Below, piece after piece: positions 1-64,000 of a stretch of 64,000 nucleotides of DNA. The position numbers and the translations under genes are program-made. A model generated the notes under the pieces. The model made no database searches, had not been told where the DNA came from, and was given only the letters and a program-made list of their open reading frames with translations. Numbering within the stretch: position 1 is the stretch's first letter; the number at the start of each line of letters is the position of its first letter. This stretch comes from a virus, in the IMG/VR virus record IMGVR_UViG_3300039189_000053, positions 1 to 64,000 of that record; one strand, given 5' to 3'.

Positions 1-2187
1 ATCGTACACAGTCGGAGTGAACGCCAGAGTACCGTCTTCTGAACGCATCTTGTTAAACGTCAGAGACTGGATCACCGCTTCATCAATGAATGTCTCACCA
101 GTACCGCTATCAATGATAAACGGGAAAGTTTTCTGTCCTAGCTTACCCACCCAAAAGGTATCCACATCAAAGCCTGCATCTACTAGGCCTGTACTTTCAT
201 TTGCGCCTATACCCAAGCCACCTTTGATAATCCCTTGTGTAGAGTCATTAGGGTCAATCTGTACCTTCAATGTGTACATAGATTGAATGTCACCTAACGC
301 ATCACGGTAAGAAGTCATCTTCTGTTGAACAGACCCTGACCCACCTTCACCGTCGTCTATCTGCACGCCTTTCACAGCTTCCGACAGTGCCTGTAGTTCA
401 AGCCAGACACCGCCACTCGTCGCTTCACAAAGCGCCTTGGAATCTACCGTAGAGTCCGGTGCCCCATTGACCATGCAGAAACCGATACGGGACGTGTTGT
501 TTTCCTCTATGGACGCTGCTACTTGTGCCGAGGTTGTTAGATCCAACGGCGACCATGCCGACCCGTTCCAGGTGTAGCCTTTATCGTTATCATCGCTGTC
601 AAACCACATATCCCCGACATTCTCAGCCGTAGGTGTGGTGGCCTGTCGAAACACGTTAAGCCCTGTCTGAGCGTTTACGTCTACCCAGGTTGAGCCTGAC
701 CAACGATACAGTCGATTCTTGTCGTTGGTTTTGATCCACAAATCACCCTCATTTTCGGGAGTGGGTGCCGTGCTTTGGAAAAAAGTTTGAACCCTTTTTC
801 TAATCGAGGCTTCGACAGTTTCTTGCAGCGTAGCCCGGGCCTGACTTGCAGAACTGGCTGTCTCATAGCTCTGCAGCGCCGTTGAGATGGCACCGTCGTA
901 ATCTGACTGAATGCCTTGTTTTAACGTTGCTCTGGCAGAAGCTGCGTCCACCGCAGTTTCGTAATCTTCCAACGCCGTCGAGATAGCCTGATCGTATTGA
1001 GTCTGGATTGTGGTAGTCAGTGACGCCCTTGCCTGCTCAGCTTCTGACGCCGTTTCGTAGGACGTCAGAGCTGTTGCTATAGCCTGGCCATAGTTCGTTT
1101 GAAGCGTTGTCTGCAGCGATGCACGCGCCTCGCTTGCTTCTACAGCCGTTTCATAGTCCTGCAAGGCAGTTGCCCGGTCCTGGCCTACTGAAGCCTCAAT
1201 AGCCTGACGCAATGCTGCACGGGCACTGACAGCATCGGACTCCGTTTCATAGCTGGTCAGTGCCGTGGCAATCGCTTCATTGTAATTGGTCTGGATCGCA
1301 CTCTGCATAGCAGCGCGTGCCTGTTCCGAAGTCGTTGCGGTTTCATAGCTTTGAAGGGCCGTGGCTACATGCCCCTCGTAATCCGACTGGATCGCTGTCT
1401 GCAACGCTGCTCGGGCAGCGTCTGCATCCACAGACGTTTCGTAGGCCTCTTCAATGGACGCCAGGTTTTCATTAACCGCTGCTTGATACGCCGTAATTTG
1501 CTGAGCCAGTGCTGAATCTGCATTAGCACGGACAGTGCTTTCTGATTGAATCAACGCCGCGTTGTCATCGGCCTGGGCAGCCAGTGTATTGATCTGCTGA
1601 AGCTGGGCTGAGTCTTCCGTATCCAAGCGAGTTACCTCGCTCTGTAGAAGGGAACCAACGCCATCCAAACCGGTGTCAATCCGAGCAATGTCCACACCCA
1701 GGTCATCCAACGCTTCAACGCGATCCAACTTTTCCAGCTCAACCATTTCTTCAACAAGCCCAATGCGGGCTATATCTGTTCGCAAGGCATCGGCCAAAGA
1801 GCTTTTATTGATTCTTCCGGAAATTAACTCAATGGTTTGTTCAATCGTTGGTCGAGCAACTGCACTGGCTGGACCGATAAAGTCACCGATCGTACCGTTC
1901 ACTGAAACAATCTGAATCCAGTAGTAGTACGTGATGTTCTGACTGGGATTGACCTTGTCGTAAAAATACTCGCCAGAAGCTCTACGCAACTTTACCCGCG
2001 TGGCTGGATCAGCATTGGTGCTGCGGTACACGTTTGTATACGCCACCGCAAAACTGTTGAGTTCCGGGTAAGTCCAAAACACATCAATACCACCAAACGC
2101 CGGTACCGCATTCAATATCGAGTTATTTAAATCAGGATCACCAGGCTGGGGAAAGTTACCCGTACCTGTTCCACAAAAACTAGCCAT
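1..2187 (-). CDS. tail fibre / tail tip protein, 3' end cut by window edge
   Basis: The frame is open from the ATG at 2187 (starts MASFCGTGTGNFPQ) to the left edge, 729 codons, so the C-terminus is missing. The first 110 residues look like a fibronectin-III-type domain (VFWTYPELNSFAVAYTNVYR ... YYYWIQIVSVNG), as in the distal part of lambda J-type tip proteins. Then comes a long helical region rich in Ala, Gln and Glu, including six exact-length 32-residue repeats. After the repeats are two similar short blocks (EGDLWIKTNDKNRLYRWSG and VGDMWFDSDDNDKGYTWNG) typical of phage fibre proteins, and then the start of another globular domain. It probably forms a trimeric fibre contacting the host receptor. 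It is divergent from thyX, so it likely ends a late minus-strand unit that continues outside the window. The fibre call is firm, the receptor unknown. Confidence 0.8.
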   Translation of the reverse strand, partial: MASFCGTGTGNFPQPGDPDLNNSILNAVPAFGGIDVFWTYPELNSFAVAYTNVYRSTNADPATRVKLRRASGEYFYDKVNPSQNITYYYWIQIVSVNGTIGDFIGPASAVARPTIEQTIELISGRINKSSLADALRTDIARIGLVEEMVELEKLDRVEALDDLGVDIARIDTGLDGVGSLLQSEVTRLDTEDSAQLQQINTLAAQADDNAALIQSESTVRANADSALAQQITAYQAAVNENLASIEEAYETSVDADAARAALQTAIQSDYEGHVATALQSYETATTSEQARAAMQSAIQTNYNEAIATALTSYETESDAVSARAALRQAIEASVGQDRATALQDYETAVEASEARASLQTTLQTNYGQAIATALTSYETASEAEQARASLTTTIQTQYDQAISTALEDYETAVDAASARATLKQGIQSDYDGAISTALQSYETASSASQARATLQETVEASIRKRVQTFFQSTAPTPENEGDLWIKTNDKNRLYRWSGSTWVDVNAQTGLNVFRQATTPTAENVGDMWFDSDDNDKGYTWNGSAWSPLDLTTSAQVAASIEENNTSRIGFCMVNGAPDSTVDSKALCEATSGGVWLELQALSEAVKGVQIDDGEGGSGSVQQKMTSYRDALGDIQSMYTLKVQIDPNDSTQGIIKGGLGIGANESTGLVDAGFDVDTFWVGKLGQKTFPFIIDSGTGETFIDEAVIQSLTFNKMRSEDGTLAFTPTVYD
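841..1416 (-). repeat. six tandem 96-bp (32-residue) repeats in the tail fibre
   Basis: An anchor (tttcgta or tttcata, reading YET in the protein) recurs at 861, 957, 1053, 1149, 1245, 1341 and 1437, exactly 96 bp apart each time. In protein this gives six full units beginning ARAxLQ and containing ATALxSYETA, flanked by partial copies on each side. The DNA copies have diverged while the length has not, which points to selection on a helical or coiled-coil spacer of fixed pitch rather than recent slippage. Confidence 0.93.
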
Positions 2188-2247
2188 AAATAAACCCCAA
2201 ATTCCTAAGAATGGGAAAAATTGTACTGATAAAGTACGCGACTTTTC

Positions 2248-2262
2248 TTATTTATTAACCCA
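2248..2262 (+). promoter_or_regulatory. candidate middle promoter, TTATTTATTAACCCA
   Basis: This AT-rich 15-mer sits 28 bp upstream of thyX. It matches the element at 7688-7702 upstream of the exonuclease gene in 14 of 15 positions. Both stand before plus-strand metabolism or replication genes that N4-type phages transcribe with RNAP1/RNAP2, whose promoters are AT-rich around the start site. The promoter role is inferred from the repeat and its placement. Confidence 0.45.
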
Positions 2263-2290
2263 ACCAAAAAACTAACAGGACTCTATTTGT

Positions 2291-3019
2291 ATGAAAGCCG
2301 AACTCATTGACCACATGGGAAATGATTTAACCGTCGTCAACGCAGCCAGAGTATCGTTCTCTGCTGTTTCAAATGAACTCAGTGGGAAAGACATTGGCCT
2401 GATTAACTTCCTGGCCCGTGGTTGTATGTCTGGTGACTGGAACAACATGCTTGATGCTGTAGAAGCTGGTATGACAGTGACTGAAGCAGAGGACTTGCTG
2501 AAGCACGTCAAGAACATGCCCACCCATTGGACACCGTTCTCCCACGCCATGATTACCATGCGGGAAACCGTTCCGATCTTCATTGCACGCCAGCGCTTCA
2601 AGCACACGATCGGCTTCACGTACAACGAAGTAAGTCGTCGTTATGTGGATGATGCTCCGGAGTTTCATACTCCCAAAGAGTGGCGTTCTCGTCCTGTTGG
2701 AGGCATTAAACAGGGTAGTGATGGCGTGCATCCAGATAATGATTATTTTCGTAGTCAATACGCAAGCTTTTCCGAAGCAGCACACACTCTGTATGCCAGC
2801 CTGATTGAAGACGGTGTAGCACCGGAACAAGCCCGTATGGTTCTACCCCAATCTATGCTCACCACTTACTGGGTCACCGGTTCGTTGTATGCTTGGGCCA
2901 ACGCCTACATTCAAAGAAGCGATCCCCACGCTCAAGTTGAAATACAGCAACTCGCTGCTCAATGGGACACGATCATAAAACCCCTCTTTCCAGAATCATG
3001 GAAAGCTTTAACAAAGTAA
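2291..3019 (+). CDS. thyX: flavin-dependent thymidylate synthase ThyX
   Basis: This enzyme makes dTMP from dUMP with methylene-tetrahydrofolate, FAD and NADPH, and acts as a tetramer in the cytoplasm. At 242 residues it has the usual family length. The signature region is seen as RQRFKHTIGFTYNEVSRRY: the family motif RHR-x7-S is here RQR-x7-T, followed by the conserved NExSRRYV. An upstream segment (HVKNMPTHWTPFSHAMITMR) matches the usual H-x-S-P-x-x-H-type dUMP/FAD region. It is the first gene of a plus-strand dNTP block with nrdB and nrdA, and dCMP deaminase and dUTPase elsewhere in the genome would feed it dUMP. The start at 2291 gives the normal N-terminus MKAELIDHMG. Identity is secure; the changed signature residues are noted as odd. 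Confidence 0.93.
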   Translation: MKAELIDHMGNDLTVVNAARVSFSAVSNELSGKDIGLINFLARGCMSGDWNNMLDAVEAGMTVTEAEDLLKHVKNMPTHWTPFSHAMITMRETVPIFIARQRFKHTIGFTYNEVSRRYVDDAPEFHTPKEWRSRPVGGIKQGSDGVHPDNDYFRSQYASFSEAAHTLYASLIEDGVAPEQARMVLPQSMLTTYWVTGSLYAWANAYIQRSDPHAQVEIQQLAAQWDTIIKPLFPESWKALTK

Positions 3020-3060
3020 TCCTCACAATAGGTTTTCAAAGTCGGTAGCCTTACTTCCCC

Positions 3061-3088
3061 CTTGAGATCAAGTAGCACTGATCTCAAG
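3061..3088 (+). other. perfect 10-bp hairpin between thyX and nrdB
   Basis: CTTGAGATCA at 3061 and TGATCTCAAG at 3079 are perfect inverted repeats around an 8-nt loop, 25 bp upstream of the nrdB start. No run of T follows, so it is not a textbook terminator. It could stabilise the 3' end of the thyX message or modulate nrdB translation. Confidence 0.7.
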
Positions 3089-3112
3089 TTACATTCTGCA
3101 TTAGGAGCTTTA

Positions 3113-4132
3113 ATGTCTACACCCAAAGTAAAAACTCAAATACGCACAAAGAAGACCGCATACACAGTGGATTACCCACAAGCAATAGCCGCCGCAAGGC
3201 GTCAGTTCTCCACTTTGTGGAGTGCTGAAGAACTTGGCGTAGAGAAAGACGAAAACGACATCCGAACCATGATTACTGACGGCGAGCGTCACGGCATGAT
3301 CACCGTACTCAAACTGTTTACCCAGTATGAGTTGGAGATTGGTGCCGAGTTTTGGTCGGGTAAGTTCACTCGCTTGTTCCCGCGTCCTGACATTCAACGT
3401 GCGGCCAATGCTTTTGCGTTTACAGAGTTGAACAGTCACGCACCGTTCTACGATCTCATCAACAAAACGCTGAACCTGGCAACCGATGAGTTCTACGACT
3501 CGTGGAAAGAAGACCCCGTACTGGCGGACCGTATCAACTTTGTAGAGGAACACTTGGAAACCCAAGACCCTTACAAGTGCCTGGCTGCGTTCAGCTTTAT
3601 GGAAGGCGCAGTACTGTATTCCAGTTTTGCTTACCTCAAGTCATTCAACGTTGGCGGTCACAATATGATCCCTCACGTTGCAGCCGGCATTGATGCGTCG
3701 TGCAAAGAAGAACACAGCCACTTTCAATTCAGTTCATGGACGTATCGCCAGCTCATGCTGGAAGAGACCGACCTTGGCTTGATTGGTGATGACGAAAAGG
3801 CTCACATGGAAACCATGTGTCTTGACATAGCCCGCACCGTTTATGAACACGAACGCCTCATTGTTGACAAGATTTTTGAGCAAGGCGGTATCCGTACCAT
3901 CACCAAAGAAGAAATCATGCACTTCATACGCAACCGCGTTGACGTGGTGTTGCAAGGACTTCACTGCCCCAAACTGTTTAACGACGAAGACGGTGTGGTT
4001 ACCGAATGGTTTTACGATGCCCTATCCACGTACAAGTACGCCGATTTCTTTGCCAACAATCAGATCCAGTACGTCCGTAACTGGAATAAATCCGATCTAG
4101 TATTTCAATCCAACGCACTGGAGATGGTATGA
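3113..4132 (+). CDS. nrdB: class I ribonucleotide reductase small (radical) subunit NrdB
   Basis: This is the diiron subunit that generates the radical needed by NrdA to convert ribonucleotides to deoxyribonucleotides. It has 339 residues, near the family norm. Visible ligand regions are FTELNSHAPFY (Glu-x3-His, phage-type, with the aromatic radical region next to it), FMEGAVLYSSF (Glu) and CKEEHSHF (Glu-x2-His). The start at 3113 (MSTPKVKTQIRTK) is chosen because AGGAG lies 5-8 bases upstream; an upstream TTG would run through the hairpin. Its TGA overlaps the ATG of nrdA, so the two subunits are translationally coupled. Confidence 0.95.
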   Translation: MSTPKVKTQIRTKKTAYTVDYPQAIAAARRQFSTLWSAEELGVEKDENDIRTMITDGERHGMITVLKLFTQYELEIGAEFWSGKFTRLFPRPDIQRAANAFAFTELNSHAPFYDLINKTLNLATDEFYDSWKEDPVLADRINFVEEHLETQDPYKCLAAFSFMEGAVLYSSFAYLKSFNVGGHNMIPHVAAGIDASCKEEHSHFQFSSWTYRQLMLEETDLGLIGDDEKAHMETMCLDIARTVYEHERLIVDKIFEQGGIRTITKEEIMHFIRNRVDVVLQGLHCPKLFNDEDGVVTEWFYDALSTYKYADFFANNQIQYVRNWNKSDLVFQSNALEMV

Positions 4133-5820
4133 GCGTAACGTACGAACAGTTAAGCGCAGAACGCAAAGCAGGACAGGCCACAGGCACTTTCCCTGACTGG
4201 TACACCACACAAGCTTACCAAATGTTCCAAGCCAAGTACGCAGTGCCTGGTGAGAGTGGTTTACGTGACCGTCATCAAACGATCGCAAACACTCTATCCA
4301 AGTACATGCCTAACGCAGAAGCCTGGTCCAAGAGCTTTATGGAGATCATGTGGAAGGGCTGGTTCAGTCCTGCGTCACCTGTTCTGGCCAACACAGGTAC
4401 AGACCGTGGTTTGGTCGTGTCCTGTTCTGGACAATACATCGGTGACTCTGTGGACAGTTTTTACACAAACGTCCACGAAGCCGCCATGTTGTCTAAGATG
4501 GGCTTTGGTTGCTCGGGCTACTTTGGAGATGTACGTCCCAGAGGCACTGACATCAGCGTAGGAGGCAAAGCGTCTGGCGTTGTGCCGGTTATACAAGACT
4601 TCGCCACCATGGCGTCCAAGGTCTCTCAGGGCAGTCAGCGACGAGGTAGCTTTGCGTCTTACCTTCCCATCGACCATGGCGACTTTCACGAGCTACTGGA
4701 ACTGATGGAAGCTGAACCAGATGGCCTTAACCTGGGCTGGAATGTCTCAGACGCCTTTGTTGAACGTTTGAAGACCGGTGACAAAGACGCCAACGCCCGT
4801 CTGATTGCGGCGCTGTACGCCAAGCTGGTGACCGGCCGCGGTTATTTCTTCAAACCTGACGAAGCCAACCGGCACCGGCCGCAGGTGTACAAAGACCTGG
4901 GCCTGGACATCAAAGCCTCTAACCTGTGCAGTGAAATCATGCTGCACTCGTCAGAAGACCTGACGTACACCTGTGTACTGTCTTCGATGAACCTGGCCAA
5001 GTGGGACGAATGGAAAGATACGGACGCTGTGTACATCGCTACGGTCTTTCTCGACTGCGTTGTGTCGTACTTCATGGATCAGAGTGAAGGCATCCCAGGC
5101 CTTGAGAAAGCCCGCAAGTTTACCGAGAAAGGTCGAGCCATTGGTTTGGGTGTCATGGGCTTCGGTACTTACCTACAGAGCCAGATGATTCCGTTTGAGT
5201 CTGTGCAAGCTCACATGCTGAACAACAAGATCTTCAAGAAGCTCCACGATGAGTCTCTGCGGGCCACACAGTTCCTGGCACAGACACTGGGCGAACCAGA
5301 GTGGTTGGTAGGGTATGGTCAACGAAACACACACAGGACAGCTCTGGCGCCCACAAAGTCCACAGCGTTGCTGATGGGTGGCGTATCCGAATCGGTCTTC
5401 CCAGACCCAGGCATGGTGTTTGAAATGGGGTCGTCTGCCGGTGGCATGAAACGCATCTCCAGTGTGTTTTACAAACTCATGAAAGAACGCGGGCAATACA
5501 GCAAGGAAGCCATTAAAGATATAAACCAGAACATCGGATCAGTGCAGCATCTGAGCTGGCTTACGGATGACGAAAAGATGGTGTTCAGAACATCCTTTGA
5601 AGTGGATCAGGAAACCATTTTACGCTACGCGAGTATGCGCCAAAAGTGGATATGCCAAGGTCAGAGCCTGAACTTCTTCGTGTCGGAAGACGGAGATGAG
5701 AAACGGATTGCACGTCTGCATTCCAAAGCTCTACTCGATCCAAACATTCTGAGCCTCTATTACATCTACTCACGCAGTGGTGTGGTGATTAACGATGAGT
5801 GTGTGGCCTGTGCTGCCTAA
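4129..5820 (+). CDS. nrdA: class I ribonucleotide reductase large (catalytic) subunit NrdA
   Basis: This subunit holds the active site that reduces ribonucleoside diphosphates. At 563 residues it is short because it lacks the N-terminal ATP-cone that sets overall activity by dATP, so it should not be feedback-inhibited by dATP; this is common in phage enzymes. Key motifs are present: VVSCSG (first active-site Cys), NLCSEI (Asn-x-Cys-x-Glu triad), ALAPTKST (substrate phosphate loop), LSLYYIYSR (Tyr pair of the radical path) and a C-terminal DECVACAA with a Cys-x-x-Cys tail for re-reduction. It overlaps nrdB by four bases. The gene looks complete, which makes the reductase-like fragment just downstream (5969-6181) odd. 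Confidence 0.95.
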   Translation: MSVTYEQLSAERKAGQATGTFPDWYTTQAYQMFQAKYAVPGESGLRDRHQTIANTLSKYMPNAEAWSKSFMEIMWKGWFSPASPVLANTGTDRGLVVSCSGQYIGDSVDSFYTNVHEAAMLSKMGFGCSGYFGDVRPRGTDISVGGKASGVVPVIQDFATMASKVSQGSQRRGSFASYLPIDHGDFHELLELMEAEPDGLNLGWNVSDAFVERLKTGDKDANARLIAALYAKLVTGRGYFFKPDEANRHRPQVYKDLGLDIKASNLCSEIMLHSSEDLTYTCVLSSMNLAKWDEWKDTDAVYIATVFLDCVVSYFMDQSEGIPGLEKARKFTEKGRAIGLGVMGFGTYLQSQMIPFESVQAHMLNNKIFKKLHDESLRATQFLAQTLGEPEWLVGYGQRNTHRTALAPTKSTALLMGGVSESVFPDPGMVFEMGSSAGGMKRISSVFYKLMKERGQYSKEAIKDINQNIGSVQHLSWLTDDEKMVFRTSFEVDQETILRYASMRQKWICQGQSLNFFVSEDGDEKRIARLHSKALLDPNILSLYYIYSRSGVVINDECVACAA

Positions 5821-5831
5821 CCCCTGATGAG

Positions 5832-5878
5832 TAACCCCGTAGCGGATTAGGCGCCAGCCGGTTCCGCGTTCGGGGTTA
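5832..5878 (+). repeat. inverted repeat after nrdA
   Basis: TAACCCCG at 5832 and CGGGGTTA at 5871 are perfect inverted repeats, with further pairing inside (CGG with CCG). They begin 12 bases after the nrdA stop. The RNA hairpin may protect the 3' end of the nrd message; only weak T-richness follows, so a terminator is possible but not clear. Confidence 0.6.
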
Positions 5879-5912
5879 ATTTATACGTTAATACGTATAT
5901 ATTGTATTTACA

Positions 5913-5969
5913 CACGACTTACCCTACGCCCTACGCCCTACGGCTACGCCTCGGGCTCGGTAAGTCGTG
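5913..5969 (+). repeat. 11-bp perfect inverted repeat around CTACGC repeats
   Basis: CACGACTTACC (5913-5923) and GGTAAGTCGTG (5959-5969) are perfect inverted repeats. The 35 bases between them contain four copies of a CTACG unit (CTACGCC, CTACGCC, CTACGG, CTACGCC). The right arm ends where similarity to a reductase C-terminus begins. This is the anatomy of a small mobile hairpin element or a rearrangement scar. Confidence 0.75.
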
Positions 5970-6181
5970 CCAAGAAGTTCGCCCGGAACTACTTTGACGA
6001 CGACCTGCAAACCATGACGGATTGCCTCAAGGACTGCTACAACCTGCACAAGTGGGAAACCATCAAGCTCACCCTTGAACCCATCAACTTCACCGAAGCC
6101 ATGAGTAAACAGGAATACACGGAAGTGGCCACCATGGGCGCTCAAGCCTGTGCTGGTGGTTCCTGTGAAGTGGGCTTCTAA
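5969..6181 (+). pseudogene. orphan C-terminal tail of a second ribonucleotide reductase
   Basis: A frame open from 5843 and ending at 6181 reads ARNYFDDDLQTMTDCLKD ... TMGAQACAGGSCEVGF. The end, CAGGSC, is a Cys-x4-Cys tail like those that re-reduce class Ia NrdA (E. coli ends CESGACKI) and class II reductases. The complete NrdA upstream has a different Cys-x-x-Cys tail, so this is not its own C-terminus. There is no good start: the first in-frame ATG is at 6014, without a ribosome binding site. It is probably what remains of a replaced reductase gene, the rest lost at the inverted repeat on its left. A short functional peptide cannot be ruled out. Confidence 0.5.
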
Positions 6182-6430
6182 AAGGGAAACCGTTTTCACC
6201 CCACGCCACGAGTACCAAGGAGATGAGCGTAGCGAATCGACGCCGGTGCGGCTGTGGCGATGGGGTGGAAAAAACAATCAATGCAATACGTAGACTACCT
6301 ACATTGTTTACATACCCTTTTTCTATACACTCCCCCGCCTTTCGCCCCTTGCCGGGTACTGGCGCCACCTCGCTACGCTGCGGTGGCTTGTACCCACGGG
6401 GCTCAAGTCGGGACCACACTTTAATTTCAC

Positions 6431-6450
6431 GCACCGTCGGTGCTCTGTGG
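6431..6450 (+). promoter_or_regulatory. 3-nt-loop hairpin followed by TCTGTGG (class II element)
   Basis: GCACC-GTC-GGTGC forms a 5-bp stem with a three-base loop, followed at once by TCTGTGG. Five other intergenic sites in this window have the same layout (10870, 39943, 45636, 48322, 58400). N4 virion RNA polymerase promoters are 5-7-bp stems with 3-base loops extruded in the DNA, so a promoter for the 14222-24358 polymerase is the leading reading. Confidence 0.5.
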
Positions 6451-6490
6451 TTTTAGAAAGATTCACTAAAGTTCACTGAAGGGAATCAGG

Positions 6491-6528
6491 TAAGCCGGAC
6501 GGTCCCCGCCAGGGGATCGGTCGGGTTA
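6491..6528 (+). other. long imperfect hairpin upstream of the replication operon
   Basis: TAAGCCGGACGGTCCCC pairs with GGGGATCGGTCGGGTTA around the tetraloop GCCA: 15 pairs, two mismatches and two G-T pairs counted. It is followed by ACCCTTCTATATT, not by a clear T-run. It could end transcription from the nrd block or be part of a leader RNA. Confidence 0.55.
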
Positions 6529-6536
6529 CCCTTCTA

Positions 6537-6552
6537 TATTAGGACGCTTTCA
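6537..6552 (+). repeat. 16-bp repeat TATTAGGACGCTTTCA, copy 1
   Basis: An identical 16-mer occurs at 39976-39991. Both copies are preceded by a class II hairpin and lie 14-24 bases upstream of the first gene of a plus-strand block (6576 here, 40006 there). A shared promoter or regulator site is likely; no known consensus is matched. Confidence 0.6.
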
Positions 6553-6575
6553 GCAAACTAGCGTAAGAGGCTGTT

Positions 6576-6989
6576 TTGACAGGTAATATCCCACCAATTG
6601 ACCAGATGCCTGCATTAAAGGCACAGCTTGGAAAAGCAAGATCTGATCGCGTGCGTTACGCCGGTCAAGCCAACCCCACACCTCCCATTCGGGGAGCCAG
6701 TGTGACCAACACCGTGATTGAACCCATGCAGTGCATCACACCTCACAAACCGAGTTGCCGTGTCTCTGATGTTCTGACTGGAGTAGCTCGACTTGATAGC
6801 ACTCGTATCCCTTTGAGCATCGCTCGATTGTTTACCATGTTCCAATGTGTCCCAGAATTAAATACGAGGGAAATCATGAAAATGACTGGTTTAAATAATC
6901 GCCAAGCTCAGCGATACATGCGTGCTGTTAAAATCGCTCTACCCCACCTTGAACAAATATTTGTGCACGATATAAATTGGTTTGATTAA
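6576..6989 (+). CDS. putative helix-turn-helix protein, first gene of replication block
   Basis: This 137-residue protein is of unknown function. The last 45 residues (ELNTREIMKMTGLNNRQAQR and onward) read as a helix-turn-helix: two short helices around TGLNNRQ followed by a basic RYMRAVKIALPHL helix. The N-terminal 90 residues are polar and probably loosely folded. The proposed start is TTG at 6576 with AAGAGG five bases upstream; ATG at 6606 is an in-frame alternative without a good binding site. As the first gene after a regulatory region it could control the block or bind a replication origin. Function is inference only. Confidence 0.65.
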   Translation: MTGNIPPIDQMPALKAQLGKARSDRVRYAGQANPTPPIRGASVTNTVIEPMQCITPHKPSCRVSDVLTGVARLDSTRIPLSIARLFTMFQCVPELNTREIMKMTGLNNRQAQRYMRAVKIALPHLEQIFVHDINWFD

Positions 6990-7029
6990 ATAATCGACCC
7001 ACTATCCATAAATAACGTAAAAGGTAACT

Positions 7030-7422
7030 ATGAAATCCTGCAAGACGATTGGATGTCACGCTACATTGGATACCCACACTGAAACGGATTTCTGCAATCG
7101 TTGCTTAGGCAGACCCTCTGCCAACGACGAAACGGTTCCCACAAAAACCGTAAACCAAACTTCATCCGGTAGTGATAACGACTATTGGCTCACAAAGATT
7201 ACACACCCCAAACGACTCGATCCTTACAAGGCCGAGTGTGAAGATCTCATCGAACATTTCCAAATGAGTTTCCAAGAAGGCGAAGCCTTTAAAGCCCTGT
7301 GGCGCAACGGACAGATGCGTATAGGTAACGGCAAACCAGGAGATTCACACCTGCGAAATGCTCAGAAAGTCCGACACTTCGGCACTCGCATGGAAGTCCT
7401 AGAAAAGCGAGCCCTTGAATGA
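7030..7422 (+). CDS. hypothetical protein with N-terminal zinc-binding segment
   Basis: There are 130 residues. The N-terminus has four cysteines and a histidine (CKTIGCHATLDTHTETDFCN then RCLG) that could bind one zinc. The second half (YKAECEDLIEHFQMSFQEGE, then AFKALWRNG and LRNAQKVRHFGTRM) resembles in style the small DUF3310 proteins of phage nucleotide-metabolism regions, but I cannot confirm the family. AAAGG lies before the ATG. Its stop overlaps the next ATG by four bases. Confidence 0.65.
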   Translation: MKSCKTIGCHATLDTHTETDFCNRCLGRPSANDETVPTKTVNQTSSGSDNDYWLTKITHPKRLDPYKAECEDLIEHFQMSFQEGEAFKALWRNGQMRIGNGKPGDSHLRNAQKVRHFGTRMEVLEKRALE

Positions 7423-7670
7423 CCCACCCCCAAGAGAAACGGGACTGGCTCAAAATAATCTATTTGTGGTGGTACAAGTATTTTCCCAGGTTCACAACCG
7501 GTCTTTACTTGTACACACCGCCTACCCGAAATAACCCTCCAAACTGGCAATTCATATTGCCCGGGGATGATGTGACTTTAAGAAAGGATCAGTACCTGGT
7601 TGAAGTCGAATTCTTAAACCTTTTCGGGTTGCATCTTTGTGCCAAGTTCATTTGTAAATATCACCTTTAA
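7419..7670 (+). CDS. small hypothetical protein
   Basis: This 83-residue protein is rich in aromatic residues (IIYLWWYKYFPRF) with no family I recognise. It overlaps the previous stop codon (ATGA), so it is probably translated by coupling. A terminator follows directly, making it the last gene of the short 6576-7670 unit. Confidence 0.55.
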   Translation: MTHPQEKRDWLKIIYLWWYKYFPRFTTGLYLYTPPTRNNPPNWQFILPGDDVTLRKDQYLVEVEFLNLFGLHLCAKFICKYHL

Positions 7671-7671
7671 T

Positions 7672-7697
7672 ATAACGGGATTCCCCGTTATTTATTT
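7672..7697 (+). terminator. rho-independent-like terminator
   Basis: ATAACGGG (7672-7679) and CCCGTTAT (7684-7691) are perfect inverted repeats with a 4-base loop, followed by the T-rich TTATTT. It lies directly after the 83-residue gene and overlaps the promoter-like 15-mer of the next unit. Confidence 0.7.
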
Positions 7698-7702
7698 ACC
7701 CA
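7688..7702 (+). promoter_or_regulatory. candidate middle promoter, TTATTTATTTACCCA
   Basis: This second copy of the AT-rich 15-mer (first copy 2248-2262, one mismatch) lies 19 bases upstream of the exonuclease start and just after a terminator, where a new promoter is needed. Confidence 0.5.
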
Positions 7703-7720
7703 CAACACACAGGAACCGTT

Positions 7721-8695
7721 ATGCGTAAGTATCTCAACGGGTCAGACATATCCCTGTCGATGGCCGTATTCCTGGCTTACGACGGTTACGATTACGAAGA
7801 CAACACCGTCTCAGCTACTGCACTACTCAAACCTATTCGCCAGTTGATTCTGGCATCGCGCGTTCCACCCAGCCAAGCTCTGGTCGACGTAAGCGGACTG
7901 GTCAAATCCCGCATGGGCTCGGCCATTCACGACGCCATCGAGAAAGTCTGGCTCAACCATAAAGACGCCGCTATGGCCGCGTTGGGTTTTCCGGAGCGTG
8001 TCATCAAACGTATTCGGGTCAATCCCGATCCAGACACCGTGGCCGAAGACGAGATTCCGGTGTACCTGGAGCAGCGGTCATACCGCACGATCATGGGCTA
8101 CAAGATCTCTGGCAAGTTTGACTTTGTCGGTGATGGCTTCGTCGAAGACTTCAAGTTTACCGGCACCTTCACCTACATCAACGGCACCAAAGATAAAGAC
8201 AACCAGCTTCAGGGGTCTATCTATCGTTGGCTCAATCCCAAGATCGTCACCCAGGACGAGATCAAAGTGAACATGACGTTCTGGGACTTTCAGCCTGCCC
8301 GGGCCATGACCGATCCCAAGTACCCACCACAGCAGTCACTGACCAAGCGAATTCCTCTGCTGTCATTGGACGAAACTGAAGCGTTCATCCGGAACAAGCT
8401 GACGCTCATTCAAAAGTATGAGAATGCGCCGCAAGAAGAATTGCCGCTGTGTACTGACGATGAGCTCTGGCGAAAGGCTCCGCATTGGAAGTATTACAAA
8501 AACCCCGAAAAAATGAGCCGCTCTACCAAAAACTTCGATTCACGCCAGGAAGCCTACACCCGTCTTGCGACAGACGGTGGAAAGGGCACGGTAGTTGAAC
8601 ACCCTGGTGAAGTCATGGCTTGCAAATACTGTCCCGCGTTCCCGATCTGCACTCAAAAAGACGATTTGATTGCAGCCGGTTCACTAAAAATTTAA
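7721..8695 (+). CDS. PD-(D/E)XK nuclease, Cas4/RecB-like
   Basis: There are 324 residues. The nuclease core is visible as GKFDFVGDGF followed by VEDFKFTG, giving Asp ... Glu-x-Lys (D-ExK) about 140-155 residues in, with a preceding histidine (AIHDAIEKVW). Near the C-terminus MACKYCPAFPIC has three cysteines like the Fe-S or zinc knuckle of Cas4/AddB-type nucleases. It stands where N4-type phages have an exonuclease next to the primase, so it probably processes DNA ends during replication and recombination. ATG at 7721 has AGGAA upstream. The catalytic call is good; the exact substrate is unknown. Confidence 0.8.
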   Translation: MRKYLNGSDISLSMAVFLAYDGYDYEDNTVSATALLKPIRQLILASRVPPSQALVDVSGLVKSRMGSAIHDAIEKVWLNHKDAAMAALGFPERVIKRIRVNPDPDTVAEDEIPVYLEQRSYRTIMGYKISGKFDFVGDGFVEDFKFTGTFTYINGTKDKDNQLQGSIYRWLNPKIVTQDEIKVNMTFWDFQPARAMTDPKYPPQQSLTKRIPLLSLDETEAFIRNKLTLIQKYENAPQEELPLCTDDELWRKAPHWKYYKNPEKMSRSTKNFDSRQEAYTRLATDGGKGTVVEHPGEVMACKYCPAFPICTQKDDLIAAGSLKI

Positions 8696-8704
8696 GGAGC
8701 ATGT

Positions 8705-10858
8705 ATGTCGAAACTCGACTATGCGAATTTTAAACACCACCCCATGGCCGAACAAATTGTTCAGGTCATGAAAGACCGGTCCCAATCTGACCAGTCGCTG
8801 TTTTTCAGATTGATGGTTGCCAACTACTTCGCCATGGCCGCAGCGTCTATGCGAACCATGATCACTATGCCTGAAGGCAACAAAGTTCCAGTCAACATGT
8901 ACAGCCTCAATCTGGCTCCCTCTAACTTTGGCAAGACTCGTGCTGCACGGATCATGACCAAAGAGGTGCTGGACCAGTTTGAAACCGTGTTTACTGAGCA
9001 AACGTTTCCACTACTGGCAGAGCGCAGTATTCCAGCCATGGCTCTCAAACGAGCCCGTCGCCGTGCATCGGATCCAGATACTGAACTGCAAAACGTTCAG
9101 CGTGAGTTCGAACGCACCGGTGAGTTGCTCTTCTGTTTTGACTCCGGCACGGCCCCAGGCGCCAAACAGCTACGGCACAAACTGCTAATGGCTAACGCTG
9201 GCGCCATGAACCTGGTCGTCGACGAGGTTGGCCTTCACATGGGCAAAAACAACGAGCTGCTTGAAACGTTCATGGAGCTGTATGACGGCGAAGTGGGTAA
9301 CACCTTGAACAAGAACACCCAAGACAACCCACGAAACCAGAACATCAAAGGCACCACGCCTTCCAACATGCTGCTGTTTGGTACGTCTAACAAACTGCTC
9401 GACGGCGGCAAGATGGAAGAAGATCTTATGTCTTTGCTGGCCAGCGGCTACGCACGTCGTTGCTTCTTTGCGTTCGTCAATGTCATGAACAAAGCCAACA
9501 GCATCACACCAGAAGAAGCTTTGGAGATGGCCAGGCGGTCAAACCAGAGCACTCTGCTGAGTGACTTGTCCGATCGTATGCTGAATCTGGCTGACCAGAT
9601 TAACAACGGCCGCACGCTTATGATCCCGGACGACACAGCGTTGCTGATGTACGCCTACAAGCTGGATTGCGAAGAACGTGCTAACGAGCTCAAGACCGCC
9701 GAAGACATTCGACGTACTGAGATGCAAAGCCGTTTCTTCAAAACCATCAAGCTTGCAGGTGTGTACGCCTTTGTTGATGAAGCTACTGAAATCACTGAGG
9801 ATCATCTGAAGGCTGCTATCAAAGTCGCTGAAGAGTCTGGTGAGGCGTTCCGTGGATTGCTCAAACGTGACAAGCCCCACGTCAAACTGGCCAAGCACAT
9901 TGCCGATCTCGGTGAAGACGTGACCCACGCTGACCTGACCGAAGAGTTGACGTTCTACCCTAAAGCGGCCAACACCCGCACCGATATGCTGAACCTGGCA
10001 ATCTCCTGGGGCTACAAGAACAACATCATCATCAAACGGGCATTTAGTGACGGTATCGAGTTTCTGCGGGGTGAGTCCCTTAAAGAAACCGATCTGGAAA
10101 ACATGCCAGTGTCTGTCTCCGATCAGCTTGCTCATGGCTATGAGAATCACAACGCGCCCTGGGACAAGATGCATAAAATGACTCAGGCCGATGGCCTGCA
10201 CTGGATCAATCATCACCTCACCAACGGTCACCGCCAGGAAGACAACGTCATTCCCGGCTTCAACATGATCGTACTGGACGTGGAAAACAGCGTGCCGATG
10301 CCCGTAGCTCAAAAGCTACTTCAGGATTATCAGGCCCTGTTTTACACCACCAAGCGTCACACCGCCTCCGAGCACCGTTACCGCATCCTGTTGCCGATCA
10401 ACTACGAGCTCAAACTCGACAAAGACGACTACAAGGAATTCATGCGGAACCTGTTCGAGTGGTTGCCTTTTGAGGTTGACGAGCAGACCAACCAGCGTGC
10501 CAAAAAGTGGCTCAGCCACGAAGCTCACTATGAGTATCAAGATGGTGACCTGCTGGACATACTGCCATTCATTCCGAAAACCAAAAAGAACGAGCAGCGT
10601 CGAGAAGCCGCCAAGTCCCAGCAATCGCTGGATAACCTGGAACGCTGGTTTGTAAACAACACCGGTGACGGTAACCGCAATAACCAGATCATGCGTTACG
10701 CCATGATTCTGGTAGATGCCGGTAAATCCTATGACGAAGTTCGACTCAAAGTGATGGAGCTTAACGACAAGCTGCCTGACAACCTCGATGAGAACGAAAT
10801 CATGGGCACCATCATGGTCACTGTTGGCCGAGAGATGAGTAAGCGCCAAGCCGCATAA
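8705..10858 (+). CDS. primase/helicase-like replication protein (N4 gp42 type)
   Basis: This 717-residue protein makes RNA primers for the phage DNA polymerase. The N-terminal half is a P-loop ATPase: Walker A seen as LAPSNFGKTRA (about residue 78) and Walker B as NLVVDEVG, in the style of DUF3987 helicases. The C-terminal third carries an archaeo-eukaryotic primase-like region: FNMIVLDVENSVPM for the metal-binding acidic residues and HRYRILLPI for the basic segment. AAGGAG precedes the ATG. It follows the nuclease by nine bases and precedes the ATPase and SSB, the same order as in N4. The domain reading is by motif; the fold of the middle part is not assigned. Confidence 0.82.
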   Translation: MSKLDYANFKHHPMAEQIVQVMKDRSQSDQSLFFRLMVANYFAMAAASMRTMITMPEGNKVPVNMYSLNLAPSNFGKTRAARIMTKEVLDQFETVFTEQTFPLLAERSIPAMALKRARRRASDPDTELQNVQREFERTGELLFCFDSGTAPGAKQLRHKLLMANAGAMNLVVDEVGLHMGKNNELLETFMELYDGEVGNTLNKNTQDNPRNQNIKGTTPSNMLLFGTSNKLLDGGKMEEDLMSLLASGYARRCFFAFVNVMNKANSITPEEALEMARRSNQSTLLSDLSDRMLNLADQINNGRTLMIPDDTALLMYAYKLDCEERANELKTAEDIRRTEMQSRFFKTIKLAGVYAFVDEATEITEDHLKAAIKVAEESGEAFRGLLKRDKPHVKLAKHIADLGEDVTHADLTEELTFYPKAANTRTDMLNLAISWGYKNNIIIKRAFSDGIEFLRGESLKETDLENMPVSVSDQLAHGYENHNAPWDKMHKMTQADGLHWINHHLTNGHRQEDNVIPGFNMIVLDVENSVPMPVAQKLLQDYQALFYTTKRHTASEHRYRILLPINYELKLDKDDYKEFMRNLFEWLPFEVDEQTNQRAKKWLSHEAHYEYQDGDLLDILPFIPKTKKNEQRREAAKSQQSLDNLERWFVNNTGDGNRNNQIMRYAMILVDAGKSYDEVRLKVMELNDKLPDNLDENEIMGTIMVTVGREMSKRQAA

Positions 10859-10869
10859 CCAAGTACAGG

Positions 10870-10890
10870 GAGCGTTGCCGCTCTCTGTGA
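10870..10890 (+). promoter_or_regulatory. hairpin followed by TCTGTGA (class II element)
   Basis: GAGCG-TTGC-CGCTC (four-base loop here) is followed by TCTGTGA. It begins 12 bases after the primase stop and lies 27 bases before the ATPase start, so it could be a promoter for ATPase and SSB or a processing hairpin. It is the one class II copy with a 4-base loop. Confidence 0.4.
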
Positions 10891-10916
10891 ATCCTTTAAT
10901 TTCACTGGAAGGTTCT

Positions 10917-11645
10917 ATGACCACACAAGTAAACGATCACCTGGTCCTGCTCAACGGTCCATCAGCCGCGGGTAAATCTGCATCTTTGATGGGCATTGAG
11001 AAGCCAGAAGGCGTTTGGTACTTCAACACCGAGTCCGGTAAGAAGCTACCATTCCGCGCCAAATTCCGAGAGTTTGTCATCACCGATCCGCTGCAAGTCT
11101 ATGAAGGCTTTGACGCAGCAGAAGAGGATCCAAACTGTCACACCATCGTGATCGACTCTCTCACTTACCTGCTGGATATGTACGAGTCTATGTACGTACT
11201 CAACTCCAGTAACACCATGAAGGCTTGGGGCGACTTTGCTCAGTATTTCAAAAAGCTCATGCAGCATTACGTTGCCCGTTCAACCAAGAACGTGGTCTTC
11301 ATTGCCCACACACTGGACACGTTAAACGAAGCCGAACAAATTCGTGAAACCAAAGTGCCCGTGAAAGGTTCATTGAAGAACAACGGCATCGAGTCGTACT
11401 TCACCTGCGTGATCGGCGCCAAGAAGCGCAAGCTCAAAGATCTCGAGAAGTATGGATCGGATCTGCTCAACATCACCGATGAAGAAGAAGCACTCGGCTT
11501 CAAATACGTGTTCCAAACCAAGCTCACGAAGGAAACCGTCAACGAACGGCTTCGTGGACCGCTAGGCCTGTGGGACACCAAAGAAACCTTCATCGACAAC
11601 AACATGCAGACGGTGTTTAACCGCCTGAAAGAATACTACGCCTGA
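10917..11645 (+). CDS. AAA/RecA-like ATPase (N4 gp44 type, Sak4-like)
   Basis: There are 242 residues. Walker A is LLNGPSAAGKSAS near residue 10 and Walker B is HTIVIDSLTYLL near residue 75, followed by a sensor-like VVFIAHTLD. The size, motif spacing and position directly upstream of an SSB gene fit the AAA_24/Sak4 group of RecA-core annealing proteins, and N4 has such an ATPase at this place. It probably helps recombination-linked replication. ATG at 10917 is chosen because GGAAGG lies six bases upstream; an upstream start at 10875 would have to cross the hairpin. Confidence 0.82.
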   Translation: MTTQVNDHLVLLNGPSAAGKSASLMGIEKPEGVWYFNTESGKKLPFRAKFREFVITDPLQVYEGFDAAEEDPNCHTIVIDSLTYLLDMYESMYVLNSSNTMKAWGDFAQYFKKLMQHYVARSTKNVVFIAHTLDTLNEAEQIRETKVPVKGSLKNNGIESYFTCVIGAKKRKLKDLEKYGSDLLNITDEEEALGFKYVFQTKLTKETVNERLRGPLGLWDTKETFIDNNMQTVFNRLKEYYA

Positions 11646-11657
11646 ACCCAGGCGTAG
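11636..11657 (+). other. perfect 9-bp hairpin across the ATPase stop codon
   Basis: CTACGCCTG (11636-11644) and CAGGCGTAG (11649-11657) pair perfectly around AACC, with the TGA stop inside the stem end. No T-run follows. It may limit 3' decay or uncouple the very abundant SSB message from the upstream genes. Confidence 0.7.
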
Positions 11658-11707
11658 CCTCAAACCAACAAACCCTCATTACAACTGAACCAATAAGGAA
11701 CTCTATC

Positions 11708-12469
11708 ATGGGTCTACTTAACAACCTCGTATCAGCACAAGACAAGTCCATCAACAACGAAAAAGACACCGTTGGCGCAAGCTACGGTCCTCTGGAATCC
11801 GGTCTGTACCCGGTCACCATCGACATTGCGTATGTCGAGAAGAAGAAAAGCGGTGCTTTGTTCCTCAACGTGGTCCTGAAAACCGATAACGGTCAGGAAC
11901 ACAAAGAAGGCTTGTGTGTCACATCCGGCGATGCCAAAGGCAACAAGTCGTACTACGAAAAAAACGGCGAGCGTTTCTTCCTGCCAGGCTTCAACCACGC
12001 CAACGCACTGGGCCTTCTGGCTGTCGGCAAAGAGTTGCAGGAGATGGACACTGAAACCAAGACCATCAAGCTGTACAACTACGAAGCTCAGAAAGAGCTG
12101 AACACCGACGTGGAAATGGTCACCGATCTGGTAGGCGAGCGTGTCATTGTTGGCCTGCAAAAGCAGATCGTCGACAAGAACCAGCAAGCTGACGACGGCT
12201 CTTACCAGCCCACCGGTGAGACTCGTGAAACCAACGAGATCGACAAAGTGTTCCGTGAAAAGGACCACATGACCGTTGCTGAGATTCTGGCTCAGGAAGA
12301 CGAAGCGGCGTTCTACGCAACGTGGGACAAGAAGAACACCGGCATTACTCGCAACAAAGCCAAAGGCGCTGTTAACGATGCCAACGGCGGTGTTGCAGCA
12401 GCAACGTCTGGTGCACCTGCAGCCCAAGGCGGCGGTGGTGCTGCTCAGCGCGGTTCACTGTTTAAGTAA
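11708..12469 (+). CDS. ssDNA-binding protein, N4 gp45 type
   Basis: This 253-residue protein is in the position and size class of the N4 SSB (about 265 residues). In N4 this protein coats single-stranded DNA, melts hairpins and activates host RNA polymerase at late promoters. Seen here: an N-terminal beta-rich domain (GLYPVTIDIAYVEKKKSG, FLNVVLKTDNGQEH), a charged middle, and a flexible Gly/Ala/Gln-rich tail (AAQGGGGAAQ) ending RGSLFK. The strong AAGGA before ATG and its own flanking hairpins suggest high expression. Assignment rests on order, size and tail design rather than on a strong motif. Confidence 0.78.
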   Translation: MGLLNNLVSAQDKSINNEKDTVGASYGPLESGLYPVTIDIAYVEKKKSGALFLNVVLKTDNGQEHKEGLCVTSGDAKGNKSYYEKNGERFFLPGFNHANALGLLAVGKELQEMDTETKTIKLYNYEAQKELNTDVEMVTDLVGERVIVGLQKQIVDKNQQADDGSYQPTGETRETNEIDKVFREKDHMTVAEILAQEDEAAFYATWDKKNTGITRNKAKGAVNDANGGVAAATSGAPAAQGGGGAAQRGSLFK

Positions 12470-12483
12470 ACCGTTCGTCACAC

Positions 12484-12501
12484 CCGGGGCTTCGGTCCCG
12501 G
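12484..12501 (+). other. 7-bp hairpin with TTCG tetraloop after SSB
   Basis: CCGGGGC-TTCG-GTCCCGG has one G-T pair and a very stable UUCG loop in RNA. It begins 15 bases after the SSB stop with no T-run, so it is more likely an mRNA-stabilising hairpin than a terminator. Confidence 0.65.
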
Positions 12502-12527
12502 TCATCCATTGATCTAAAGGACAGTAC

Positions 12528-12662
12528 ATGCCAAACGATCAAGCGATTGAAAACCAGATCAAAGCCAAAGGCTTGAATGCCCCACGCATCAGTCTGGCTC
12601 ACGTACAGTCTATGATGCTTCGAATTGGTTACCGGCTGTGGGCGGAGATGAACCATGGTTGA
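12528..12662 (+). CDS. small protein, Phage_gp49_66-like N-terminus
   Basis: There are 44 residues: MPNDQAIENQIKAKG and then LNAPRISLAHVQ. The pattern I-x-AKGL-x-APR-(I/V)-x-x-x-x-(I/V) is that of the short phage gp49/66 family often found in replication regions; function unknown. AAAGGAC precedes the ATG. It overlaps the next gene by eight bases. Confidence 0.6.
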   Translation: MPNDQAIENQIKAKGLNAPRISLAHVQSMMLRIGYRLWAEMNHG

Positions 12663-12933
12663 TCGCATTAAGCATTATCAGTGCATCAAGCAGGTTCACG
12701 CTGAGCCCATGACCTACGGCCATTTCAAATCGTCCATTCGCAATGTGCGGGACGTGAAAGGCATGGACCCAACTGCTCCGGGCTACCATGTGATCTACAG
12801 CAAAGGCACAGCCGATGAGTACCATTCGTGGTCACCCAAAGCTGTCTTTGAAGAAGGTTACATCGAGATCCCTGAAGGCAAGTCCGCCAAAGTCCGGTCT
12901 GGTATGCGCCAGGCTAAGGGCATGCTGTCGTGA
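12655..12933 (+). CDS. conserved phage protein of unknown function
   Basis: This 92-residue protein has the pattern PMTYGHF ... GYHVIYSKGTADEYHSWSPK followed by VFEEGYIEI. Phage proteins ending in EGY-x-SWSPKDVFE-x-AY are common next to gp49/66-type genes; this looks like one, but no function is known. It overlaps its neighbours at both ends (8 and 4 bases). Confidence 0.65.
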   Translation: MVDRIKHYQCIKQVHAEPMTYGHFKSSIRNVRDVKGMDPTAPGYHVIYSKGTADEYHSWSPKAVFEEGYIEIPEGKSAKVRSGMRQAKGMLS

Positions 12934-13535
12934 GCCAAGGCATTCCCGTACTGGGTATGGACCCATCGTTGAATAACTGGGGCCTGGCCTACGGGCTTTA
13001 CCGTCCGGACACCGGAGAACTCACTGTGAAAACGGTGCAGGTCATCCAACCACAATACGCAACCGGTAAACAGGTGCGGCAGAACTCCAAAGATCTGGAA
13101 CGCGCCGAAGCCTTGTTTGCGGGAGCCATGGATGCCTGTAAAGGCGCCAAAGCTGTGTTTGTGGAAGTCCCGGTCGGTAGCCAGTCTGCCCGAGCTATGG
13201 CGTCTTACGGCGTCTGTGCGGGTGTGTTGGGATCGCTTCGTGCAGCCGGAGTGCCTTTCTTTGAGATCACACCCACTGAAGTAAAGCTGGCTACGGTTGG
13301 CAATAAAACCGCCAGTAAAGCTCAGATCATTGATCGAGCTATCCGGTACCACCCTGACGCCAACTGGCCCATGCAAACCAAAAACGGTGTGGTGTCTCCC
13401 ATTGCCAGCAAGGCAGAGCACATGGCCGACGCCATCGGTGCAATCGAAGCCGGTGTTGATCTGCCGCAATTTAAACAAGCCATTCAATTTTTAACCAGGG
13501 CATACGCCCTGAACGCTGATAAGGAAACCCAATGA
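12930..13535 (+). CDS. RuvC-like Holliday junction resolvase
   Basis: There are 201 residues of the RNase H-fold resolvase type. Catalytic acids are visible in order: GMDPSLNNWG (Asp), AVFVEVPVG (Glu) and EHMADAIGAIEAG (Asp). It would cut four-way junctions in replicating concatemers before packaging. The start is GTG at 12930, overlapping the previous TGA, and the N-terminus runs straight into the first catalytic strand. It belongs to the recombination end of the replication operon. Confidence 0.82.
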   Translation: MSQGIPVLGMDPSLNNWGLAYGLYRPDTGELTVKTVQVIQPQYATGKQVRQNSKDLERAEALFAGAMDACKGAKAVFVEVPVGSQSARAMASYGVCAGVLGSLRAAGVPFFEITPTEVKLATVGNKTASKAQIIDRAIRYHPDANWPMQTKNGVVSPIASKAEHMADAIGAIEAGVDLPQFKQAIQFLTRAYALNADKETQ

Positions 13536-13933
13536 AAGTACAGATCCAACTGGAACAGGCCGACATTGAACAGGCCATCCGTGACTACGTTGCTGCCAAC
13601 GGCATCTCCAGTCCGGTCAACGAAGTAAAGTTCAACGTCACCCGCAAAGGCGGCACAGGCATTGAAGCTGATGTTCAACTGGGCGATGCAGACGCTGCAC
13701 AAACCGTTGAGCAAGCAGCACCGGCCAAGGTTGCTGATAGCACTAAGCCGTCCAAGCCAGCGCCCAAAAAGGCTGAGAAGCCTGCACCGACTCCTGAGCC
13801 AATCAAGGAAGAGGATGACAAGGTACCGTTCGATGCCGACGCCGAAGAGAAAACACCCTCTAAGGATACCGAGTCTGCAAACGATTCGACGGAAGCCGAG
13901 CCAACCAAAGAGAGCCGCAAGCTCTTCGGCTAA
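13532..13933 (+). CDS. hypothetical protein with acidic, proline-rich tail
   Basis: This 133-residue protein has an N-terminal 55 residues that form a compact domain (QIQLEQADIEQAIRDYVA, EVKFNVTRKG), followed by a disordered stretch of Lys/Pro then Glu/Asp/Ser and the tip KESRKLFG. The shape resembles an ssDNA-binding or protein-docking tail, and its last four residues echo the SSB tip (SLFK). It overlaps the RuvC-like gene by four bases. No family is recognised. Confidence 0.65.
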   Translation: MKVQIQLEQADIEQAIRDYVAANGISSPVNEVKFNVTRKGGTGIEADVQLGDADAAQTVEQAAPAKVADSTKPSKPAPKKAEKPAPTPEPIKEEDDKVPFDADAEEKTPSKDTESANDSTEAEPTKESRKLFG

Positions 13934-13945
13934 TAGGAGGTTCCT

Positions 13946-14119
13946 ATGGACCTTCTAAAGACGATAGGCAGAGGCATACTAGCCGGAATCATCACCTGTG
14001 CTCTCATAGGGTTGGGACTGGCCGTGGCTCTGTTTTCGTCGATTCTCTCAGTCCTGTTTACGATTGCGCTGATCTTCACCTGTGTCTGGTTCGTCCTGAG
14101 ATGGATGGCAGATCGGTAG
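13946..14119 (+). CDS. small membrane protein, two transmembrane helices
   Basis: There are 57 residues, nearly all hydrophobic: ILAGIITCALIGLGLAVALF and then ILSVLFTIALIFTCVWFVL. The N-terminus is basic (MDLLKTIGRG), and the C-terminus is RWMADR. A very strong AGGAGG lies before the ATG. It is last in the plus-strand operon, just before a terminator. It could be a superinfection or lysis-related protein; only the membrane topology is supported. Confidence 0.65.
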   Translation: MDLLKTIGRGILAGIITCALIGLGLAVALFSSILSVLFTIALIFTCVWFVLRWMADR

Positions 14120-14149
14120 CGGTCACAACACACTGAGTGATTGACCATG

Positions 14150-14178
14150 AAAAGCCCCCAGATTTTGGGGGCTTTTTT
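14150..14178 (+). terminator. strong rho-independent terminator, possibly bidirectional
   Basis: AAAGCCCCC and GGGGGCTTT pair around AGATTTT and are followed by TTTTTT on the plus strand. It ends the 7721-14119 operon. Read on the minus strand the T-run is shorter. Confidence 0.88.
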
Positions 14179-14185
14179 GGTGAAT

Positions 14186-14213
14186 AGAAACAAGCCCCGG
14201 TGTTACGAGGCTT
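14186..14213 (-). terminator. terminator of the virion RNA polymerase gene
   Basis: On the minus strand AAGCC and GGCTT pair around a 12-base loop beginning 9 bases after the stop, followed by GTTTCTATTC. The stem is modest; the adjacent terminator at 14150 would back it up. Confidence 0.6.
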
Positions 14214-14221
14214 CTTTGTGT

Positions 14222-17200
14222 TTACCAGAGTTTCAACAGCATGTGGATCGGGAATATGGATTCCAGACCCTCACCGTAGTTCAGCACACCCGACTCCATT
14301 GGGTTGTTGATATCCGGTCCTGCTTCCACAAACGTGGGCAGGCCACCGAAATACTGATCCAACAGCACCATACTGATACCCCGGCCACCGCGTTCACGGA
14401 ACAACCGCCACAGCACTTTTTGTGCGCGTAGGTAGTATTTGGTGAAGAACACCAGGCCGGTATCGTTCAGATACTGCATGGCCTTGTGCGTGGGTACGTC
14501 GTAGTTAATGAACGTATCCGAGATCACCTGCAATGCCGTTTCATGATCCATCGGTGCATCCTGGCGATTAACCAGTTCCTGGTACAGCGTGTATCGCGCC
14601 ACAAAGTCACTCATCTGAGTGGCCCGGGACAACGTTTTGTACACCGCTGTGTCGTGAGTCATAAACAGGTTTTTGGTGACCGTCTTCACCCCTTTCGGAA
14701 CATTCTCCGTGCGGGCGTCCAACCGCTTACGCAGCCGGCTGGTGAAGCTGTAATCACTGTCCGTTGTGTCCACGTCTTCCAGAATCGTCTGGAACATGCC
14801 TTCATCAATCAGCATTTTAACCGGGTTGCGGTCCATGCTGTCCTGCAGTTCGGCCATGGTTTGCTTCTGCTCTGACGTGGCCAGTCCAACACGATCCAGG
14901 CGAGCCAGTGTCTGCAGCTCGTCCTGATCCTTGGAATACTTCAACAATCCCTGCACGGCTTCTTTGTGACGTTGACTGATGTTCTCCAGGCTAACGCCCT
15001 GCCACACCAGAATGCTGACGTTGGAGCCGATGTTATTGATCAGCGTGAACACGTTCTTGATTACCCAGGCATCTTTGATCTGCCGAATAATGTCCTGCCA
15101 CGCATCTTCAAACTGACGAACCCGCATCTTTGCCTGGGCCCGGGTTGTATCAACACCAATCTGCGGCAACCAGTCCATCAGGCCTTCCATAACCCCAACA
15201 AACGCACTTTCAAACCCATTACGATAATCGCTATGTTTATCCCAGATAGACGACAGGCTGTATTTCCGATACCCGAAAATCATGTTGTACACGTCGCGGC
15301 GAACATACAGTTTGCGTCGACCGTCTGCCCCGCGTAGCTGACGCTTCACGTCTTCTGGCAGCAACCGGTAATCTTCCTGAACCACTGGGTCCGGAGACAC
15401 GGCACTGACTTCTATGAAGCGTTCTGGATGATCCGTCATTTCATCCATCTCCATCTGATGCAACGCGTCTAGTACCCGCTGGTTTTGCAGCGGTGACATT
15501 TGCTTATCAAACGTGTTGCTCAGTGTGGCGCCCAACACTTCTTCCGCGCGGTTGTCTCGGTCCAGTACCGTATCCTTGGTGGATTCTTCCATCAGGTACC
15601 GGTAGTCCGTGATGTTACCCTGCGGATCGTAGATCGGTGCCGTAAAGCCTTCACGAACATTGGCAGGCTCAAAGTTCTTGCCTTTGGCGCTGGCACTTTG
15701 AATGTAGTGTTGCCCTGTCCGATTCATCCGTGCCTTTTCCCGGTTACGCCGGGACAGGCTCGAGACTTCACCCAGTGACGATGTGCCTTTGCTCCGCTTG
15801 CCGGTCATTGAAAAAGACCCAGTCACTCGGCTCTGCATACCGCCATAGGGCATCATCATCATCACCTGATCTTCCCGATCTGTGCGTTCCATGGGATCGC
15901 GTGGCAGCTTGTCCGACACCAATACCCAACCTTTGGCCTGATAGCGTTCCATCTCTGACCGGGCCACCACGGTCACGTCCCGGTGTGGGTTGTAAAGCTC
16001 GCGGGTGTAGCCTTTGGCCATGAACGTTTTATCGCCGCCAAACACGGTGCTCAGTGCATCCTCTTTTGACGCCTTATGGGTCAGTAAGGTGTACAGCATC
16101 CCGCTTTTTTCGTTACGCAGATTCTCCCGACGAAACACTTCGGAAGTTCTGGTCCTGTCACTCTCACCGGTGTACGACAGAGCGTACAGCGACACCAGCG
16201 GATCCAGGACTTTCTCAGCCGCGTTGGCCTCGGCCTCCGTAACAGACGCATTATCCACCCCGTACAGACGGGACAGCGTGTAAGCGTTCTTGTTCAGGTG
16301 CGCCACTTTCACCTTGCCGGTGGTCATGTGGTAACCCAACGCTTTGGCATACGCCAGGTAGTAGTCGGTGTGGTAGCCCAGATCCTGAAGCTGGGTTTCC
16401 CAGTCTTCAATGGCTTGCTGTAGCCGCTGTGGGTCACGCACCATCGCTTCCAGGTCTTCCTGGCTGTAATGCTCAGCCAGTGATGACAGATCCGTTCTCA
16501 GGATCACCCGGGTAATGGACTCACTCTCTTCGTCCGTCAACGCATCAAAACTTCTGCGAATGTCCCGTGACGTTCCATCTTTGATGTGTTTGCGGTCCCG
16601 TTCGTTTTTGCCGGCCATTCGCAACAGTTTAAAAAACGCCTGCGTTTTGTCAGTCGCACCCAGCACTTCAGTAACCATTGACTGAAGCAGGTTCTGGCGC
16701 TCGGACTGCGTATTGGTCCGGTAGTTGGCAAGGCTGTTAACCAGCTCTTCCACCCGTTTCTTCGCATCTTCACTGCGAACGCCAGTCAGTTTCTCAGCCA
16801 CCGCGTCCTGTCCGATCGCACTCAGATCGTCAAACCAGTCAAAAGCACTGATACGTTCTTTTGAGAGCTCCGCTTTACGCTTGGCCTGAATGTCGGCCAG
16901 TCTCTGGCTCAGCTTCAGAATTCGGGCGTTGTCCGCCTGCTGTGCGTTGGTGTTGTTCATCCGGTCGCCCAAGCGACTGGTCACAGAATCAAACCAAGAA
17001 TTGAATGTCTCACCTTCTGCCGTGGACTTTTCCAGTGCCGCGTTCACCTTTGGGTGTACCAATGCCAGAGCCGCAAAGCGACTCAAATGACGGGTCCGGT
17101 TTTCACCCGGCTCCTGGGTAATGTCAAACAGGAAGTCGTACTGTGCCTGGGCTTGATCCGGGTCATTCGACAGATCGCTTGGATCAATCGAACGCTTTGC

Positions 17201-20200
17201 CCGTGAGAACGTGCGAACCAGTGCCTTATAGGCCGTAGTGTCTGTGGCCAGTGCCGCTTCGATAGAGACTTCGGCCTGCTCCAGTACAAACAGTTCCTGA
17301 TCCGTTAGGTAGAATACCCCGCCTGCCTCTGTGGCAAACGGCATCTCACCGGACACAATCGCGTCAGTGTAAACCTCGGCCGGTGTTGCCAGACCGTCGT
17401 TCGCCACCCATGCGCCATAGGGGCCATGTACCGTAGATACGATGGTTCGCAACACTTCCCTCAGTTGTGCGTCATTGGCCGTGCCTCGATCGCTGGCCAG
17501 TGCGTCATACACCTGTTCGCTGGTCCACTGTGCCGCGGTATTACCGACACTGTCTTGCTGTTTGGCGGTGGCCTCGGTTGTGCGGGTACGTGCCTGCTTG
17601 GCTTCGTGCATCAAACCAGCACCGTTCACAATGACCGCCTCCAGACCAGTGTCCTTGATCTTGCCAGCGTCTTGACCAAACAGCATGCCCTTGATCGCAT
17701 CCACAAACGCCATCAGTCCCTTGACCAGGCTTTTCTTGTTCCGTGTCTTGTACCGGACTTTTGACAACAGTTCCTGGAACTCGGGATTCGACAGACCCCA
17801 AGCCAGTAACTCGTGCTCGTTATCCAGTGCGTTGGTCTGCTCCCACCGGGCTTTCAGCTCGGCGTTCTCTGGCTTGTCCAGATAGACCTGAGTAGCCCGA
17901 CGCAAAGACTCCAACTCTTTGGTGAACTTCTGGGCCTTGCGGCTCCCGTTCCCGTTCTGAGCATCGTCAACAACGTGATACAGCACACTGTGCAGCACCT
18001 CGTGAGTCACCATTTCCGGGGTCAGCCCTGACTCAACAAAGTCCGGGCTCTTCAGGTAAATCTTCTCCACACCGTTGCGGAAGTTCCAGAACCCCTGAGC
18101 TTCGCTCACGTCTTCGTCGGGCATACCGTCAGTGGGTGTGTCTTTGGTGACGTACTGAATTTCAATGTCCGGATCCACCAGTTTCTGCAATGCTTGTGTC
18201 AGCTTGGTTCGTGGCAGTTGTGCCACCAGATCCCGTACCTTCATGTTCGGGTTGTTTGCCAGCAGACTTACCAATGCACTGTCACTGGTGTGTACCGGCG
18301 TACCGACGGTTCCCCACGCAGGTTCTGTTCCAGCAGACTCATCAATGTCAGGTTCAGCGGCTTCAGCCAGGGACTGTTCACGCAACGCCTGATCGCCCAG
18401 CACTCGCTGGGATACCGTGGTCTTTGCACGCTCAGCAATGCGCGTATAGTCGGCATCAGTCAGTGTGTATTCACCGCCTTCCACGCCGTACTGATTCACA
18501 GTCTGCAGTGCTGCCAAAAGTGCCAGCTTATTCGCCTCGGCCTGATCGGCTGCCCGCAGAGCACTCATCAGATCCCCTTTTACATTCTCAATAGAACCGT
18601 TCAGCGCGTCTTTATAGGCTTTGCGGAACTCTGGATCCTGCTCCATTTCAAACAAGCGCCCTTCAAAGTCACGCAGCACACGGTAGCCCGTCTGCATGAA
18701 GGCTTCCGGTAGCGAGTAATTGACCAGGGCTTTCAGAGTCTCCTGGTTCATTCGCTCAGCAACGGTCTGCATTTCAGGAGCGGCCACAATCGCAGCATCG
18801 TGTACGTTCAGCGCCTGGAAGTTCGTGTACGTCCTTGACGCAATCGCACTGTCCAGAGCGTGCGCCGACATAATGAACGAACGGACGCCCGGGTCGCTGT
18901 ATTCATGGGCTCTGCCGAAGCCGTTCAAAGCCGTGCGCTGACCCGAGTTATTCACCCGCTCGCGGTTTTTCTTGTCGGTCCAGCTTACGTCTGTGTCGCC
19001 GGTCACCGGTATCGGCTGAGCGAACGTGCTCCCTACTTCAAACGCTGGATTGTCTTTTTGCACTTGCGACTCTATATCCGCCATGTGCAAACCAGCGCCC
19101 AATTCACTGCTGCGCTTAGACATAGCGGTGTGCATCACCGGCGTTGCCGCGCGGATACGTGCGTTCAACTCTTCTTCCTGGCGAGCCGTCAACGTCTGCA
19201 GCGGCTCACCCTGTTTGTTGGTTTTGATGTTCAGTTCTTTCAGGAACTTGCGTTTCTCAAAATTCCGAACCAGTTGGAACATGGAATAGCTGTGGCTGGC
19301 CACCCTATTCATCTGGTCGCGGAACTCAATGAAATCACCAAACTGTTCTTTCAACGCGGTCTTAACGTGCTTGCCCAGGGTAATTTCAAACTGAGCCACG
19401 GCATGGTTGCGCTGCTCAGAAGTCAAGGTCAGTCGCTGTGCCTGAACCAGTGACGTAGGAATAGGCGCCTTCGCGTTCTTGGGCAGCAATGGATTCAATG
19501 TCTTGACCAGACGCTGTGCGTCCTCAAGGCGATCGCTGTCAGGCTTGCCACTGTTAAGCGCGCCTTCAAGCTGCTCAAAAAACAGATCGACCATCTCCTG
19601 GCCCATGCTGTTAATGGCTTTGCCAATACCAGACCCGAACGCCATTGCAGTCAGCGGTGTCTTGACCCGCTTACGGCCGTCACCAGATACCGGACGTGGG
19701 CCATCAACCTCTTCATCGCGCTTTTGTGGCTCATTTGTAAACGAGCCCATCAGAGCAAACACGCTGGCGTACTTGGTCTTGCCTTCTGCCATAGCACGCT
19801 GATACGCCTTTCGGGCCAACTCATCCACCCGGACAGCCAGACTTTGATACAAGTCATTGTTGGCGTCGTCTTCTTGCCAGGCGCCGGCACTCTGATGCTT
19901 GGCACCTTTACCAAAGAAGCCCATCTTCTCGACCAGAGTCAGGCCTGAGTCCACCGACTTCCAGGCACCGGACAAGATCGTTGCCAGGGCTGGGCCGTTG
20001 GTAATGCCGTCACCTTCACGAACCAGAGTTGAGGTGAATTCACCGGCGCCGGTCTTTTTGGCAGTCTGCCACCGTGACAAGTTCACCAGCGCATCGAACG
20101 TATGGAACTGCTCCTTACGTCCAACAAAGTCAGCCAGTGCCGAGACTTCTTCCGGCGTGACTGTCTGGCCTGTGGTCAGTCTGGTGACGGTGTCAATGTG

Positions 20201-23200
20201 CGGCTGAGCCTGCTTCACTTCCTTGTCAAAGTGCTTCAAAGAACGCTCGTTGGTCTGTTTATCCACCGGCGCACCCAGGCCTTCCAGAACCGCCAACTTG
20301 AACTGGCGGAAGTTGTGCTGGGCTTTCTTGCTGATGCCTTTGCCTGCCCCTTTAACCGGTACGGTGTAAGACCATTCCGGCATTTGCAGCATAAACCGGT
20401 GCACTTTGCTGGTCAGCGGATTCACCGTGTTCGACAACATGCCGACTCGCTGGTTAACCCAGACAGACAGCGGAAAGTAGAACGGCTTGTTGGGCTCATC
20501 CACAAACTCTTCGCGGTTGTAGAAATCCAGTAAGTGATCCACTTCCCGGTACAACGCGTCGTTCTTACCGTCCACAGACGCCTTGTTGGTTGCCTGCACA
20601 ATGTAATTGGTCAGGTCTTTTGCCCCGGCCATACGCGCCAGCAACTCCCGGCTCTGACCCGGCAGCATCAACTCCAGTTGCTCAACCAGTGCTTTCATAT
20701 CCTGGCGAATCGTCCACTGTTTGGTGGCCATCTCGTTTTCCAGGATCTTCTTCTGCTCAGACGGAATGTTTTCATCCCGGCCCTTGGTGGTCTTTTGCGT
20801 CATCTTTGGTGGCTCAAACACCGGCCCCGTGGTTTCGTTTTCCACGGCAAACAGTTTGTTGCCAATCGACTTGCTGCCTTTACTGGCGTCGTACAGTTCA
20901 GCGGCACTGTCGACCGGTGTGCCGTCTTCATTACGAGCCAGTCGTGTGAACCAATGGATGGGTTTGGACGTGCGGTTTTCCGCTTTGGTGGCGTTCTCTT
21001 CTTTGAAGAACTCACTGCGAACACCTTCCCGGATCAGGATTTCCTGACGGTACAGTGCCTGCAAAGCCGCGTGACCCAGTGCCAATTCCAGTTGAGCAAC
21101 CGCGTTGTTCGGTGCGTCTTTGGAGGATTTCAATCCCAACGCCTCAATGGCTTTACGACCCAGATCGTGAACAATCACCGATTCGTAGCTGCCTTTGTCA
21201 TACAACGCGTCGTATTCAGGACCGGTTACCTGCTCGGCCGACGACCTGTCCACCATGCTGGCGATCTGCTTGCGCGTGTTGTACTGATTTCCCGCGGCCA
21301 GATCCTGAACAAACTGGCTTGCCGCTACCGAAATTGCAGTCTGTACGTTCTCCGGCAAGTTGCCCTCGGCATCGGCAAAGAATTGCAGGAAGTCGTACCG
21401 ACGACTGGTGTCTGTTGTCCGTTTCTTGAAACCGTCCGCCACTTTGGCATTGGTCGCTTCAATGAAGCGTGTCAGAGCTTTCAGGTAACGAACCTGTTGC
21501 GAGTCTTCCGCCTGATCCAGGTCTTTTACAAACGGCTCCAGGCCGGTCCCGTTGTTGGCCACAGCAGGCTGTAAGATTTCACTCAGGAAGTTTTCCCGCG
21601 TGGTCAACGGATGCTTGGATCGGCCATCGTCGATGAGTTTACGGACAATGAAGTACGCTTCTATCAGGTTGGTCGAATCCAGCAAGTCCGGAGCCAGTTG
21701 CCCTTTCACCGGGGTAAATGTCAAACCATAGGCGGTGGCACTCTCATTGCCTGCATCGTTTTCACTGCGTCCTGGTGCAGTCTCTGATTCAGGCTGTCCA
21801 GAGTCTCGCCCATCTCCAACAGGCTCTGCCACGTCTCTGGTGGTATCGGTAGGTGTTTGATCTCCGTCTGCCCCAACTTCAGCATCTTCGGTGGGTTTAG
21901 CGTCAGTTCTTGATTCATCTGCTGCTGGCGCCTCTGGTTCTGCTTGCGCTGTAGTTTCCGATTGTTCAGTTTCTTCTGGGCGTTGGTCAGCTTGCGTCTG
22001 GGCATCGGTGGTTCCCTGTGTAGTTGCAGTGTCTGGACGTTGGGCCACTTCAATAGCAGCACTCAATTCTTTACCGGTCGCAATGATTGCCTGAGCTTCC
22101 TGGGCAATGCGTTGAGCCAGCTTCTTGGAACCCGGCGCCTGTGAGAACTGCAGGCCGCCATTGGCACGCAGCAACGCATCGTCTGCCTTACCACGGCCTG
22201 GACGCTTCACCCACCCATCGGCGCTGCTCGGATCGGACCACAGGGCCATCTGCTGACCCGGGCGTGATTCAGCCTGAGCTTCTTTTGCCAGTCGGGCCTT
22301 GGCTTTGTGACGTTTGGCAAAGGAACGTAGCTCGTTCAGGTACTCATTGGCTGAGTCGGTATCGCCGGCTTCCAGAGCCGCGTTTACCAGAGAACGGTAT
22401 TCTGGCAGTGAACGGAACCCGTCTTTGCCTTTCTCACTGAGTAGGTCATTGGTAGTGCCGTCTGTGCCTGTGAGCTTGCCTCTGGCTTTAGCAGCTTTGG
22501 ACAAGGTCTTGAGATAGGTCTGTTCCTGGGAATCCAGCAAAGAGCCTGTGGACTCGTTCAGCGCGGTTACTGATTCATCCGGCAAGCTGCTGGTGTCTTT
22601 CATCAACAGAGTGACCGCACGTTTACCCGCACTTTTGCGAACGTCAGAGCCCTGATTGGCGTCTGTGGCCGTTTGCAGAAGTTTATCCACATCAACGTCC
22701 GTTTCTTCCTGAGACTTCAGAACACTGCGACGTTTGCGGATTACATCAAGAGCGCCCTGAAGCTCGGCACTCTTTTCCCGAACCCTGGCTTTCATATCCG
22801 GCGCGTTATCAAACGCACCCCGGACCTTGGCTTTCAATGCAGCCTGCTCTTCTTTCAAACGCTGGAGCCCGTCCTGGTCACCGGTCTGTCTTGCAGCCTT
22901 TGCCAATGACTTCAAGCGTTTCATCTGGCTTTTGACCGCTTCTTTGCCACGGGCCGTTGCCCCGGCAAACTGCGCTTCAGTCGCATCCAGTTGCTTGTTC
23001 AGCTTGGTTTCCAGTCGAGCCAGTGATTTCTTGCTCGCCTTACGGATCTTCTTGGGTAACTTCTTGTTGACCGCTGTTTTGTGCAGAGCAAAAGCAACCC
23101 GTTCGATCGGGAACGATTCGGTGTCTTCCAGAGTCTCGTAATCACCGTCAATGATTGCCTCGGCAATCTTGGTATCAACCTGGCGTGCTTCTTCGTTACG

Positions 23201-24358
23201 CACTTCCTGACGTTCACTGGCTGCTTTAAGTTGCTCGCCTGGCTCTTTAATAGCGGCGCTACCCAGACCCAGAGAACCACCAAAACCAGCACCCAGTACC
23301 GCATCGGTAAAGGTATGGGCCGTCAGACTTTGATCATCACCAATGGCTGCGTTAGAAGCCGCTCGAGCAGCAACGCCTTCTGCGACTTCCTGTGTGCCTT
23401 CTTCTGCGGCGGATACTGCCGTTGTTCCGGCAATCCGACCTGCGGCCGTCTTGCCTATTTTCTTTCTCAAGGGTCCCAGAATTTTTGCCGTAGCGGCACC
23501 ACCGATTGCACCAATCGGCGCAGAACCCATAAAGGCTGCTTGACCCGACTCATCGCTGACAGCGTCCCGGGCCTCGGCCTCACTCATATCCTTCTTGTCT
23601 TGCAGCTCCATGAACATATCCAGAGCCTGGAGCTCTTCATCGGACATATTCTGAATACGTTCTTCCGCATCCCGTGCCTGACTACCACCGGCTTGAAGAC
23701 CACCAATAGTGGCCATGGCTGTGGCTACTGCTTTTGGACTGCGCATCATAAACGCAGCCGCCTGTGGTGCGAACGAACCAGCAAGACTGGCCGCCTGACC
23801 CAGGTAACCTTCTACCGATGGATCATCGCCAAAGCTCCAGCTTAAAGGGTCTGTCAGATCACCGGTCGGCGTGCTTCCTTGCACGGCCTTTTTAAACTCC
23901 GGATCCTGCATTTGGTTAATTTGATCGCCGCCTTCATACATCCAATCTTCAAGACTTTGAAGCCATTCACTGGGGTCAGTAATACCCGCACTGTTCAATG
24001 CTTCATTGGCCGATTGGATCTCGTCATCAAGACCCAGTTTGCCCAGGCCTTTTTCGACAAGTTGCCCTCCAATGTTGACGATGTCTCCAATACCGCCCAT
24101 GACAGCGCCGGTACTGTTCACCCCTACTTCCGTGAATTTCCGGGCGTAGTCCGAGTTTATTCCAAAACCAGACAGCGAACCGCCTGGTTGTTGGCGAGCT
24201 TTTAACGCAGCCCGTTTTTCATCGGCAGCCACTGCCACTTTGGATTGCTTGGTAGCCAGAGCGTCGTTCAGACGATCCCACTGAGACACACCATCATTGG
24301 CTGCCCCTACGGGGGCAGCCTTGTCGGCAAAGTATTGATTGGCGTCGAATTGACTCAT
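14222..24358 (-). CDS. virion-encapsidated RNA polymerase (N4 gp50 type)
   Basis: This 3378-residue protein is carried in the capsid and injected, and transcribes early genes. The single-subunit polymerase core lies in the middle third, as in N4: FPLSVWVNQRVGM with Arg1304 (DxxGR-like region), GDGITNGPALA with catalytic Asp1450 (motif A), DGRKRVKTPLTAMAFGSG with Arg1562, Lys1566 and Phe1574 (motif B) and NVHDAAIV with His1853-Asp1854 (motif C). The spacing agrees with the N4 catalytic domain. Position 1574 is Phe where T7 and N4 have Tyr. The N-terminal third is Ala/Gln-rich with coiled coils and a Gly/Ala hydrophobic stretch near residues 200-300 that may help membrane passage; a metalloprotease-like MVTHEVLHSVLYHV lies near residue 2120. 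It is the last gene of the late minus block. Confidence 0.96.
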   Translation of the reverse strand: MSQFDANQYFADKAAPVGAANDGVSQWDRLNDALATKQSKVAVAADEKRAALKARQQPGGSLSGFGINSDYARKFTEVGVNSTGAVMGGIGDIVNIGGQLVEKGLGKLGLDDEIQSANEALNSAGITDPSEWLQSLEDWMYEGGDQINQMQDPEFKKAVQGSTPTGDLTDPLSWSFGDDPSVEGYLGQAASLAGSFAPQAAAFMMRSPKAVATAMATIGGLQAGGSQARDAEERIQNMSDEELQALDMFMELQDKKDMSEAEARDAVSDESGQAAFMGSAPIGAIGGAATAKILGPLRKKIGKTAAGRIAGTTAVSAAEEGTQEVAEGVAARAASNAAIGDDQSLTAHTFTDAVLGAGFGGSLGLGSAAIKEPGEQLKAASERQEVRNEEARQVDTKIAEAIIDGDYETLEDTESFPIERVAFALHKTAVNKKLPKKIRKASKKSLARLETKLNKQLDATEAQFAGATARGKEAVKSQMKRLKSLAKAARQTGDQDGLQRLKEEQAALKAKVRGAFDNAPDMKARVREKSAELQGALDVIRKRRSVLKSQEETDVDVDKLLQTATDANQGSDVRKSAGKRAVTLLMKDTSSLPDESVTALNESTGSLLDSQEQTYLKTLSKAAKARGKLTGTDGTTNDLLSEKGKDGFRSLPEYRSLVNAALEAGDTDSANEYLNELRSFAKRHKAKARLAKEAQAESRPGQQMALWSDPSSADGWVKRPGRGKADDALLRANGGLQFSQAPGSKKLAQRIAQEAQAIIATGKELSAAIEVAQRPDTATTQGTTDAQTQADQRPEETEQSETTAQAEPEAPAADESRTDAKPTEDAEVGADGDQTPTDTTRDVAEPVGDGRDSGQPESETAPGRSENDAGNESATAYGLTFTPVKGQLAPDLLDSTNLIEAYFIVRKLIDDGRSKHPLTTRENFLSEILQPAVANNGTGLEPFVKDLDQAEDSQQVRYLKALTRFIEATNAKVADGFKKRTTDTSRRYDFLQFFADAEGNLPENVQTAISVAASQFVQDLAAGNQYNTRKQIASMVDRSSAEQVTGPEYDALYDKGSYESVIVHDLGRKAIEALGLKSSKDAPNNAVAQLELALGHAALQALYRQEILIREGVRSEFFKEENATKAENRTSKPIHWFTRLARNEDGTPVDSAAELYDASKGSKSIGNKLFAVENETTGPVFEPPKMTQKTTKGRDENIPSEQKKILENEMATKQWTIRQDMKALVEQLELMLPGQSRELLARMAGAKDLTNYIVQATNKASVDGKNDALYREVDHLLDFYNREEFVDEPNKPFYFPLSVWVNQRVGMLSNTVNPLTSKVHRFMLQMPEWSYTVPVKGAGKGISKKAQHNFRQFKLAVLEGLGAPVDKQTNERSLKHFDKEVKQAQPHIDTVTRLTTGQTVTPEEVSALADFVGRKEQFHTFDALVNLSRWQTAKKTGAGEFTSTLVREGDGITNGPALATILSGAWKSVDSGLTLVEKMGFFGKGAKHQSAGAWQEDDANNDLYQSLAVRVDELARKAYQRAMAEGKTKYASVFALMGSFTNEPQKRDEEVDGPRPVSGDGRKRVKTPLTAMAFGSGIGKAINSMGQEMVDLFFEQLEGALNSGKPDSDRLEDAQRLVKTLNPLLPKNAKAPIPTSLVQAQRLTLTSEQRNHAVAQFEITLGKHVKTALKEQFGDFIEFRDQMNRVASHSYSMFQLVRNFEKRKFLKELNIKTNKQGEPLQTLTARQEEELNARIRAATPVMHTAMSKRSSELGAGLHMADIESQVQKDNPAFEVGSTFAQPIPVTGDTDVSWTDKKNRERVNNSGQRTALNGFGRAHEYSDPGVRSFIMSAHALDSAIASRTYTNFQALNVHDAAIVAAPEMQTVAERMNQETLKALVNYSLPEAFMQTGYRVLRDFEGRLFEMEQDPEFRKAYKDALNGSIENVKGDLMSALRAADQAEANKLALLAALQTVNQYGVEGGEYTLTDADYTRIAERAKTTVSQRVLGDQALREQSLAEAAEPDIDESAGTEPAWGTVGTPVHTSDSALVSLLANNPNMKVRDLVAQLPRTKLTQALQKLVDPDIEIQYVTKDTPTDGMPDEDVSEAQGFWNFRNGVEKIYLKSPDFVESGLTPEMVTHEVLHSVLYHVVDDAQNGNGSRKAQKFTKELESLRRATQVYLDKPENAELKARWEQTNALDNEHELLAWGLSNPEFQELLSKVRYKTRNKKSLVKGLMAFVDAIKGMLFGQDAGKIKDTGLEAVIVNGAGLMHEAKQARTRTTEATAKQQDSVGNTAAQWTSEQVYDALASDRGTANDAQLREVLRTIVSTVHGPYGAWVANDGLATPAEVYTDAIVSGEMPFATEAGGVFYLTDQELFVLEQAEVSIEAALATDTTAYKALVRTFSRAKRSIDPSDLSNDPDQAQAQYDFLFDITQEPGENRTRHLSRFAALALVHPKVNAALEKSTAEGETFNSWFDSVTSRLGDRMNNTNAQQADNARILKLSQRLADIQAKRKAELSKERISAFDWFDDLSAIGQDAVAEKLTGVRSEDAKKRVEELVNSLANYRTNTQSERQNLLQSMVTEVLGATDKTQAFFKLLRMAGKNERDRKHIKDGTSRDIRRSFDALTDEESESITRVILRTDLSSLAEHYSQEDLEAMVRDPQRLQQAIEDWETQLQDLGYHTDYYLAYAKALGYHMTTGKVKVAHLNKNAYTLSRLYGVDNASVTEAEANAAEKVLDPLVSLYALSYTGESDRTRTSEVFRRENLRNEKSGMLYTLLTHKASKEDALSTVFGGDKTFMAKGYTRELYNPHRDVTVVARSEMERYQAKGWVLVSDKLPRDPMERTDREDQVMMMMPYGGMQSRVTGSFSMTGKRSKGTSSLGEVSSLSRRNREKARMNRTGQHYIQSASAKGKNFEPANVREGFTAPIYDPQGNITDYRYLMEESTKDTVLDRDNRAEEVLGATLSNTFDKQMSPLQNQRVLDALHQMEMDEMTDHPERFIEVSAVSPDPVVQEDYRLLPEDVKRQLRGADGRRKLYVRRDVYNMIFGYRKYSLSSIWDKHSDYRNGFESAFVGVMEGLMDWLPQIGVDTTRAQAKMRVRQFEDAWQDIIRQIKDAWVIKNVFTLINNIGSNVSILVWQGVSLENISQRHKEAVQGLLKYSKDQDELQTLARLDRVGLATSEQKQTMAELQDSMDRNPVKMLIDEGMFQTILEDVDTTDSDYSFTSRLRKRLDARTENVPKGVKTVTKNLFMTHDTAVYKTLSRATQMSDFVARYTLYQELVNRQDAPMDHETALQVISDTFINYDVPTHKAMQYLNDTGLVFFTKYYLRAQKVLWRLFRERGGRGISMVLLDQYFGGLPTFVEAGPDINNPMESGVLNYGEGLESIFPIHMLLKLW

Positions 24359-24367
24359 AGAAAGTCC

Positions 24368-25780
24368 TTACTGTCGGAATTTGGCCAGAGTGTTTTGGAA
24401 CTGCTGAGTCATTTCACGAAGTCCTGGTCCGCGGCCAAACTCTTGTTTACCGGACGTAGCTAGGGCCTCCCGGTCTTTTTTCCACTGCTGGTAGTTCTCA
24501 TACTCTTTGGCCATCCGTGTGTTCCCTAAAATGGCTTCAATGTTTTCTTCAAGGTCAAGATCCCAGCCGCCGAAGTCATCAACCTCATAACCTTGCAGAG
24601 CCATCTCGAGGATTTCCGGGGTTATTTTGAAGAGCTTATTGTCGACTTCGATTTCGGAGTTTGAGAACTGAGCAATCTCCTTCACCACATCACGCCGTTC
24701 GTCTGCGTTCATCTTGTCGATGTTCGGTACTTTTTCGAGCAGACCTGCCGCTGTCATATCAGCAGGGCGATCCGGACGGTAGTACGGGTTGGACGTGATG
24801 CCCATAGAATCATCCAGCTTCTTCTGACGAGACTCGATTTTTGCCTGATCCGTAGGTGCCAGTTGAGTGTTTCGAGTCAGTTGCTGATCCAGATATTGGA
24901 TCATCTGCTGTTCTTGCTGAGGAGGCAGCTCGGGATACATTTCACGAATGGATGCCAGTTGTTTATTCCTGAACTGAGTATCGCTCACTGGCTTACTATT
25001 CAGGTGAGGTTCCAGCATTTTCAGTTGCACAGGCGTGGCTTTAGCAAAGTCAATCTGACCGTTGCTTTTCATGGGTACGTTGTTTTCCCTGGCAACGCTC
25101 AACGCTTTTTGCGTCCGGTCTTGGTACGCCTGGTCCCGTTGATTGATACCCGTACGCAGCGCGCCCCAAGCCAACTCGGCGTCTTCCTGTTCCTGGTAAG
25201 TGTTCTGAGTCTGGTCGAATTGCGTCTGCTGCTGATCTCGTAAATTCAGTGTGTGCTTGCGATCCACGGAATCCTGACTCGCTTGCTTCAGTTGTTGGGC
25301 CAGTTCGCCTCGGTTGGCTAACTCTGACTCGCCCAGGAACTTACCGGCCTCATCAAACTGATTACCGGCCAGCATGGACTGGAACCGATTCACGTCTTCA
25401 CGTTCAGCCAGGGCCCGCTTCTTCTCGTCGTAGCCCAGCTTCGCCATTTCGTTTTCACGCATACCGGCCAGGCGGGTGCGAATAGCATCACCACTGGTTT
25501 GGTTTGTGTCGATCAGCCCGTTGCCACTGAACTTTTCACGCAATGAAGCAATGTCACCGTTTTGCTGAGCTTCGGCCAATGCTTCGGGTGTGCGGTACTG
25601 GTTCATTTGGCTTAGGAAATCCTGAGTGTTGCGATCGGTGCGGCCTTCTTCATAGGTGTCTTTCGTCTGCCGGAGCGTATCAAACGCCCCTGACAGCGAA
25701 CGGCCTGCCTGATCCATGATCTGAGCAGCCCCACCAAAGCTGGGACTGTTGACGTTACGCCAAGTGATAGGTTGGACCAT
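24368..25780 (-). CDS. internal virion protein, N4 gp51 type
   Basis: There are 470 residues, very rich in Gln, Glu and Lys and predicted mostly helical (QTQFDQTQNTYQEQEDAEL), with no enzymatic motif. In N4 the gene next to the virion RNA polymerase encodes a capsid-internal protein ejected with it; size and position match. Nine bases separate it from the polymerase gene. The assignment is by gene order and composition. Confidence 0.75.
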   Translation of the reverse strand: MVQPITWRNVNSPSFGGAAQIMDQAGRSLSGAFDTLRQTKDTYEEGRTDRNTQDFLSQMNQYRTPEALAEAQQNGDIASLREKFSGNGLIDTNQTSGDAIRTRLAGMRENEMAKLGYDEKKRALAEREDVNRFQSMLAGNQFDEAGKFLGESELANRGELAQQLKQASQDSVDRKHTLNLRDQQQTQFDQTQNTYQEQEDAELAWGALRTGINQRDQAYQDRTQKALSVARENNVPMKSNGQIDFAKATPVQLKMLEPHLNSKPVSDTQFRNKQLASIREMYPELPPQQEQQMIQYLDQQLTRNTQLAPTDQAKIESRQKKLDDSMGITSNPYYRPDRPADMTAAGLLEKVPNIDKMNADERRDVVKEIAQFSNSEIEVDNKLFKITPEILEMALQGYEVDDFGGWDLDLEENIEAILGNTRMAKEYENYQQWKKDREALATSGKQEFGRGPGLREMTQQFQNTLAKFRQ

Positions 25781-25781
25781 A

Positions 25782-26255
25782 TTATTTCACCCCATTCTGA
25801 GCCATGTATTCATCCGGGCTTTGGTAATACCCCGGGTTTTCCGAGTACCGACGCCTCTGCCGATCACGGAGTTGGGTATTGGTGCGCTGACGTTGGGCGC
25901 TGTAGTTTTTGTTGAACGCTTTCTTCTGGAAATCCAGTTGGTCTTTGGCAACGCCCAGTTGTTTCAAGCCGGTGTATCCCTGGATACCCGCCTGAATGCC
26001 GCCCAGTGCCAGATTGCCCCAGCCATCTTTGCCCAACATGCCGTCAAAAATTCCACCGCCCTCTGGTGCTGTGCTTGCTCCCATAGAGTCAAACCCCGTG
26101 CCGGTCATCGCAGACGACGGACTACCAGGCTGGTAGTTGGTAAAGTTCAGGTCCAACCCAGGGTTTGGCATCATGCCCATCTGATTCAGGTCAATTCGTC
26201 CTGGCCGCATCCGACTGCCGGGTGTGTTAAAGTTCATCAGTTCAAAGCCGTCCAT
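25782..26255 (-). CDS. small internal virion protein, N4 gp52 type
   Basis: There are 157 residues: a Pro/Gly/Met-rich N-terminal half (PGSRMRPGRIDLNQMGMMPN) and a basic C-terminal half (YSAQRQRTNTQLRDRQRRRY) ending YMAQNGVK. The basic part may bind DNA or the capsid wall. It lies in the gp52 slot of N4 and overlaps the next upstream gene by 14 bases. No domain is recognised. Confidence 0.7.
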   Translation of the reverse strand: MDGFELMNFNTPGSRMRPGRIDLNQMGMMPNPGLDLNFTNYQPGSPSSAMTGTGFDSMGASTAPEGGGIFDGMLGKDGWGNLALGGIQAGIQGYTGLKQLGVAKDQLDFQKKAFNKNYSAQRQRTNTQLRDRQRRRYSENPGYYQSPDEYMAQNGVK

Positions 26256-28497
26256 AAAATGTCTCCCCTACTAGGTCATGGAACGTTGGAAGTTTCGTGT
26301 TAATCGCTACATGCGATTCTATGAGGTCATACTGAAGAATGCCGGGATTTCCGACGTGTACCGTCCGGTCGTATAACGAAGACGGGTCTTCGCCCAATCG
26401 GATGGAAGGAACCTGCCCAACAAACGAACGTGGATCGAGCAATTCATAGGAGTTCAACAGGTTGTCAATCTCTTCCAGCTCTTCCATTTTCTCGTCAGCC
26501 ATTAACTGAAATTCCTGGCTTTCTGAGCGGTACTCCGCAATCTGGCGCTGCATATCCACACCTGACGCGCTAACCAGCCCGTTTGCTGCTTGGATAGCGG
26601 CGAGTGCCCAAGTTGCTTCAGTGATGTTGCCGTACACCCCTGCTGCAAAGGCTACAACCGCCAGAACTATACCGACTTCGTACCCAAGTTCTTGAACCAC
26701 TTCTTCAAGCACTTTCGCCGCAATGACTTGAGTGACGATGCTGGTAACCACCGCCTGGAGAACCAGTAAAGCAACCGTTGCGTAGGCACCGGCTGCCCAG
26801 GCAGTGGCAATCGGACCTGCTAAGCCCCCGCTAAATATCGTGATGACGATAGCGACAATGGCCATCACCACTTTAAATATCCCGGTTTCGTACCACTTCA
26901 CGGTCTTCGTTACTTTCGAGTTCATGACAAAGTGCATTGCCCGGTAATACAGGCGCTCTTTGCGATCGAACTTGAACGACCGGGCAATGTAGTAATCCAA
27001 AGGTATGAGCAGTTTGTCCGACCCGACGTTGGCCGTTACGCCTTTACTGCCATAGATGCTGTAACGCAGGCTCAGATCTTCAATCAAAATCTCATCGTAA
27101 TGGGTGGCTGTTCGTTGGTAGACGTACTGCAAAACATCGACCGTGTAGGATTCAATAACGGTTTCGTATTCTCTATCATTGGGAGGTCCAACCGTTCGGC
27201 GGACTTTCCGTGTACGGACTTCCTGCACAATCTGGTGATGGTAAGTGCCTGGATCGCCTTTCACATCCGCCACGCGCTTACGCCGGATCTTGGAAAAGCT
27301 CAGCGTACTGTCGTAGTCCGAGTCTGCAATTCGGATAGCTTGCCCGGGACGGACCTGTTCCCCACCGGTTTGTCGGGTGGCGCCGCTTTGCTTATAAAGC
27401 CAGTCAAAAAACTTGTACAGATACTCCTTGTCCACGCTGTCCTGTGAACTGGCTGGCACCCCAAACATCATGACGGCTTGTTCAAGTTTGTCCACATCGT
27501 CGTTGGCATGGATTGAATCACTCAGCTCCTGATAATCCATCCCCAGCAAGTTCATTAGCTGAGCTGAGCTCTTATAGGCTTCCCCTTCCCGACGATGAGG
27601 TGCAGTCCAGTTCTGACCGTAATTGCGGAAAAATACAATCGGCAAAAATGAGCCATTTCCTAACACGTTACCGCTGTACAGCGAGTCCAGTCCCGGGTAA
27701 GCGCCTTGCTCGTTCTCGTAGGTAAAGTAGCCCACGGTTGTTTGGCCATTGTTGCTGTACCGATACTTGGCTTGGAATGCTTCGCCGTCGTCTTCAAAAT
27801 GTTCCATGTTGAAAAACAATTCACTTTCTGTGCCGTTTTCGTCCACCAGTAAAGCAGTCACCCCATCAACCACCTGTTTGCCAAAATCCCAGACCGGCGT
27901 TTTTTCACTACCGGTACGATAAGGTGTGTAACGATCCTGCGGGTGACGCTCCCACACAGCCAGTGTGCCTTCGTCAGGTGTACGCTCCTGTACTGTTTCC
28001 GCCGTAGCATCCGACATAATAGCCACGGTATTGATGTGACCTATCAGGTTTTTGACCCAGGTCTTCTTTCCTGTCTGCTGACTAATCGTGGTGACTTCGT
28101 TGGTACGTTCGTTGTAGCCATAGTCTTCCGTCAGTTTCTGCCAACCCACATGCAGATTGTTTGCCGGCGCAAAGTGGAAATAGTCCAGCGTCACGACTTG
28201 GCCCAGCTCCAGTTCGATGATGTTCTTTACCACGTCCCGGCCAGCACCAGCATTGATTACGTTGTGGTCTGGCGTGCCATAGTAATAGTCGCCTCGCTGA
28301 GCGTAGCGAAAGGCACGCTCCACTTTAATGGTGTGGCTTTTCAAACCGTTGTTAATAATGGTTCGGGTCAGGGTCCGATCTTTGAATATCGAGTCGATCA
28401 AGTTTTTCTGGTGTACATCGGGGATCTGATTGTCTTCCACCACACGGTTAACGCTGGTTGAAACGTAGGTTTTCTTCTTGCTGCTGAATAAGCCCAT
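26242..28497 (-). CDS. large virion protein with membrane-like segment, N4 gp53 position
   Basis: This 751-residue protein has an N-terminal 520 residues that are beta-rich and polar (HTIKVERAFRYAQRGDYYYG; QTTVGYFTYENEQGAY). Residues 545-640 form one long hydrophobic Gly/Ala-rich stretch (VVMAIVAIVITIFSGGLAG, then TVALLVLQAVVTSIVTQVI and VGIVLAVVAFAAGVYG) able to make several transmembrane helices. Such segments in phage internal proteins are thought to form the ejection channel in the host envelope. By order it is the N4 gp53 counterpart. The channel role is inference. Confidence 0.75.
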   Translation of the reverse strand: MGLFSSKKKTYVSTSVNRVVEDNQIPDVHQKNLIDSIFKDRTLTRTIINNGLKSHTIKVERAFRYAQRGDYYYGTPDHNVINAGAGRDVVKNIIELELGQVVTLDYFHFAPANNLHVGWQKLTEDYGYNERTNEVTTISQQTGKKTWVKNLIGHINTVAIMSDATAETVQERTPDEGTLAVWERHPQDRYTPYRTGSEKTPVWDFGKQVVDGVTALLVDENGTESELFFNMEHFEDDGEAFQAKYRYSNNGQTTVGYFTYENEQGAYPGLDSLYSGNVLGNGSFLPIVFFRNYGQNWTAPHRREGEAYKSSAQLMNLLGMDYQELSDSIHANDDVDKLEQAVMMFGVPASSQDSVDKEYLYKFFDWLYKQSGATRQTGGEQVRPGQAIRIADSDYDSTLSFSKIRRKRVADVKGDPGTYHHQIVQEVRTRKVRRTVGPPNDREYETVIESYTVDVLQYVYQRTATHYDEILIEDLSLRYSIYGSKGVTANVGSDKLLIPLDYYIARSFKFDRKERLYYRAMHFVMNSKVTKTVKWYETGIFKVVMAIVAIVITIFSGGLAGPIATAWAAGAYATVALLVLQAVVTSIVTQVIAAKVLEEVVQELGYEVGIVLAVVAFAAGVYGNITEATWALAAIQAANGLVSASGVDMQRQIAEYRSESQEFQLMADEKMEELEEIDNLLNSYELLDPRSFVGQVPSIRLGEDPSSLYDRTVHVGNPGILQYDLIESHVAINTKLPTFHDLVGETFYGRL

Positions 28498-28518
28498 AAC
28501 CGTGCCTCATTTAGATAC

Positions 28519-28547
28519 AAAAAGAGGGAGCCAAAGCCCCCTCCCCC
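28519..28547 (-). terminator. minus-strand terminator
   Basis: On the minus strand GAGGGGGCTTTGGCTCCCTC folds into a GC-rich hairpin followed by TTTTTG. It sits between the 282- and 751-residue genes and probably reduces transcription into the gp50-53 group relative to the capsid genes. Confidence 0.8.
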
Positions 28548-28572
28548 TTATGCCTGTTGTGATGTGCTGCTA

Positions 28573-29421
28573 TTACGGCGCTGTCGAGGTAATCCCGTCC
28601 AGCAAGCGACCAACCGCCTCACCGATAAACTCATCAGACAGTTTGTTATCCTTGGTAGCCTCCGTGGTGTCGTCCATGGTTTTACGGACGTTCCAGGTGT
28701 CGACCAGCAGCTTGGCAGCCTTTTGTTCCGAGTCCCGGACATAGCCATTGCGCTGTGCTTCATACAGAGCCACCTGTTTATCAACCACACTATCCGGACC
28801 AATGGCAGCGCCATCCGTCTGTGCCCGCTCTGTGACCTTCTTCTGGCTTAGCAGTGCAGTCTCAGCGACCGTCTTGAGCTTCTGCTCCATGATCAGGTCG
28901 TACTCACCACGCAGCTTGCATTCCTGAGCGGTTAATACCGTGCCCTCAATGACTGCGTTGGCTTCTTGCTGTTTAACCAGGGAAGCCTGTGCATCGGTCT
29001 GTAGTTTCTGGGCCTGTAGGTTTGTTTTCTGCTGTAGCTGAACCTTTTCCTGGGCATCCAGCAACGCACCCTGTTTAGGTATGTTGAGAGCTTCAGCTAC
29101 AAGGTTCGCTGTCTGCTGATCACTCAGCGCGGTCTGGGATTCAATCCCGGCACGCTCAGCAATGGTGTTCTGGATCTGTTCCTGAAGCAGTTGTGCTTCT
29201 AGGTCTGAACGTTGCTCTGACAGAATGAACTGCAGAGAGTGGGACATAACAGACTGCAGAGCACCAAGGTAGACCGTGGCATAGTCACCCCCTTTGATAC
29301 GGCCCTTGGAATACTCGCGCTCTACATGCGCTTCCATGGCCTTCATCAGGTGGTCAAAAATGCCAGTTCCGGCCAGGCTATTCTCACCGTCTGTGAGATC
29401 TGAAACTGTAATCGCTGCCAT
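28573..29421 (-). CDS. virion protein, N4 gp54 type
   Basis: There are 282 residues, almost entirely helical with long Gln/Ala/Glu coiled-coil stretches (QEKVQLQQKTNLQAQKLQTD). The N-terminus reads MAAITVSDLTDGENSLAGTG. Gene order between the gp53-like and gp55-like proteins and the size fit the N4 gp54 slot. No enzymatic motif is visible. Confidence 0.75.
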   Translation of the reverse strand: MAAITVSDLTDGENSLAGTGIFDHLMKAMEAHVEREYSKGRIKGGDYATVYLGALQSVMSHSLQFILSEQRSDLEAQLLQEQIQNTIAERAGIESQTALSDQQTANLVAEALNIPKQGALLDAQEKVQLQQKTNLQAQKLQTDAQASLVKQQEANAVIEGTVLTAQECKLRGEYDLIMEQKLKTVAETALLSQKKVTERAQTDGAAIGPDSVVDKQVALYEAQRNGYVRDSEQKAAKLLVDTWNVRKTMDDTTEATKDNKLSDEFIGEAVGRLLDGITSTAP

Positions 29422-29447
29422 CGGTCTACCTCAGTGTTGCAGAAAAG

Positions 29448-30026
29448 TTACGCGCTTTTGCCTTGCGCCATGGCTTGACGTTGAGCCAGATCTTTCAGCT
29501 CAGACTCTGTCAGCGCGGGCAGAACAGCAATGTTGAACTCGTTGATCTGCTTGCCTTTACGCATCTGACGGCCTTTCTCGTCACGCTCGGTTACGAACAC
29601 CTGGCACTTGCGGTCACGCAGCACGTTGTAGATGATGCGCGGGACGTGGTATTCCACACCGAACTTCACGAACTTGCGATGGGTACCCACCACACGGTTA
29701 CCGGCTGTGACGATTTCACCGTCCCACTCGGCTTTGTTCGGGTTCATACAGGTCACCTGGATCCGAACCAGTTCAGCCGCTTCTTTCTGCTTGCGTACCC
29801 GGCGTTGGTTTTCAGTCTCACCTTTAGGCGCCTTGGTATCTGCAAACTCACCGCTCACATTAGTGGCGGTTTCTTCGTCATTGGAAGCCTCTTTGTTTTC
29901 CAATACTTCGTTGATCTTTTTCCGCAGGTTCTCAGCGGTAATGTCTTTGCGGTACTTCAGGCCAATGGTGTCGGCCTTTGCTTTCAGCTCTGCCAGTTCA
30001 TCGTACTGGGAGGTATCTTCGCTCAT
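29448..30026 (-). CDS. structural protein, N4 gp55 position
   Basis: There are 192 residues: an acidic/Lys-rich N-terminal 80 residues, then a compact domain (IQVTCMNPNKAEWDGEIVTA; VEYHVPRIIYNVLRDRKCQV) similar in layout to small phage head-decoration or closure proteins. It lies directly downstream of the major capsid gene. Its exact virion role is not known; placement suggests a head protein. Confidence 0.7.
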   Translation of the reverse strand: MSEDTSQYDELAELKAKADTIGLKYRKDITAENLRKKINEVLENKEASNDEETATNVSGEFADTKAPKGETENQRRVRKQKEAAELVRIQVTCMNPNKAEWDGEIVTAGNRVVGTHRKFVKFGVEYHVPRIIYNVLRDRKCQVFVTERDEKGRQMRKGKQINEFNIAVLPALTESELKDLAQRQAMAQGKSA

Positions 30027-30054
30027 CGTGCTACTCCAAAAGATTCAATAGGAA

Positions 30055-30082
30055 AGAGAAAAGGGAGGGGCGAACCCCTCCC
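30055..30082 (-). terminator. terminator after the major capsid gene
   Basis: On the minus strand GGGAGGGG-TTCG-CCCCTCCC is followed by TTTTCTCTTT: an 8-bp stem with a stable tetraloop and T-run, placed 7 bases after the capsid stop. Confidence 0.9.
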
Positions 30083-30088
30083 GATTCA

Positions 30089-31258
30089 TTACATCGGTGC
30101 AGCAGTCTTGATCAGACCAATGCGCTCACTACGTTCTAGCAGGAAGCCGTAGTACCACTTGATGGACATGAAGCCAGTCTCACCGTAAGGATCGGTGCGA
30201 TCCGCGGTTTCTTCACCAGGCTTCTTGTGGGTAATCTTGAACTTCACTGTCTTGCCATCGGTCTGGAAACCAATGGTAGAGAATGAAGAGTCACCAACCA
30301 CCAGCATCGGGAACACGTCAAACTTAGTGCCGGTGCTGTAGTGAGTTGAGTTACCAGTCGCGTCAGCGCCAGCACTTTCCCACTTCATCATCTCAGGCAC
30401 CACGATCACGCGGAACCGTGCACAAGCACCGATCTCACCGGTCAGGGTGTTACCAGCGGCTGCGTACTTCTCAACCGGGATAAACGCCTTGTCACCGTGC
30501 AGGTCGGTCATGCCTTCCAGCAGGGGCTGCAGCTCGGAACCCACGTACATCACACGGCAAGCCGGGATGGTGCGGGTGTCGATCATGCGAGTACCGGTAA
30601 TCACCTTGGTGTGCTTCGGTGTGCGGTTGTTGTCCAGGTCGATCTGCAGACGCAGCAGGTCGTCGTAGGTCACTTCGTCAGCAGCATCCACTTCGACGTC
30701 AGCCGTCGCGTCGCCACCAAACTTCACAACACCACCGGAGTTCAGCAGGTCGATCTGAAGCAGATCTTCTGTGATCTCGTTGGCACCAGCGAGCATCTCG
30801 CGGTTAATGTGCATCATCAGATCAGCGTCAGTGTCGAAGTCCAGGGATTCCTGGGTGTATTCGTCAAAGAAGCCGAACTTGGCGATGGACCCTTCGATTT
30901 CCTTACGCTTGAAGCCAACGCGGTTAACGCGGCCACCAGCTTCGGAAAGCACTGGCATCTTGCCCGGGATAGAACCCACGTCTTTGCTGGAACCATAAAG
31001 GTTACCGTTAGCAATCGTGGCGCCGGTGGCGTCGATACCCTGGTCGTTGATGTTCGCGTCATCGAGCAGAGGCAAGTAGTGATACTTCTTGATCTTCTTG
31101 CCCATGTGCTTCGGTAGGTTGGTCACGTTCGCCAACTGTCCGAAATACTGCTCTTTACGCATCTCGATGAGTGCGCGCTTAATGTAGTGATCAGTACGAA
31201 TCTGACCGCCGATGTTAGACGGAGAGCCGCCTACCGGATCGTTATAGGATTGAGCCAT
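30089..31258 (-). CDS. major capsid protein, N4 gp56 type
   Basis: This 389-residue protein builds the icosahedral shell. It has the style of N4-family coat proteins: [20 protein letters not shown] near the N-terminus, the segment [20 protein letters not shown] with [31 protein letters not shown], and a C-terminal [19 protein letters not shown]. Length and position (between the gp55- and gp57-like genes, with a strong terminator behind it) agree with N4 gp56 (about 400 residues). It is expected to be the most abundant virion protein. Confidence 0.9.
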
Positions 31259-31276
31259 ATACTACCCTCATTACTT

Positions 31277-32521
31277 TCACTGGAGATTTGAGTCGAACTG
31301 CTTCTCAAACTCTTCGTCTGACATACCCAGTGGGCTGTAATCAGTCGGAGCCGTCGAAGCGGGTTTGGTTTTGGTCGAGCTGGCTGCCCGCTTTTTCTCT
31401 TTCAACTTGGCATCCGGCTTTTTGCGGCGTGTGCGTCGGGTAACGGGCTTCTCTTCGGGTGGTTTGTTCTGGTCAGTCTTCTCAGACCCCAGATCGTTAA
31501 ACGCACCTTCTTGAGCCAGCCGATCACCGATCTGCTTATAAGCCTCAATGTCGGAAACACCACTCAACTGACCAAGCGCCTGCAGTCGCCGTACCTCTGT
31601 GCTGACCCGTCCGTAAACGCCAGTGGCCATCTGGTCGTTCAGAACCTCCAGTACACGGGGGTTATTAGCAATGATCTGCTTACTAGCGTCATCCCACTTA
31701 TTACTGACGAGATCCACGGTCTGCTGGTATGTCGGCGTGTCCTGGAGCGAATCCAGCACCTCATCCAGTTCCATTTCACGATCGTCAACATTGTAAGTGT
31801 TTGGTCGATAGTCACTTTCTTGATCGGAGTCCAGATCCATTGGATCCACTCCGCTATCTTTCAGCAGCTTCTGGATCGCGCCTTTATCCCCACGGGACAG
31901 GTCGATCAGGTGGCTGAGCTTGGATTCTTCATTCAGACCGTGCTTGTCTAAGAGTTTCACGGTCTTCAAAGACGGCTTTAATGCAGCCATCTTCTTGTTG
32001 TAGTTGGCACCCATCTGCATCAAGCGACGAACTTCGTCCGCGTTCTTGACTTGCATCTCATGGCCATTGGCCTTGAAAGGTGCCATCAGTTTTTCGTATT
32101 CGGCTTTGTAATCCACCGCGTCATCGGAATCCTTGTCGTCTTCCTGATCGTCAGTGTCTTCGTCCGCCTCGTCATCGAGCTCTTCATCAGAATCCGACTC
32201 CGCATCTTCATCGGCGGTGTCATCTTCTTCTGTGTCTTCGTCGTCCGCTTCTTCGGATTCGTCCGCCTGACCCTGCGGGTCGGCGTCCTCATCGTCATCA
32301 GCGTCGGTGTCTTCTGTAACGGCTTCGTCACCGGCTGTTTCGTCGTCGGTGTCACCTTCATCAGTCACGTCGTCAGTTTCGTCTGACGCCTGGGACTCAT
32401 CACCGGCACCCTCTTCCAACTCGTCAAAGTAGGAAGGGTCCAGATCTGCAAACGCATCGTCTGACATAATCAGAGCGTCCTCCTGGGACGCCTGCTCAGT
32501 GGTCGGGTCGTTTAGGCTCAT
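31277..32521 (-). CDS. acidic scaffold-like protein, N4 gp57 position
   Basis: There are 414 residues. Residues 20 to about 130 are almost only Asp, Glu, Thr, Ser and Ala (for example EEDDTADEDAESDSDEELDD). The rest is helical, and the C-terminus is a basic patch (KKPDAKLKEKKRAAS) followed by SPLGMSDEEFEKQFDSNL. Upstream of the capsid gene, with acidic and basic ends and no enzymatic motif, it is most likely the assembly scaffold. It overlaps the 113-residue gene by four bases. Confidence 0.75.
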   Translation of the reverse strand: MSLNDPTTEQASQEDALIMSDDAFADLDPSYFDELEEGAGDESQASDETDDVTDEGDTDDETAGDEAVTEDTDADDDEDADPQGQADESEEADDEDTEEDDTADEDAESDSDEELDDEADEDTDDQEDDKDSDDAVDYKAEYEKLMAPFKANGHEMQVKNADEVRRLMQMGANYNKKMAALKPSLKTVKLLDKHGLNEESKLSHLIDLSRGDKGAIQKLLKDSGVDPMDLDSDQESDYRPNTYNVDDREMELDEVLDSLQDTPTYQQTVDLVSNKWDDASKQIIANNPRVLEVLNDQMATGVYGRVSTEVRRLQALGQLSGVSDIEAYKQIGDRLAQEGAFNDLGSEKTDQNKPPEEKPVTRRTRRKKPDAKLKEKKRAASSTKTKPASTAPTDYSPLGMSDEEFEKQFDSNLQ

Positions 32522-32859
32522 TCTTCAGACTCCTGCTCCAGCTCTGCACGCAACTCTTCGCATTCGTTCAATGCGTCCCGAGCGGCATCTGCTTTCTGCA
32601 TGATCAAGTCCAGAAACGCCGTAAAGTTTCCGATGCTGTCGATCTGTTTCACGATTCGGGCCTGCATGTGTTCATCCTGCATATTGGAATCTGCTTTCAG
32701 ATGAACAAGACGTACCGCTTCTTGTTCCAGGTACTCTTTTTCAATGACCTTTTTGAAGTCTTTATTCTTTCTCAACTTCATCAAGGATGATTCAAGATCA
32801 ATCATCTCTTGCAGGTCTTTCATGTTGGCTTCGATTTCGTGTATTTCGTGCTGGCTCAT
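32518..32859 (-). CDS. small coiled-coil protein, N4 gp58 position
   Basis: There are 113 residues, highly charged and helical throughout (MKDLQEMIDLESSLMKLRKN; LIMQKADAARDALNECEELR). It sits between portal and scaffold genes and is coupled to the latter by an ATGA overlap. It is probably an assembly or head-minor protein; no family is recognised. Confidence 0.7.
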   Translation of the reverse strand: MSQHEIHEIEANMKDLQEMIDLESSLMKLRKNKDFKKVIEKEYLEQEAVRLVHLKADSNMQDEHMQARIVKQIDSIGNFTAFLDLIMQKADAARDALNECEELRAELEQESEE

Positions 32860-32944
32860 ATAAGTCCCATATCAGTGCTTTGAAGTTAATAGGTTTTGAC
32901 TTAGAGCGACCTTAAACAAATAAAAATTATTTATCACAACTTTT

Positions 32945-35086
32945 TTAGTCTTCGGCCGCATTTAAGTATTTGCGAAGTTCTTTTTTACGTTCCGCACCTT
33001 CTTTCATTTGGAACTCTTCGCGCTTCATTTCCATTTGAGACTCAGCTTGTTCACCAATCTTTTGCAAATCTCTTGCTTGTGTAACACCGCTCTCTTGTTC
33101 AACGTAATCAAGATTCTTTTTATCGGTGTCACTGTTCTTATTTTCAGCCGTTGCACGATCTACTTCTGCCTCTGCATAATTCTCGACAATCTTCGACTCG
33201 ATCTCTTCAATCTCTTTTTCGAGCTTCATTACTTCGAGTTCTTTAATGCGCTGTTCCATTGGATCAGGCTTGGGTTCATAGTCCTGAAGCTTCTTGGCCA
33301 GCTTGTGCATTTTCCGCAGACGGGCCACATCAGACAGGATGATCTTTCGCATACCTGGGTCTTCGTTGGGCCCGAGGGTTTGCAGCATGAACGCCAGTTG
33401 CTGGGCCTTGTTGTCGTCTTCTTCGGCGGTGGAAATATCCAACTGCAGGTCGTAGTGACCAGCCAGCTTGTCCCGGTTGATCACGGTGAATTCGTCATCG
33501 GTAATGCGAACCACTTCTTCTTCATCTAGGAACTCTGCGTTCATGGACATAATCTTGCGGCCGATTTTGCACAGCCCGCTGGACAACCGACGCAGAATGC
33601 CCAACTCCCGTTTAGAGGCAGCGTCGAGAGCGCCTCGCACGCCGGCCGCTACATCACCCAATCCCTGGCCAGACACGCCCTGACTGTAGGAACGCACGCC
33701 TGTGAGCGACTCAGCCTCTTGATTCTGAGACTGCATCATCAACATGGCCGAATTGGGGATCTCCGGGAAGGTGTGCATGTACATCGCCTGGCGGGGATCA
33801 ACGTGAGCGTTGTATTCATAGTGCTCACCGTTGCGCCAACGACGGCGGTTTACAGCGTCCAGAGCGTCTTTACGCATACCCATCTGGCCGTTGGCAGAGC
33901 GACCCATAATGTCGATCATGCCGCGCAGAGTGGCACCCATCACTTTCTGATTGTCGTCCAGCAGCGCACCGTCCGGTTCACCGTGAATGGATCGACGCTT
34001 TGGTAGGTAAGGTATAGTAACGAAAGGTATTTTCTTGTCGGGGAATGGGTTCTCTTCCATCCGGATCAGGGTGTCGCCTACCCATGCAGCTACAATAGGA
34101 TTAACAACACCAGAACCATCAATATCCCAATATCCCCAGTATTCATAAACGACAACCTTCTTACGGGCTTCGTCAGAAAAAGTGAAATTTGTAGAATTTT
34201 CCGTTCCATGATCAGGCTCCGCGAGCGGTGAACTGTTGTTGACGTTGATTTGCTTCAGGTTGGAATACTTCGGGTCTTTCTCCAGCTCTGCCATCGAAGA
34301 TTCAAAATTGAAAACCACAAAGCTGGCTTTGTCGATATTGCCTTTACAGGTGGGATCAATAATGACGTTGCGGTAGTCGCACACTTCAACCGTTGGGCGG
34401 TTGATCAATGTCCGGGATTTCATCTGCGTTTCGCCTTCGATCATTACCGGGACGTGGGGTATCCCTGTTTCTTTGGTAATGTCGTGCGCGTCACGCAACT
34501 CTTCTGGCACCTCGGCGTAATACTCGGCCGGGTTGCGCCCGTAGATCTCAGCAATCTCCTGGTGGAGCTGCATCGACTCGGGCGCTTCTTCAAACTCAAA
34601 GACTGGCGCTTCGTATTCTTCTTCGTCGAACTCCCATCCGACCTTACAGATGATCGTGCCTTCGTCGACACCGGTGCGGACGTACTCATCAATAAACGCG
34701 ACTTTATCAATGTCGAAATTAAATTGACTGTTCAAAACCGTTTGGTTTTGAATAGCCCCTTCTTTATCGGCCCAAGTCACAGGCTTGGCGGTAAATAAAT
34801 CGTCGGTACTTAAAAACGGTTCCGACAATGCGGCGTAACGCCATTCCGCTTGTTTGCGGATAAGTTTGGGAACCATACGTGAACGGCCCTTTGGGGCATT
34901 CACTTTGGCTGACCCTGTGACATACAGATTATCGAGATACTCGTTAACCCTACTTATCTGATCCTGATGATCAGTATGGGCTTCTGTAATGTCTTTCTTT
35001 AAATCGCGAACGGATGGTTCTTGTTTCCATTTCGTAAGCGGTTTATTGGTTGCGTCCATATCAAGACTTTGTTCAGTTTGTTCCAT
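32945..35086 (-). CDS. portal protein, N4 gp59 type
   Basis: This 713-residue protein is the dodecameric ring at the capsid vertex through which DNA enters and leaves. Portal-like parts: QAEWRYAALSEPFLSTDDLF, the segment RPTVEVCDYRNVIIDPTC, MGATLRGMIDIMGRSANGQM and the wing/clip region QEAESLTGVRSYSQGVSG. A long Glu/Lys coiled coil fills the C-terminus (ELEVMKLEKEIEEIESKIVE), as in N4 gp59 (763 residues). It is the first gene of the capsid block on this strand. Confidence 0.9.
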   Translation of the reverse strand: MEQTEQSLDMDATNKPLTKWKQEPSVRDLKKDITEAHTDHQDQISRVNEYLDNLYVTGSAKVNAPKGRSRMVPKLIRKQAEWRYAALSEPFLSTDDLFTAKPVTWADKEGAIQNQTVLNSQFNFDIDKVAFIDEYVRTGVDEGTIICKVGWEFDEEEYEAPVFEFEEAPESMQLHQEIAEIYGRNPAEYYAEVPEELRDAHDITKETGIPHVPVMIEGETQMKSRTLINRPTVEVCDYRNVIIDPTCKGNIDKASFVVFNFESSMAELEKDPKYSNLKQINVNNSSPLAEPDHGTENSTNFTFSDEARKKVVVYEYWGYWDIDGSGVVNPIVAAWVGDTLIRMEENPFPDKKIPFVTIPYLPKRRSIHGEPDGALLDDNQKVMGATLRGMIDIMGRSANGQMGMRKDALDAVNRRRWRNGEHYEYNAHVDPRQAMYMHTFPEIPNSAMLMMQSQNQEAESLTGVRSYSQGVSGQGLGDVAAGVRGALDAASKRELGILRRLSSGLCKIGRKIMSMNAEFLDEEEVVRITDDEFTVINRDKLAGHYDLQLDISTAEEDDNKAQQLAFMLQTLGPNEDPGMRKIILSDVARLRKMHKLAKKLQDYEPKPDPMEQRIKELEVMKLEKEIEEIESKIVENYAEAEVDRATAENKNSDTDKKNLDYVEQESGVTQARDLQKIGEQAESQMEMKREEFQMKEGAERKKELRKYLNAAED

Positions 35087-35103
35087 AAGTCTTTAACCCC
35101 GGT

Positions 35104-35123
35104 CATGTATAATTGAATACATG
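35104..35123 (+). promoter_or_regulatory. palindrome over a TATAAT box before dUTPase
   Basis: CATGTAT (35104) and ATACATG (35117) are perfect inverted repeats, and TATAAT lies at 35108-35113. It is in the divergent gap between portal and dUTPase. A convincing -35 box is not visible, so it may be an operator or an activator-dependent promoter. Confidence 0.45.
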
Positions 35124-35151
35124 GTATTTAAATAAAATCAGGAGTGCAGGA

Positions 35152-35580
35152 ATGAATATCAAACCAATCCACAAAGACTTTATTTGTCCCACCCGTGGTA
35201 CCGATAAATCCGGTGCATACGACTTATTTATGCCCGAAGCGGGTTATATCGAACCTCAAGCCGATGCAGGTAAGATGATTGGTTTAGGTTTTGCCGCGGC
35301 TATTCCGGAAGGGTATGTCGCCAAGATCTATCCAAGATCCGGTAAAGGCGTGAAGAACGGACTGGCCCTTAACAACACGGTCGGCATTATTGATGCTGAC
35401 TACCGTGGTGAATGGATGGCGTGTCTGCGAATCCATAACGGTGTGGGTCTGTCCTGGGAAGCCGGCGAACGCTTGCTTCAATACGTCATTGTCAAAGCTG
35501 AGCAGTTTGATCCCGTTGTCGTTGACACGCTCGATGACACGGAACGCGGTGACGGCGGGTTTGGGAGCACAGGCGTATGA
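35152..35580 (+). CDS. dut: dUTPase
   Basis: This enzyme hydrolyses dUTP to dUMP, keeping uracil out of DNA and feeding ThyX. It has 142 residues, the trimeric dUTPase size. Motifs in order: AYDLFMPEAG, IYPRSGKGVKNGLALNNTVG (motifs 2-3, Ser/Gly phosphate loop), IIDADYRGEW (catalytic Asp, motif 3) and the C-terminal RGDGGFGSTG arm (motif 5). The start at 35152 has AGGAG-TGCAGGA before it; an upstream in-frame ATG at 35113 lies inside the palindrome and is unlikely. It is on the plus strand inside the minus-strand late block, at the place where N4 has its lysis genes. Confidence 0.94.
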   Translation: MNIKPIHKDFICPTRGTDKSGAYDLFMPEAGYIEPQADAGKMIGLGFAAAIPEGYVAKIYPRSGKGVKNGLALNNTVGIIDADYRGEWMACLRIHNGVGLSWEAGERLLQYVIVKAEQFDPVVVDTLDDTERGDGGFGSTGV

Positions 35581-35729
35581 GCTTCAAGAACTATCACAGT
35601 AATCCCGTAACCCGTCAGGCGCATGAAATACAAAAAGGCAATGTCATCACATCACTCGCTTTTGGCGACTTTGAGACTGTTATCGCTAACGACAAGAACG
35701 GTGGCCGTAAACTGGTTACCAAACTGTAA
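35577..35729 (+). CDS. small hypothetical protein coupled to dUTPase
   Basis: There are 50 residues (MSFKNYHSNPVTRQAHEIQK, ending KNGGRKLVTKL). Its ATG overlaps the dut stop codon and a terminator follows. The fold looks like a small alpha/beta protein with a basic end; no family is recognised. Confidence 0.6.
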   Translation: MSFKNYHSNPVTRQAHEIQKGNVITSLAFGDFETVIANDKNGGRKLVTKL

Positions 35730-35735
35730 AGGAGA

Positions 35736-35763
35736 GGCCCCGTAAGGGGCCGTTCCCGTTTTA
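35736..35763 (+). terminator. terminator between convergent genes
   Basis: GGCCCC-GTAA-GGGGCC is followed by GTTCCCGTTTT on the plus strand. It ends the dut pair and lies against the 3' end of the minus-strand gene at 35761, so it may serve both. Confidence 0.7.
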
Positions 35764-36399
35764 CACCCAACCTGCCGAATGAAACGTGTCTTCGTTGTCA
35801 TATCGGTCCAGATCGTAATTCTGAGTTTCCAATAGGCGACACGCTTGCTCGTACTTAGATGCGTAGTTGTTCCCTTCGTGTATCCCGTCTGTTGCACCCA
35901 TCGGATTCAAGAATCGACTGGCAATAAACAGACTCAACGCCTCGGCGTACATTGGCGGCAAATCAATCTGAATGTTATCCGGGTATTTGTACCCATCCGT
36001 CTTTGTGAGCTTGGTCGGTCCCGCACGGTAAGTCACCACAAGTGTTATCGGGTCCATATTGACCGGCGTTTTCAGCGTTGTCAGGTTCTTACGCATCAAG
36101 GATTCTGGCTCGTCCTCTACATCAAGCAACAACTCATCGTCTTTAATGGTTTTCACCTGCTCAATCCGCAGAACGTCAGCGTTTTGCAGTGGATAGGTGT
36201 AGACACCCTCTACCATATTGATAATTTCGGTACCTTCCTTCAGAAAGAACCGGTTGTACAGCAGTTGCAGACCCAGGTTCAGTTGGGGAATCAGTTTCAT
36301 GCGCGATGCCTGGTCAATTTCCTGGGTATCCGCGTCAAAGTCGAACAGATTCGAGAGCTCTGAACCAGAAAGCTGGTTGATTAGGTCGGTTAACGTCAT
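35761..36399 (-). CDS. head-to-tail connector protein, N4 gp67 type
   Basis: This 212-residue protein has the look of connector/adaptor proteins of podoviruses: a helical N-terminus (LIPQLNLGLQLLYNRFFLKE), a beta-rich middle (GTEIINMVEGVYTYPLQNAD), then YADALSLFIASR-like helix (PPMYAEALSLFIASRFLNPM) and a C-terminal helix (YASKYEQACRLLETQNYD). N4 gp67 (30 kDa) binds under the portal, and this gene is likewise next to the terminase. The assignment is by position and fold style. Confidence 0.72.
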   Translation of the reverse strand: MTLTDLINQLSGSELSNLFDFDADTQEIDQASRMKLIPQLNLGLQLLYNRFFLKEGTEIINMVEGVYTYPLQNADVLRIEQVKTIKDDELLLDVEDEPESLMRKNLTTLKTPVNMDPITLVVTYRAGPTKLTKTDGYKYPDNIQIDLPPMYAEALSLFIASRFLNPMGATDGIHEGNNYASKYEQACRLLETQNYDLDRYDNEDTFHSAGWV

Positions 36400-36411
36400 A
36401 GTGCTGCCTCT

Positions 36412-38025
36412 TTAAACAATGTATGAGCCCATCGGGTCGTCGTCGTCGTACTCTTCTTCTTCCATTTCCCACAGGCCGGTACCGTCATCCGGCATAACCT
36501 CGGCACTTTCCGAAGGTTTCCAGGCCTTCATAAGAGGCAACTGACTGATTGTGTCCAGGAAGTCGTCGTGCTTGGACCGGAATCCCGATACCGCGGCAAG
36601 GGAAATCTCATTCAGGAACTCTTTAATAGGCCCAGTAGTCTTGGCCTCTATCGGGAAGTACATTTTCCCAGATTTGAACAGCGGCTGAACCACGTTAAAA
36701 CGTTCCAGCTTGTTGGTGGCCGGCCGTAACCCGGGCTGTCCGGAGTTATTCTCACTGGTCAGTGTGAAATACTGGTTCCGAACCATCATTTGATCTTGAA
36801 TCCAGGGTATGAAACCGCCCTGCTGGCCGCTGACTTCGATGCCCACACCTTGCGGCTTGTACATTTGGGCAAACCTGAACAGGTCATTGATATTCTGATC
36901 CATCAACTGACGCTTACAGATCCCGTCCACCCAGAACCAATCCCCTACGTTGTTGTAGGCCCACACGCTTATAACGCTGTAGTCACTGGATTCTTTTTGA
37001 CTGGTGGCAAAGTCGGTGGTGATGTAGAAGTTGAACAGTGCTTTGTTATCCAGCACGTTCCGGATCTTGTACCAGCGGATCTCATTGTCCTGAACCAGAC
37101 GGTCTTCGTCAGACATAATCCGCAGCATCAATTCCTGGTTAAAGGTTTCGATCTTGCCCAGCATGATGGCACGGTCGTACTGCTGTTTGACGTACTCATA
37201 GGGAAACCGGTCTGGCCAGGAACCACGAAACTCTTCTTTGGTACAGGGAAACTGCTCGCATACCGGGAACACGTTGACCGCCCAGGCCCCGGACTCGACT
37301 GCCTTGTACAGTGGATCTTTCGCGTTAAACGGAGTACCCGACCAGATCATCATGTTCTTCTTCGGATGTAGCGCGTATTCCACCGCCTTATAAACCGTGT
37401 CTTCCACAGCGGCGATGACGGTCGCGGAGCGGGCGTCTTCGTCCGAAATCAAGTCGTCCATGACCGCCAACTGCGGGCGTTTACCCATTTCTTTCGCACC
37501 ACGGACACCGGTCTTGGCGCCATAGCCTTTGACGATAAAGATTTTGCCGTCTGCGTTGTGGAACTCCCAACGAATGTCGGTGAACTTGGCCACGGGAATG
37601 TACTTCTGCAGAAACTCCGAATCGTGCCAGCGGAACTCCAGGTTCTTCCGCATGTTCTTCACACCGTTCTCAATGGAGTCCGACACATACAGAGACAGAT
37701 CCACCACACCAAAGCTGGGCAGCTCGCCATAGCAGGCGATGTACAGAAACAGGTACTCACCCATTACGGTGGTTTTCGCAATACCCCGGTGACACAGGTT
37801 AGCAATGCGCCGGCCACCATCTGCGATGGTGTCCAGCATGTAGTAGTGAACCAGCGGCGTCAGGTTCTCTTCCCCGGCACCACCGTTCACCAGCTTGATA
37901 AACGTCACAAACTCCAGGGCAAAACCACTGGGCACGTAATTGGGGTCTACCTGGTAGTCACACGCATTCAGGTAGTCATCGACCCCAATGACCTCCCGCA
38001 TCACCTCATCGACGGCATCCCTCAT
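36412..38025 (-). CDS. terminase large subunit, N4 gp68 type
   Basis: This 537-residue packaging motor and nuclease has an ATPase half with Walker A as LCHRGIAKTTVMGEY (near residue 75) and Walker B as PQLAVMDDLISDEDA. The nuclease half starts NFYITTDFATSQKESSDYSV (first metal-binding Asp), with VGIEVSG and FRSKHDDFLDTI carrying later acids. It acts at the portal to pump DNA and cut concatemers. It is coupled by four-base overlap to the small gene upstream on this strand. Confidence 0.93.
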   Translation of the reverse strand: MRDAVDEVMREVIGVDDYLNACDYQVDPNYVPSGFALEFVTFIKLVNGGAGEENLTPLVHYYMLDTIADGGRRIANLCHRGIAKTTVMGEYLFLYIACYGELPSFGVVDLSLYVSDSIENGVKNMRKNLEFRWHDSEFLQKYIPVAKFTDIRWEFHNADGKIFIVKGYGAKTGVRGAKEMGKRPQLAVMDDLISDEDARSATVIAAVEDTVYKAVEYALHPKKNMMIWSGTPFNAKDPLYKAVESGAWAVNVFPVCEQFPCTKEEFRGSWPDRFPYEYVKQQYDRAIMLGKIETFNQELMLRIMSDEDRLVQDNEIRWYKIRNVLDNKALFNFYITTDFATSQKESSDYSVISVWAYNNVGDWFWVDGICKRQLMDQNINDLFRFAQMYKPQGVGIEVSGQQGGFIPWIQDQMMVRNQYFTLTSENNSGQPGLRPATNKLERFNVVQPLFKSGKMYFPIEAKTTGPIKEFLNEISLAAVSGFRSKHDDFLDTISQLPLMKAWKPSESAEVMPDDGTGLWEMEEEEYDDDDPMGSYIV

Positions 38026-38267
38026 GCGCCCATACCAAAGTATTTAATCTGAGCATTGGGCGCTTCATTGGCCAGGATCATGATCAACTCACGGTTGCCG
38101 GCCACCTGATAAGGCACATGGATCGTTGATGGTTTCTCCCCACGGAACGCCACCCGCAGCCGGGTAAGGTCTACGCCCTTATCAACGCCATGCAGGTACA
38201 GATTCTCCCGGCGCATATTCCCGGAAGGAAAGTCCAGATACAGGTATTCCTTGTTCTTTGCGCTCAT
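38022..38267 (-). CDS. small hypothetical protein between terminase genes
   Basis: There are 81 residues, beta-rich (YLYLDFPSGNMRRENLYLHG; RVAFRGEKPSTIHVPYQVAG), overlapping both neighbours by four bases (ATGA). It is probably a minor virion or packaging protein; no family is recognised. Confidence 0.65.
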   Translation of the reverse strand: MSAKNKEYLYLDFPSGNMRRENLYLHGVDKGVDLTRLRVAFRGEKPSTIHVPYQVAGNRELIMILANEAPNAQIKYFGMGA

Positions 38268-38956
38268 ACTTGATCCCCGCTGTCGTTGTCGTACACCACT
38301 TTGCTGTGGGCCACTTCTTGAGCATTCATTGAGCCGGACTGCACATTCAGCTTCTGTTGGGCAACCAGTTCTTGTGTGGCTTGACGCAAATCGGAAATAA
38401 CACTGGACTCTTCCATGCCCATAGAGAGCTCGAGCTTCTGGGTTTCCGGCTGCTTGAGATGCGTCAGAATGGAGTTGGCGGCCTGCATACGGACCATTTC
38501 ACTTCTGGCCCCGTTCATCAGTTCCACTTGGGTATTGATCGCTTCCTGGAAGTGGTCCTGGTTCAGCAACCACGTCGGCACAATCGCCTGTTCCATAATC
38601 AACGTGACCAGCTTGGTCTTGTTGTAGGCGGTGATGTAACTGGCCTGATCTTTAGGAGCGACACCACGCACAGCCCAATCCTGCATCTTGTCGGGGAACG
38701 ATGCGCCATACGCATCCTTCATGGTCTTCCCCATTAAACGCTGGCTCACGTACTTCACAGCGTCGATGTAACTCGACAGCTTGAACTTCCCTTCTTTCAT
38801 GATCTGGGTGTAGCTGAGCAGGTTCTCCCGATACATTTCTTGCATATCAGGATCAGCCAATAACGCATTCATCTTATCGACCAGGGGCTGATCAACAGAT
38901 TTACGAATACCGGCAGGTAATGCAGACTTGAATTGATCGACTGTGAAATCGCTCAT
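38264..38956 (-). CDS. N4 gp69-like packaging/virion protein
   Basis: There are 230 residues, all helical (DFTVDQFKSALPAGIRKSVD; LSYTQIMKEGKFKLSSYIDA; ELMNGARSEMVRMQAANSIL). It precedes the terminase as in N4, where gp69 is the last gene of the late block. Its size and helical make-up would suit a small terminase subunit, but this is unproven. The start at 38956 is preferred (CGAGGAAC six bases upstream); an upstream GTG-type start would add 27 unlikely residues. Confidence 0.72.
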   Translation of the reverse strand: MSDFTVDQFKSALPAGIRKSVDQPLVDKMNALLADPDMQEMYRENLLSYTQIMKEGKFKLSSYIDAVKYVSQRLMGKTMKDAYGASFPDKMQDWAVRGVAPKDQASYITAYNKTKLVTLIMEQAIVPTWLLNQDHFQEAINTQVELMNGARSEMVRMQAANSILTHLKQPETQKLELSMGMEESSVISDLRQATQELVAQQKLNVQSGSMNAQEVAHSKVVYDNDSGDQV

Positions 38957-39020
38957 GTGTTCCTCGATAAATAATTCAACTATCGACGGACTATAAGCAA
39001 CACAGTTATTTATTGCAGAG

Positions 39021-39048
39021 AAAAAAGAGCCCCACAAACAGTGAGGCT
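39021..39048 (-). terminator. minus-strand terminator after the DUF5675 gene
   Basis: On the minus strand AGCCTCAC and GTGGGGCT pair (one G-T) around TGTTT and are followed by CTTTTTTCTC. It closes the 39085-39540 gene, which is thus its own transcription unit. Confidence 0.85.
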
Positions 39049-39084
39049 AAAATCAGTTCCATGGCAAGGAACTAAACCAATATA

Positions 39085-39540
39085 TCAGAGCCACTCAGGA
39101 AAGTAAGAACGAATATCCAATGTCCAGGCGTTGTAACAGTCCATAAGTTCCATTACTTGTCGGAACGCTTCTCTTGAACTGGTTACTGTGTTTGTCATTT
39201 TGCCCTGACGATTCTGATAGATACCAAAGCCCAAACCAACAGCAATGCAGCCTTCCACGTCACCCGGCCAGTTACCAGGATGGATCATGATGTACTCACG
39301 GTTATGTACATCAATCACTTCCCAGCCTTCTGTAAACTCACCGGCACTGGTTGTACGCACAACCGGTGAATGACGTTGCTCTAAATAATAAACACCAGTA
39401 GGAATACAAGACTTGAATGGTTTGTTATTCAGCCAAGGTTTCTCAACGGTATAAAACGTTTCACCTGTAGGAAAGATTAAACGACCGAACACACCGTCAG
39501 GTAACCAGGCAAAACGTTCAAGAATTAAGTTGTTACTCAT
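39085..39540 (-). CDS. DUF5675-family protein, possible peptidoglycan-acting enzyme
   Basis: There are 151 residues. Seen: TVEKPWLNNKPFKSCIPTGV and then IMIHPGNWPGDVEGCIAVG. The His and Cys in IHPGN ... GCI recall the HG ... GCIR active site of L,D-transpeptidase-type enzymes, and DUF5675 proteins are frequent in phages near lysis or late genes. No other endolysin is visible in the window, so this is the best candidate for cell-wall attack, but the enzymatic role is inferred. It lies at the end of the late block by N4 order. Confidence 0.7.
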   Translation of the reverse strand: MSNNLILERFAWLPDGVFGRLIFPTGETFYTVEKPWLNNKPFKSCIPTGVYYLEQRHSPVVRTTSAGEFTEGWEVIDVHNREYIMIHPGNWPGDVEGCIAVGLGFGIYQNRQGKMTNTVTSSREAFRQVMELMDCYNAWTLDIRSYFPEWL

Positions 39541-39942
39541 TACAGCCCCTACATTAGAAATGGTTGAAGCCTTTTAAGTAACAAACTTAAAATATTATTT
39601 CAGAAGTAAATATGGAATCGCATATAGTCAAAATTATGCTGGTCATTTTTTGAACACTATATAGAGGGGGTAATAATTGGGTACGAGTTCATATCTGACA
39701 GGCAGGGAACGAAAAAACGAAAGGCCCCCCCGGGTAGGTTCGTTGATATACGAGTGACGGGTAGGCCCTGTCTAACTGGGGGGGGGGTGATCGACGAGCT
39801 ACACGATAGTCGAGTGGGATTGCAGCAGCAACACACCAACACAGCAACAACACTGAGCATCAGACCAACACACCACGAGCATAGCGAGTGAGTGAGGCGA
39901 GAAAGAAAGACCTTCAGGCGAAGCATATACAAATCACAGGTC

Positions 39943-39964
39943 GTGCGTTTCACGCACTCTGTGA
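39943..39964 (+). promoter_or_regulatory. 3-nt-loop hairpin followed by TCTGTGA (class II element)
   Basis: GTGCGT-TTC-ACGCAC is a perfect 6-bp stem with a 3-base loop, followed by TCTGTGA. It is the first such element before the early genes and would be the best candidate for the first virion RNA polymerase promoter. The template-strand loop is GAA, with a central purine as N4 requires. Confidence 0.6.
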
Positions 39965-39975
39965 GTCTCTATAGG

Positions 39976-39991
39976 TATTAGGACGCTTTCA
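39976..39991 (+). repeat. 16-bp repeat TATTAGGACGCTTTCA, copy 2
   Basis: It is identical to 6537-6552. Here it lies 12 bases after the class II hairpin element and 14 bases before the ATG at 40006, so if the hairpin is a promoter this is the start of the transcript leader. Confidence 0.6.
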
Positions 39992-40005
39992 CAGGAGTAC
40001 ACCGT

Positions 40006-40257
40006 ATGACAACGACCAACACACCAACACCCAAGCTATGGCCCATCGTGGGCATCAATATGTACGAGCTACCATTCCCTGAGATGGTCGAGCAGTTCAA
40101 GCACGCAGTGAATGACAGTGAGTATCCTGAGCATCTCTATAAGGGACAGGTGAAGCAGGAGTCTCAATCTACCTATAATCAATCTAATCAATCTAATGTT
40201 TCATCCCATTCCGATACACCAACAGTAGTAGCACTCCATCCGATACGTGACCGATAG
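40006..40257 (+). CDS. early hypothetical protein
   Basis: There are 83 residues (KLWPIVGINMYELPFPEMVE; then a Gln/Ser/Asn-rich low-complexity end, STYNQSNQSNVSSHSD). CAGGAG lies before the ATG. It is the first gene of the early block. No family is recognised; the low-complexity tail is unusual for a small early protein. Confidence 0.6.
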   Translation: MTTTNTPTPKLWPIVGINMYELPFPEMVEQFKHAVNDSEYPEHLYKGQVKQESQSTYNQSNQSNVSSHSDTPTVVALHPIRDR

Positions 40258-40271
40258 GCTAACTACTTCAC

Positions 40272-40282
40272 CAGCTCTGCTG
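40272..40282 (+). promoter_or_regulatory. vRNAP-type hairpin promoter candidate, CAGC-TCT-GCTG
   Basis: This is a 4-bp stem with 3-base loop (an outer A-T pair follows one mismatch), then TTGAG. The template loop is AGA. It lies 36 bases before the ATG at 40318 and belongs to a family of class I hairpins at 40501, 41085, 41755 and 42225. Confidence 0.5.
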
Positions 40283-40317
40283 TTGAGTTGGAATCAATTC
40301 AACTTCGGAGTAATCCT

Positions 40318-40473
40318 ATGAGTATGCCAATCAACTCAAACCTGCTCGTCAACAGCTCTGAATCAGACGCGCTTGTTGAGTATGTACCAGCCTCAAACCT
40401 CCAAGGTGAGGTTGTGTGGATTGACCTACGGATCTCAGAGTCTATCGACTTTGAACTGACCCTCCCATTCTGA
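40318..40473 (+). CDS. small early protein
   Basis: There are 51 acidic residues (MSMPINSNLLVNSSESDALV, ending SIDFELTLPF). The start at 40318 is chosen because CGGAG lies 8 bases upstream; an upstream TTG at 40288 has no binding site. The leader shares ATCAATTCAACT with the next gene. No family is recognised. Confidence 0.6.
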   Translation: MSMPINSNLLVNSSESDALVEYVPASNLQGEVVWIDLRISESIDFELTLPF

Positions 40474-40497
40474 ACCCTTCGGGGTTCAGTGTTTTTT
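40471..40497 (+). terminator. early-gene terminator
   Basis: TGAACCC-TTCG-GGGTTCA is followed by GTGTTTTTTC. It overlaps the stop codon of the 51-residue gene. Confidence 0.9.
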
Positions 40498-40500
40498 CAT

Positions 40501-40513
40501 ACGGCTTTGCCGT
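40501..40513 (+). promoter_or_regulatory. vRNAP-type hairpin promoter candidate, ACGGC-TTT-GCCGT
   Basis: A perfect 5-bp stem with a 3-base loop lies directly after a terminator and 33 bases before the ATG at 40547, followed by TGAGA. The template loop is AAA. Confidence 0.6.
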
Positions 40514-40546
40514 TGAGACAGAGTCAATTCAACTCAGGAGTCCGTT

Positions 40547-40771
40547 ATGTCACGTCGTAAAATCAAGCAGTGTGCTGTTCTTGAAAAGAACAGTACCTTC
40601 ATCGTAGGTGTGAACCTTAAAACATCTCAGGGTGCATTCAAGCATCACGTTGTCTTCGCCAACTTTGAAGCTGCTGCACAGATGTGTCGTGCAGTTGCTG
40701 CCAAAGAGTGGGTCAACCTTGACCACTGGCAAGCATTCAATCGCGATGGCTGGAAAGCTCATCGTGTCTGA
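40547..40771 (+). CDS. small basic early protein
   Basis: There are 74 residues (MSRRKIKQCAVLEKNSTFIV ... NFEAAAQMCRAVAAKEWVNL). The alternation suggests a small beta-alpha fold. AGGAG lies nine bases before the ATG. No family is recognised; small basic early proteins in this position often act on host targets, which is only a general inference. Confidence 0.65.
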   Translation: MSRRKIKQCAVLEKNSTFIVGVNLKTSQGAFKHHVVFANFEAAAQMCRAVAAKEWVNLDHWQAFNRDGWKAHRV

Positions 40772-40780
40772 CCGTTCGCT

Positions 40781-40798
40781 TGGCTGCATTCGCAGCCA
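40781..40798 (+). other. 7-bp hairpin TGGCTGC-ATTC-GCAGCCA
   Basis: A perfect stem lies between two early genes, 10 bases after one stop and 25 before the next start. There is no T-run. With a 4-base loop it is a weaker promoter candidate than its neighbours; a processing site or weak terminator is as likely. Confidence 0.5.
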
Positions 40799-40822
40799 GG
40801 CTCTCTATCTTGGAGTATCCGT

Positions 40823-41032
40823 ATGAAACTGATCTACAAAACCAGAGCAACCAAGCGTGCTCGCTTTGGTCTGTTCCTCGCTCACTGGTGTGGCCTGCTC
40901 GACAGCCTCATCGGTATCTTCACCTTTGGCATTATCAACGCACGCTTTCGCACTGCGTATCTCAGCAGTGACCTCTCTGAGCGTGTTGAGCAACTGCCAG
41001 CACCAAAGCCACTCAGGCTTGGGAGTAAATAA
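40823..41032 (+). CDS. small early membrane-associated protein
   Basis: There are 69 residues: a basic start (MKLIYKTRATKRARFG), a hydrophobic segment (LFLAHWCGLLDSLIGIFTFG) able to cross the membrane once, then a polar tail. TTGGAG precedes the ATG. A terminator follows. A host-membrane role is possible but not shown. Confidence 0.6.
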   Translation: MKLIYKTRATKRARFGLFLAHWCGLLDSLIGIFTFGIINARFRTAYLSSDLSERVEQLPAPKPLRLGSK

Positions 41033-41044
41033 GACAAACCACTA

Positions 41045-41070
41045 GGCACCTTCGGGTGCCTTTTCTTTTT
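41045..41070 (+). terminator. early-gene terminator
   Basis: GGCACC-TTCG-GGTGCC is followed by TTTTCTTTTT. Confidence 0.93.
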
Positions 41071-41084
41071 CAACTACCAACACA

Positions 41085-41099
41085 AACGGCTCTGCCGTT
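41085..41099 (+). promoter_or_regulatory. vRNAP-type hairpin promoter candidate, AACGGC-TCT-GCCGTT
   Basis: A perfect 6-bp stem with a 3-base loop, GAAGG following, 14 bases after a terminator and 43 before the ATG at 41143. It is the clearest member of the class I family. Confidence 0.65.
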
Positions 41100-41142
41100 G
41101 AAGGGACTGCATTGGGGCAGTTCACAACTGTGGAGAAAACCT

Positions 41143-41334
41143 ATGAGCCGTCAATCACCTTTCGAGTCTGTCTATCACGTTCGCATCTTCGATGAGTCTG
41201 GTGCTCAGCTCGACATTAACAACCTCACTCGTGATGAGTTGTCTGATTTCAACGAGAGCCACGAGACTGATGATCTCAACTACTCAGTGACTGCTGATCG
41301 TCCACGTCCTGTCAGGGTTCGTGGGTATGCCTGA
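41143..41334 (+). CDS. small acidic early protein
   Basis: There are 63 residues (SVYHVRIFDESGAQLDINNL ... ETDDLNYSVTADRPRPVRVR). Strongly acidic with a basic end. GGAG is placed 9 bases upstream of the ATG at 41143. It overlaps the next start by eight bases. No family is recognised. Confidence 0.6.
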   Translation: MSRQSPFESVYHVRIFDESGAQLDINNLTRDELSDFNESHETDDLNYSVTADRPRPVRVRGYA

Positions 41335-41449
41335 GTGGTGGATAAACCTGCCTACAGGCATGGCTGACGCCATTGTAGTGGTCGGTGGTATGAGCATCTT
41401 GGGTGCTTATGCTGCCGTCGCACAGTGGTGGGAGACGCGTGCTAAATGA
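41327..41449 (+). CDS. 40-residue membrane protein
   Basis: MPEWWINLPTGMADAIVVVG continues GMSILGAYAAVAQWWETRAK: one transmembrane helix with Trp pairs at each end, the usual interface signature. It starts inside the end of the previous gene (coupled) and ends on a terminator stem. Function unknown. Confidence 0.55.
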   Translation: MPEWWINLPTGMADAIVVVGGMSILGAYAAVAQWWETRAK

Positions 41450-41473
41450 CCACCTTCGGGTGGTCTGTTCTTT
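41448..41473 (+). terminator. early-gene terminator
   Basis: GACCACC-TTCG-GGTGGTC is followed by TGTTCTTTAT; the stem includes the stop codon of the 40-residue gene. Confidence 0.85.
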
Positions 41474-41563
41474 ATCGAGTGCACCGATAGTTGCGAAGTT
41501 TTTATTCAATAAAACCAGTTGAACATCACCTTTCTGTCATTAAACTGCACGCCTGTCGATAAA

Positions 41564-41579
41564 TGTGACATCTATCACA
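41564..41579 (+). promoter_or_regulatory. perfect CRP-type site TGTGA-N6-TCACA
   Basis: TGTGACATCTATCACA matches the CRP half-sites exactly, flanked by AAA and AAA as in the extended consensus. It sits inside a wider inverted repeat (CCTGTCG at 41552, CGACAGG at 41583). A candidate sigma-70 promoter (TTGAAC near 41519, TAAACT near 41541) lies upstream, so CRP bound here would overlap the start region of the transcript for the 41611 gene. Match is direct; function is inferred. Confidence 0.6.
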
Positions 41580-41610
41580 AAACGACAGGCTCTTATCTGG
41601 AGCCACCTCT

Positions 41611-41748
41611 ATGAGCAATTACTTGTTCATCAATTACTTTTGTCCTGTCTGCGGTTACTCGTGGGAAAACAACATGCCATACGGGACAGTCGCTGGTCCC
41701 TGTGAATGTCCGAACTGTGAAGAGCCTGTTCAGGGAACGGTCAGGTAA
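41611..41748 (+). CDS. 45-residue zinc-ribbon protein
   Basis: Two cysteine pairs, FCPVCGY and CECPNCEE, spaced by about 20 residues form a classic zinc ribbon; the rest is short linkers. It is too small for catalysis and likely binds a protein or nucleic acid. TGGAGCC lies upstream of the ATG. It stands alone behind the CRP-type site. Confidence 0.65.
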   Translation: MSNYLFINYFCPVCGYSWENNMPYGTVAGPCECPNCEEPVQGTVR

Positions 41749-41754
41749 AGAAAC

Positions 41755-41767
41755 ACAGCTCTGCTGT
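41755..41767 (+). promoter_or_regulatory. vRNAP-type hairpin promoter candidate, ACAGC-TCT-GCTGT
   Basis: A perfect 5-bp stem with a 3-base loop, followed by TACAC. A second hairpin (CCACG ... CGTGG near 41781-41798) lies in the leader before the ATG at 41835. Confidence 0.6.
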
Positions 41768-41834
41768 TACACGGACAAGACCACGGCATTCCGTCGTGGC
41801 ACTGCTTAATACCCTCAAAATTTGGAGAAATATC

Positions 41835-42131
41835 ATGGCCTTTACCTCATCGAACTCAAACCTCCGCTCAATGAACGGCGGCGCTGCAAACAACGAGAAC
41901 AAGCCAGACGCGTACCTGAACGTGTATCTGCCCAAGCGTGGCGGTCAGCGTGCCAAACTGGGTGCGTTCAAGCTCTGGCTGAACAAGAAGACCGATGGCC
42001 AGATCATCGAGCATCTGCGTAACGCGCCGAACCTCGAAGAAGCTCTGGAACAGATGAAAGAGCGTCTGGAATTGGACTTCTACTTCGTGACTGACGAAGT
42101 GACTCAAGAAGACGAACTCATGCTGGGCTAA
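41835..42131 (+). CDS. conserved-type early protein
   Basis: There are 98 residues: a Ser/Asn-rich start (MAFTSSNSNLRSMNGGAANN), then a compact domain (DAYLNVYLPKRGGQRAKLGA; FKLWLNKKTDGQIIEHLRN) ending in an acidic tail. ATG at 41835 with TTGGAG upstream is preferred over the upstream ATG at 41796. N4-like phages carry similar small proteins before RNAP1, but no function is known. Confidence 0.7.
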   Translation: MAFTSSNSNLRSMNGGAANNENKPDAYLNVYLPKRGGQRAKLGAFKLWLNKKTDGQIIEHLRNAPNLEEALEQMKERLELDFYFVTDEVTQEDELMLG

Positions 42132-42140
42132 AAACCCTTC

Positions 42141-42172
42141 GCGATCACCCATTCGGGTGGTCGCTTCTTCTT
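42141..42172 (+). terminator. early-gene terminator
   Basis: GCGATCACCC-ATTC-GGGTGGTCGC (one G-T pair) is followed by TTCTTCTTT. Confidence 0.85.
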
Positions 42173-42224
42173 TCCCTACACGTTAAACGATCACTGGTGC
42201 CCAGGCAGACAGGTGTGCATCTGT

Positions 42225-42237
42225 ACGCCGCTGGCGT
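42225..42237 (+). promoter_or_regulatory. vRNAP-type hairpin promoter candidate, ACGCC-GCT-GGCGT
   Basis: A perfect 5-bp stem with a 3-base loop, followed by CATAGGG, 30 bases before the macro-domain gene and thus the likely promoter for that gene and RNAP1. Confidence 0.58.
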
Positions 42238-42267
42238 CATAGGGATTCATTCACTTGGGAGAACTCT

Positions 42268-42711
42268 ATGCCTGTCTTTATGACTGGAGATATGTGGAGT
42301 GTGTTCGATGAAGTTGATTACTTCGTCATCACCACCAACGCCATTATTAAGCGCAATGGCGCTGTTGTTATGGGTGCTGGCATTGCCAAACAGATGCGGG
42401 ACAAGTATCCCGGCATCGACGTTGAAATTGGTAAACGCATCAAAGCCGAGTGCGGTTCTGGCGGTGAGTACGGCCTGTTGCTAGGCAACAAAGTCGGTGC
42501 CTTTCAGGTGAAGCATCACTACAAAGATATGGCCAACCTGTACCTGATCAAGATGGCTGCAACCAGTCTTGACCAGGAAGCCAGAGCCAATCCCGATAAG
42601 ACCTATGCCCTGAACTATCCCGGCATTGGTAACGGTGGCCTAGCTCCATGGGCTGTTGCTCCGTTGCTTCAGAACCTTCCCGACAATGTCCAGATCTGGA
42701 CTTTCAAATAG
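42268..42711 (+). CDS. macro-domain protein (ADP-ribose binding)
   Basis: There are 147 residues. The N-terminal FVITTNAIIKRNGAVVMGAG followed by IAKQMRDKYPGID is the ADP-ribose loop of macro domains (TTNxxxxxxGxxVMGxGxA), and ALNYPGIGNGGLAPWAVAPL is the second loop. Such proteins bind or remove ADP-ribose groups. In an early operon just before RNAP1 it might reverse host or phage ADP-ribosylation or block NAD-based defence; that role is inference. GGGAG precedes the ATG. Confidence 0.82.
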   Translation: MPVFMTGDMWSVFDEVDYFVITTNAIIKRNGAVVMGAGIAKQMRDKYPGIDVEIGKRIKAECGSGGEYGLLLGNKVGAFQVKHHYKDMANLYLIKMAATSLDQEARANPDKTYALNYPGIGNGGLAPWAVAPLLQNLPDNVQIWTFK

Positions 42712-42719
42712 GAACTTTC

Positions 42720-43655
42720 ATGACCGCACAAATGCTGCCGCATGACGCTCAGCTCGCCATTGAGCACACGTATTCACGCAAGTTCATTGATATTTACATT
42801 GATCAGGAGATTCGCAACAACCCAGACAGCGAAGCCAAAGTTCATCAGGGCGTGCAACTGCTGGAAGCCTTCCGTAACACGCACCACACCACAACCCGTC
42901 AGGGTGAGGTAGTGGAATTCAAATCAAAGAATGACCGTATGGCCCAGATTCAGTATCTGGAGTTAGAGCCATTGGTCCGTCAGATCTTCATTGGTGTCTG
43001 CTACTGCCAGATCCCTGAACTGTTCACCAATATCACCGCTCAACTGGCTGATCGTCTGTCATTTGATGACAAGCGTGACTCCATCATGACCATTGGAGAA
43101 ATGGTCGCTGTGCTGTGCCAGACCGACGCGTTTGACATTATCAAGCCCAGTCAAGAAGCCAGTCTGATCATTCAGTCCAACATGGTGCTGTCCAATCAAC
43201 TGTTGGACTGCATCGAACGTTCCAACTACCTGCCACCCATGATCTGTCCGCCACAGGTCGTCACCAACAACTTTGAAAGTGGGTATCTCACTCACAACGA
43301 CTGCCTGATTCTAGGCAAGAAGAACGGTCACAACGACGATATTTGTCTGGACGTGATCAACAAGCAAAACCAAATCCCACTCAAACTTGATCTGAAGTTT
43401 CTGTCTACCGTGGAGGAAGAACCCACGTTTAATTTGGACACACAAGACAAGATCCAGAACTGGAGCGCGTTTAAACATCAATCCTATGAGATGTATCGGC
43501 TGATCAAAGACCGTGAGTTCTACCTGACCAACAAGGTCGACAAGCGCGGTCGTGGCTACGCGCAGGGGTACCACATATCAACCCAAGCAGTGGCTTTTAA
43601 GAAGGCCATGATTGAATTTGCAGACGAGGAGATCGTCGAGGGAGTCCCTACATGA
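42720..43655 (+). CDS. RNAP1, N-terminal subunit of the middle RNA polymerase
   Basis: In N4-type phages two early proteins together make a T7-like RNA polymerase for middle genes. This is the smaller, N-terminal-type subunit (311 residues from ATG 42720; N4 gp15 has 269). The C-terminal DKRGRGYAQGYHIS contains the DxRGR motif that T7-family enzymes use near the RNA-DNA hybrid. The start at 42720 has AGGA eight bases upstream and leaves an 8-base gap to the macro gene. Catalytic motifs A, B and C are on RNAP2, 44370-45617. The two are separated by three small genes. Confidence 0.9.
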   Translation: MTAQMLPHDAQLAIEHTYSRKFIDIYIDQEIRNNPDSEAKVHQGVQLLEAFRNTHHTTTRQGEVVEFKSKNDRMAQIQYLELEPLVRQIFIGVCYCQIPELFTNITAQLADRLSFDDKRDSIMTIGEMVAVLCQTDAFDIIKPSQEASLIIQSNMVLSNQLLDCIERSNYLPPMICPPQVVTNNFESGYLTHNDCLILGKKNGHNDDICLDVINKQNQIPLKLDLKFLSTVEEEPTFNLDTQDKIQNWSAFKHQSYEMYRLIKDREFYLTNKVDKRGRGYAQGYHISTQAVAFKKAMIEFADEEIVEGVPT

Positions 43656-43924
43656 CTGAAACAACTCCGTTATATCTGTGGCTGGTTATCCGTACTGCCC
43701 AACCATGGTCGCCAGTATATGACATGTACGACTCAATGGTGGTTGCCGCCTATACCGAGTCTGAAGCCCAGTACACGCACCCAGAGGGCAAATCCATGCC
43801 CTTCCCATTCGATGAGTTTGACCCATGGACGGGTGATCCAAACCACGTCTCTGTTGCCCGTATTGGCTTAGCCGATCCAGACATAAATCCCGGAATCATT
43901 TTCAAATCTTTTAACGCTGGATAA
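43652..43924 (+). CDS. hypothetical protein coupled to RNAP1
   Basis: There are 90 residues (LYLWLVIRTAQPWSPVYDMY ... EFDPWTGDPNHVSVARIGLA). Its ATG overlaps the RNAP1 stop. Proteins of this style (short beta strand, Trp-rich, ending in an ARIG-type motif) occur in many phages without assigned function. Confidence 0.62.
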   Translation: MTETTPLYLWLVIRTAQPWSPVYDMYDSMVVAAYTESEAQYTHPEGKSMPFPFDEFDPWTGDPNHVSVARIGLADPDINPGIIFKSFNAG

Positions 43925-43935
43925 GGCATACCAAT

Positions 43936-44061
43936 ATGAGCATCACGCCCATGACTTAAGAGGAAATGATGGAAGGTCCAGTTCCCGAATGGGCCATCGA
44001 CCGTGCCAAAGGCAAATTTGTCCTTGGCGCTCAACTACCAACCCGAGACCTAAAACTATGA
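43936..44061 (+). pseudogene. small gene with in-frame stop, or two mini-ORFs
   Basis: One frame reads MSITPMT, TAA at 43957-43959, then EEMMEGPVPEWAIDRAKGKF and on to LPTRDLKL, ending in a TGA that overlaps the next ATG. The text after the stop is phage-like and the two parts share a frame, so either a CAA or GAA codon became TAA or translation restarts at ATG 43966 (AGAGGAA upstream) to give a 31-residue peptide. Confidence 0.5.
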
Positions 44062-44345
44062 AACTGTACCACTGGAGCTCCAAAGTTCTCTCGGCCTACA
44101 GCGATGGCGATATTGTCGTCATGGCTGAGAGCGTGGAACAGGCCCGAGACAAGGTCTACGCCCAATTCAAACCACTGGACGACGGCAACCCGTTCGAGGA
44201 TCACTACTTGTCCTGCCTGCATCAATCCGGGGATGCGGACTACGCAGACGAATACGACAAGAAACTCAGTGTTTTACGGGAAGACCTGAACCAAGAACCC
44301 ACCGTCATTGAAAACGGTGTGGTGTGTATTCGCGGATCTGATTAA
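44058..44345 (+). CDS. hypothetical protein upstream of RNAP2
   Basis: There are 95 residues (KLYHWSSKVLSAYSDGDIVV; MAESVEQARDKVYAQFKPLD). The layout, a beta-hairpin, a strand and AESVEQARxKV helix, is common in small phage proteins of unknown function. It overlaps the preceding stop by four bases. Confidence 0.65.
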   Translation: MKLYHWSSKVLSAYSDGDIVVMAESVEQARDKVYAQFKPLDDGNPFEDHYLSCLHQSGDADYADEYDKKLSVLREDLNQEPTVIENGVVCIRGSD

Positions 44346-44369
44346 AAACAAACAACTGGGAGAGAACTC

Positions 44370-45617
44370 ATGCAGCTATTCACTGGATATGAGTACCTGC
44401 TCATCGACGCAGGCAACCACTTCGGACTGGACAAAGAGAACTTTGAAAATCGAATCCAGTACATGGAAACGTACATCGACGATCTCGAGAGCCTGACCGA
44501 TCAAGCCGATGAGCCTGAACTGTACGCCAAAGCTGTCGCGGCCATTCGTCGCGCACAGGCTGGCGAAGCCATTGGCCACATGGTGGGCTTTGACTCTGTG
44601 TGCTCTGGTATGCAGATCATGTCGGCTATTACTGGCTGTGAAGCCGGGGCTGACGCCACTGGACTGATTGATCCCAATCGCCGTGCTGACGCTTACACCG
44701 ACTGCACTGGCATCATGCGTCGCTTCATTCCCGGGCTACCGGACTCCAAGCGTGACAACGTCAAGAATGCCGTGATGACGAGCCTGTACGGTTCAATGGC
44801 CGAGCCAAAGAAAGAATTTGGCGATGGTACAGCCGAACTCAATGCCTTTTACAAGGCTATGTACATACTCGCTCCCGGTGCCGTGGAGCTGCTGGATGAC
44901 CTTCTCAAGTCGTGGAAGCCTTACGCTTTGGCTCACCAATGGACACTGCCTGACGGCTTTGTGGCCAACGTGAAAGTCATCGCTGAAGTCGAGAAGCGCA
45001 TTGATTTGGACGAGTTGGGTGGCGCCAGCTTCACCTATCACTACCGTGAAAACGCGGGCTGTGAGTACGACCGGAAGAACGCAGCCAACGTGGTGCACAG
45101 CATTGACGCTTACGTGCTGCGGAGCCTGATCCGTCGCTGCAACTATGACCGTGAACAGGCTGAATGGGCTTACAACTACATTGAGATGATGCTATCGGAG
45201 CGTCACATGGGTGTGAGCCATCAGGTCGACACGTTCTGGCTGAACGAGGACTTTCAGCGCCTGCAACAGCGGTACAACGAGACTGGTATGCCTGACATTC
45301 GGATTCTGGATTACGTCCAAAAGTTTGAGATGAGAGCCATGAGCACTCAGCACCTCAAGCAACTGAAGCGTATCCTGAACCAGATGCTGGAACACAAACC
45401 GTTCCCGATCATCGCGGTACACGATGAGTTCAAGTGCCACCCGAACCACATGAACTACCTTCGGGCGCACTACATCGAGATCATGGCTGGCCTTGCCGAG
45501 TCCGTGATCCTCGATGACATACTGAACACGTTGTATGAAACCACCGGTGGCACCTTCCCGAAGAAGTCCAAGGATCTTGCCAGCAAGATTCGCAAATCCA
45601 ACTACGCCATCTGTTAA
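44370..45617 (+). CDS. RNAP2, catalytic subunit of the middle RNA polymerase
   Basis: This 415-residue protein (N4 gp16 about 404) carries the three T7-type catalytic motifs: GFDSVCSGMQIMSAITG (motif A, catalytic Asp near residue 75), KRDNVKNAVMTSLYGSM (motif B, Arg-x3-Lys-x7-Tyr-Gly) and IIAVHDEFKCHP (motif C, catalytic Asp near residue 353). With RNAP1 it transcribes middle genes. Motif B here has the normal Tyr, unlike the virion polymerase. GGGAG precedes the ATG, and a strong terminator follows, closing the early region. Confidence 0.94.
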   Translation: MQLFTGYEYLLIDAGNHFGLDKENFENRIQYMETYIDDLESLTDQADEPELYAKAVAAIRRAQAGEAIGHMVGFDSVCSGMQIMSAITGCEAGADATGLIDPNRRADAYTDCTGIMRRFIPGLPDSKRDNVKNAVMTSLYGSMAEPKKEFGDGTAELNAFYKAMYILAPGAVELLDDLLKSWKPYALAHQWTLPDGFVANVKVIAEVEKRIDLDELGGASFTYHYRENAGCEYDRKNAANVVHSIDAYVLRSLIRRCNYDREQAEWAYNYIEMMLSERHMGVSHQVDTFWLNEDFQRLQQRYNETGMPDIRILDYVQKFEMRAMSTQHLKQLKRILNQMLEHKPFPIIAVHDEFKCHPNHMNYLRAHYIEIMAGLAESVILDDILNTLYETTGGTFPKKSKDLASKIRKSNYAIC

Positions 45618-45635
45618 TTACATAACAAGTTACAC

Positions 45636-45657
45636 GCGCCATTCTGGCGCTCTGTGA
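45636..45657 (+). promoter_or_regulatory. 3-nt-loop hairpin followed by TCTGTGA (class II element)
   Basis: GCGCCA-TTC-TGGCGC is a perfect 6-bp stem followed by TCTGTGA. Its core CGCGCC ... GGCGCTC recurs at 48322. It lies between the RNAP2 stop and the terminator, an odd place for a promoter, so an RNA-processing role is also possible. Confidence 0.5.
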
Positions 45658-45669
45658 AGGCTTCGCCTT
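45657..45669 (+). other. hairpin AAGGC-TTC-GCCTT
   Basis: A perfect 5-bp stem with a 3-base loop, immediately after the class II element and directly before the terminator stem. Either another vRNAP-type hairpin or part of a compound terminator. Confidence 0.45.
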
Positions 45670-45670
45670 T

Positions 45671-45706
45671 AAGTTCAGTCCCTAACGGGGCTGGACTTCA
45701 TTTTTT
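45671..45706 (+). terminator. terminator after RNAP2
   Basis: A 12-bp stem (AAGTTCAGTCCC with GGGGCTGGACTT, two G-T pairs) around TAAC is followed by CATTTTTT. Confidence 0.9.
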
Positions 45707-45737
45707 CTCACTTCTTCCCAGTGAACTTCCCCAGTCG

Positions 45738-45766
45738 CTTGGTCACCTGAACAGACGGTGACCAGG
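45738..45766 (+). repeat. 10-bp inverted repeat, possible operator
   Basis: CTTGGTCACC (45738) and GGTGACCAGG (45757) pair with one G-T around 9 bases. It lies in the 183-bp gap before the middle operon at 45890; no other clear promoter is seen in that gap. Confidence 0.5.
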
Positions 45767-45889
45767 CTCCCTATTCCGTGCTGATCCGCAAATCTGTGGG
45801 CCAGACAGTCAGACAGTCATGTTTGACAAACCGATAGCCTAAGTTCCCCAAAAACGCACTTTCCCACTATATGTTACCGAGGTATTACT

Positions 45890-46306
45890 ATGTCCCGTTC
45901 AACCGCCCTGAACTTGCAAGAGAAGCGTGAGATTGCTCACAAATACAGCACCGGTGAAGTCAGTCAAACTGACCTGGCCAGTGAGTTTTTCACTTCCAGA
46001 CGTACTGTTCAGCGTGCCCTGATCGACATGGGTGTTATCAGTCAGTACAACGAAAAGAAACCACGCCTGGTCACCGCTGAAGAAGAAGAGATACTGGCTC
46101 GCGTTAAACGCCGGGGCCTGAATCCTCCTGCACTGGAACGTGCATTGAACTCCCCGGCCATGACCAAAGACAACGTTCGACTGTTCCTCAGTCGCATGGA
46201 ACCGGTCGACTTTGCAGACACGCTGTACGTCGTGGGTTATTTGCGAGTGCAGACTATCTCCAAAGAACTCAACGACCGTAAGCAACAAGAGGCTGCCAAT
46301 GGCTAA
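45890..46306 (+). CDS. helix-turn-helix protein, likely regulator
   Basis: There are 138 residues. The N-terminal 55 residues form a clear helix-turn-helix: NLQEKREIAHKYSTGEVSQT then DLASEFFTSRRTVQRALIDM, in the style of transposase or phage regulator DNA-binding domains. The C-terminal part is helical (LNSPAMTKDNVRLFLSRMEP). It is the first gene of the middle operon and could regulate early-to-middle transcription; N4 has an accessory factor (gp2) for its middle polymerase, but similarity is not claimed. Confidence 0.72.
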   Translation: MSRSTALNLQEKREIAHKYSTGEVSQTDLASEFFTSRRTVQRALIDMGVISQYNEKKPRLVTAEEEEILARVKRRGLNPPALERALNSPAMTKDNVRLFLSRMEPVDFADTLYVVGYLRVQTISKELNDRKQQEAANG

Positions 46307-46475
46307 TCAAGCTGTACAGCCCAAGACGCTGTATCCCCGAAAAGACACGGTTGAAGAAGCTGTGCAGTACATCAGTGCTCAGCTTCCAATCACCAGTAAC
46401 AACGAACTCACTGCGGCCCTGGCGCTGTATCACAACAGCCTGCTGCATGAGCTTCAAGAGGAAGCCAATGACTGA
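46299..46475 (+). CDS. small hypothetical protein
   Basis: There are 58 residues (MANQAVQPKTLYPRKDTVEE ... LYHNSLLHELQEEAND), mainly helical. The start at 46299 (AAGAGG upstream, eight-base overlap with the previous gene) is chosen over a longer frame. It is part of a run of tightly overlapping small genes. Confidence 0.6.
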   Translation: MANQAVQPKTLYPRKDTVEEAVQYISAQLPITSNNELTAALALYHNSLLHELQEEAND

Positions 46476-46707
46476 CCACGAAGCCCTACTGGCTATCCAG
46501 GAACAACTGGACGGCGTGGAATGGGACAGTGAAACCGTCGTAACCATTGCCGCCATCGAAGAAAACTACGTCAACAACACACTGGGCGCACGGTTGATTA
46601 CAACCTTGTTGCACCAGTACTTCATTCACGGGGGTCTCCCGAAGCCCGAGGTTAAAAAAACCTCCTTCCAGAAAACCCTCAGTCTTAAAGAGGAGAAAGC
46701 GGCGTGA
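46468..46707 (+). CDS. small hypothetical protein
   Basis: There are 79 residues (MTDHEALLAIQEQLDGVEWD; AIEENYVNNTLGARLITTLL). Start with AAGAGG-AAGCCA upstream and an eight-base overlap. Helical, acidic first half and basic tail. No family is recognised. Confidence 0.6.
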   Translation: MTDHEALLAIQEQLDGVEWDSETVVTIAAIEENYVNNTLGARLITTLLHQYFIHGGLPKPEVKKTSFQKTLSLKEEKAA

Positions 46708-46874
46708 CCCCGGAACAAACAAAAACCGTCAATGAACTCCGTTCTGAAGGTTACGCCATAGCTGCTTTTACTCCTGATGAAATCGGTAAAGCAGATACCG
46801 GCACCCTCGAAGACATTATGGTTGAGCGCGGATGGAACTACATCAATTACGCACAAATACAAGAAGAAGAATAA
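46704..46874 (+). CDS. small hypothetical protein, GTG start
   Basis: There are 56 residues (MTPEQTKTVNELRSEGYAIA, then AFTPDEIGKADTGTLEDIMV). A GTG start overlaps the previous stop, and AGGAGAAAG lies upstream. The pattern ELR-x-EGYA-x-x-x-FTPDE-(I/L) is seen in small phage acidic proteins of unknown role. The gene ends one base into the next ATG. Confidence 0.62.
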   Translation: MTPEQTKTVNELRSEGYAIAAFTPDEIGKADTGTLEDIMVERGWNYINYAQIQEEE

Positions 46875-47212
46875 TGGACATTACAGAAGCAACCGCAGAA
46901 GACTTTATCTCCTTTGTTACCCGTATCGCAGCAGAAACACCTGACCGACCCATTGATCATTGGGGCGGTTGGAATCGTTGTGTAGTTGGTGACTTTGCTC
47001 TTGAAGCGTGTGATCCCGTGGAGGATGAGATTGATATTGGTGACGAGCCCTACCGATTTCTTAACTACGCCGCCCATGAAGACAGAGATGTAGAAGAAGA
47101 GTCTTCCCTATATCATATCGTAAATGACTGTACATCAAGCCTCGTAACCTACGGCACATTTGCAGTAGCGGTCACAGCGGCCTACGAAGAGGACAAACGA
47201 CATGGCTGGTAA
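46874..47212 (+). CDS. acidic hypothetical protein
   Basis: There are 112 residues, strongly acidic (ITEATAEDFISFVTRIAAET; EDEIDIGDEPYRFLNYAAHE). Translationally coupled (TAATG). It overlaps the ligase start by 11 bases. No family is recognised. Confidence 0.62.
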   Translation: MDITEATAEDFISFVTRIAAETPDRPIDHWGGWNRCVVGDFALEACDPVEDEIDIGDEPYRFLNYAAHEDRDVEEESSLYHIVNDCTSSLVTYGTFAVAVTAAYEEDKRHGW

Positions 47213-48314
47213 TTTCATCAAGTTGTATCAGAACCACGGCGGAACCATTGGCTACTGGTCAGCCTGGGTTGAAGAAGGCGGCCGTGTCTTTGTTCAGTAC
47301 GCCAAAACTCTGGACGGTAAACCCGTTCGCAAAGAGTATCAGGCGTACGCCAAGAACGAAGGCCGAGCCAATGCGACCACACCTTTTGAACAGGGTTGCC
47401 TGGAAGTAGACAGCAAAGCCCGTCTGAAAATGGACAAAGGCTATGTGAAGACCCCGGCTGAAGCAGAGGCACCCAGCACCAATAGCCTGGGCCTACTCAA
47501 GCCCATGCTGGCCACACCCATAGAGAAGATCAAGCCAGAGAAGATCGACTGGGATGACGCCTTCGTACAGCCCAAGCTGGATGGTCACCGGGCATTGTTC
47601 ACAGACGGTGTCCTGTACTCCCGCCAGGGTAAGGTACTGGATCTACCCCACATCGTTGAGGCGATTGAAGCAGCCGGCATCGAAGACATGCACCTAGATG
47701 GGGAACTGTACATCCATGGCAAGTCCTTACAGGAAATGTCGAAGCTCATCAAAAAGCACCGGCCCGAGTCCTTGGACATTGAGTACCACATCTATGACCA
47801 GATCCTGGACGAACCCTTCCTAACGCGAATCTGCCGATTAGGGAATTCCGTGTCTCATTGGCCGGCAAGCTCACCCCTCAAAGCTGTACCCACTCACAAA
47901 GTGGAGTCCATGGAACAGTTGATGGAGTTCCACGCGCATTACCGTGAAGCAGGTTACGAAGGTACCATGATTCGTTTTGGCAAAGAGCATTACCGGGACG
48001 GCAAACGTTCACGGACTCTGCTCAAGATGAAAGAGTTCCAGGACGAAGAGTTCTGTATTGTCGGTGTCCGAGAAGGCAAACCTTACGTCACTGACAAGGG
48101 AACCTTTCAGGTACCGGTCTGGGTGTGCTGTCTCAAAGATGATGCCAGCAAAACATTCACCGTGACTGCTGCAGGCACCATGCAGGAAAAGCATGACCAG
48201 TGGGTAAACCAGGATGACCACCTGTACAAATTTCTCACTGTGAAATTCCACTACTACAGCAGTGATGGCATTCCTCAACTACCAATAGCTCTGCGCTTCC
48301 AAGAACTCGTTTGA
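47202..48314 (+). CDS. ATP-dependent DNA ligase
   Basis: This 370-residue protein seals nicks in phage DNA. Nucleotidyltransferase motifs: FVQPKLDGHRAL with the adenylated Lys125 (motif I), HLDGELYIHG (III), IEYHIYDQI (IIIa), YEGTMIRFG (IV) and TLLKMKEF (V). The C-terminal 80 residues form the OB-fold. The first 90 residues have a WGR-like module (YWSAWVEEGGRVFVQYAK ... NEGRANATTPFEQG), as in other viral ligases. It is the largest gene of the first middle cluster. Confidence 0.93.
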   Translation: MAGNFIKLYQNHGGTIGYWSAWVEEGGRVFVQYAKTLDGKPVRKEYQAYAKNEGRANATTPFEQGCLEVDSKARLKMDKGYVKTPAEAEAPSTNSLGLLKPMLATPIEKIKPEKIDWDDAFVQPKLDGHRALFTDGVLYSRQGKVLDLPHIVEAIEAAGIEDMHLDGELYIHGKSLQEMSKLIKKHRPESLDIEYHIYDQILDEPFLTRICRLGNSVSHWPASSPLKAVPTHKVESMEQLMEFHAHYREAGYEGTMIRFGKEHYRDGKRSRTLLKMKEFQDEEFCIVGVREGKPYVTDKGTFQVPVWVCCLKDDASKTFTVTAAGTMQEKHDQWVNQDDHLYKFLTVKFHYYSSDGIPQLPIALRFQELV

Positions 48315-48321
48315 TTCACAC

Positions 48322-48343
48322 GCGCCGTCCCGGCGCTCAGTGA
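48322..48343 (+). promoter_or_regulatory. 3-nt-loop hairpin followed by TCAGTGA (class II element)
   Basis: GCGCCG-TCC-CGGCGC, 6-bp stem, followed by TCAGTGA and then TTTTT. The template loop is GGA, the same as the well-studied N4 P2 hairpin loop. The T-run also makes it a possible terminator for the ligase unit. It lies 32 bases before the MoxR ATPase gene. Confidence 0.5.
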
Positions 48344-48374
48344 TTTTTCTAACACCACCAAAAGGATTTAACTC

Positions 48375-49400
48375 ATGGCATTTGAAGTCAGCTTGTCGCA
48401 AGCCAAGCAAATGGTTACCGACTGTCTGTTCGCAAAACTCGTTCCCATGGTTACCGGATCACCCGGCATGGGCAAATCAGCCATCTTTCACCAGATCGCT
48501 AAAGAACTGAACCTAAAAACCATCGACGTTCGCCTGGCACAGTGCGATCCAACTGACCTTTTGGGCTTTCCCAGTGTTGATGAGGCAACCGGCAAAGCCT
48601 TTTACCGCCCAATGGACATATTCCCATTGGAAGGCGATCCCATTCCAGAAGGCTACGACGGCTGGCTAATTATCATGGATGAGATGAACAGTGCCGATAA
48701 GGACGTTCAGAAGGCCTGCTACAAAACCATCTATGACCAGATGGTGGGCAACACACCGTTGCACCCCAACTGTGTCATTGGTGCAGCCGGCAACCTGGAT
48801 ACCGATAACGCTATCGTTGAGGAATTGTCCACAGCGTTGCAGTCACGCATGATCCACATTCAAACCACCGTGAATCTCCAAGAGTGGTTGGATTGGTCAT
48901 CAGAAGCCGGTATTGATTACCGCGTGCGGTCTTACCTGAAGTTTGAGCCAAAGAACCTGTTCAACTTCAATCCAGATCACGATGACAAAACGTTCGCGTG
49001 CCCACGGACCTGGGAATTTGTTTCACGGCTGATCCAGCGTAAAGACAAACTCACCTTTACGGATCGTGCATTGCTGGGCGGTACTGTAGGTGAAGGCGTA
49101 GGCCGAGTATTCGCAGGCTTCTGCGATATGATCGACCGGCTTCCCACCATCGACCAGATCACTCGAGATCCAGAAGGCATCACTGTGCCTACAGAACCTT
49201 CTGTGCAATGGGCCACAGCCGGCATGGTGGGTGCTTACGCCAGCAAGGACAACATCAGCAACTTGATGAAGTTCGTCCTACGACTGCCAAAAGAGTTCCA
49301 AGTGTTCTCATTGCGTGACGCCGTTTGCCGGGACGAGAGTCTGAAAGAAACTCAGGCCCTGCAAGAATGGATCATGCACAACGCCGCTGAGCTGTTCTAA
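48375..49400 (+). CDS. MoxR-type AAA+ ATPase, N4 gp24 type
   Basis: There are 341 residues. Walker A is TGSPGMGKSAIFHQ, Walker B LIIMDEMNSADKDVQ, followed by sensor and arginine-finger region VEELSTALQSRMIHIQT. MoxR ATPases work as chaperones paired with VWA-domain proteins, and the VWA gene lies two genes downstream (49949), as in N4 (gp24/gp25). In N4-like phages the pair is middle-expressed with unknown substrate. AAAGGA precedes the ATG. Confidence 0.9.
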   Translation: MAFEVSLSQAKQMVTDCLFAKLVPMVTGSPGMGKSAIFHQIAKELNLKTIDVRLAQCDPTDLLGFPSVDEATGKAFYRPMDIFPLEGDPIPEGYDGWLIIMDEMNSADKDVQKACYKTIYDQMVGNTPLHPNCVIGAAGNLDTDNAIVEELSTALQSRMIHIQTTVNLQEWLDWSSEAGIDYRVRSYLKFEPKNLFNFNPDHDDKTFACPRTWEFVSRLIQRKDKLTFTDRALLGGTVGEGVGRVFAGFCDMIDRLPTIDQITRDPEGITVPTEPSVQWATAGMVGAYASKDNISNLMKFVLRLPKEFQVFSLRDAVCRDESLKETQALQEWIMHNAAELF

Positions 49401-49433
49401 ATGAACAGCTTTAGCTGCTAACAGGAGAAACCA

Positions 49434-49946
49434 ATGGCCACGCTGGTTGAATACGCTGCCATTTTCAGTAAAGCCACACACATGGCCGTTGGACAGGTAC
49501 GCAAGTACACCGGCGAGCCATACCACACTCACCCCGTCGAAGTTGCCAAGATGGTGGATCGAGTGGGCGGAAATAAATACATGATTGCTGCCGCTCTGCT
49601 ACATGACGTGGTAGAAGACACGCACCTAACCCTTCATCAAATCCGTGAAACGTTTGGACCACTGGTAGCGCAATACGTTTACTGGCTCTCCGACCTTCAA
49701 ACCCCGGAAGACGGTAACCGTGCCACCCGTAAGCAACGCGAACGGGAAAAGCTGGCCAAAGCACCGCCCGAGGCCCAAACCATTAAATTGGCCGATCTTA
49801 TTCACAACAGCCAATCCATCTTCCAACACGACCCAGACTTTGCACGCGTCTATCTCAAAGAGAAGCGAGCCATTCTGAAAGTGATGACTAAGGGCAACGA
49901 ACAGTTGTACCTCAAGGCCTGGGAGATCGTAAACCAACAGGAGTAA
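49434..49946 (+). CDS. HD-domain hydrolase, SpoT/Mesh1-like
   Basis: There are 170 residues. Motifs in order: RKYTGEPYHTHPVEVAKMV (first His), IAAALLHDVVEDTHLTLHQI (HD plus ED), and TIKLADLIHNSQSI (downstream Lys-x-x-Asp). This is the arrangement of (p)ppGpp hydrolases of the SpoT and Mesh1 type, with no synthetase domain. It could lower host (p)ppGpp, or act on another nucleotide. It is inserted between the MoxR and VWA genes. The fold call is strong; substrate is inferred. Confidence 0.85.
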   Translation: MATLVEYAAIFSKATHMAVGQVRKYTGEPYHTHPVEVAKMVDRVGGNKYMIAAALLHDVVEDTHLTLHQIRETFGPLVAQYVYWLSDLQTPEDGNRATRKQREREKLAKAPPEAQTIKLADLIHNSQSIFQHDPDFARVYLKEKRAILKVMTKGNEQLYLKAWEIVNQQE

Positions 49947-49948
49947 GT

Positions 49949-51058
49949 ATGTCCGTTCACCAGAAGGCTTTGGACAAAGCCAAAATCCAACTCATGATGA
50001 CGCCGGACTCAGCCTTCTTTACCACGGTCTGCTTCTCCATGAAGCACATCTGGGATGAGTCCATCCCAACCGCCTGTACCAACGGCACCGAAATCCGGTA
50101 TTTACCAGAATTCTTCATGGCTCAGAGCCCTGCAGAGCAACTGTTTCTGATCCTGCATGAAACTCTGCACGTTGCTTTGCAACACGTTACCCGTCGTGGT
50201 GACCGTGACCCGCAGAAATGGAACATCGCCGCCGATTACGTCATCAACTATATCCTGGTCAAAGCTGGCTTCAAGATGCCTCAAGGCGGTCTGTACGACA
50301 AAAAGTACGCTGGGATGAACACGGACAACGTGTACGATCTGTTGCCCGATGAAGAGTCAGGCGGTCTGCCAATGCTTCCAATGGACGACATTCGGGAAGC
50401 AGGTGACGATGCTACGCAACAGGAAACGGCCGAGAAAATCGACGACATTCTGGTGCAGGCTTCTCTGCACTCCAAAATGGCCGGCGATAAAGCAGGCAGC
50501 ATTCCCGGGGAAATCGACTTCTACATTCAGAAACTGATCGCTCCCAAACTGCCTTGGGATCGAATCCTGAAGTCGTTCTTCAGTAAAACCATCAAGCAAG
50601 GCTACACACTCCGGCGCCCCAATCGTCGGTTCTGGCCAGATCACTATCTGCCGTCACGCAATTCCAAGGCTTTGTGCCACATTGCGGTGGCCATTGATAC
50701 GTCTGGATCGGTGTCCGATGACGAGTTCGCGCGTTTTGCATCAGAAGTCTACTCGATCATGAAGCGGCAAAAACCAACCCAGCTCACTCTGATCCAGTTC
50801 GACACCACCATTAAAACCATCAGTGAAATCCGCTCAGCTAAAGACCTGCTCTCCACAGAGTTCCACGGCCGAGGCGGTACCCACATTGAGCCTGTGATGG
50901 ACTGGGCAGCAAAAAACAAACCCACCGTTCTACTGGTATTCAGTGACGGGCATTTCCGAAACGAGTTCCCCAACCCCAAAGTGCCCATTGTCTGGTTGAT
51001 CAACGACAACCCTGGCTATCAGGCACGTTATGGGAAGGTCATCAAATACGAGGCGTAA
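49949..51058 (+). CDS. VWA-domain protein with metallopeptidase-like N-terminus, N4 gp25 type
   Basis: There are 369 residues. N-terminal part: LFLILHETLHVALQHVTRRG (HExxH-like, here HETLH with a further His), as in DUF2201-type proteins. C-terminal part: AVAIDTSGSVSDDEF is the metal-binding DxSxS motif of VWA domains, with GRGGTHIEPV and LLVFSDGHFR as the other MIDAS segments. It partners the MoxR ATPase. Whether the HETLH site is catalytic is unknown. It begins two bases after the HD gene stop. Confidence 0.86.
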   Translation: MSVHQKALDKAKIQLMMTPDSAFFTTVCFSMKHIWDESIPTACTNGTEIRYLPEFFMAQSPAEQLFLILHETLHVALQHVTRRGDRDPQKWNIAADYVINYILVKAGFKMPQGGLYDKKYAGMNTDNVYDLLPDEESGGLPMLPMDDIREAGDDATQQETAEKIDDILVQASLHSKMAGDKAGSIPGEIDFYIQKLIAPKLPWDRILKSFFSKTIKQGYTLRRPNRRFWPDHYLPSRNSKALCHIAVAIDTSGSVSDDEFARFASEVYSIMKRQKPTQLTLIQFDTTIKTISEIRSAKDLLSTEFHGRGGTHIEPVMDWAAKNKPTVLLVFSDGHFRNEFPNPKVPIVWLINDNPGYQARYGKVIKYEA

Positions 51059-51061
51059 CCT

Positions 51062-51292
51062 ATGACACCCTCACTCAAAACCGCCCTGTTCAGGGCGGGC
51101 AAGTACACCCTGCACGAAGCGCCTATGACGGACACCTGGAGTTGGTCTGAAGGCCAATGGATCAACTGGATTGATCAGCACGGTAAGTGGATAAACCCCA
51201 TTGCTACTTCAAACACCGTTCGACTGGCCTTCGGCCATCAATGGGTTCAAGACCCTCACACCGGTAAACACCGACTCAAACTCTCTGCATAA
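51062..51292 (+). CDS. small hypothetical protein
   Basis: There are 76 residues, Trp- and His-rich (TDTWSWSEGQWINWIDQHGK; HQWVQDPHTGKHRLKLSA). A strong hairpin CCGCCCT-GTTC-AGGGCGG lies inside the gene near its start (51089-51106) and may regulate its translation. No family is recognised. Confidence 0.58.
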   Translation: MTPSLKTALFRAGKYTLHEAPMTDTWSWSEGQWINWIDQHGKWINPIATSNTVRLAFGHQWVQDPHTGKHRLKLSA

Positions 51293-51305
51293 AGGACAAT
51301 GCCAC

Positions 51306-52553
51306 ATGAGCATTACACTGACTGAAGGCCAGCAAGCGGCTTATGTGGCCTTCCAACGCTTTATCACCAACCCGGCGCCAGGCCCATTCGTTATTCAAGG
51401 CTTTAGCGGCACTGGTAAATCCACGCTTGTTGAGCACCTGCTTAACAGCCTCAACAGCGTCATGAAAACAGCCAAATTGCTGGACTCAGAACGTTTTGTA
51501 CAACGCGACGTTGTCATGACAGCGACAACCAACCAGGCTGCTGACACGTTTGCCAAAATCACTGGCCAGGACGTTCGCACTATCCATTCTGCACTGGGCC
51601 TGCGAGTTCAAAAAGACTATGCCACTGGCAAAAGCACACTGGTTCCCCGAAGCAATGCTGATCCCATCGAAGACTGTATCGTGTTCATTGACGAAGCCAG
51701 TTACATGGACAAAGAACTGCTGCAATTGGTGTTCAAACGATGCATCAACTGCAAGATTGTGTTCATCGGTGACCCGGCTCAGCTACTGAACGTGGGTTCT
51801 CGTTATGCACCAGTCTTCCAGGCAGGTTTCCCTACCGCCAAGCTGACAGAAGTGGTTCGCCAGGCAAAAGGCAATCCTATTGTGGATTTGTCTACTGCGT
51901 TCCGTGACATGGTCAACACCGGCGAATTCTTCGCGTTCTCACCCGACAACCAGGCTATTCAGCACATGGATCGGAGTACGTTTGAAGACAAGATTATCGC
52001 GGAATTCAACGACCCCAACTGGCACCATGCTCAATCCAAAGTGTTGGCGTGGACTAACAAGACCGTCATTGCTTACAACAAAGCCATCCGAGCCAATATC
52101 AAGGGTGAGCCAGAGTTAAAAGAAGGCGATTTTGCAGTGTGCAATCATTTTGTGCAGAACGGTAGCCAGGCACTCAAAACTGACCAGATCGTTCGAGTCA
52201 CCAAGATTTGCGGCCCTTACACAGTGTTTGGCGTCGACGGCGCTCATTACTCACTGGACGGCCGGCCTGAAGTCTTCATGCCACACAACTGGAACGAAGC
52301 CAAAGTACGTCTGAAAGCCGCCCGCCAAAAACAAGAGTGGTCAATTGTCCGAACCATTGAAGACAAGTGGGCCGATTTGCGAGCGGCATTCTCATGCACC
52401 ATCAATAAATCCCAGGGCTCTACTTATGATCGAGTGTTTGTAGACCTGGACGACGTTAAGAAGTGCCACAACAACAACCAACTGGCTCGCATGTTGTACG
52501 TTGCTGTAAGCCGCGCCAGAGAAACGGTGTACTTAACAGGAGATTTGGTATGA
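51306..52553 (+). CDS. SF1 DNA helicase, Dda/RecD-like (N4 gp37 type)
   Basis: There are 415 residues. Walker A is IQGFSGTGKSTLVEH, Walker B CIVFIDEASYMDKELL, motif III KIVFIGDPAQLLNVG, and the C-terminal INKSQGSTYDRVFVDLDD with LYVAVSRARETVYL are motifs V and VI of RecD-like helicases. It probably unwinds DNA ahead of the polymerase; N4 has a helicase here. Start at 51306 (AAAGGACAATGCCAC upstream) gives the usual short N-terminus. It overlaps the next gene by four bases. Confidence 0.92.
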   Translation: MSITLTEGQQAAYVAFQRFITNPAPGPFVIQGFSGTGKSTLVEHLLNSLNSVMKTAKLLDSERFVQRDVVMTATTNQAADTFAKITGQDVRTIHSALGLRVQKDYATGKSTLVPRSNADPIEDCIVFIDEASYMDKELLQLVFKRCINCKIVFIGDPAQLLNVGSRYAPVFQAGFPTAKLTEVVRQAKGNPIVDLSTAFRDMVNTGEFFAFSPDNQAIQHMDRSTFEDKIIAEFNDPNWHHAQSKVLAWTNKTVIAYNKAIRANIKGEPELKEGDFAVCNHFVQNGSQALKTDQIVRVTKICGPYTVFGVDGAHYSLDGRPEVFMPHNWNEAKVRLKAARQKQEWSIVRTIEDKWADLRAAFSCTINKSQGSTYDRVFVDLDDVKKCHNNNQLARMLYVAVSRARETVYLTGDLV

Positions 52554-53071
52554 CCGAGGAATTGGTCTATGACCCCAAAAGCAAACAGTTGATCAAGGAT
52601 GCGATCTACGGTCATTTGTACATGCCGGTAAAACGTAACTTTCAAAAACGGTTAGATACGCTGATCCAAAAGAATTCTGAGCTGCACCGCAATAAGCAGC
52701 GTCGGTTAATGTACAAGACCGAAATCTATGAAATGGACGAAGCAGGCCCATTTAACCGTCCTATCAATCAAGTTCATGCAGACCTCAAGCCGCTCATGCA
52801 AGAATACATTGAAGACTTGCAGAAGCTGAACAACCAGGAGTTGCCCTACGTGCTGGGTTTCATTAACCAGGTGCTGAACAGCTCCAACTCCATTCAAGAT
52901 TATTTTAAAGTGTTCCCGGAATCCTTACATGGCCCGATCCAGAAATTGATTGATCAGTGTGGATGCCGTACCGAGCACTTACAGCCTGAAACTGTAGAGC
53001 GCCTGCAAAACCGTAACAAAATCCCCATTGACCTGATGAAACAACGCATGGTTATGAATCTACTGCTCTAG
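52550..53071 (+). CDS. hypothetical helical protein between helicase and polymerase
   Basis: There are 173 residues, helical and basic (KSKQLIKDAIYGHLYMPVKR; MKQRMVMNLLL end). ATGA overlap with the helicase and an 8-base gap to the polymerase suggest a replication accessory role, as N4 also has a small gene (gp38) here. No motif is recognised. Confidence 0.68.
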   Translation: MTEELVYDPKSKQLIKDAIYGHLYMPVKRNFQKRLDTLIQKNSELHRNKQRRLMYKTEIYEMDEAGPFNRPINQVHADLKPLMQEYIEDLQKLNNQELPYVLGFINQVLNSSNSIQDYFKVFPESLHGPIQKLIDQCGCRTEHLQPETVERLQNRNKIPIDLMKQRMVMNLLL

Positions 53072-53079
53072 GAGCCAAT

Positions 53080-55080
53080 ATGCGCCACATAGTCTATCAA
53101 CAGTCGGACACCTACCCGATTGCACTGCTTATCAAAAACACTGCATTCAGTGCCGACGAGATCCGCAAAGCCTATGTGGAGCCGTTGGCCAAACGCGGTG
53201 TTGATGAAGAAGACCTGCTGGTTATGGACCTGTATTACAACGCGTCCAACAAAGCACCTACCAGCGTCGTTAAAGAGTATCTGGCCAATCTCATGCCAGA
53301 GCTCGCTGCCGTTAATACCAAGCTCATCTACTGTGCTGATGCTGCCTACTTTCGTGAACTCACGAAAAACAAAGGCAAAGCTGAAGCTCACTTGGGCTAT
53401 GTACTGCCCTGCGCCATGGAAGGCTACGAACACATGGAAGTGATTCTGGGTGTCAATCACAAATCACTGATGTACAACCCCAACAACGAGCCCAAGCTGC
53501 GTATGTCCCTGGACACACTCGGCAACAAAGCCGTGGGTAACTACGAAGCCCCGGGCAAAAACATCATCCATTCAGAAAATTATCCAACCGGTGCCTGGGC
53601 TATTCAGGATGCCTTAAACGATCTGCACCAGTACGACACGCTGGCCTGTGACATTGAGACTTTCTCACTGGATTTCGACAAAGCTGGTGTTGGCACCGTT
53701 ACTTTCTGCTGGTCCCAGCACGAAGGCATTGCCTTTCCTGTGGACTACGTGGAGATGGATGAGCCAGTAGACAATCTTTACGGCAAGCAGATCGACAACC
53801 AGCAAGTGAAAGTTATGCTGCGTGAGTTCTTTGAAACGTACACCGGCACCATCATCTGGCAAAACTGTCCGTTCGATACCAAGGTGTTTATCTACAACCT
53901 GTGGATGGACGACCTGCTGGATACCAAAGGGTTGCTCACTGGCTTGGACATTCTGCACAGGCGGATCCACGACACCAAGATCATTGCCTATCTGTCTCTG
54001 AACAGTTGCGCTGGTAACAAGCTCAGCCTAAAAGACCTGGCCCACGAGTTTGCTGGCAACTACGCACAGGAAGACATTAAAGACATTCGCAAGATCCCAC
54101 TGGCTCAGTTGCTCAAGTACAACCTGATCGACGGTCTGTGTACCTGGTTTGTGTTCAACAAATACTACCCAATCATGGTGGCTGAACAGCAGGAACCTCT
54201 GTATCACGATCTGATGATGCCAAGCCAAAAAGTCATTACCCAGATCGAGCTCACCGGTATGCCCATGAGTCCCACTCGTGTGCAAAAAGCCCGGGCAAAG
54301 CTGGAACAGATCCTGGAAGAGCACAAAAATGTGTTGTTTTCCAAACGCATCATTCGAAAACTCGAAAACCAATTGACTCACGAAGCTTGGCATAAGGATT
54401 ACACCGACCGTCGTGACAAAGCCAAAAACCCAGACAAGATCTTTCCTAAAGACAAAGCCAAGTTCCCGCAGACTCAGTTCAACCCGAACTCGGGTCCGCA
54501 AAATCAAAAGCTTTTGTACGATCTGATGGACTTGCCAGTGCTTGATCTCACCGATTCCAAGCAGCCGGCAACGGGTGGCGACACGTTGGACAAACTGGTT
54601 TTCCACACGGACGATCAGGACTACAAAGACATTCTCAATGCGCTTGTAGGCTACGGAAAAGCTGCCAAGATTCTTTCGTCATTCATTCCTGCGTTCGAAA
54701 AAGCCATTGATAAAGAAGATGGCGTGGTGTATCTGCATGGCTCATTCAATCTGGGCGGTACCAAGTCCGGTCGACTGAGCAGCTCCGATCCCAACCTGCA
54801 GAACATTCCAGCCGGTTCGGTCTATGGCAAGCTGATCAAAGAATGCTTTGTACCACCAGATGGTTTCCTGTTTGCAGGTGCTGACTTCAACTCGCTGGAA
54901 GATTACATCAGTGCCCTGACCACCAAAGACCCAAACAAGCTGAAGGTCTACCAAGGACATGAGGTGTTCGAAGTAACTATAAATAACTCCACACATCATA
55001 TCCGAGAGGATGCTACGGTTGTTTATCAAGGTAAACACTATACAGGGAAAGAGTTTTATGAAACCTATAGCGTATTATGA
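53080..55080 (+). CDS. DNA polymerase, N-terminal piece (exonuclease plus palm motif A)
   Basis: This 666-residue protein is a family A polymerase of the N4 gp39 type, interrupted. The 3'-5' exonuclease has LACDIETFSLDF (Asp191, Glu193), WQNCPFDTKVF and YNLIDGLCTWF. Motif A is FAGADFNSLED with Asp602. Polymerase similarity stops at KLKVY (Tyr624); the last 42 residues (QGHEVFEVTINNSTHHI ... ETYSVL) lead into the HNH gene. The O-helix and motif C are on the C-terminal piece (55560-56429). If no splicing occurs, two polypeptides must assemble. AGGAGCC precedes the ATG. Confidence 0.9.
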   Translation: MRHIVYQQSDTYPIALLIKNTAFSADEIRKAYVEPLAKRGVDEEDLLVMDLYYNASNKAPTSVVKEYLANLMPELAAVNTKLIYCADAAYFRELTKNKGKAEAHLGYVLPCAMEGYEHMEVILGVNHKSLMYNPNNEPKLRMSLDTLGNKAVGNYEAPGKNIIHSENYPTGAWAIQDALNDLHQYDTLACDIETFSLDFDKAGVGTVTFCWSQHEGIAFPVDYVEMDEPVDNLYGKQIDNQQVKVMLREFFETYTGTIIWQNCPFDTKVFIYNLWMDDLLDTKGLLTGLDILHRRIHDTKIIAYLSLNSCAGNKLSLKDLAHEFAGNYAQEDIKDIRKIPLAQLLKYNLIDGLCTWFVFNKYYPIMVAEQQEPLYHDLMMPSQKVITQIELTGMPMSPTRVQKARAKLEQILEEHKNVLFSKRIIRKLENQLTHEAWHKDYTDRRDKAKNPDKIFPKDKAKFPQTQFNPNSGPQNQKLLYDLMDLPVLDLTDSKQPATGGDTLDKLVFHTDDQDYKDILNALVGYGKAAKILSSFIPAFEKAIDKEDGVVYLHGSFNLGGTKSGRLSSSDPNLQNIPAGSVYGKLIKECFVPPDGFLFAGADFNSLEDYISALTTKDPNKLKVYQGHEVFEVTINNSTHHIREDATVVYQGKHYTGKEFYETYSVL

Positions 55081-55597
55081 AAACCGTTACTTGATTGGGG
55101 AAGATGGAAGTATTTTAAATCTGGCCAACAATACCAGACTAACTCCCTCAGAAAATCCAAATGGGTATTTAAAAGTCTCGCTGGCTAATGGTGACGGAAC
55201 GTCTACACAACAAAGTATTCATCGCCTTGTCGCTTTGCACTACGTACCTAACCCTTACGGTTATACTCAAGTTAACCATAAAAACGGTAATAAAAAACAC
55301 AACCAAGACACAAATCTTGAATGGTGTGACCCGTCATACAACATAAACCACGCCTTTAAAACAGGGGTACGTAAGGGGTATATGTCTGCCGATGATAAAG
55401 AACATCACTTACACCAAGTTCTAAATGGTGCTCAAGTTAATGACATCGCCGTACAAATCAGTAGACGGCCTGAAACACTACATAAGATGTTAAGGGAGAC
55501 ATCAAAAAGATTAGGTATACACGATCAATGGCAGGCCGTAATGAAGGAGAACCGTAAAAATGCAGCCATTCGGAACCTTACAAAAGTCAACTCTTGA
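55058..55597 (+). CDS. HNH homing endonuclease inside the DNA polymerase gene
   Basis: There are 179 residues. The N-terminal 40 residues resemble the NUMOD4-type DNA-binding motif (YYENRYLIGEDGSILNLANN), followed by the HNH core IHRLVALHYVPNPYGYTQVN and HKNGNKKHNQDTNLEWC, and a helix-turn-helix-like C-terminus. It is more AT-rich than the polymerase around it. It starts 23 bases before the end of the N-terminal piece and ends 38 bases inside the C-terminal piece, in a third frame, with AGGGAAAGAG before the ATG. It would cut uninterrupted polymerase alleles of related phages. Confidence 0.9.
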   Translation: MKPIAYYENRYLIGEDGSILNLANNTRLTPSENPNGYLKVSLANGDGTSTQQSIHRLVALHYVPNPYGYTQVNHKNGNKKHNQDTNLEWCDPSYNINHAFKTGVRKGYMSADDKEHHLHQVLNGAQVNDIAVQISRRPETLHKMLRETSKRLGIHDQWQAVMKENRKNAAIRNLTKVNS

Positions 55598-56429
55598 AAT
55601 ACCTGACGGAGCTGATTTCAGTATTAAACACGTAGGAAGTACCGGAGGTTACGATGGTCACAGTCTGCGTGCGTTCACCTATTGGCCTGAAAAATTCCCC
55701 TGGGACGAGCTCACACCTGAGCGAAGCCATGAGGTGAAGAAGGATAAAGGCGATTTGGGCAAAGCCCGTAGCGATTCTAAAGGACCGACGTTTGCACTGA
55801 CCTATCAGGGCACCTGGCACACGTTGGTTAAAAACCTGGGCTTCGCTAAAGCAGACGCACTGCGGATTGAAGAAAACTACCACGAGCTCTACAAAGTCTC
55901 AGACGAGTGGGTGCGCCAACAGTTAGAAGAAGCTTCTCGTGTTGGTCACGTTAGCATTGCGTTTGGTCTGCGGTTGAGAACACCGCTATTGGCCAAAACG
56001 TACCGCAACAAGTCCAGCACACCGTATGAAGCTGAAGCCGAGGGTCGTACCGCTGGTAACGCACTGGGCCAGTCCTATGGCTTGCTAACCAACCGCTCTA
56101 TAAACGAGTTCATGCAGAAAGTCTGGCAATCACGGTTCCGCTACGACATTAAACCAGTGGCCATGATCCACGACGCCAATTACCTGCTCATCAAAGACGA
56201 CATTGAAGTAGTCGAGTGGGTAAACCGGGAGCTGATCAAATCCATGGAATGGCAAGATCTGCCGGAGCTGCATCACCCCACGGTGAAGCTGGGCGCTGCA
56301 TTGGACATTTTCTATCCATCTTGGGCCGAGGAATGTACTCTGCCCAACTACGCTGACCAGGAGGAAATCCGTGCTACTTGCGCGGACTTTCAAGCTGAGC
56401 TGGCCGAGAAGCAAAAGGACGCTGCATGA
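55560..56429 (+). CDS. DNA polymerase, C-terminal piece (O-helix and motif C)
   Basis: There are 289 residues. After a 28-residue leader it reads GGYDGHSLRAFTYWPEKF, the direct continuation of the KLKVY end of the N-terminal piece. It carries ARSDSKGPTFALTYQG (O-helix: Arg70, Lys74, Tyr82) and VAMIHDANYLL (motif C: His204-Asp205). AAGGAG lies 10 bases before ATG 55560, so it can be translated on its own. It has no exonuclease or motif A, so must work with the other piece. The leader (LQKSTLEIPDGADFSIKH) probably continues the tail of the N-terminal piece as one small inserted domain. Confidence 0.9.
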   Translation: MQPFGTLQKSTLEIPDGADFSIKHVGSTGGYDGHSLRAFTYWPEKFPWDELTPERSHEVKKDKGDLGKARSDSKGPTFALTYQGTWHTLVKNLGFAKADALRIEENYHELYKVSDEWVRQQLEEASRVGHVSIAFGLRLRTPLLAKTYRNKSSTPYEAEAEGRTAGNALGQSYGLLTNRSINEFMQKVWQSRFRYDIKPVAMIHDANYLLIKDDIEVVEWVNRELIKSMEWQDLPELHHPTVKLGAALDIFYPSWAEECTLPNYADQEEIRATCADFQAELAEKQKDAA

Positions 56430-56472
56430 ACAATGATCTCACCAATCCCGGCACTCCGTTGAAGGAATAGCT

Positions 56473-56946
56473 ATGCCAATCACCCCACTGCACTTCGCAG
56501 CCCTGGCGCCGGTGAATTACCTGTTCCCAGGTAAGGTCAATCTGGTGTCATTCACCCTGATTAACCTCTGGATGGATGGTAACGCCATTCTGTACTTTGC
56601 CTTTGGGCTTGATCGTCCGGAGCTTCACGCACCCACCACACACAGCCTGCTGGCTGCTTTGGTGTTGGCCAACATTGTAGCTGTGTGTGGGTTTCGGTCA
56701 CGCAAGTGGGTGATTGGCGCGTTCTACGGCGGGATAACCCATGTGGTGCTGGATATGCTGGTACACGCAGAGATGCAGCCACTGTATCCGATCCACTGGA
56801 ACCCATTTTACGTGGGATTCATGGAGCCCCTGTCACTGGTCTTACTGCCCTTCATGGTCTGGTTTATCTTTCAGACCGTGTCATATAGCCGCGACTGGTT
56901 CCAAAAACACTGGGCGGCTCAGTCGTCCGAGCACGGTCAGCCATAG
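56473..56946 (+). CDS. membrane-bound metal-dependent hydrolase-like protein
   Basis: There are 157 residues with four or five hydrophobic segments (LIAVNYLF-type start, SLLAALVLANIVAVCGF, LSLVLLPFMVWFIFQTV). Conserved polar residues TPLHFA, THSLL and GGITHVVLDMLVHAEM fit the YdjM/DUF4184 family of inner-membrane putative metal hydrolases, also known in phages. Substrate unknown. Its 3' end overlaps the minus-strand gene at 56864 by 83 bases. Confidence 0.75.
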   Translation: MPITPLHFAALAPVNYLFPGKVNLVSFTLINLWMDGNAILYFAFGLDRPELHAPTTHSLLAALVLANIVAVCGFRSRKWVIGAFYGGITHVVLDMLVHAEMQPLYPIHWNPFYVGFMEPLSLVLLPFMVWFIFQTVSYSRDWFQKHWAAQSSEHGQP

Positions 56947-57328
56947 CTTTCAGACGATTGACAAGCCGTTTCTGAGTGTCGTTATCTATTGCGATTGCGG
57001 CACCCAGGGCATTGGCATTCAAGTCGTGCCGGGTATCATTCCGGTGGTCCTCAGAGTTGAGGAAATCCAGAGCCCCCATACCTTCCCATAGGTAGCCTGC
57101 ACCTTTTGCAGCGGTACTACCGAACCAACCACCGCCCAGTTCCTTGGCCAGCATCCCTGTGCCGAGTGCGTGTCTGAACGCATTTTTGGTACTGGCGTCC
57201 CGGGCACTGTCCGGGTATTCCCTTTCTGCGATCGCATCAGCCCGTCTTCCTGTTGAGGTGATTGCTTCCAATTTACGAGACATAGACTCAGGCAAATTCT
57301 TGATTGAGTCGAAAAAGTCGTCGGCCAT
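56864..57328 (-). CDS. DUF6973-like protein on the opposite strand
   Basis: There are 154 residues. The conserved-looking core is NAFRHALGTGMLAKELGG, then GYLWEGMGALDFLN and DTRHDLNANALGAAIAI: spaced His, Glu, Asp and Asn residues as in DUF6973-type domains, which occur in toxins and phage or plasmid proteins. CGGGAGG before the ATG is a very good binding site. It is the only minus-strand gene between 40 and 64 kb and overlaps the 3' end of its neighbour, the usual sign of an acquired moron gene. Function not known. Confidence 0.65.
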   Translation of the reverse strand: MADDFFDSIKNLPESMSRKLEAITSTGRRADAIAEREYPDSARDASTKNAFRHALGTGMLAKELGGGWFGSTAAKGAGYLWEGMGALDFLNSEDHRNDTRHDLNANALGAAIAIDNDTQKRLVNRLKAMADRARTTEPPSVFGTSRGYMTRSER

Positions 57329-57397
57329 AAGACCTCCCGTTGCAATTTTCTCCGATTGTACCGGGCAGGCAGGCCCTTTTCTTATTAAAGGTGAACC

Positions 57398-57787
57398 ATG
57401 CGTGCTTTGCTAATTGATAAAACCGGCGTTCGTGAAGTCGTGGTCGGTACCCAGTGGGAAAAGATGCAAGCGTTGCTTGAAAATCGCCAACCGGACAAAG
57501 ACAACGACCACCATCTGAAGTCTTACTACTACTACATGGGTTGTTCGACCATCACCGCAGCCGGTGAACTGGACGCCCATCACGTTTGCTACGCCGATGA
57601 TGAGGCCCTGCTCAAACTCCAGGACGGTGACCAAGTCACCCGAGTGGATTGGTACCCACAGGAGCTTGTTGGCAAATTGCTGATCACAGGCTTTGACGCC
57701 AACTCAGGTGATACCCGCCCAGCCACACTGTCTATACCCGAAGTAGAAAGAAGGATCATCCAGACCGGGGAGCTTCGTCATGTATGA
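57398..57787 (+). CDS. hypothetical protein, D/H-rich
   Basis: There are 129 residues (MRALLIDKTGVREVVVGTQW; KSYYYYMGCSTITAAGELDA; HHVCYADDEALLKL; LLITGFDANSGDTRPATLSI). The layout of strands with GxLxxxHxxYxDDEAL resembles DUF3846-style phage proteins. Start has AAAGG upstream. It overlaps the next mini gene by eight bases. Confidence 0.65.
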   Translation: MRALLIDKTGVREVVVGTQWEKMQALLENRQPDKDNDHHLKSYYYYMGCSTITAAGELDAHHVCYADDEALLKLQDGDQVTRVDWYPQELVGKLLITGFDANSGDTRPATLSIPEVERRIIQTGELRHV

Positions 57788-57875
57788 GGAAGTTCTAGCC
57801 GGCGCCGGAGTGATTCTACTTTTCTTCATAGGCCTGGGCGTTTGCCACTGGCTCGCTGAACCAGAGGACGACTGA
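57780..57875 (+). CDS. 31-residue single-pass membrane peptide
   Basis: MYEEVLAGAGVILLFFIGLG continues VCHWLAEPEDD: acidic ends and one hydrophobic helix. Coupled to the preceding gene by overlap and placed four bases before the deaminase. Such peptides are easily missed; coding is supported by its tight fit only. Confidence 0.5.
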   Translation: MYEEVLAGAGVILLFFIGLGVCHWLAEPEDD

Positions 57876-57879
57876 AACC

Positions 57880-58398
57880 ATGATTAACCCACACAAACCC
57901 AAGTACCATTCACTGTACTGGTCCATGGTCGAAGCCGCGGCTGACCAAACTGTAGCAACCCGGCACCAAGTAGGGGCTATTGTCGTTACACCCACTGGTA
58001 TGATCAGTGTCGGCTGGAACGGGATGCCGGCCGGTATGGATAACAACTGTGAAAGCACCATGGTACCTGTGTACAAATTTGGTGACATTACACCCTCAAG
58101 TTTTCGTCCCAAAACCAACCCAGAAGTCATCCACGCTGAGCGTAACGCCATCGACAAGATGACCCGTCAAGGTGTACCTACACAAGGCTCCATCCTGTTC
58201 GTGTCTCGTGCGCCGTGCTTTGAATGTTCCAAGGCGTTACACGGTTTGGACCTCAACGCGATTTATTATCGTGAACGGCACGACGATATGCGCGGTGTCA
58301 AAATGCTTCAGGAAATGGGCATTGTTGTTCAGCAGCACTTCACTGTCGAAAAGATTCAGGAACTGAATCAGTATTACAAGCGAGGTGCAGTCGACTAA
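57880..58398 (+). CDS. dCMP deaminase
   Basis: There are 172 residues. It converts dCMP to dUMP, the ThyX substrate. Zinc site: VIHAERNAID (His-Ala-Glu) and RAPCFECSKAL (Pro-Cys-x-x-Cys); VGAIVVTPTGMISVGWNGMP is the usual N-terminal strand-loop. It completes the dUMP route with ThyX and dUTPase although encoded over 45 kb away in window coordinates (closer across the missing part of the genome). Confidence 0.93.
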   Translation: MINPHKPKYHSLYWSMVEAAADQTVATRHQVGAIVVTPTGMISVGWNGMPAGMDNNCESTMVPVYKFGDITPSSFRPKTNPEVIHAERNAIDKMTRQGVPTQGSILFVSRAPCFECSKALHGLDLNAIYYRERHDDMRGVKMLQEMGIVVQQHFTVEKIQELNQYYKRGAVD

Positions 58399-58399
58399 G

Positions 58400-58421
58400 C
58401 AGGCCTCCGGCCTGTCTGTGG
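58400..58421 (+). promoter_or_regulatory. 3-nt-loop hairpin followed by TCTGTGG (class II element)
   Basis: CAGGCC-TCC-GGCCTG, a perfect 6-bp stem with a 3-base loop (template GGA), then TCTGTGG and TCTTTT. It begins one base after the deaminase stop and lies 25 bases before the next ATG. Promoter or terminator, or both. Confidence 0.5.
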
Positions 58422-58445
58422 TCTTTTAAACATTCAGGAGGTCAC

Positions 58446-58679
58446 ATGGTTTTTGATACCACCGTGGCCGGTATCCCATGCCAATGCCTGGTCACCAGCT
58501 ATCATCCGGCTGTGCCCATGCGAATCACTGGCAGCGGCTTTGGCGATGCCGAGCCACCAGAAGCGGAAGAATTTGAATTCCGCATTATGGATCGCAAAGG
58601 TTATCCAGCGCCCTGGCTGGAAAGGAAACTCGACAAGGAAGACAACGAACGTTTATTAAGAGAGTTTCACGCGTTATGA
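58446..58679 (+). CDS. small hypothetical protein
   Basis: There are 77 residues. AGGAGG before the ATG is the strongest kind of binding site. The reading FDTTVAGIPCQCLVTSYHPA, GSGFGDAEPPEAEEFEFRIM, ending ERKLDKEDNERLLREFHAL matches a pattern of small phage proteins of unknown role with a GDAEPPEPEEFE segment. Overlaps the next gene by four bases. Confidence 0.68.
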   Translation: MVFDTTVAGIPCQCLVTSYHPAVPMRITGSGFGDAEPPEAEEFEFRIMDRKGYPAPWLERKLDKEDNERLLREFHAL

Positions 58680-58885
58680 CATTGCTCGAAATGTTGACCC
58701 AAATAAGGACAATAATTCGTTCTGCTTGTTTCACAGATATTGTTGAACAAACCGGCGTATCAGAATCAACGGTTTCACAGTGGCGTAATGAGCCTCCTGC
58801 ATTACCCTCACTCAGTGTATTTTGTAAGTTGGCACGTTATTGTGGTTTAAACCCATCCATTAAACAGTTGGAGCAGTTATTTTGA
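58676..58885 (+). CDS. Cro/XRE-like helix-turn-helix protein
   Basis: There are 69 residues (MLTQIRTIIRSACFTDIVEQ; TGVSESTVSQWRNEPPALPS; LSVFCKLARYCGLNP): a compact HTH with recognition helix SESTVSQWRNE. A lytic phage use could be control of a small operon. ATGA overlap with the previous gene. Confidence 0.72.
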   Translation: MTLLEMLTQIRTIIRSACFTDIVEQTGVSESTVSQWRNEPPALPSLSVFCKLARYCGLNPSIKQLEQLF

Positions 58886-59148
58886 ATTTACTTTCTCCGT
58901 TAATTAAAACCACGCAACTCGTTGGTAAAACGTTTCAACTTGTAGAAGACTTCCTGGATTACAGAGAAGCAGCAAATAACCCGTCATATAAAGACGGAAA
59001 CCAACCCAGTGAGTTTGTCATTGAGCTAGCCCAACGCCTGGAAGAACTCTTTGAAGAAGTTCCAACAGGAGAATCCCTCACCATAACGCTCATGAAAGAA
59101 TACGATTCTGATGATGAGCCTGATCCGGATGAAGTAAGGCTTCATTAG
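58882..59148 (+). CDS. acidic hypothetical protein, TTG start
   Basis: There are 88 residues (NLLSPLIKTTQLVGKTFQLV; ending EYDSDDEPDPDEVRLH). TTG at 58882 overlaps the HTH stop by four bases, with GGAG upstream. Helical with an acidic tail. No family is recognised. Confidence 0.58.
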   Translation: MNLLSPLIKTTQLVGKTFQLVEDFLDYREAANNPSYKDGNQPSEFVIELAQRLEELFEEVPTGESLTITLMKEYDSDDEPDPDEVRLH

Positions 59149-59240
59149 TAATAGCTGATATAAATTGTAATCTGTCTATTTAATAGCAGCTTACTATCAT
59201 GTATTATCTCTTCCTTACATAAATAGCGGAGAAGTGATAC

Positions 59241-59465
59241 ATGGCAATATCCATTCCTGAAAAACACGACGCGTATAACCCAAATGATATTCGAGCAGGT
59301 GAAGCTGAAATTAAATCACAGACGGTTCGCGGCCAAGTTCAATGGGAATTACCTGGTGGAGTTGTTACTACATCAAAACAGTATGCACAAGGATATGCTG
59401 AACGCTTAAATAAACTCATTCAAGTAAACAAAAAACGATTCAATCGTTCACTTCTCTGGTCATAA
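59241..59465 (+). CDS. small hypothetical protein
   Basis: There are 74 residues (MAISIPEKHDAYNPNDIRAG; KQYAQGYAERLNKLIQVNKK). A 92-base gap with ATAAATAG and CGGAGAAG precedes the ATG. No family is recognised. Confidence 0.58.
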   Translation: MAISIPEKHDAYNPNDIRAGEAEIKSQTVRGQVQWELPGGVVTTSKQYAQGYAERLNKLIQVNKKRFNRSLLWS

Positions 59466-59529
59466 ATCCCCGCAATAAATAACGGCGCCCCTTACAATGA
59501 GCCAACTAACTTTTGTGGGGGGCTCCGCC

Positions 59530-59850
59530 ATGTCATTTGATAAACCAGGATTCCTAGATCTGTTCGGTGCTTTCATTGTCAGCATCGTTTCAGGCTTTAT
59601 CTCAATATCTCGACGGGTCGTTAACGGCCACGATTGGTCACTCATGTGGGTGATAAGCGAGTTCTTGACTGCCATTCTGTGCGGTTATCTCATGTTCACC
59701 GCCTACCCCCAAATATCGGACAGCTTGCCCAAGTGGTTCACGCTACCGATTGCCGTCGCTTTCTCAGCGCATGTGGGTGGCAAAGTCTTCCAAGAGGTAG
59801 AAAATGAATTGGTTAAACGTTATACCTCAATCTTTCATTCCAAAGACTGA
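59530..59850 (+). CDS. holin, LydA-like (superfamily III)
   Basis: There are 106 residues from ATG 59530, with three hydrophobic segments (FGAFIVSIVSGFISI; WVISEFLTAILCGYLMF; WFTLPIAVAFSAHVGGKVF) and a charged C-terminus. The pattern KPGFLDLFGAF ... EFLTAILCGYL fits P1 LydA-type holins, which open the inner membrane at lysis. GTGGGGGG is the binding site for 59530; an in-frame ATG at 59497 would add 11 residues and might be a regulatory second start. No classical endolysin is adjacent. Confidence 0.75.
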   Translation: MSFDKPGFLDLFGAFIVSIVSGFISISRRVVNGHDWSLMWVISEFLTAILCGYLMFTAYPQISDSLPKWFTLPIAVAFSAHVGGKVFQEVENELVKRYTSIFHSKD

Positions 59851-60019
59851 GATGGCACCGTTCGCTATCGTGGCTGGACGCGCGGAACAAGACTGGCGCC
59901 AAGGCCTGTCAATCGACGAGAATCCCTATCCCCCAGGAACCGTCGACCACAAAATCTACCACGATACCTTTGATCTGTTGATCATCGAAGAAACCAAACG
60001 GGAACTGTCTGCCCCGTAA
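59804..60019 (+). CDS. small protein with Rmf-like motif
   Basis: There are 71 residues. AAGAGG lies before ATG 59804 inside the holin gene (47-base overlap, other frame); ATG 59852 just after the holin stop is an alternative. The segment EQDWRQGLSIDENPYPPGTV with DHKIYHDTFDLL has the G ... NPY ... W/H-x-x-x-(F/Y) layout of ribosome modulation factor-like phage proteins. The similarity is weak. Its stop lies in the loop of a hairpin (60005-60027). Confidence 0.52.
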   Translation: MNWLNVIPQSFIPKTEMAPFAIVAGRAEQDWRQGLSIDENPYPPGTVDHKIYHDTFDLLIIEETKRELSAP

Positions 60020-60447
60020 GCAGACAGCATCGGAAAGAGCGCGGGCGTGAAAAACCGAACTCGGTCAGTGCAAGGGTAGGCACCCCTTCTCCAGCGTAAT
60101 CCCGGATACGTGCATGTACGGCGGAAGGTCCGCTCTTTTTCCGATGGGGATACCCATCATTCAACTCACCCGTTCTGTAGGAGGGGCGGGATTGTTGTCT
60201 CAAGATCGGCCGGCTTCGGCCACATCAGCACTGGATCTATTCCGCTGCTGGGAGAAAGTCAGGATACTGCCCTGGCGCCGGTCACCTAAGTATTCAATCT
60301 ATTGATGAGGGTTCTGGGATCTATAAGCGATAGTGAATTGGTCTCCATACCTCAAGGGGAACCAATCTTAAGTAAGAGGTTTCCTCCCAGAGCCTTCTTC
60401 AATAGATTGATCCAACCACACACCCGCTTCGGCGGGTTTTCTGTTTT
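60005..60447 (+). ncRNA. putative structured RNA region ending in a terminator
   Basis: No gene is visible from 60020 to 60460. Domain 1: hairpin CTGTCTGC/GCAGACAG (60005-60027). Domain 2: closing stem CATCGGAAAGAGC with GCTCTTTTTCCGATG (60028-60146) enclosing ACCG/CGGT, AGGGT/ACCCCT and CGTA-TC/GATACG hairpins. Domain 3: a 25-bp imperfect stem (60294-60319 with 60385-60410; 12 perfect pairs, a T-T mismatch, 13 more with two G-T) enclosing CTAT/ATAG and ATTGGT/ACCAAT hairpins. A terminator follows at 60423. The layout suggests an independently ended RNA of up to 430 nt. No known family is recognised. Confidence 0.5.
60423..60447 (+). terminator. rho-independent terminator upstream of RNA ligase
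   Basis: CCCGC-TTCG-GCGGG is followed by TTTTCTGTTTT. There is no gene directly upstream, so it must end either holin-operon readthrough or the structured RNA. Confidence 0.92.
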
Positions 60448-60460
60448 ATAAGGAGCTCAC

Positions 60461-61390
60461 ATGGAATTCGCTAAGTACCCAAGTCTTGAAAACGCTTACC
60501 GCGAGAAGTACGTCAACGCCTGCCGAAACCTGGGTATCCGTGAGTGGGTAGCCACTGAGAAACTGGATGGCTCCAACTTCATGATGGCCAGTGACGGTCA
60601 CGACCTCATGGTGGCCAGTCGCAATCAGGTTATTCCCCTAAGCCCGGAAGGTATTTATGAATTCCAGGGATGTACTCTTGTCGTCAACAGATATGCCTCT
60701 GACGTGATCCAGCTTGCCAAGCATATTGGTGCCACTGTTTATGTTTACGGGGAACTTTACGGTCAAGGTATTCAGCGTCGTATCAACTACGGTGACAAAG
60801 ACTTTGCAGCCTTCGACATTATGACGGAGGACGGTACCTTCTTACCGTGGGATGAAATGGCAACACTGTGTGCTGCGTTTGAGCTGCCTATCGTTCCCGA
60901 ACTGCGTCGTGGTTCGATTGAAAACCTACTGACTATGTCACCTGAGTTCAACAGCTACTTGAGTTCAGATCGCGCAGAAGGCTTCACGATCAAACCAGTC
61001 AGCTCTCAAGCTCGACTACCCACCGGAAGTCGTCCGGTCATCAAGTCCAAGAGCCAGGCCTTTAGTGAGATCAAGCCTAAGAGATCCAAGCAACCCACGA
61101 CACTAGGTGCTGTTGAAGCGCAAGCCTTGGAGGACTTCACCGGCTACCTCACGGAGAACCGCCTGCATAACGTCCTGAGCAAAGAGACTGCTATCAAGCA
61201 GTCTGACTTCGGGCGAATCACCGGACTGCTGATCCAGGATGCCCTGACAGAGTTCACACGTGACGCCTACCTTATTGACAAGGACACCTGGAAAGTCATC
61301 AAGAAACCTGTTGGCGCTGAGGCCAGTAAGGTCATCCGGGCGCAGTGGTTGAACATCCTTGACTCTTTTACCAATGAGGTACCTGCATGA
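60461..61390 (+). CDS. RNA ligase, T4 Rnl2 (RnlB) family
   Basis: There are 309 residues. VATEKLDGSNFMMAS has the adenylated Lys34 of motif I (KLDGSN; T4 Rnl2 uses Lys35). VYVYGELYGQGIQ is motif III, RAEGFTIKP motif IV and VIKSKSQAFSE motif V. The C-terminal 90 residues are helical as in Rnl2. It joins RNA ends in duplex-like substrates. AAGGAG lies before the ATG, directly after the structured RNA and terminator. It overlaps the next gene by four bases. Confidence 0.92.
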   Translation: MEFAKYPSLENAYREKYVNACRNLGIREWVATEKLDGSNFMMASDGHDLMVASRNQVIPLSPEGIYEFQGCTLVVNRYASDVIQLAKHIGATVYVYGELYGQGIQRRINYGDKDFAAFDIMTEDGTFLPWDEMATLCAAFELPIVPELRRGSIENLLTMSPEFNSYLSSDRAEGFTIKPVSSQARLPTGSRPVIKSKSQAFSEIKPKRSKQPTTLGAVEAQALEDFTGYLTENRLHNVLSKETAIKQSDFGRITGLLIQDALTEFTRDAYLIDKDTWKVIKKPVGAEASKVIRAQWLNILDSFTNEVPA

Positions 61391-61569
61391 GTAACCCAAA
61401 CGATGTATTCACCGTGGCTCTAAGCCGCAGCCAGATCAATGAAATTCTGGCCCACACCAATGTGGTCAATCCACCGCCTGGACTCCAGGAAGGTCGCAAT
61501 GTTTTGCGACGTGCCGTTCGTGAGCCGACCGCGGTCAATGACCCAGAACCCGTCAAGCAGAGGGCTTAA
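61387..61569 (+). CDS. small hypothetical protein
   Basis: There are 60 residues (MSNPNDVFTVALSRSQINEI; PPPGLQEGRNVLRRAVREPT). ATGA overlap with the RNA ligase and one-base overlap with the next gene. No family is recognised. Confidence 0.58.
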   Translation: MSNPNDVFTVALSRSQINEILAHTNVVNPPPGLQEGRNVLRRAVREPTAVNDPEPVKQRA

Positions 61570-61703
61570 TGGGCCGAGAAGAGAAGCTGAAGAAACAGCA
61601 AGCCACCAACGTCCGTGAACAGATCCTACGCCAGTTCAGCGTCAGCAGTGTTGCCGGATTGTTGAGCAACGAACCCACCGACCAGGGGGCCAGCAATGCC
61701 TAA
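61569..61703 (+). CDS. 44-residue basic hypothetical protein
   Basis: MGREEKLKKQQATNVREQIL continues RQFSVSSVAGLLSNEPTDQG and ASNA. It shares bases with both neighbours (TAATG start; eight-base overlap at the end), so coupled translation is likely. Coding support is by layout only. Confidence 0.5.
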   Translation: MGREEKLKKQQATNVREQILRQFSVSSVAGLLSNEPTDQGASNA

Positions 61704-62127
61704 GTCACGCGCTATCAGGGCAGATACAATCAACCGTCACCTGAAGGCCTACAAAGACTTGAGAGAGCAGCTCAGTGTTGACCCAAAAATCAACAACAAG
61801 GCTTTTACCCAAAAGCATCGGGTGTCTGCAGGCTTTATTGGAGAGCTTTGCCGTGAGGAGTATTTATCCCACATCGGCGTTTCCGCTTACTCACCCACCA
61901 ACAAGATACTCACCGCTGACGGTCTGAGGGACTTGTTGCGAAAGCGGGAAGGTAAACGCCATCTCGATCCGAACCGGACGTCAAATGACCCGGGGCCGTC
62001 TGAAGATCCGAAAGCGATCGCTGAACAGATTCGCCCCAGTGCCTTTGTACCCTTGGCTGATTACGAGGCTTTGGAGCGCCGTGTATCCGCACTGGAACAA
62101 CTGATCATTCGTAAAGGAGTGGCATGA
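61696..62127 (+). CDS. hypothetical protein with HTH-like start and coiled-coil end
   Basis: There are 143 residues. Basic N-terminus (MPKSRAIRADTINRHLKAYK; NNKAFTQKHRVSAGFIGELC) possibly DNA-binding; the C-terminus YEALERRVSALEQLIIR is a short coiled coil, suggesting an oligomer. No family is recognised. Confidence 0.62.
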   Translation: MPKSRAIRADTINRHLKAYKDLREQLSVDPKINNKAFTQKHRVSAGFIGELCREEYLSHIGVSAYSPTNKILTADGLRDLLRKREGKRHLDPNRTSNDPGPSEDPKAIAEQIRPSAFVPLADYEALERRVSALEQLIIRKGVA

Positions 62128-62215
62128 CACTGGGTCTGGACGCCGATCCCATTCGCATCAAGTAACCAATAAACGGTAGCCGGGGGAAAACCTCGACTTC
62201 CATCAGGAGAATGCT

Positions 62216-62608
62216 ATGACTGTTTCATCCGACGAGTTCGATAACGATTTCCGGGGACCACTGTACGAGCTTCGTGACAAGCTCTATGACGACATTCCTT
62301 CTGATCAGCAGGTAGAGGACTTCCGGACCGGTCTGAATAATCTCATTGGCCTGGCAGACGATTACCGTGTTGAGCTTCTGGATCAAGAAGACAAGGCCGA
62401 GAAATATTTCAACGCCCGCCCCGCGCCCGCTGATCAGGGCGACACATGCACATGGGAGCTGGACCACGGCGATTCCGCTTGGGCGGGAAAGTGCGGTATC
62501 TACTGGTCTTTTATTGATGATGGGCCACAGGAAAACGGGGTTAAGTTTTGCCCAAAATGCGGCAAGTCGTGCGTTTTTGTTGAGACGAACCAGGAGCAAG
62601 ATCAATGA
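62216..62608 (+). CDS. zinc-finger hypothetical protein
   Basis: There are 130 residues: an acidic helical N-terminal half (FRGPLYELRDKLYDDIPSDQ) and a C-terminal zinc site made from CTWELDHGDSAWAGKCG and KFCPKCGKSC (four main cysteines), a pattern seen in phage proteins with a C-x-W ... CPxCG ribbon. AGGAG precedes the ATG. It overlaps the next gene by four bases. Confidence 0.66.
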   Translation: MTVSSDEFDNDFRGPLYELRDKLYDDIPSDQQVEDFRTGLNNLIGLADDYRVELLDQEDKAEKYFNARPAPADQGDTCTWELDHGDSAWAGKCGIYWSFIDDGPQENGVKFCPKCGKSCVFVETNQEQDQ

Positions 62609-63069
62609 ATAAACTTTACGCAGAACGCGACATTATTGAGCAAGGCGACTACTACTCTCGTCATACGTCAGCCATGACAGGTGAAGACCTTCACAGTAAA
62701 TCAGACATTGCTGCTGAACTGGCTCACCGGGATATTGAAATTGATAAGCTAAAGGCGAGAGTGGCTGCACAGCAGTCGGCTCTTAACTCAATATGCACGT
62801 GCTCATGGGGGGCGGCGGAGTTTTTTGACGTAGGGAAGGCCGCAAGTTGGATGCAGAAAATTGCTTATGATGCACTTGACGAAGTTCCGTCAACCGAAGC
62901 CTTCATTCTGCGGAAGCAGGGAGCTGCAGTAGAATCTGAAATTGTAAATTTGTGTAGTGAGCTTAGAAAATCAGGATATAGCGGTATCAGTGTAAAAGAA
63001 CTTTTGCACGAATCCATAAGCAGATCTTCAAGAATTATAAACGAAGCTAAAAAGTTTGATGACCAATGA
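62605..63069 (+). CDS. hypothetical helical protein
   Basis: There are 154 residues (ELAHRDIEIDKLKARVAAQQ, a coiled coil, then a helical C-terminus). Base composition falls toward AT near its end. Coupled at both ends by ATGA overlaps. No family is recognised. Confidence 0.6.
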   Translation: MNKLYAERDIIEQGDYYSRHTSAMTGEDLHSKSDIAAELAHRDIEIDKLKARVAAQQSALNSICTCSWGAAEFFDVGKAASWMQKIAYDALDEVPSTEAFILRKQGAAVESEIVNLCSELRKSGYSGISVKELLHESISRSSRIINEAKKFDDQ

Positions 63070-63191
63070 GCAAACGAGCTTGGTATCGCTGCAACGAACG
63101 TAAAGCCAAATCCTTAATAGAGCAGGGAATAAAAGTACGGCTTGAAAATGGGGTTTGGTATTACAAACGAAGAGTAGTTCAACGAAATTGA
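63066..63191 (+). CDS. 41-residue basic protein
   Basis: MSKRAWYRCNERKAKSLIEQ continues GIKVRLENGVWYYKRRVVQR and N. About one third basic; likely binds RNA or DNA. ATGA overlap with the previous gene supports translation. It is just before the structured RNA region. Confidence 0.52.
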   Translation: MSKRAWYRCNERKAKSLIEQGIKVRLENGVWYYKRRVVQRN

Positions 63192-63232
63192 TACAAGGCA
63201 ACTCATTTGGCCTTAACAAGTGAGCACTGATT

Positions 63233-63344
63233 AGGATTCTGAGTTGTGCGTGAGGGTTAATCGCCAACGAGAGTCGGCATAGGCTGATTACCTAGCTGAA
63301 CCACAACAGGTACATTAGCAGGGTTCAATTCCCGCCAGAGTCCT
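63233..63344 (+). ncRNA. tRNA-like structured RNA, about 110 nt
   Basis: AGGATTCTG (63233) pairs with CAGAGTCCT (63336), one G-T, as an acceptor-like stem. Directly inside its 3' strand is a T-arm-like hairpin with loop TTCAATT and stem GC-GGG/CCC-GC (one bulged A). Further in, GTTGTG (63243) pairs with CACAAC (63302), enclosing GC-TAGG/CCTA-GC (bulged A) with loop CTGATTA. T-arm next to the acceptor is the tRNA layout, but 110 nt is too long and the D-arm is not normal. No CCA is encoded. Confidence 0.45.
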
Positions 63345-63348
63345 ATTC

Positions 63349-63493
63349 AGTGTGGTGAGGGTGCTATTAAGCACATATTGATACCTCGTATCAGAGGGTT
63401 AAATTTCGCAAACACACTCAACTGATGTTTTAAAGGTGCAACCTTTCGGGCGATGTCACCATAAACACTGGCTGGAATGCTAGTCACCACACT
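63349..63493 (+). ncRNA. multi-hairpin structured region before the last gene
   Basis: AGTGTGGTGA (63349) and TCACCACACT (63484) are perfect 10-base inverted repeats 125 bases apart. Inside are GTGCT-ATTA-AGCAC, TGATAC-CTC-GTATCA, AAAGGT-GCA-ACCTTT and ACTGGC/GCTAGT hairpins. It forms a closed multi-branch fold ending 24 bases before the ATG at 63518, so it is either a separate RNA or the leader of that gene. Confidence 0.5.
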
Positions 63494-63517
63494 CCTAATT
63501 TTATAAAGGAACAAACC

Positions 63518-64000
63518 ATGAGTTATGTATTCCCAAGCGATCAAGACCGTGCTGACGACGATCAGCTTAATGAAGCATGTGAACGTATTGAAGAGTTAAT
63601 GGATCAACTGGTCAGCCGCCAGGGGGTTGAGGGTGAGCCGGTGGCGGTAGTTGATCGAGTCGGAATCATGCAGCGGCTTTCCCCATACACCAATCTGCCA
63701 GAAGGCACAAAGCTTTACACCCACCCTGCCAGCCGCCAGGCGCTTGAGGGTAAGCCGTTTACGTGGGTTTTCACGGATGTTAACGGTGAGGCCAAGGAAA
63801 TTGCAGGCGACCCAGTACATAGAAGCCCGCAAGACTTGAGGATATACACGGCGCTCTACACCCACCCTGCAAGCGCCGATAAGCAGGCTGTGAGTGTGCC
63901 GGATGGCCGATCAAATGAGTGGCTGAAAACCCTTGACCGCTGGATTGACTTGATGGATCGCTTGGAGGGGGAGCCAATAAACACTTCAGTGCAGCGAGAA
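63518..64000 (+). CDS. hypothetical protein with LYTHPAS repeats, cut by window edge
   Basis: Open for 161 codons to the right edge. A short acidic coiled N-terminus (DRADDDQLNEACERIEELMD) is followed by two copies of a unit ending LYTHPAS (LPEGTKLYTHPASRQALEG and RIYTALYTHPASADKQAV), with V-x-x-x-V strands between. Proteins with repeated LYTHPA or LYTAP units are common in phages of enteric and other gammaproteobacteria; no function is assigned. AAAGGA precedes the ATG. Confidence 0.72.
   Translation, partial: MSYVFPSDQDRADDDQLNEACERIEELMDQLVSRQGVEGEPVAVVDRVGIMQRLSPYTNLPEGTKLYTHPASRQALEGKPFTWVFTDVNGEAKEIAGDPVHRSPQDLRIYTALYTHPASADKQAVSVPDGRSNEWLKTLDRWIDLMDRLEGEPINTSVQRE

Follow-up and report, generated by a model that had tools for sequence, protein, structure and literature searches.

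Genes in pieces, in which a complete homing endonuclease gene with its own start breaks the coding sequence of an essential gene, are a known kind of arrangement. In phage T4, the HNH gene mobA (annotated as defective) divides the large subunit of the topoisomerase into gp39 and gp60. Split inteins in fractured genes were reportedly described by Dassa in 2009. As far as PMC2988022 summarises Friedrich 2007, the free-standing HNH gene mobE splits the nrdA gene of phage Aeh1 and the two resulting polypeptides form an active enzyme. Replicative phage polymerases made as two polypeptides have been reported as well, namely the T4-like gp43A/gp43B (PMC2988022) and the PolA of the OM43 phage MEP401 (PMC10580990). 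The polymerase arrangement considered below is itself already deposited in public phage records.

The window analysed here comprises 64,000 bases of a 66,011-base IMG/VR virus record and, as judged from its 3380-aa virion RNA polymerase (phrog_2206), N4-type primase and Dda-like helicase, is part of an N4-like phage (Schitoviridae). Its family A DNA polymerase is encoded by two ORFs flanking an intact HNH gene (Table 1). As the preliminary description of this DNA had stated, the HNH gene is complete and overlaps both halves (N-piece/HNH by 23 bp, HNH/C-piece by 38 bp), the three ORFs lying in three different frames. The Pfam DNA_pol_A match is divided over the two pieces, with motif A in the N-piece and the O-helix (motif B) and motif C (IHDA) in the C-piece, which agrees with the earlier placement of the split between motif A and the O-helix. 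A Shine-Dalgarno-like sequence precedes each start (AGGAG for 53080, GGGAAAGAG for 55058 and AAGGAG for 55560), so that the ribosome binding site previously assigned to each piece is confirmed. The HNH protein matched phrog_59 (E=5e-34) and, weakly, NUMOD4 and HNH_3 in Pfam. All three ORFs are intact and conserved, and an essential gene is here broken by a complete homing endonuclease gene with its own start.

Table 1. Features of the split polymerase locus (window coordinates)
Feature	Position	Strand	Basis
N-piece, family A DNA polymerase, 666 aa, exonuclease and palm with motif A	53080..55080	+	Pfam/profile matches
Polymerase part of the N-piece, 624 aa	53080-54951	+	
Whole insertion, 689 bp, KVY/TDGYDGH	54952..55640	+	Comparison with uninterrupted polymerases
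N-piece tail, 42 aa and stop, QGHEVFEVTINNSTHHIREDATVVYQGKHYTGKEFYETYSVL	54952..55080	+	Missing in intact polymerases; homologous tails elsewhere; protein-level selection
Shine-Dalgarno-like GGGAAAGAG, 5' of the HNH start	55045..55053	+	
HNH homing endonuclease gene, 179 aa, ATG at 55058	55058..55597	+	phrog_59; weak Pfam NUMOD4/HNH_3
Shine-Dalgarno AAGGAG, 5' of the C-piece start	55544..55549	+	
C-piece head, 27 aa, MQPFGTLQKSTLEIPDGADFSIKHVGS	55560..55640	+	Missing in intact polymerases; conserved heads in relatives
C-piece, 289 aa, fingers O-helix (motif B) and motif C (IHDA)	55560..56429	+	
Polymerase part of the C-piece, 262 aa	55641-56426	+	

Intact polymerases align with the window up to and including KVY (Tyr codon 54949-54951), and the alignment resumes at Thr28 of the C-piece (codon 55641). 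Because the uninterrupted relatives stop at KVY and resume at Thr28, the insertion corresponds to the 689 bp delimited in Table 1. It separates the palm (motif A) from the fingers, at whose base the conserved D-G-H follows immediately after it; in the computed alignment, this point lies between the equivalents of Phe632 and Gln633 of Taq. The alignment, proposed beforehand as a check, thus located the insertion and showed the edges first claimed for it to be wrong. The 512-bp deletion that was said to restore the polymerase frame fuses two segments from within the insert, where the AACCT repeats taken for its borders are also found. Two pairs of empty and filled sites, N4 vs VEc25 and G7C vs SP5M, each differ by a single exact insertion of 695 nt, with flanks that are mostly 84-100% identical; by this comparison the 512-bp excision with AACCT edges falls inside the insert and was rejected.

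The cassette composed of tail, HNH gene and head is mobile. It occupies the same site in ~17 public phages belonging to several genera (including Pollock, Pylas, VEc25, PMBT57, AlfredRasser, SP5M and PD205) and in further metagenomic contigs. Between Pollock and VEc25, DNA identity is 85-98% over the cassette and its near flanks and mostly 45-70% in the rest of the polymerase gene. Since identity peaks over the cassette and the sequence next to it, the tail, the HNH gene and the head have moved together, and this pattern is the mark of recent homing with co-conversion. The splits at this position (hereafter site 1) are scattered on the tree of the polymerase N-part (12 rows requiring 11 changes, similar to shuffled labels), on which the nearest relative of the window polymerase is intact.

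The tail is under selection as a protein, since its codon differences (0.24/0.22/0.50 at positions 1/2/3) fall mainly on third codon positions. The same tail recurs at a second polymerase site (site 2), which follows MPDI within the loop preceding the O-helix. Site-1 and site-2 tails are homologous (hhalign probability 98%, E=3e-13), and an HMM built from site-1 tails alone finds site-2 tails, the best of them in locus L025 (E=4e-9; 54,760 ORFs). Site 2 is represented by 34 distinct metagenomic loci, 25 without HNH and nine that keep the nuclease, with pieces 10 to 2221 nt apart and, in some, other genes between them; on the polymerase tree, 18 site-2 rows form one all-split clade. As only nine of the 34 loci keep the nuclease and this clade is entirely split, inheritance of the polymerase in two pieces goes back a long way, the split outlasting the nuclease. 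The site-2 C-pieces open with a conserved head (MLKIxxxIxxISxV...) resembling the short heads that L018 and L023 carry at site 1. One polymerase (L024/L099) is even encoded in three pieces, the middle one bearing 20-odd polymerase residues between a head and a tail. The retention of tails could instead reflect that no easy route leads back to an intact gene; the selection pattern argues for their use.

In one locus (L123), the pieces share one frame and are parted by a single stop codon. Its AlphaFold model, with the stop read as Ser, is a confident polymerase (mean pLDDT 89.8) in which the tail (four strands and a helix) and the head (a strand) are both confident and are joined by a disordered linker. 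An isolated 77-residue model kept the tail and left the head disordered, so that docking of the head is still a prediction. No tail and head fused in frame within a polymerase occurred among 90 tail ORFs, fusions being seen only in topoisomerases. Tail-only scans of viral contigs, in which the pattern method limits sensitivity, returned no tails in genes besides polymerase and topoisomerase, and searching the PDB by sequence gave no match to the tails.

A link to T4 was obtained by structure. When the isolated tail/head model was compared with the PDB, the T4 topoisomerase II chain 8yo3_C ranked first among 350,542 chains (probability 0.98 and rmsd 2.0 over 38 columns, yet E=0.1). The C-terminal residues of gp39 (...EWFTFELNGDTIIVNENDEVQINGKWITVGELRKNL) show the tail pattern, precisely where it would be expected, and are missing from unsplit relatives such as RB69; related gp39 tails precede endonuclease genes in NP4, KARL-1, 50AhydR13PP and PM2. 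A plain HMM search did not connect topoisomerase and polymerase tails; profile-profile comparison gave 34.4 (hhalign 93.8%), against a maximum of 17.1 in 150 column-shuffled controls. The homology of the T4 tail is therefore a remote one, based on profile-profile comparison, fold and context, all three of which agree. Tail and head are fused in one ORF in two topoisomerases (Aswh_1, locus L278, and L292), and in chain 8yo3_C gp39 is directly followed by gp60, so that the tail and the head are likely the two halves of a single small domain.

At the T4 site and at polymerase site 2, the loci that keep a nuclease also carry, nearby, a frame gap of the gene-60-bypass type. In T4, gene 60 contains a 50-nt bypass shortly after the head. 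The nuclease-bearing relatives of the topoisomerase break frame after DxDxDG, whereas the nuclease-free ones (L288, Aswh_1 and L292) have no break there. At site 2, all nine loci with HNH either break frame at PTFALT^YQGT or, in the case of L025, lack that stretch, versus one of the 23 without HNH (Fisher p=4e-7, a value that overstates independence as the loci are related). The polymerase breaks consist of 40-48-nt hairpins with Thr codons on either side, of 5-nt inserts that contain a stop, or of 1 nt, and the C-piece of the window has no such gap. The gene 60 bypass has been related to protection against a nuclease (PMC5009743), and the translational-bypass gap may protect the nuclease's cut site.

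We therefore consider it probable that the window carries a splice-free mobile cassette supplying its own split docking domain, and that the enzyme works as two polypeptides; the docking is what we infer. In this mechanism, the HNH protein would cut uninterrupted polymerase genes and the cassette would be copied in. It codes for the homing endonuclease and, on either side of it, for the tail with which the N-piece ends and the head with which the C-piece begins. Translation of the mRNA would yield three overlapping ORFs' products, each from its own ribosome binding site, and the polymerase polypeptides would reassemble without splicing, tail and head folding together into a small beta-rich domain that docks the two pieces. 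Both polypeptides would accumulate, and the binding of tail to head would restore activity. Insertion into an essential gene would be tolerated because the docking domain travels with the nuclease. Isolated phages with the split polymerase gene form plaques.

Interfaces of the polymerase itself might also suffice to bring the two polypeptides together, in which case tail and head would be tolerated leftovers without a docking role. Tail-less split polymerases do exist, for example the family A enzyme of OM43 phage MEP401 (PMC10580990), and the T4-like gp43A/B are reported to co-purify and to be active (PMC2988022). Leftovers would nevertheless hardly be expected to stay under protein-level constraint, to recur at two polymerase sites and in the topoisomerase, to outlast nuclease loss across the 18-row clade or to be fused in two topoisomerases, and we regard this explanation as unlikely. 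An inactivated polymerase, an assembly error or a ribosome jump over the whole insert has next to no chance of being correct. Nothing specific speaks for these readings beyond the fact that the window is one metagenomic virus record, and the three intact, conserved ORFs and the identical layout in ~17 isolated plaque-forming phages and many independent contigs speak against them; this shared layout rules out both chance and assembly error, the second of which was raised at the outset as a possible refutation.

The remaining rivals invoke splicing, against which the layouts of relatives seem to us the strongest argument: polymerase pieces are set apart by unrelated genes in L027, L030, L102, L104 and others, are consecutive without a nuclease in L097, L118 and L123 (10-51 nt between them), and occur as a site-1 split without HNH in L014. 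A group I (or II) intron removing the insert from the RNA could be suspected from the Pylas record, which annotates the homologue as a joined CDS, from true group I introns with HNH genes elsewhere in these polymerases (for example nACB1) and from PhAPEC5, which annotates a 672-bp intron at a different place. Introns of groups I and II were searched with Rfam at the gathering threshold and at E<=10. The covariance search suggested earlier, run on 54900-55700, gave no match even at E<=10, whereas the nACB1 group I intron, as positive control in the same kind of search, scored 41 bits (E=8e-9, below the Rfam gathering score). The conserved group I core (RF00028) is thus absent from the insert, only ~150 nt lie outside the HNH frame and these are conserved as protein, and the pieces of relatives are divided by other genes or lack the insert body. 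An intron is accordingly very improbable, and its dismissal in the preliminary description holds under this calibrated search. As a further rival, the polypeptides would be joined by a fractured-gene split intein or by a protein trans-splicing element of some unknown kind. Its layout, with an endonuclease between the halves, is that of MIJ3 PolB (PMC6892783), the residue at which the polymerase resumes is usually Thr or Ser, and the fold search gave a faint Hint similarity (NpuDnaE, rank 14, probability 0.13). The tail nevertheless begins with Q, M, I, T, A or S and the head ends with S, N, D, Q, I or K, so that there is neither a conserved nucleophile nor a terminal Asn; tail and head have no Pfam intein match; and neither a residue-1 nucleophile, nor a His-Asn or equivalent end, nor blocks A/B/F/G were found. 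Tail and head total ~70 residues, whereas Hint domains need ~130, and the best fold match of the family is T4 gp39, which to our knowledge is not spliced. We hold this possibility to be quite unlikely. The ~60 extra residues noticed beforehand are indeed no intein, since the required residues are missing; they had been assigned to the polymerase frame, and are in fact the tail and the head of the insert. The Rfam results, the missing intein residues and the layouts of relatives support the initial view that a free-standing HNH gene has left the polymerase gene in pieces, with no intron or intein involved.

The literature that we searched, whose coverage is incomplete, held no account of the shared tail/head domain and its link to T4 gp39/gp60, nor did it describe the second site in the polymerase, the enzyme in three pieces or the gaps in the polymerase. 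On balance, we lean towards a phage family of splice-free intervening elements, each made of a homing nuclease and a split docking domain, often with a bypass gap, of which T4 39/60 and these polymerases would be members. Two HNH kinds and, once, a GIY-YIG-like nuclease would be represented, and the invaded enzyme would work as two, even three polypeptides. If so, these elements would add to introns and inteins a third way in which a parasite can survive inside an essential gene: introns and inteins spare the host gene by splicing, and the cassette seems to do so by a clip holding the cut enzyme together. It would be one explanation for the puzzling split topoisomerase of T4 and for polymerases split at two sites and still split after nuclease loss. 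Tail/head pairs could become natural tools for split proteins, and the docking idea is directly testable by tail deletion.

Compared with the described systems, the window shares with fractured-gene split inteins such as MIJ3 PolB (PMC6892783) an endonuclease between pieces with extra end residues; it differs from them by the absence of Hint blocks and splicing residues, about half the size and no sign of ligation. Among two-polypeptide polymerases, gp43A/gp43B differ in being family B, and in MEP401 the split precedes motif A, a small unrelated ORF separates the pieces and no tails are visible; considered as a tail carrier, MEP401 was rejected as no tail was found. The Aeh1 nrdA/mobE precedent invoked in the preliminary description is apt, that gene also being split by a free-standing HNH gene, and differs in encoding a ribonucleotide reductase. 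The split polymerases of Pollock, Pylas, VEc25, PMBT57, AlfredRasser, SP5M, PD205 and others have the same gene, site and tail-HNH-head cassette, with HNH proteins and tails 57-63% identical; they are deposited as separate CDSs or as a join, and we found no account of their tails. Closer than Aeh1 is T4 gp39/mobA/gp60. The host gene and the HNH subfamily are different, and the frame gap that T4 carries shortly 3' of the head, as do the nuclease-bearing site-2 polymerase loci, is absent from the C-piece of the window. As in the window, an HNH gene lies between two pieces of an essential enzyme, gp39 ending in a homologous tail and gp60 beginning with a similar head.

The frame of the family A DNA polymerase is also broken by short insertions. 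In four of the compared loci (L042, L107, L112 and L133), the 5 nt TA[AG]C[GTA] are inserted immediately 3' of the Thr codon at PTFALT^YQGT, where the longer elements described below also lie, and result in a stop and a change of frame. L107 and L112 showed no internal start that could be used. Close to this position, the frame is broken by 1 nt in L111 and L254. We consider these breaks to be candidate sites of short hopping or of +1 frameshifting. The polymerase of Acinetobacter phage nACB1 (deposited as separate CDSs) carries an HNH-bearing group I intron at almost the same codons (L008:4346-5194); the Rfam score of this intron is below the gathering threshold.

A three-piece polymerase (L024:4554-7932; L099 is the same contig) has a middle ORF composed of the head (extra N-terminal residues) of split site 1, a short polymerase stretch and the tail (extra C-terminal residues) of site 2. 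A long ribonucleotide reductase-like ORF replaces the nuclease between the polymerase pieces in L027 and L102-L106. Phage AL25 shows an additional break close to the N-piece end with a second tail copy (L005:4224-4454), perhaps an assembly artefact. Among topoisomerases, pieces with the same tail flank a GIY-YIG-like nuclease instead of HNH (L287:2608-3564), with a frame gap again present downstream. The topoisomerase of Campylobacter phage CP220 ends with the tail (L282:1801-1932), but the genes that come after it are unrelated, and its C-piece was not found.

Finally, longer elements with strong hairpins are inserted at PTFALT^YQGT, between identical or synonymous Thr codons (ACT/ACT, ACC/ACC, ACC/ACT, ACT/ACA).

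Hairpin insertions of 40-48 nt in the polymerase O-helix codons
Locus	Coordinates
L037	5960-6012
L106	2634-2687
L109	7873-7930
L117	4724-4780

We propose these four insertions as candidate translational bypass elements, which resemble that of T4 gene 60.
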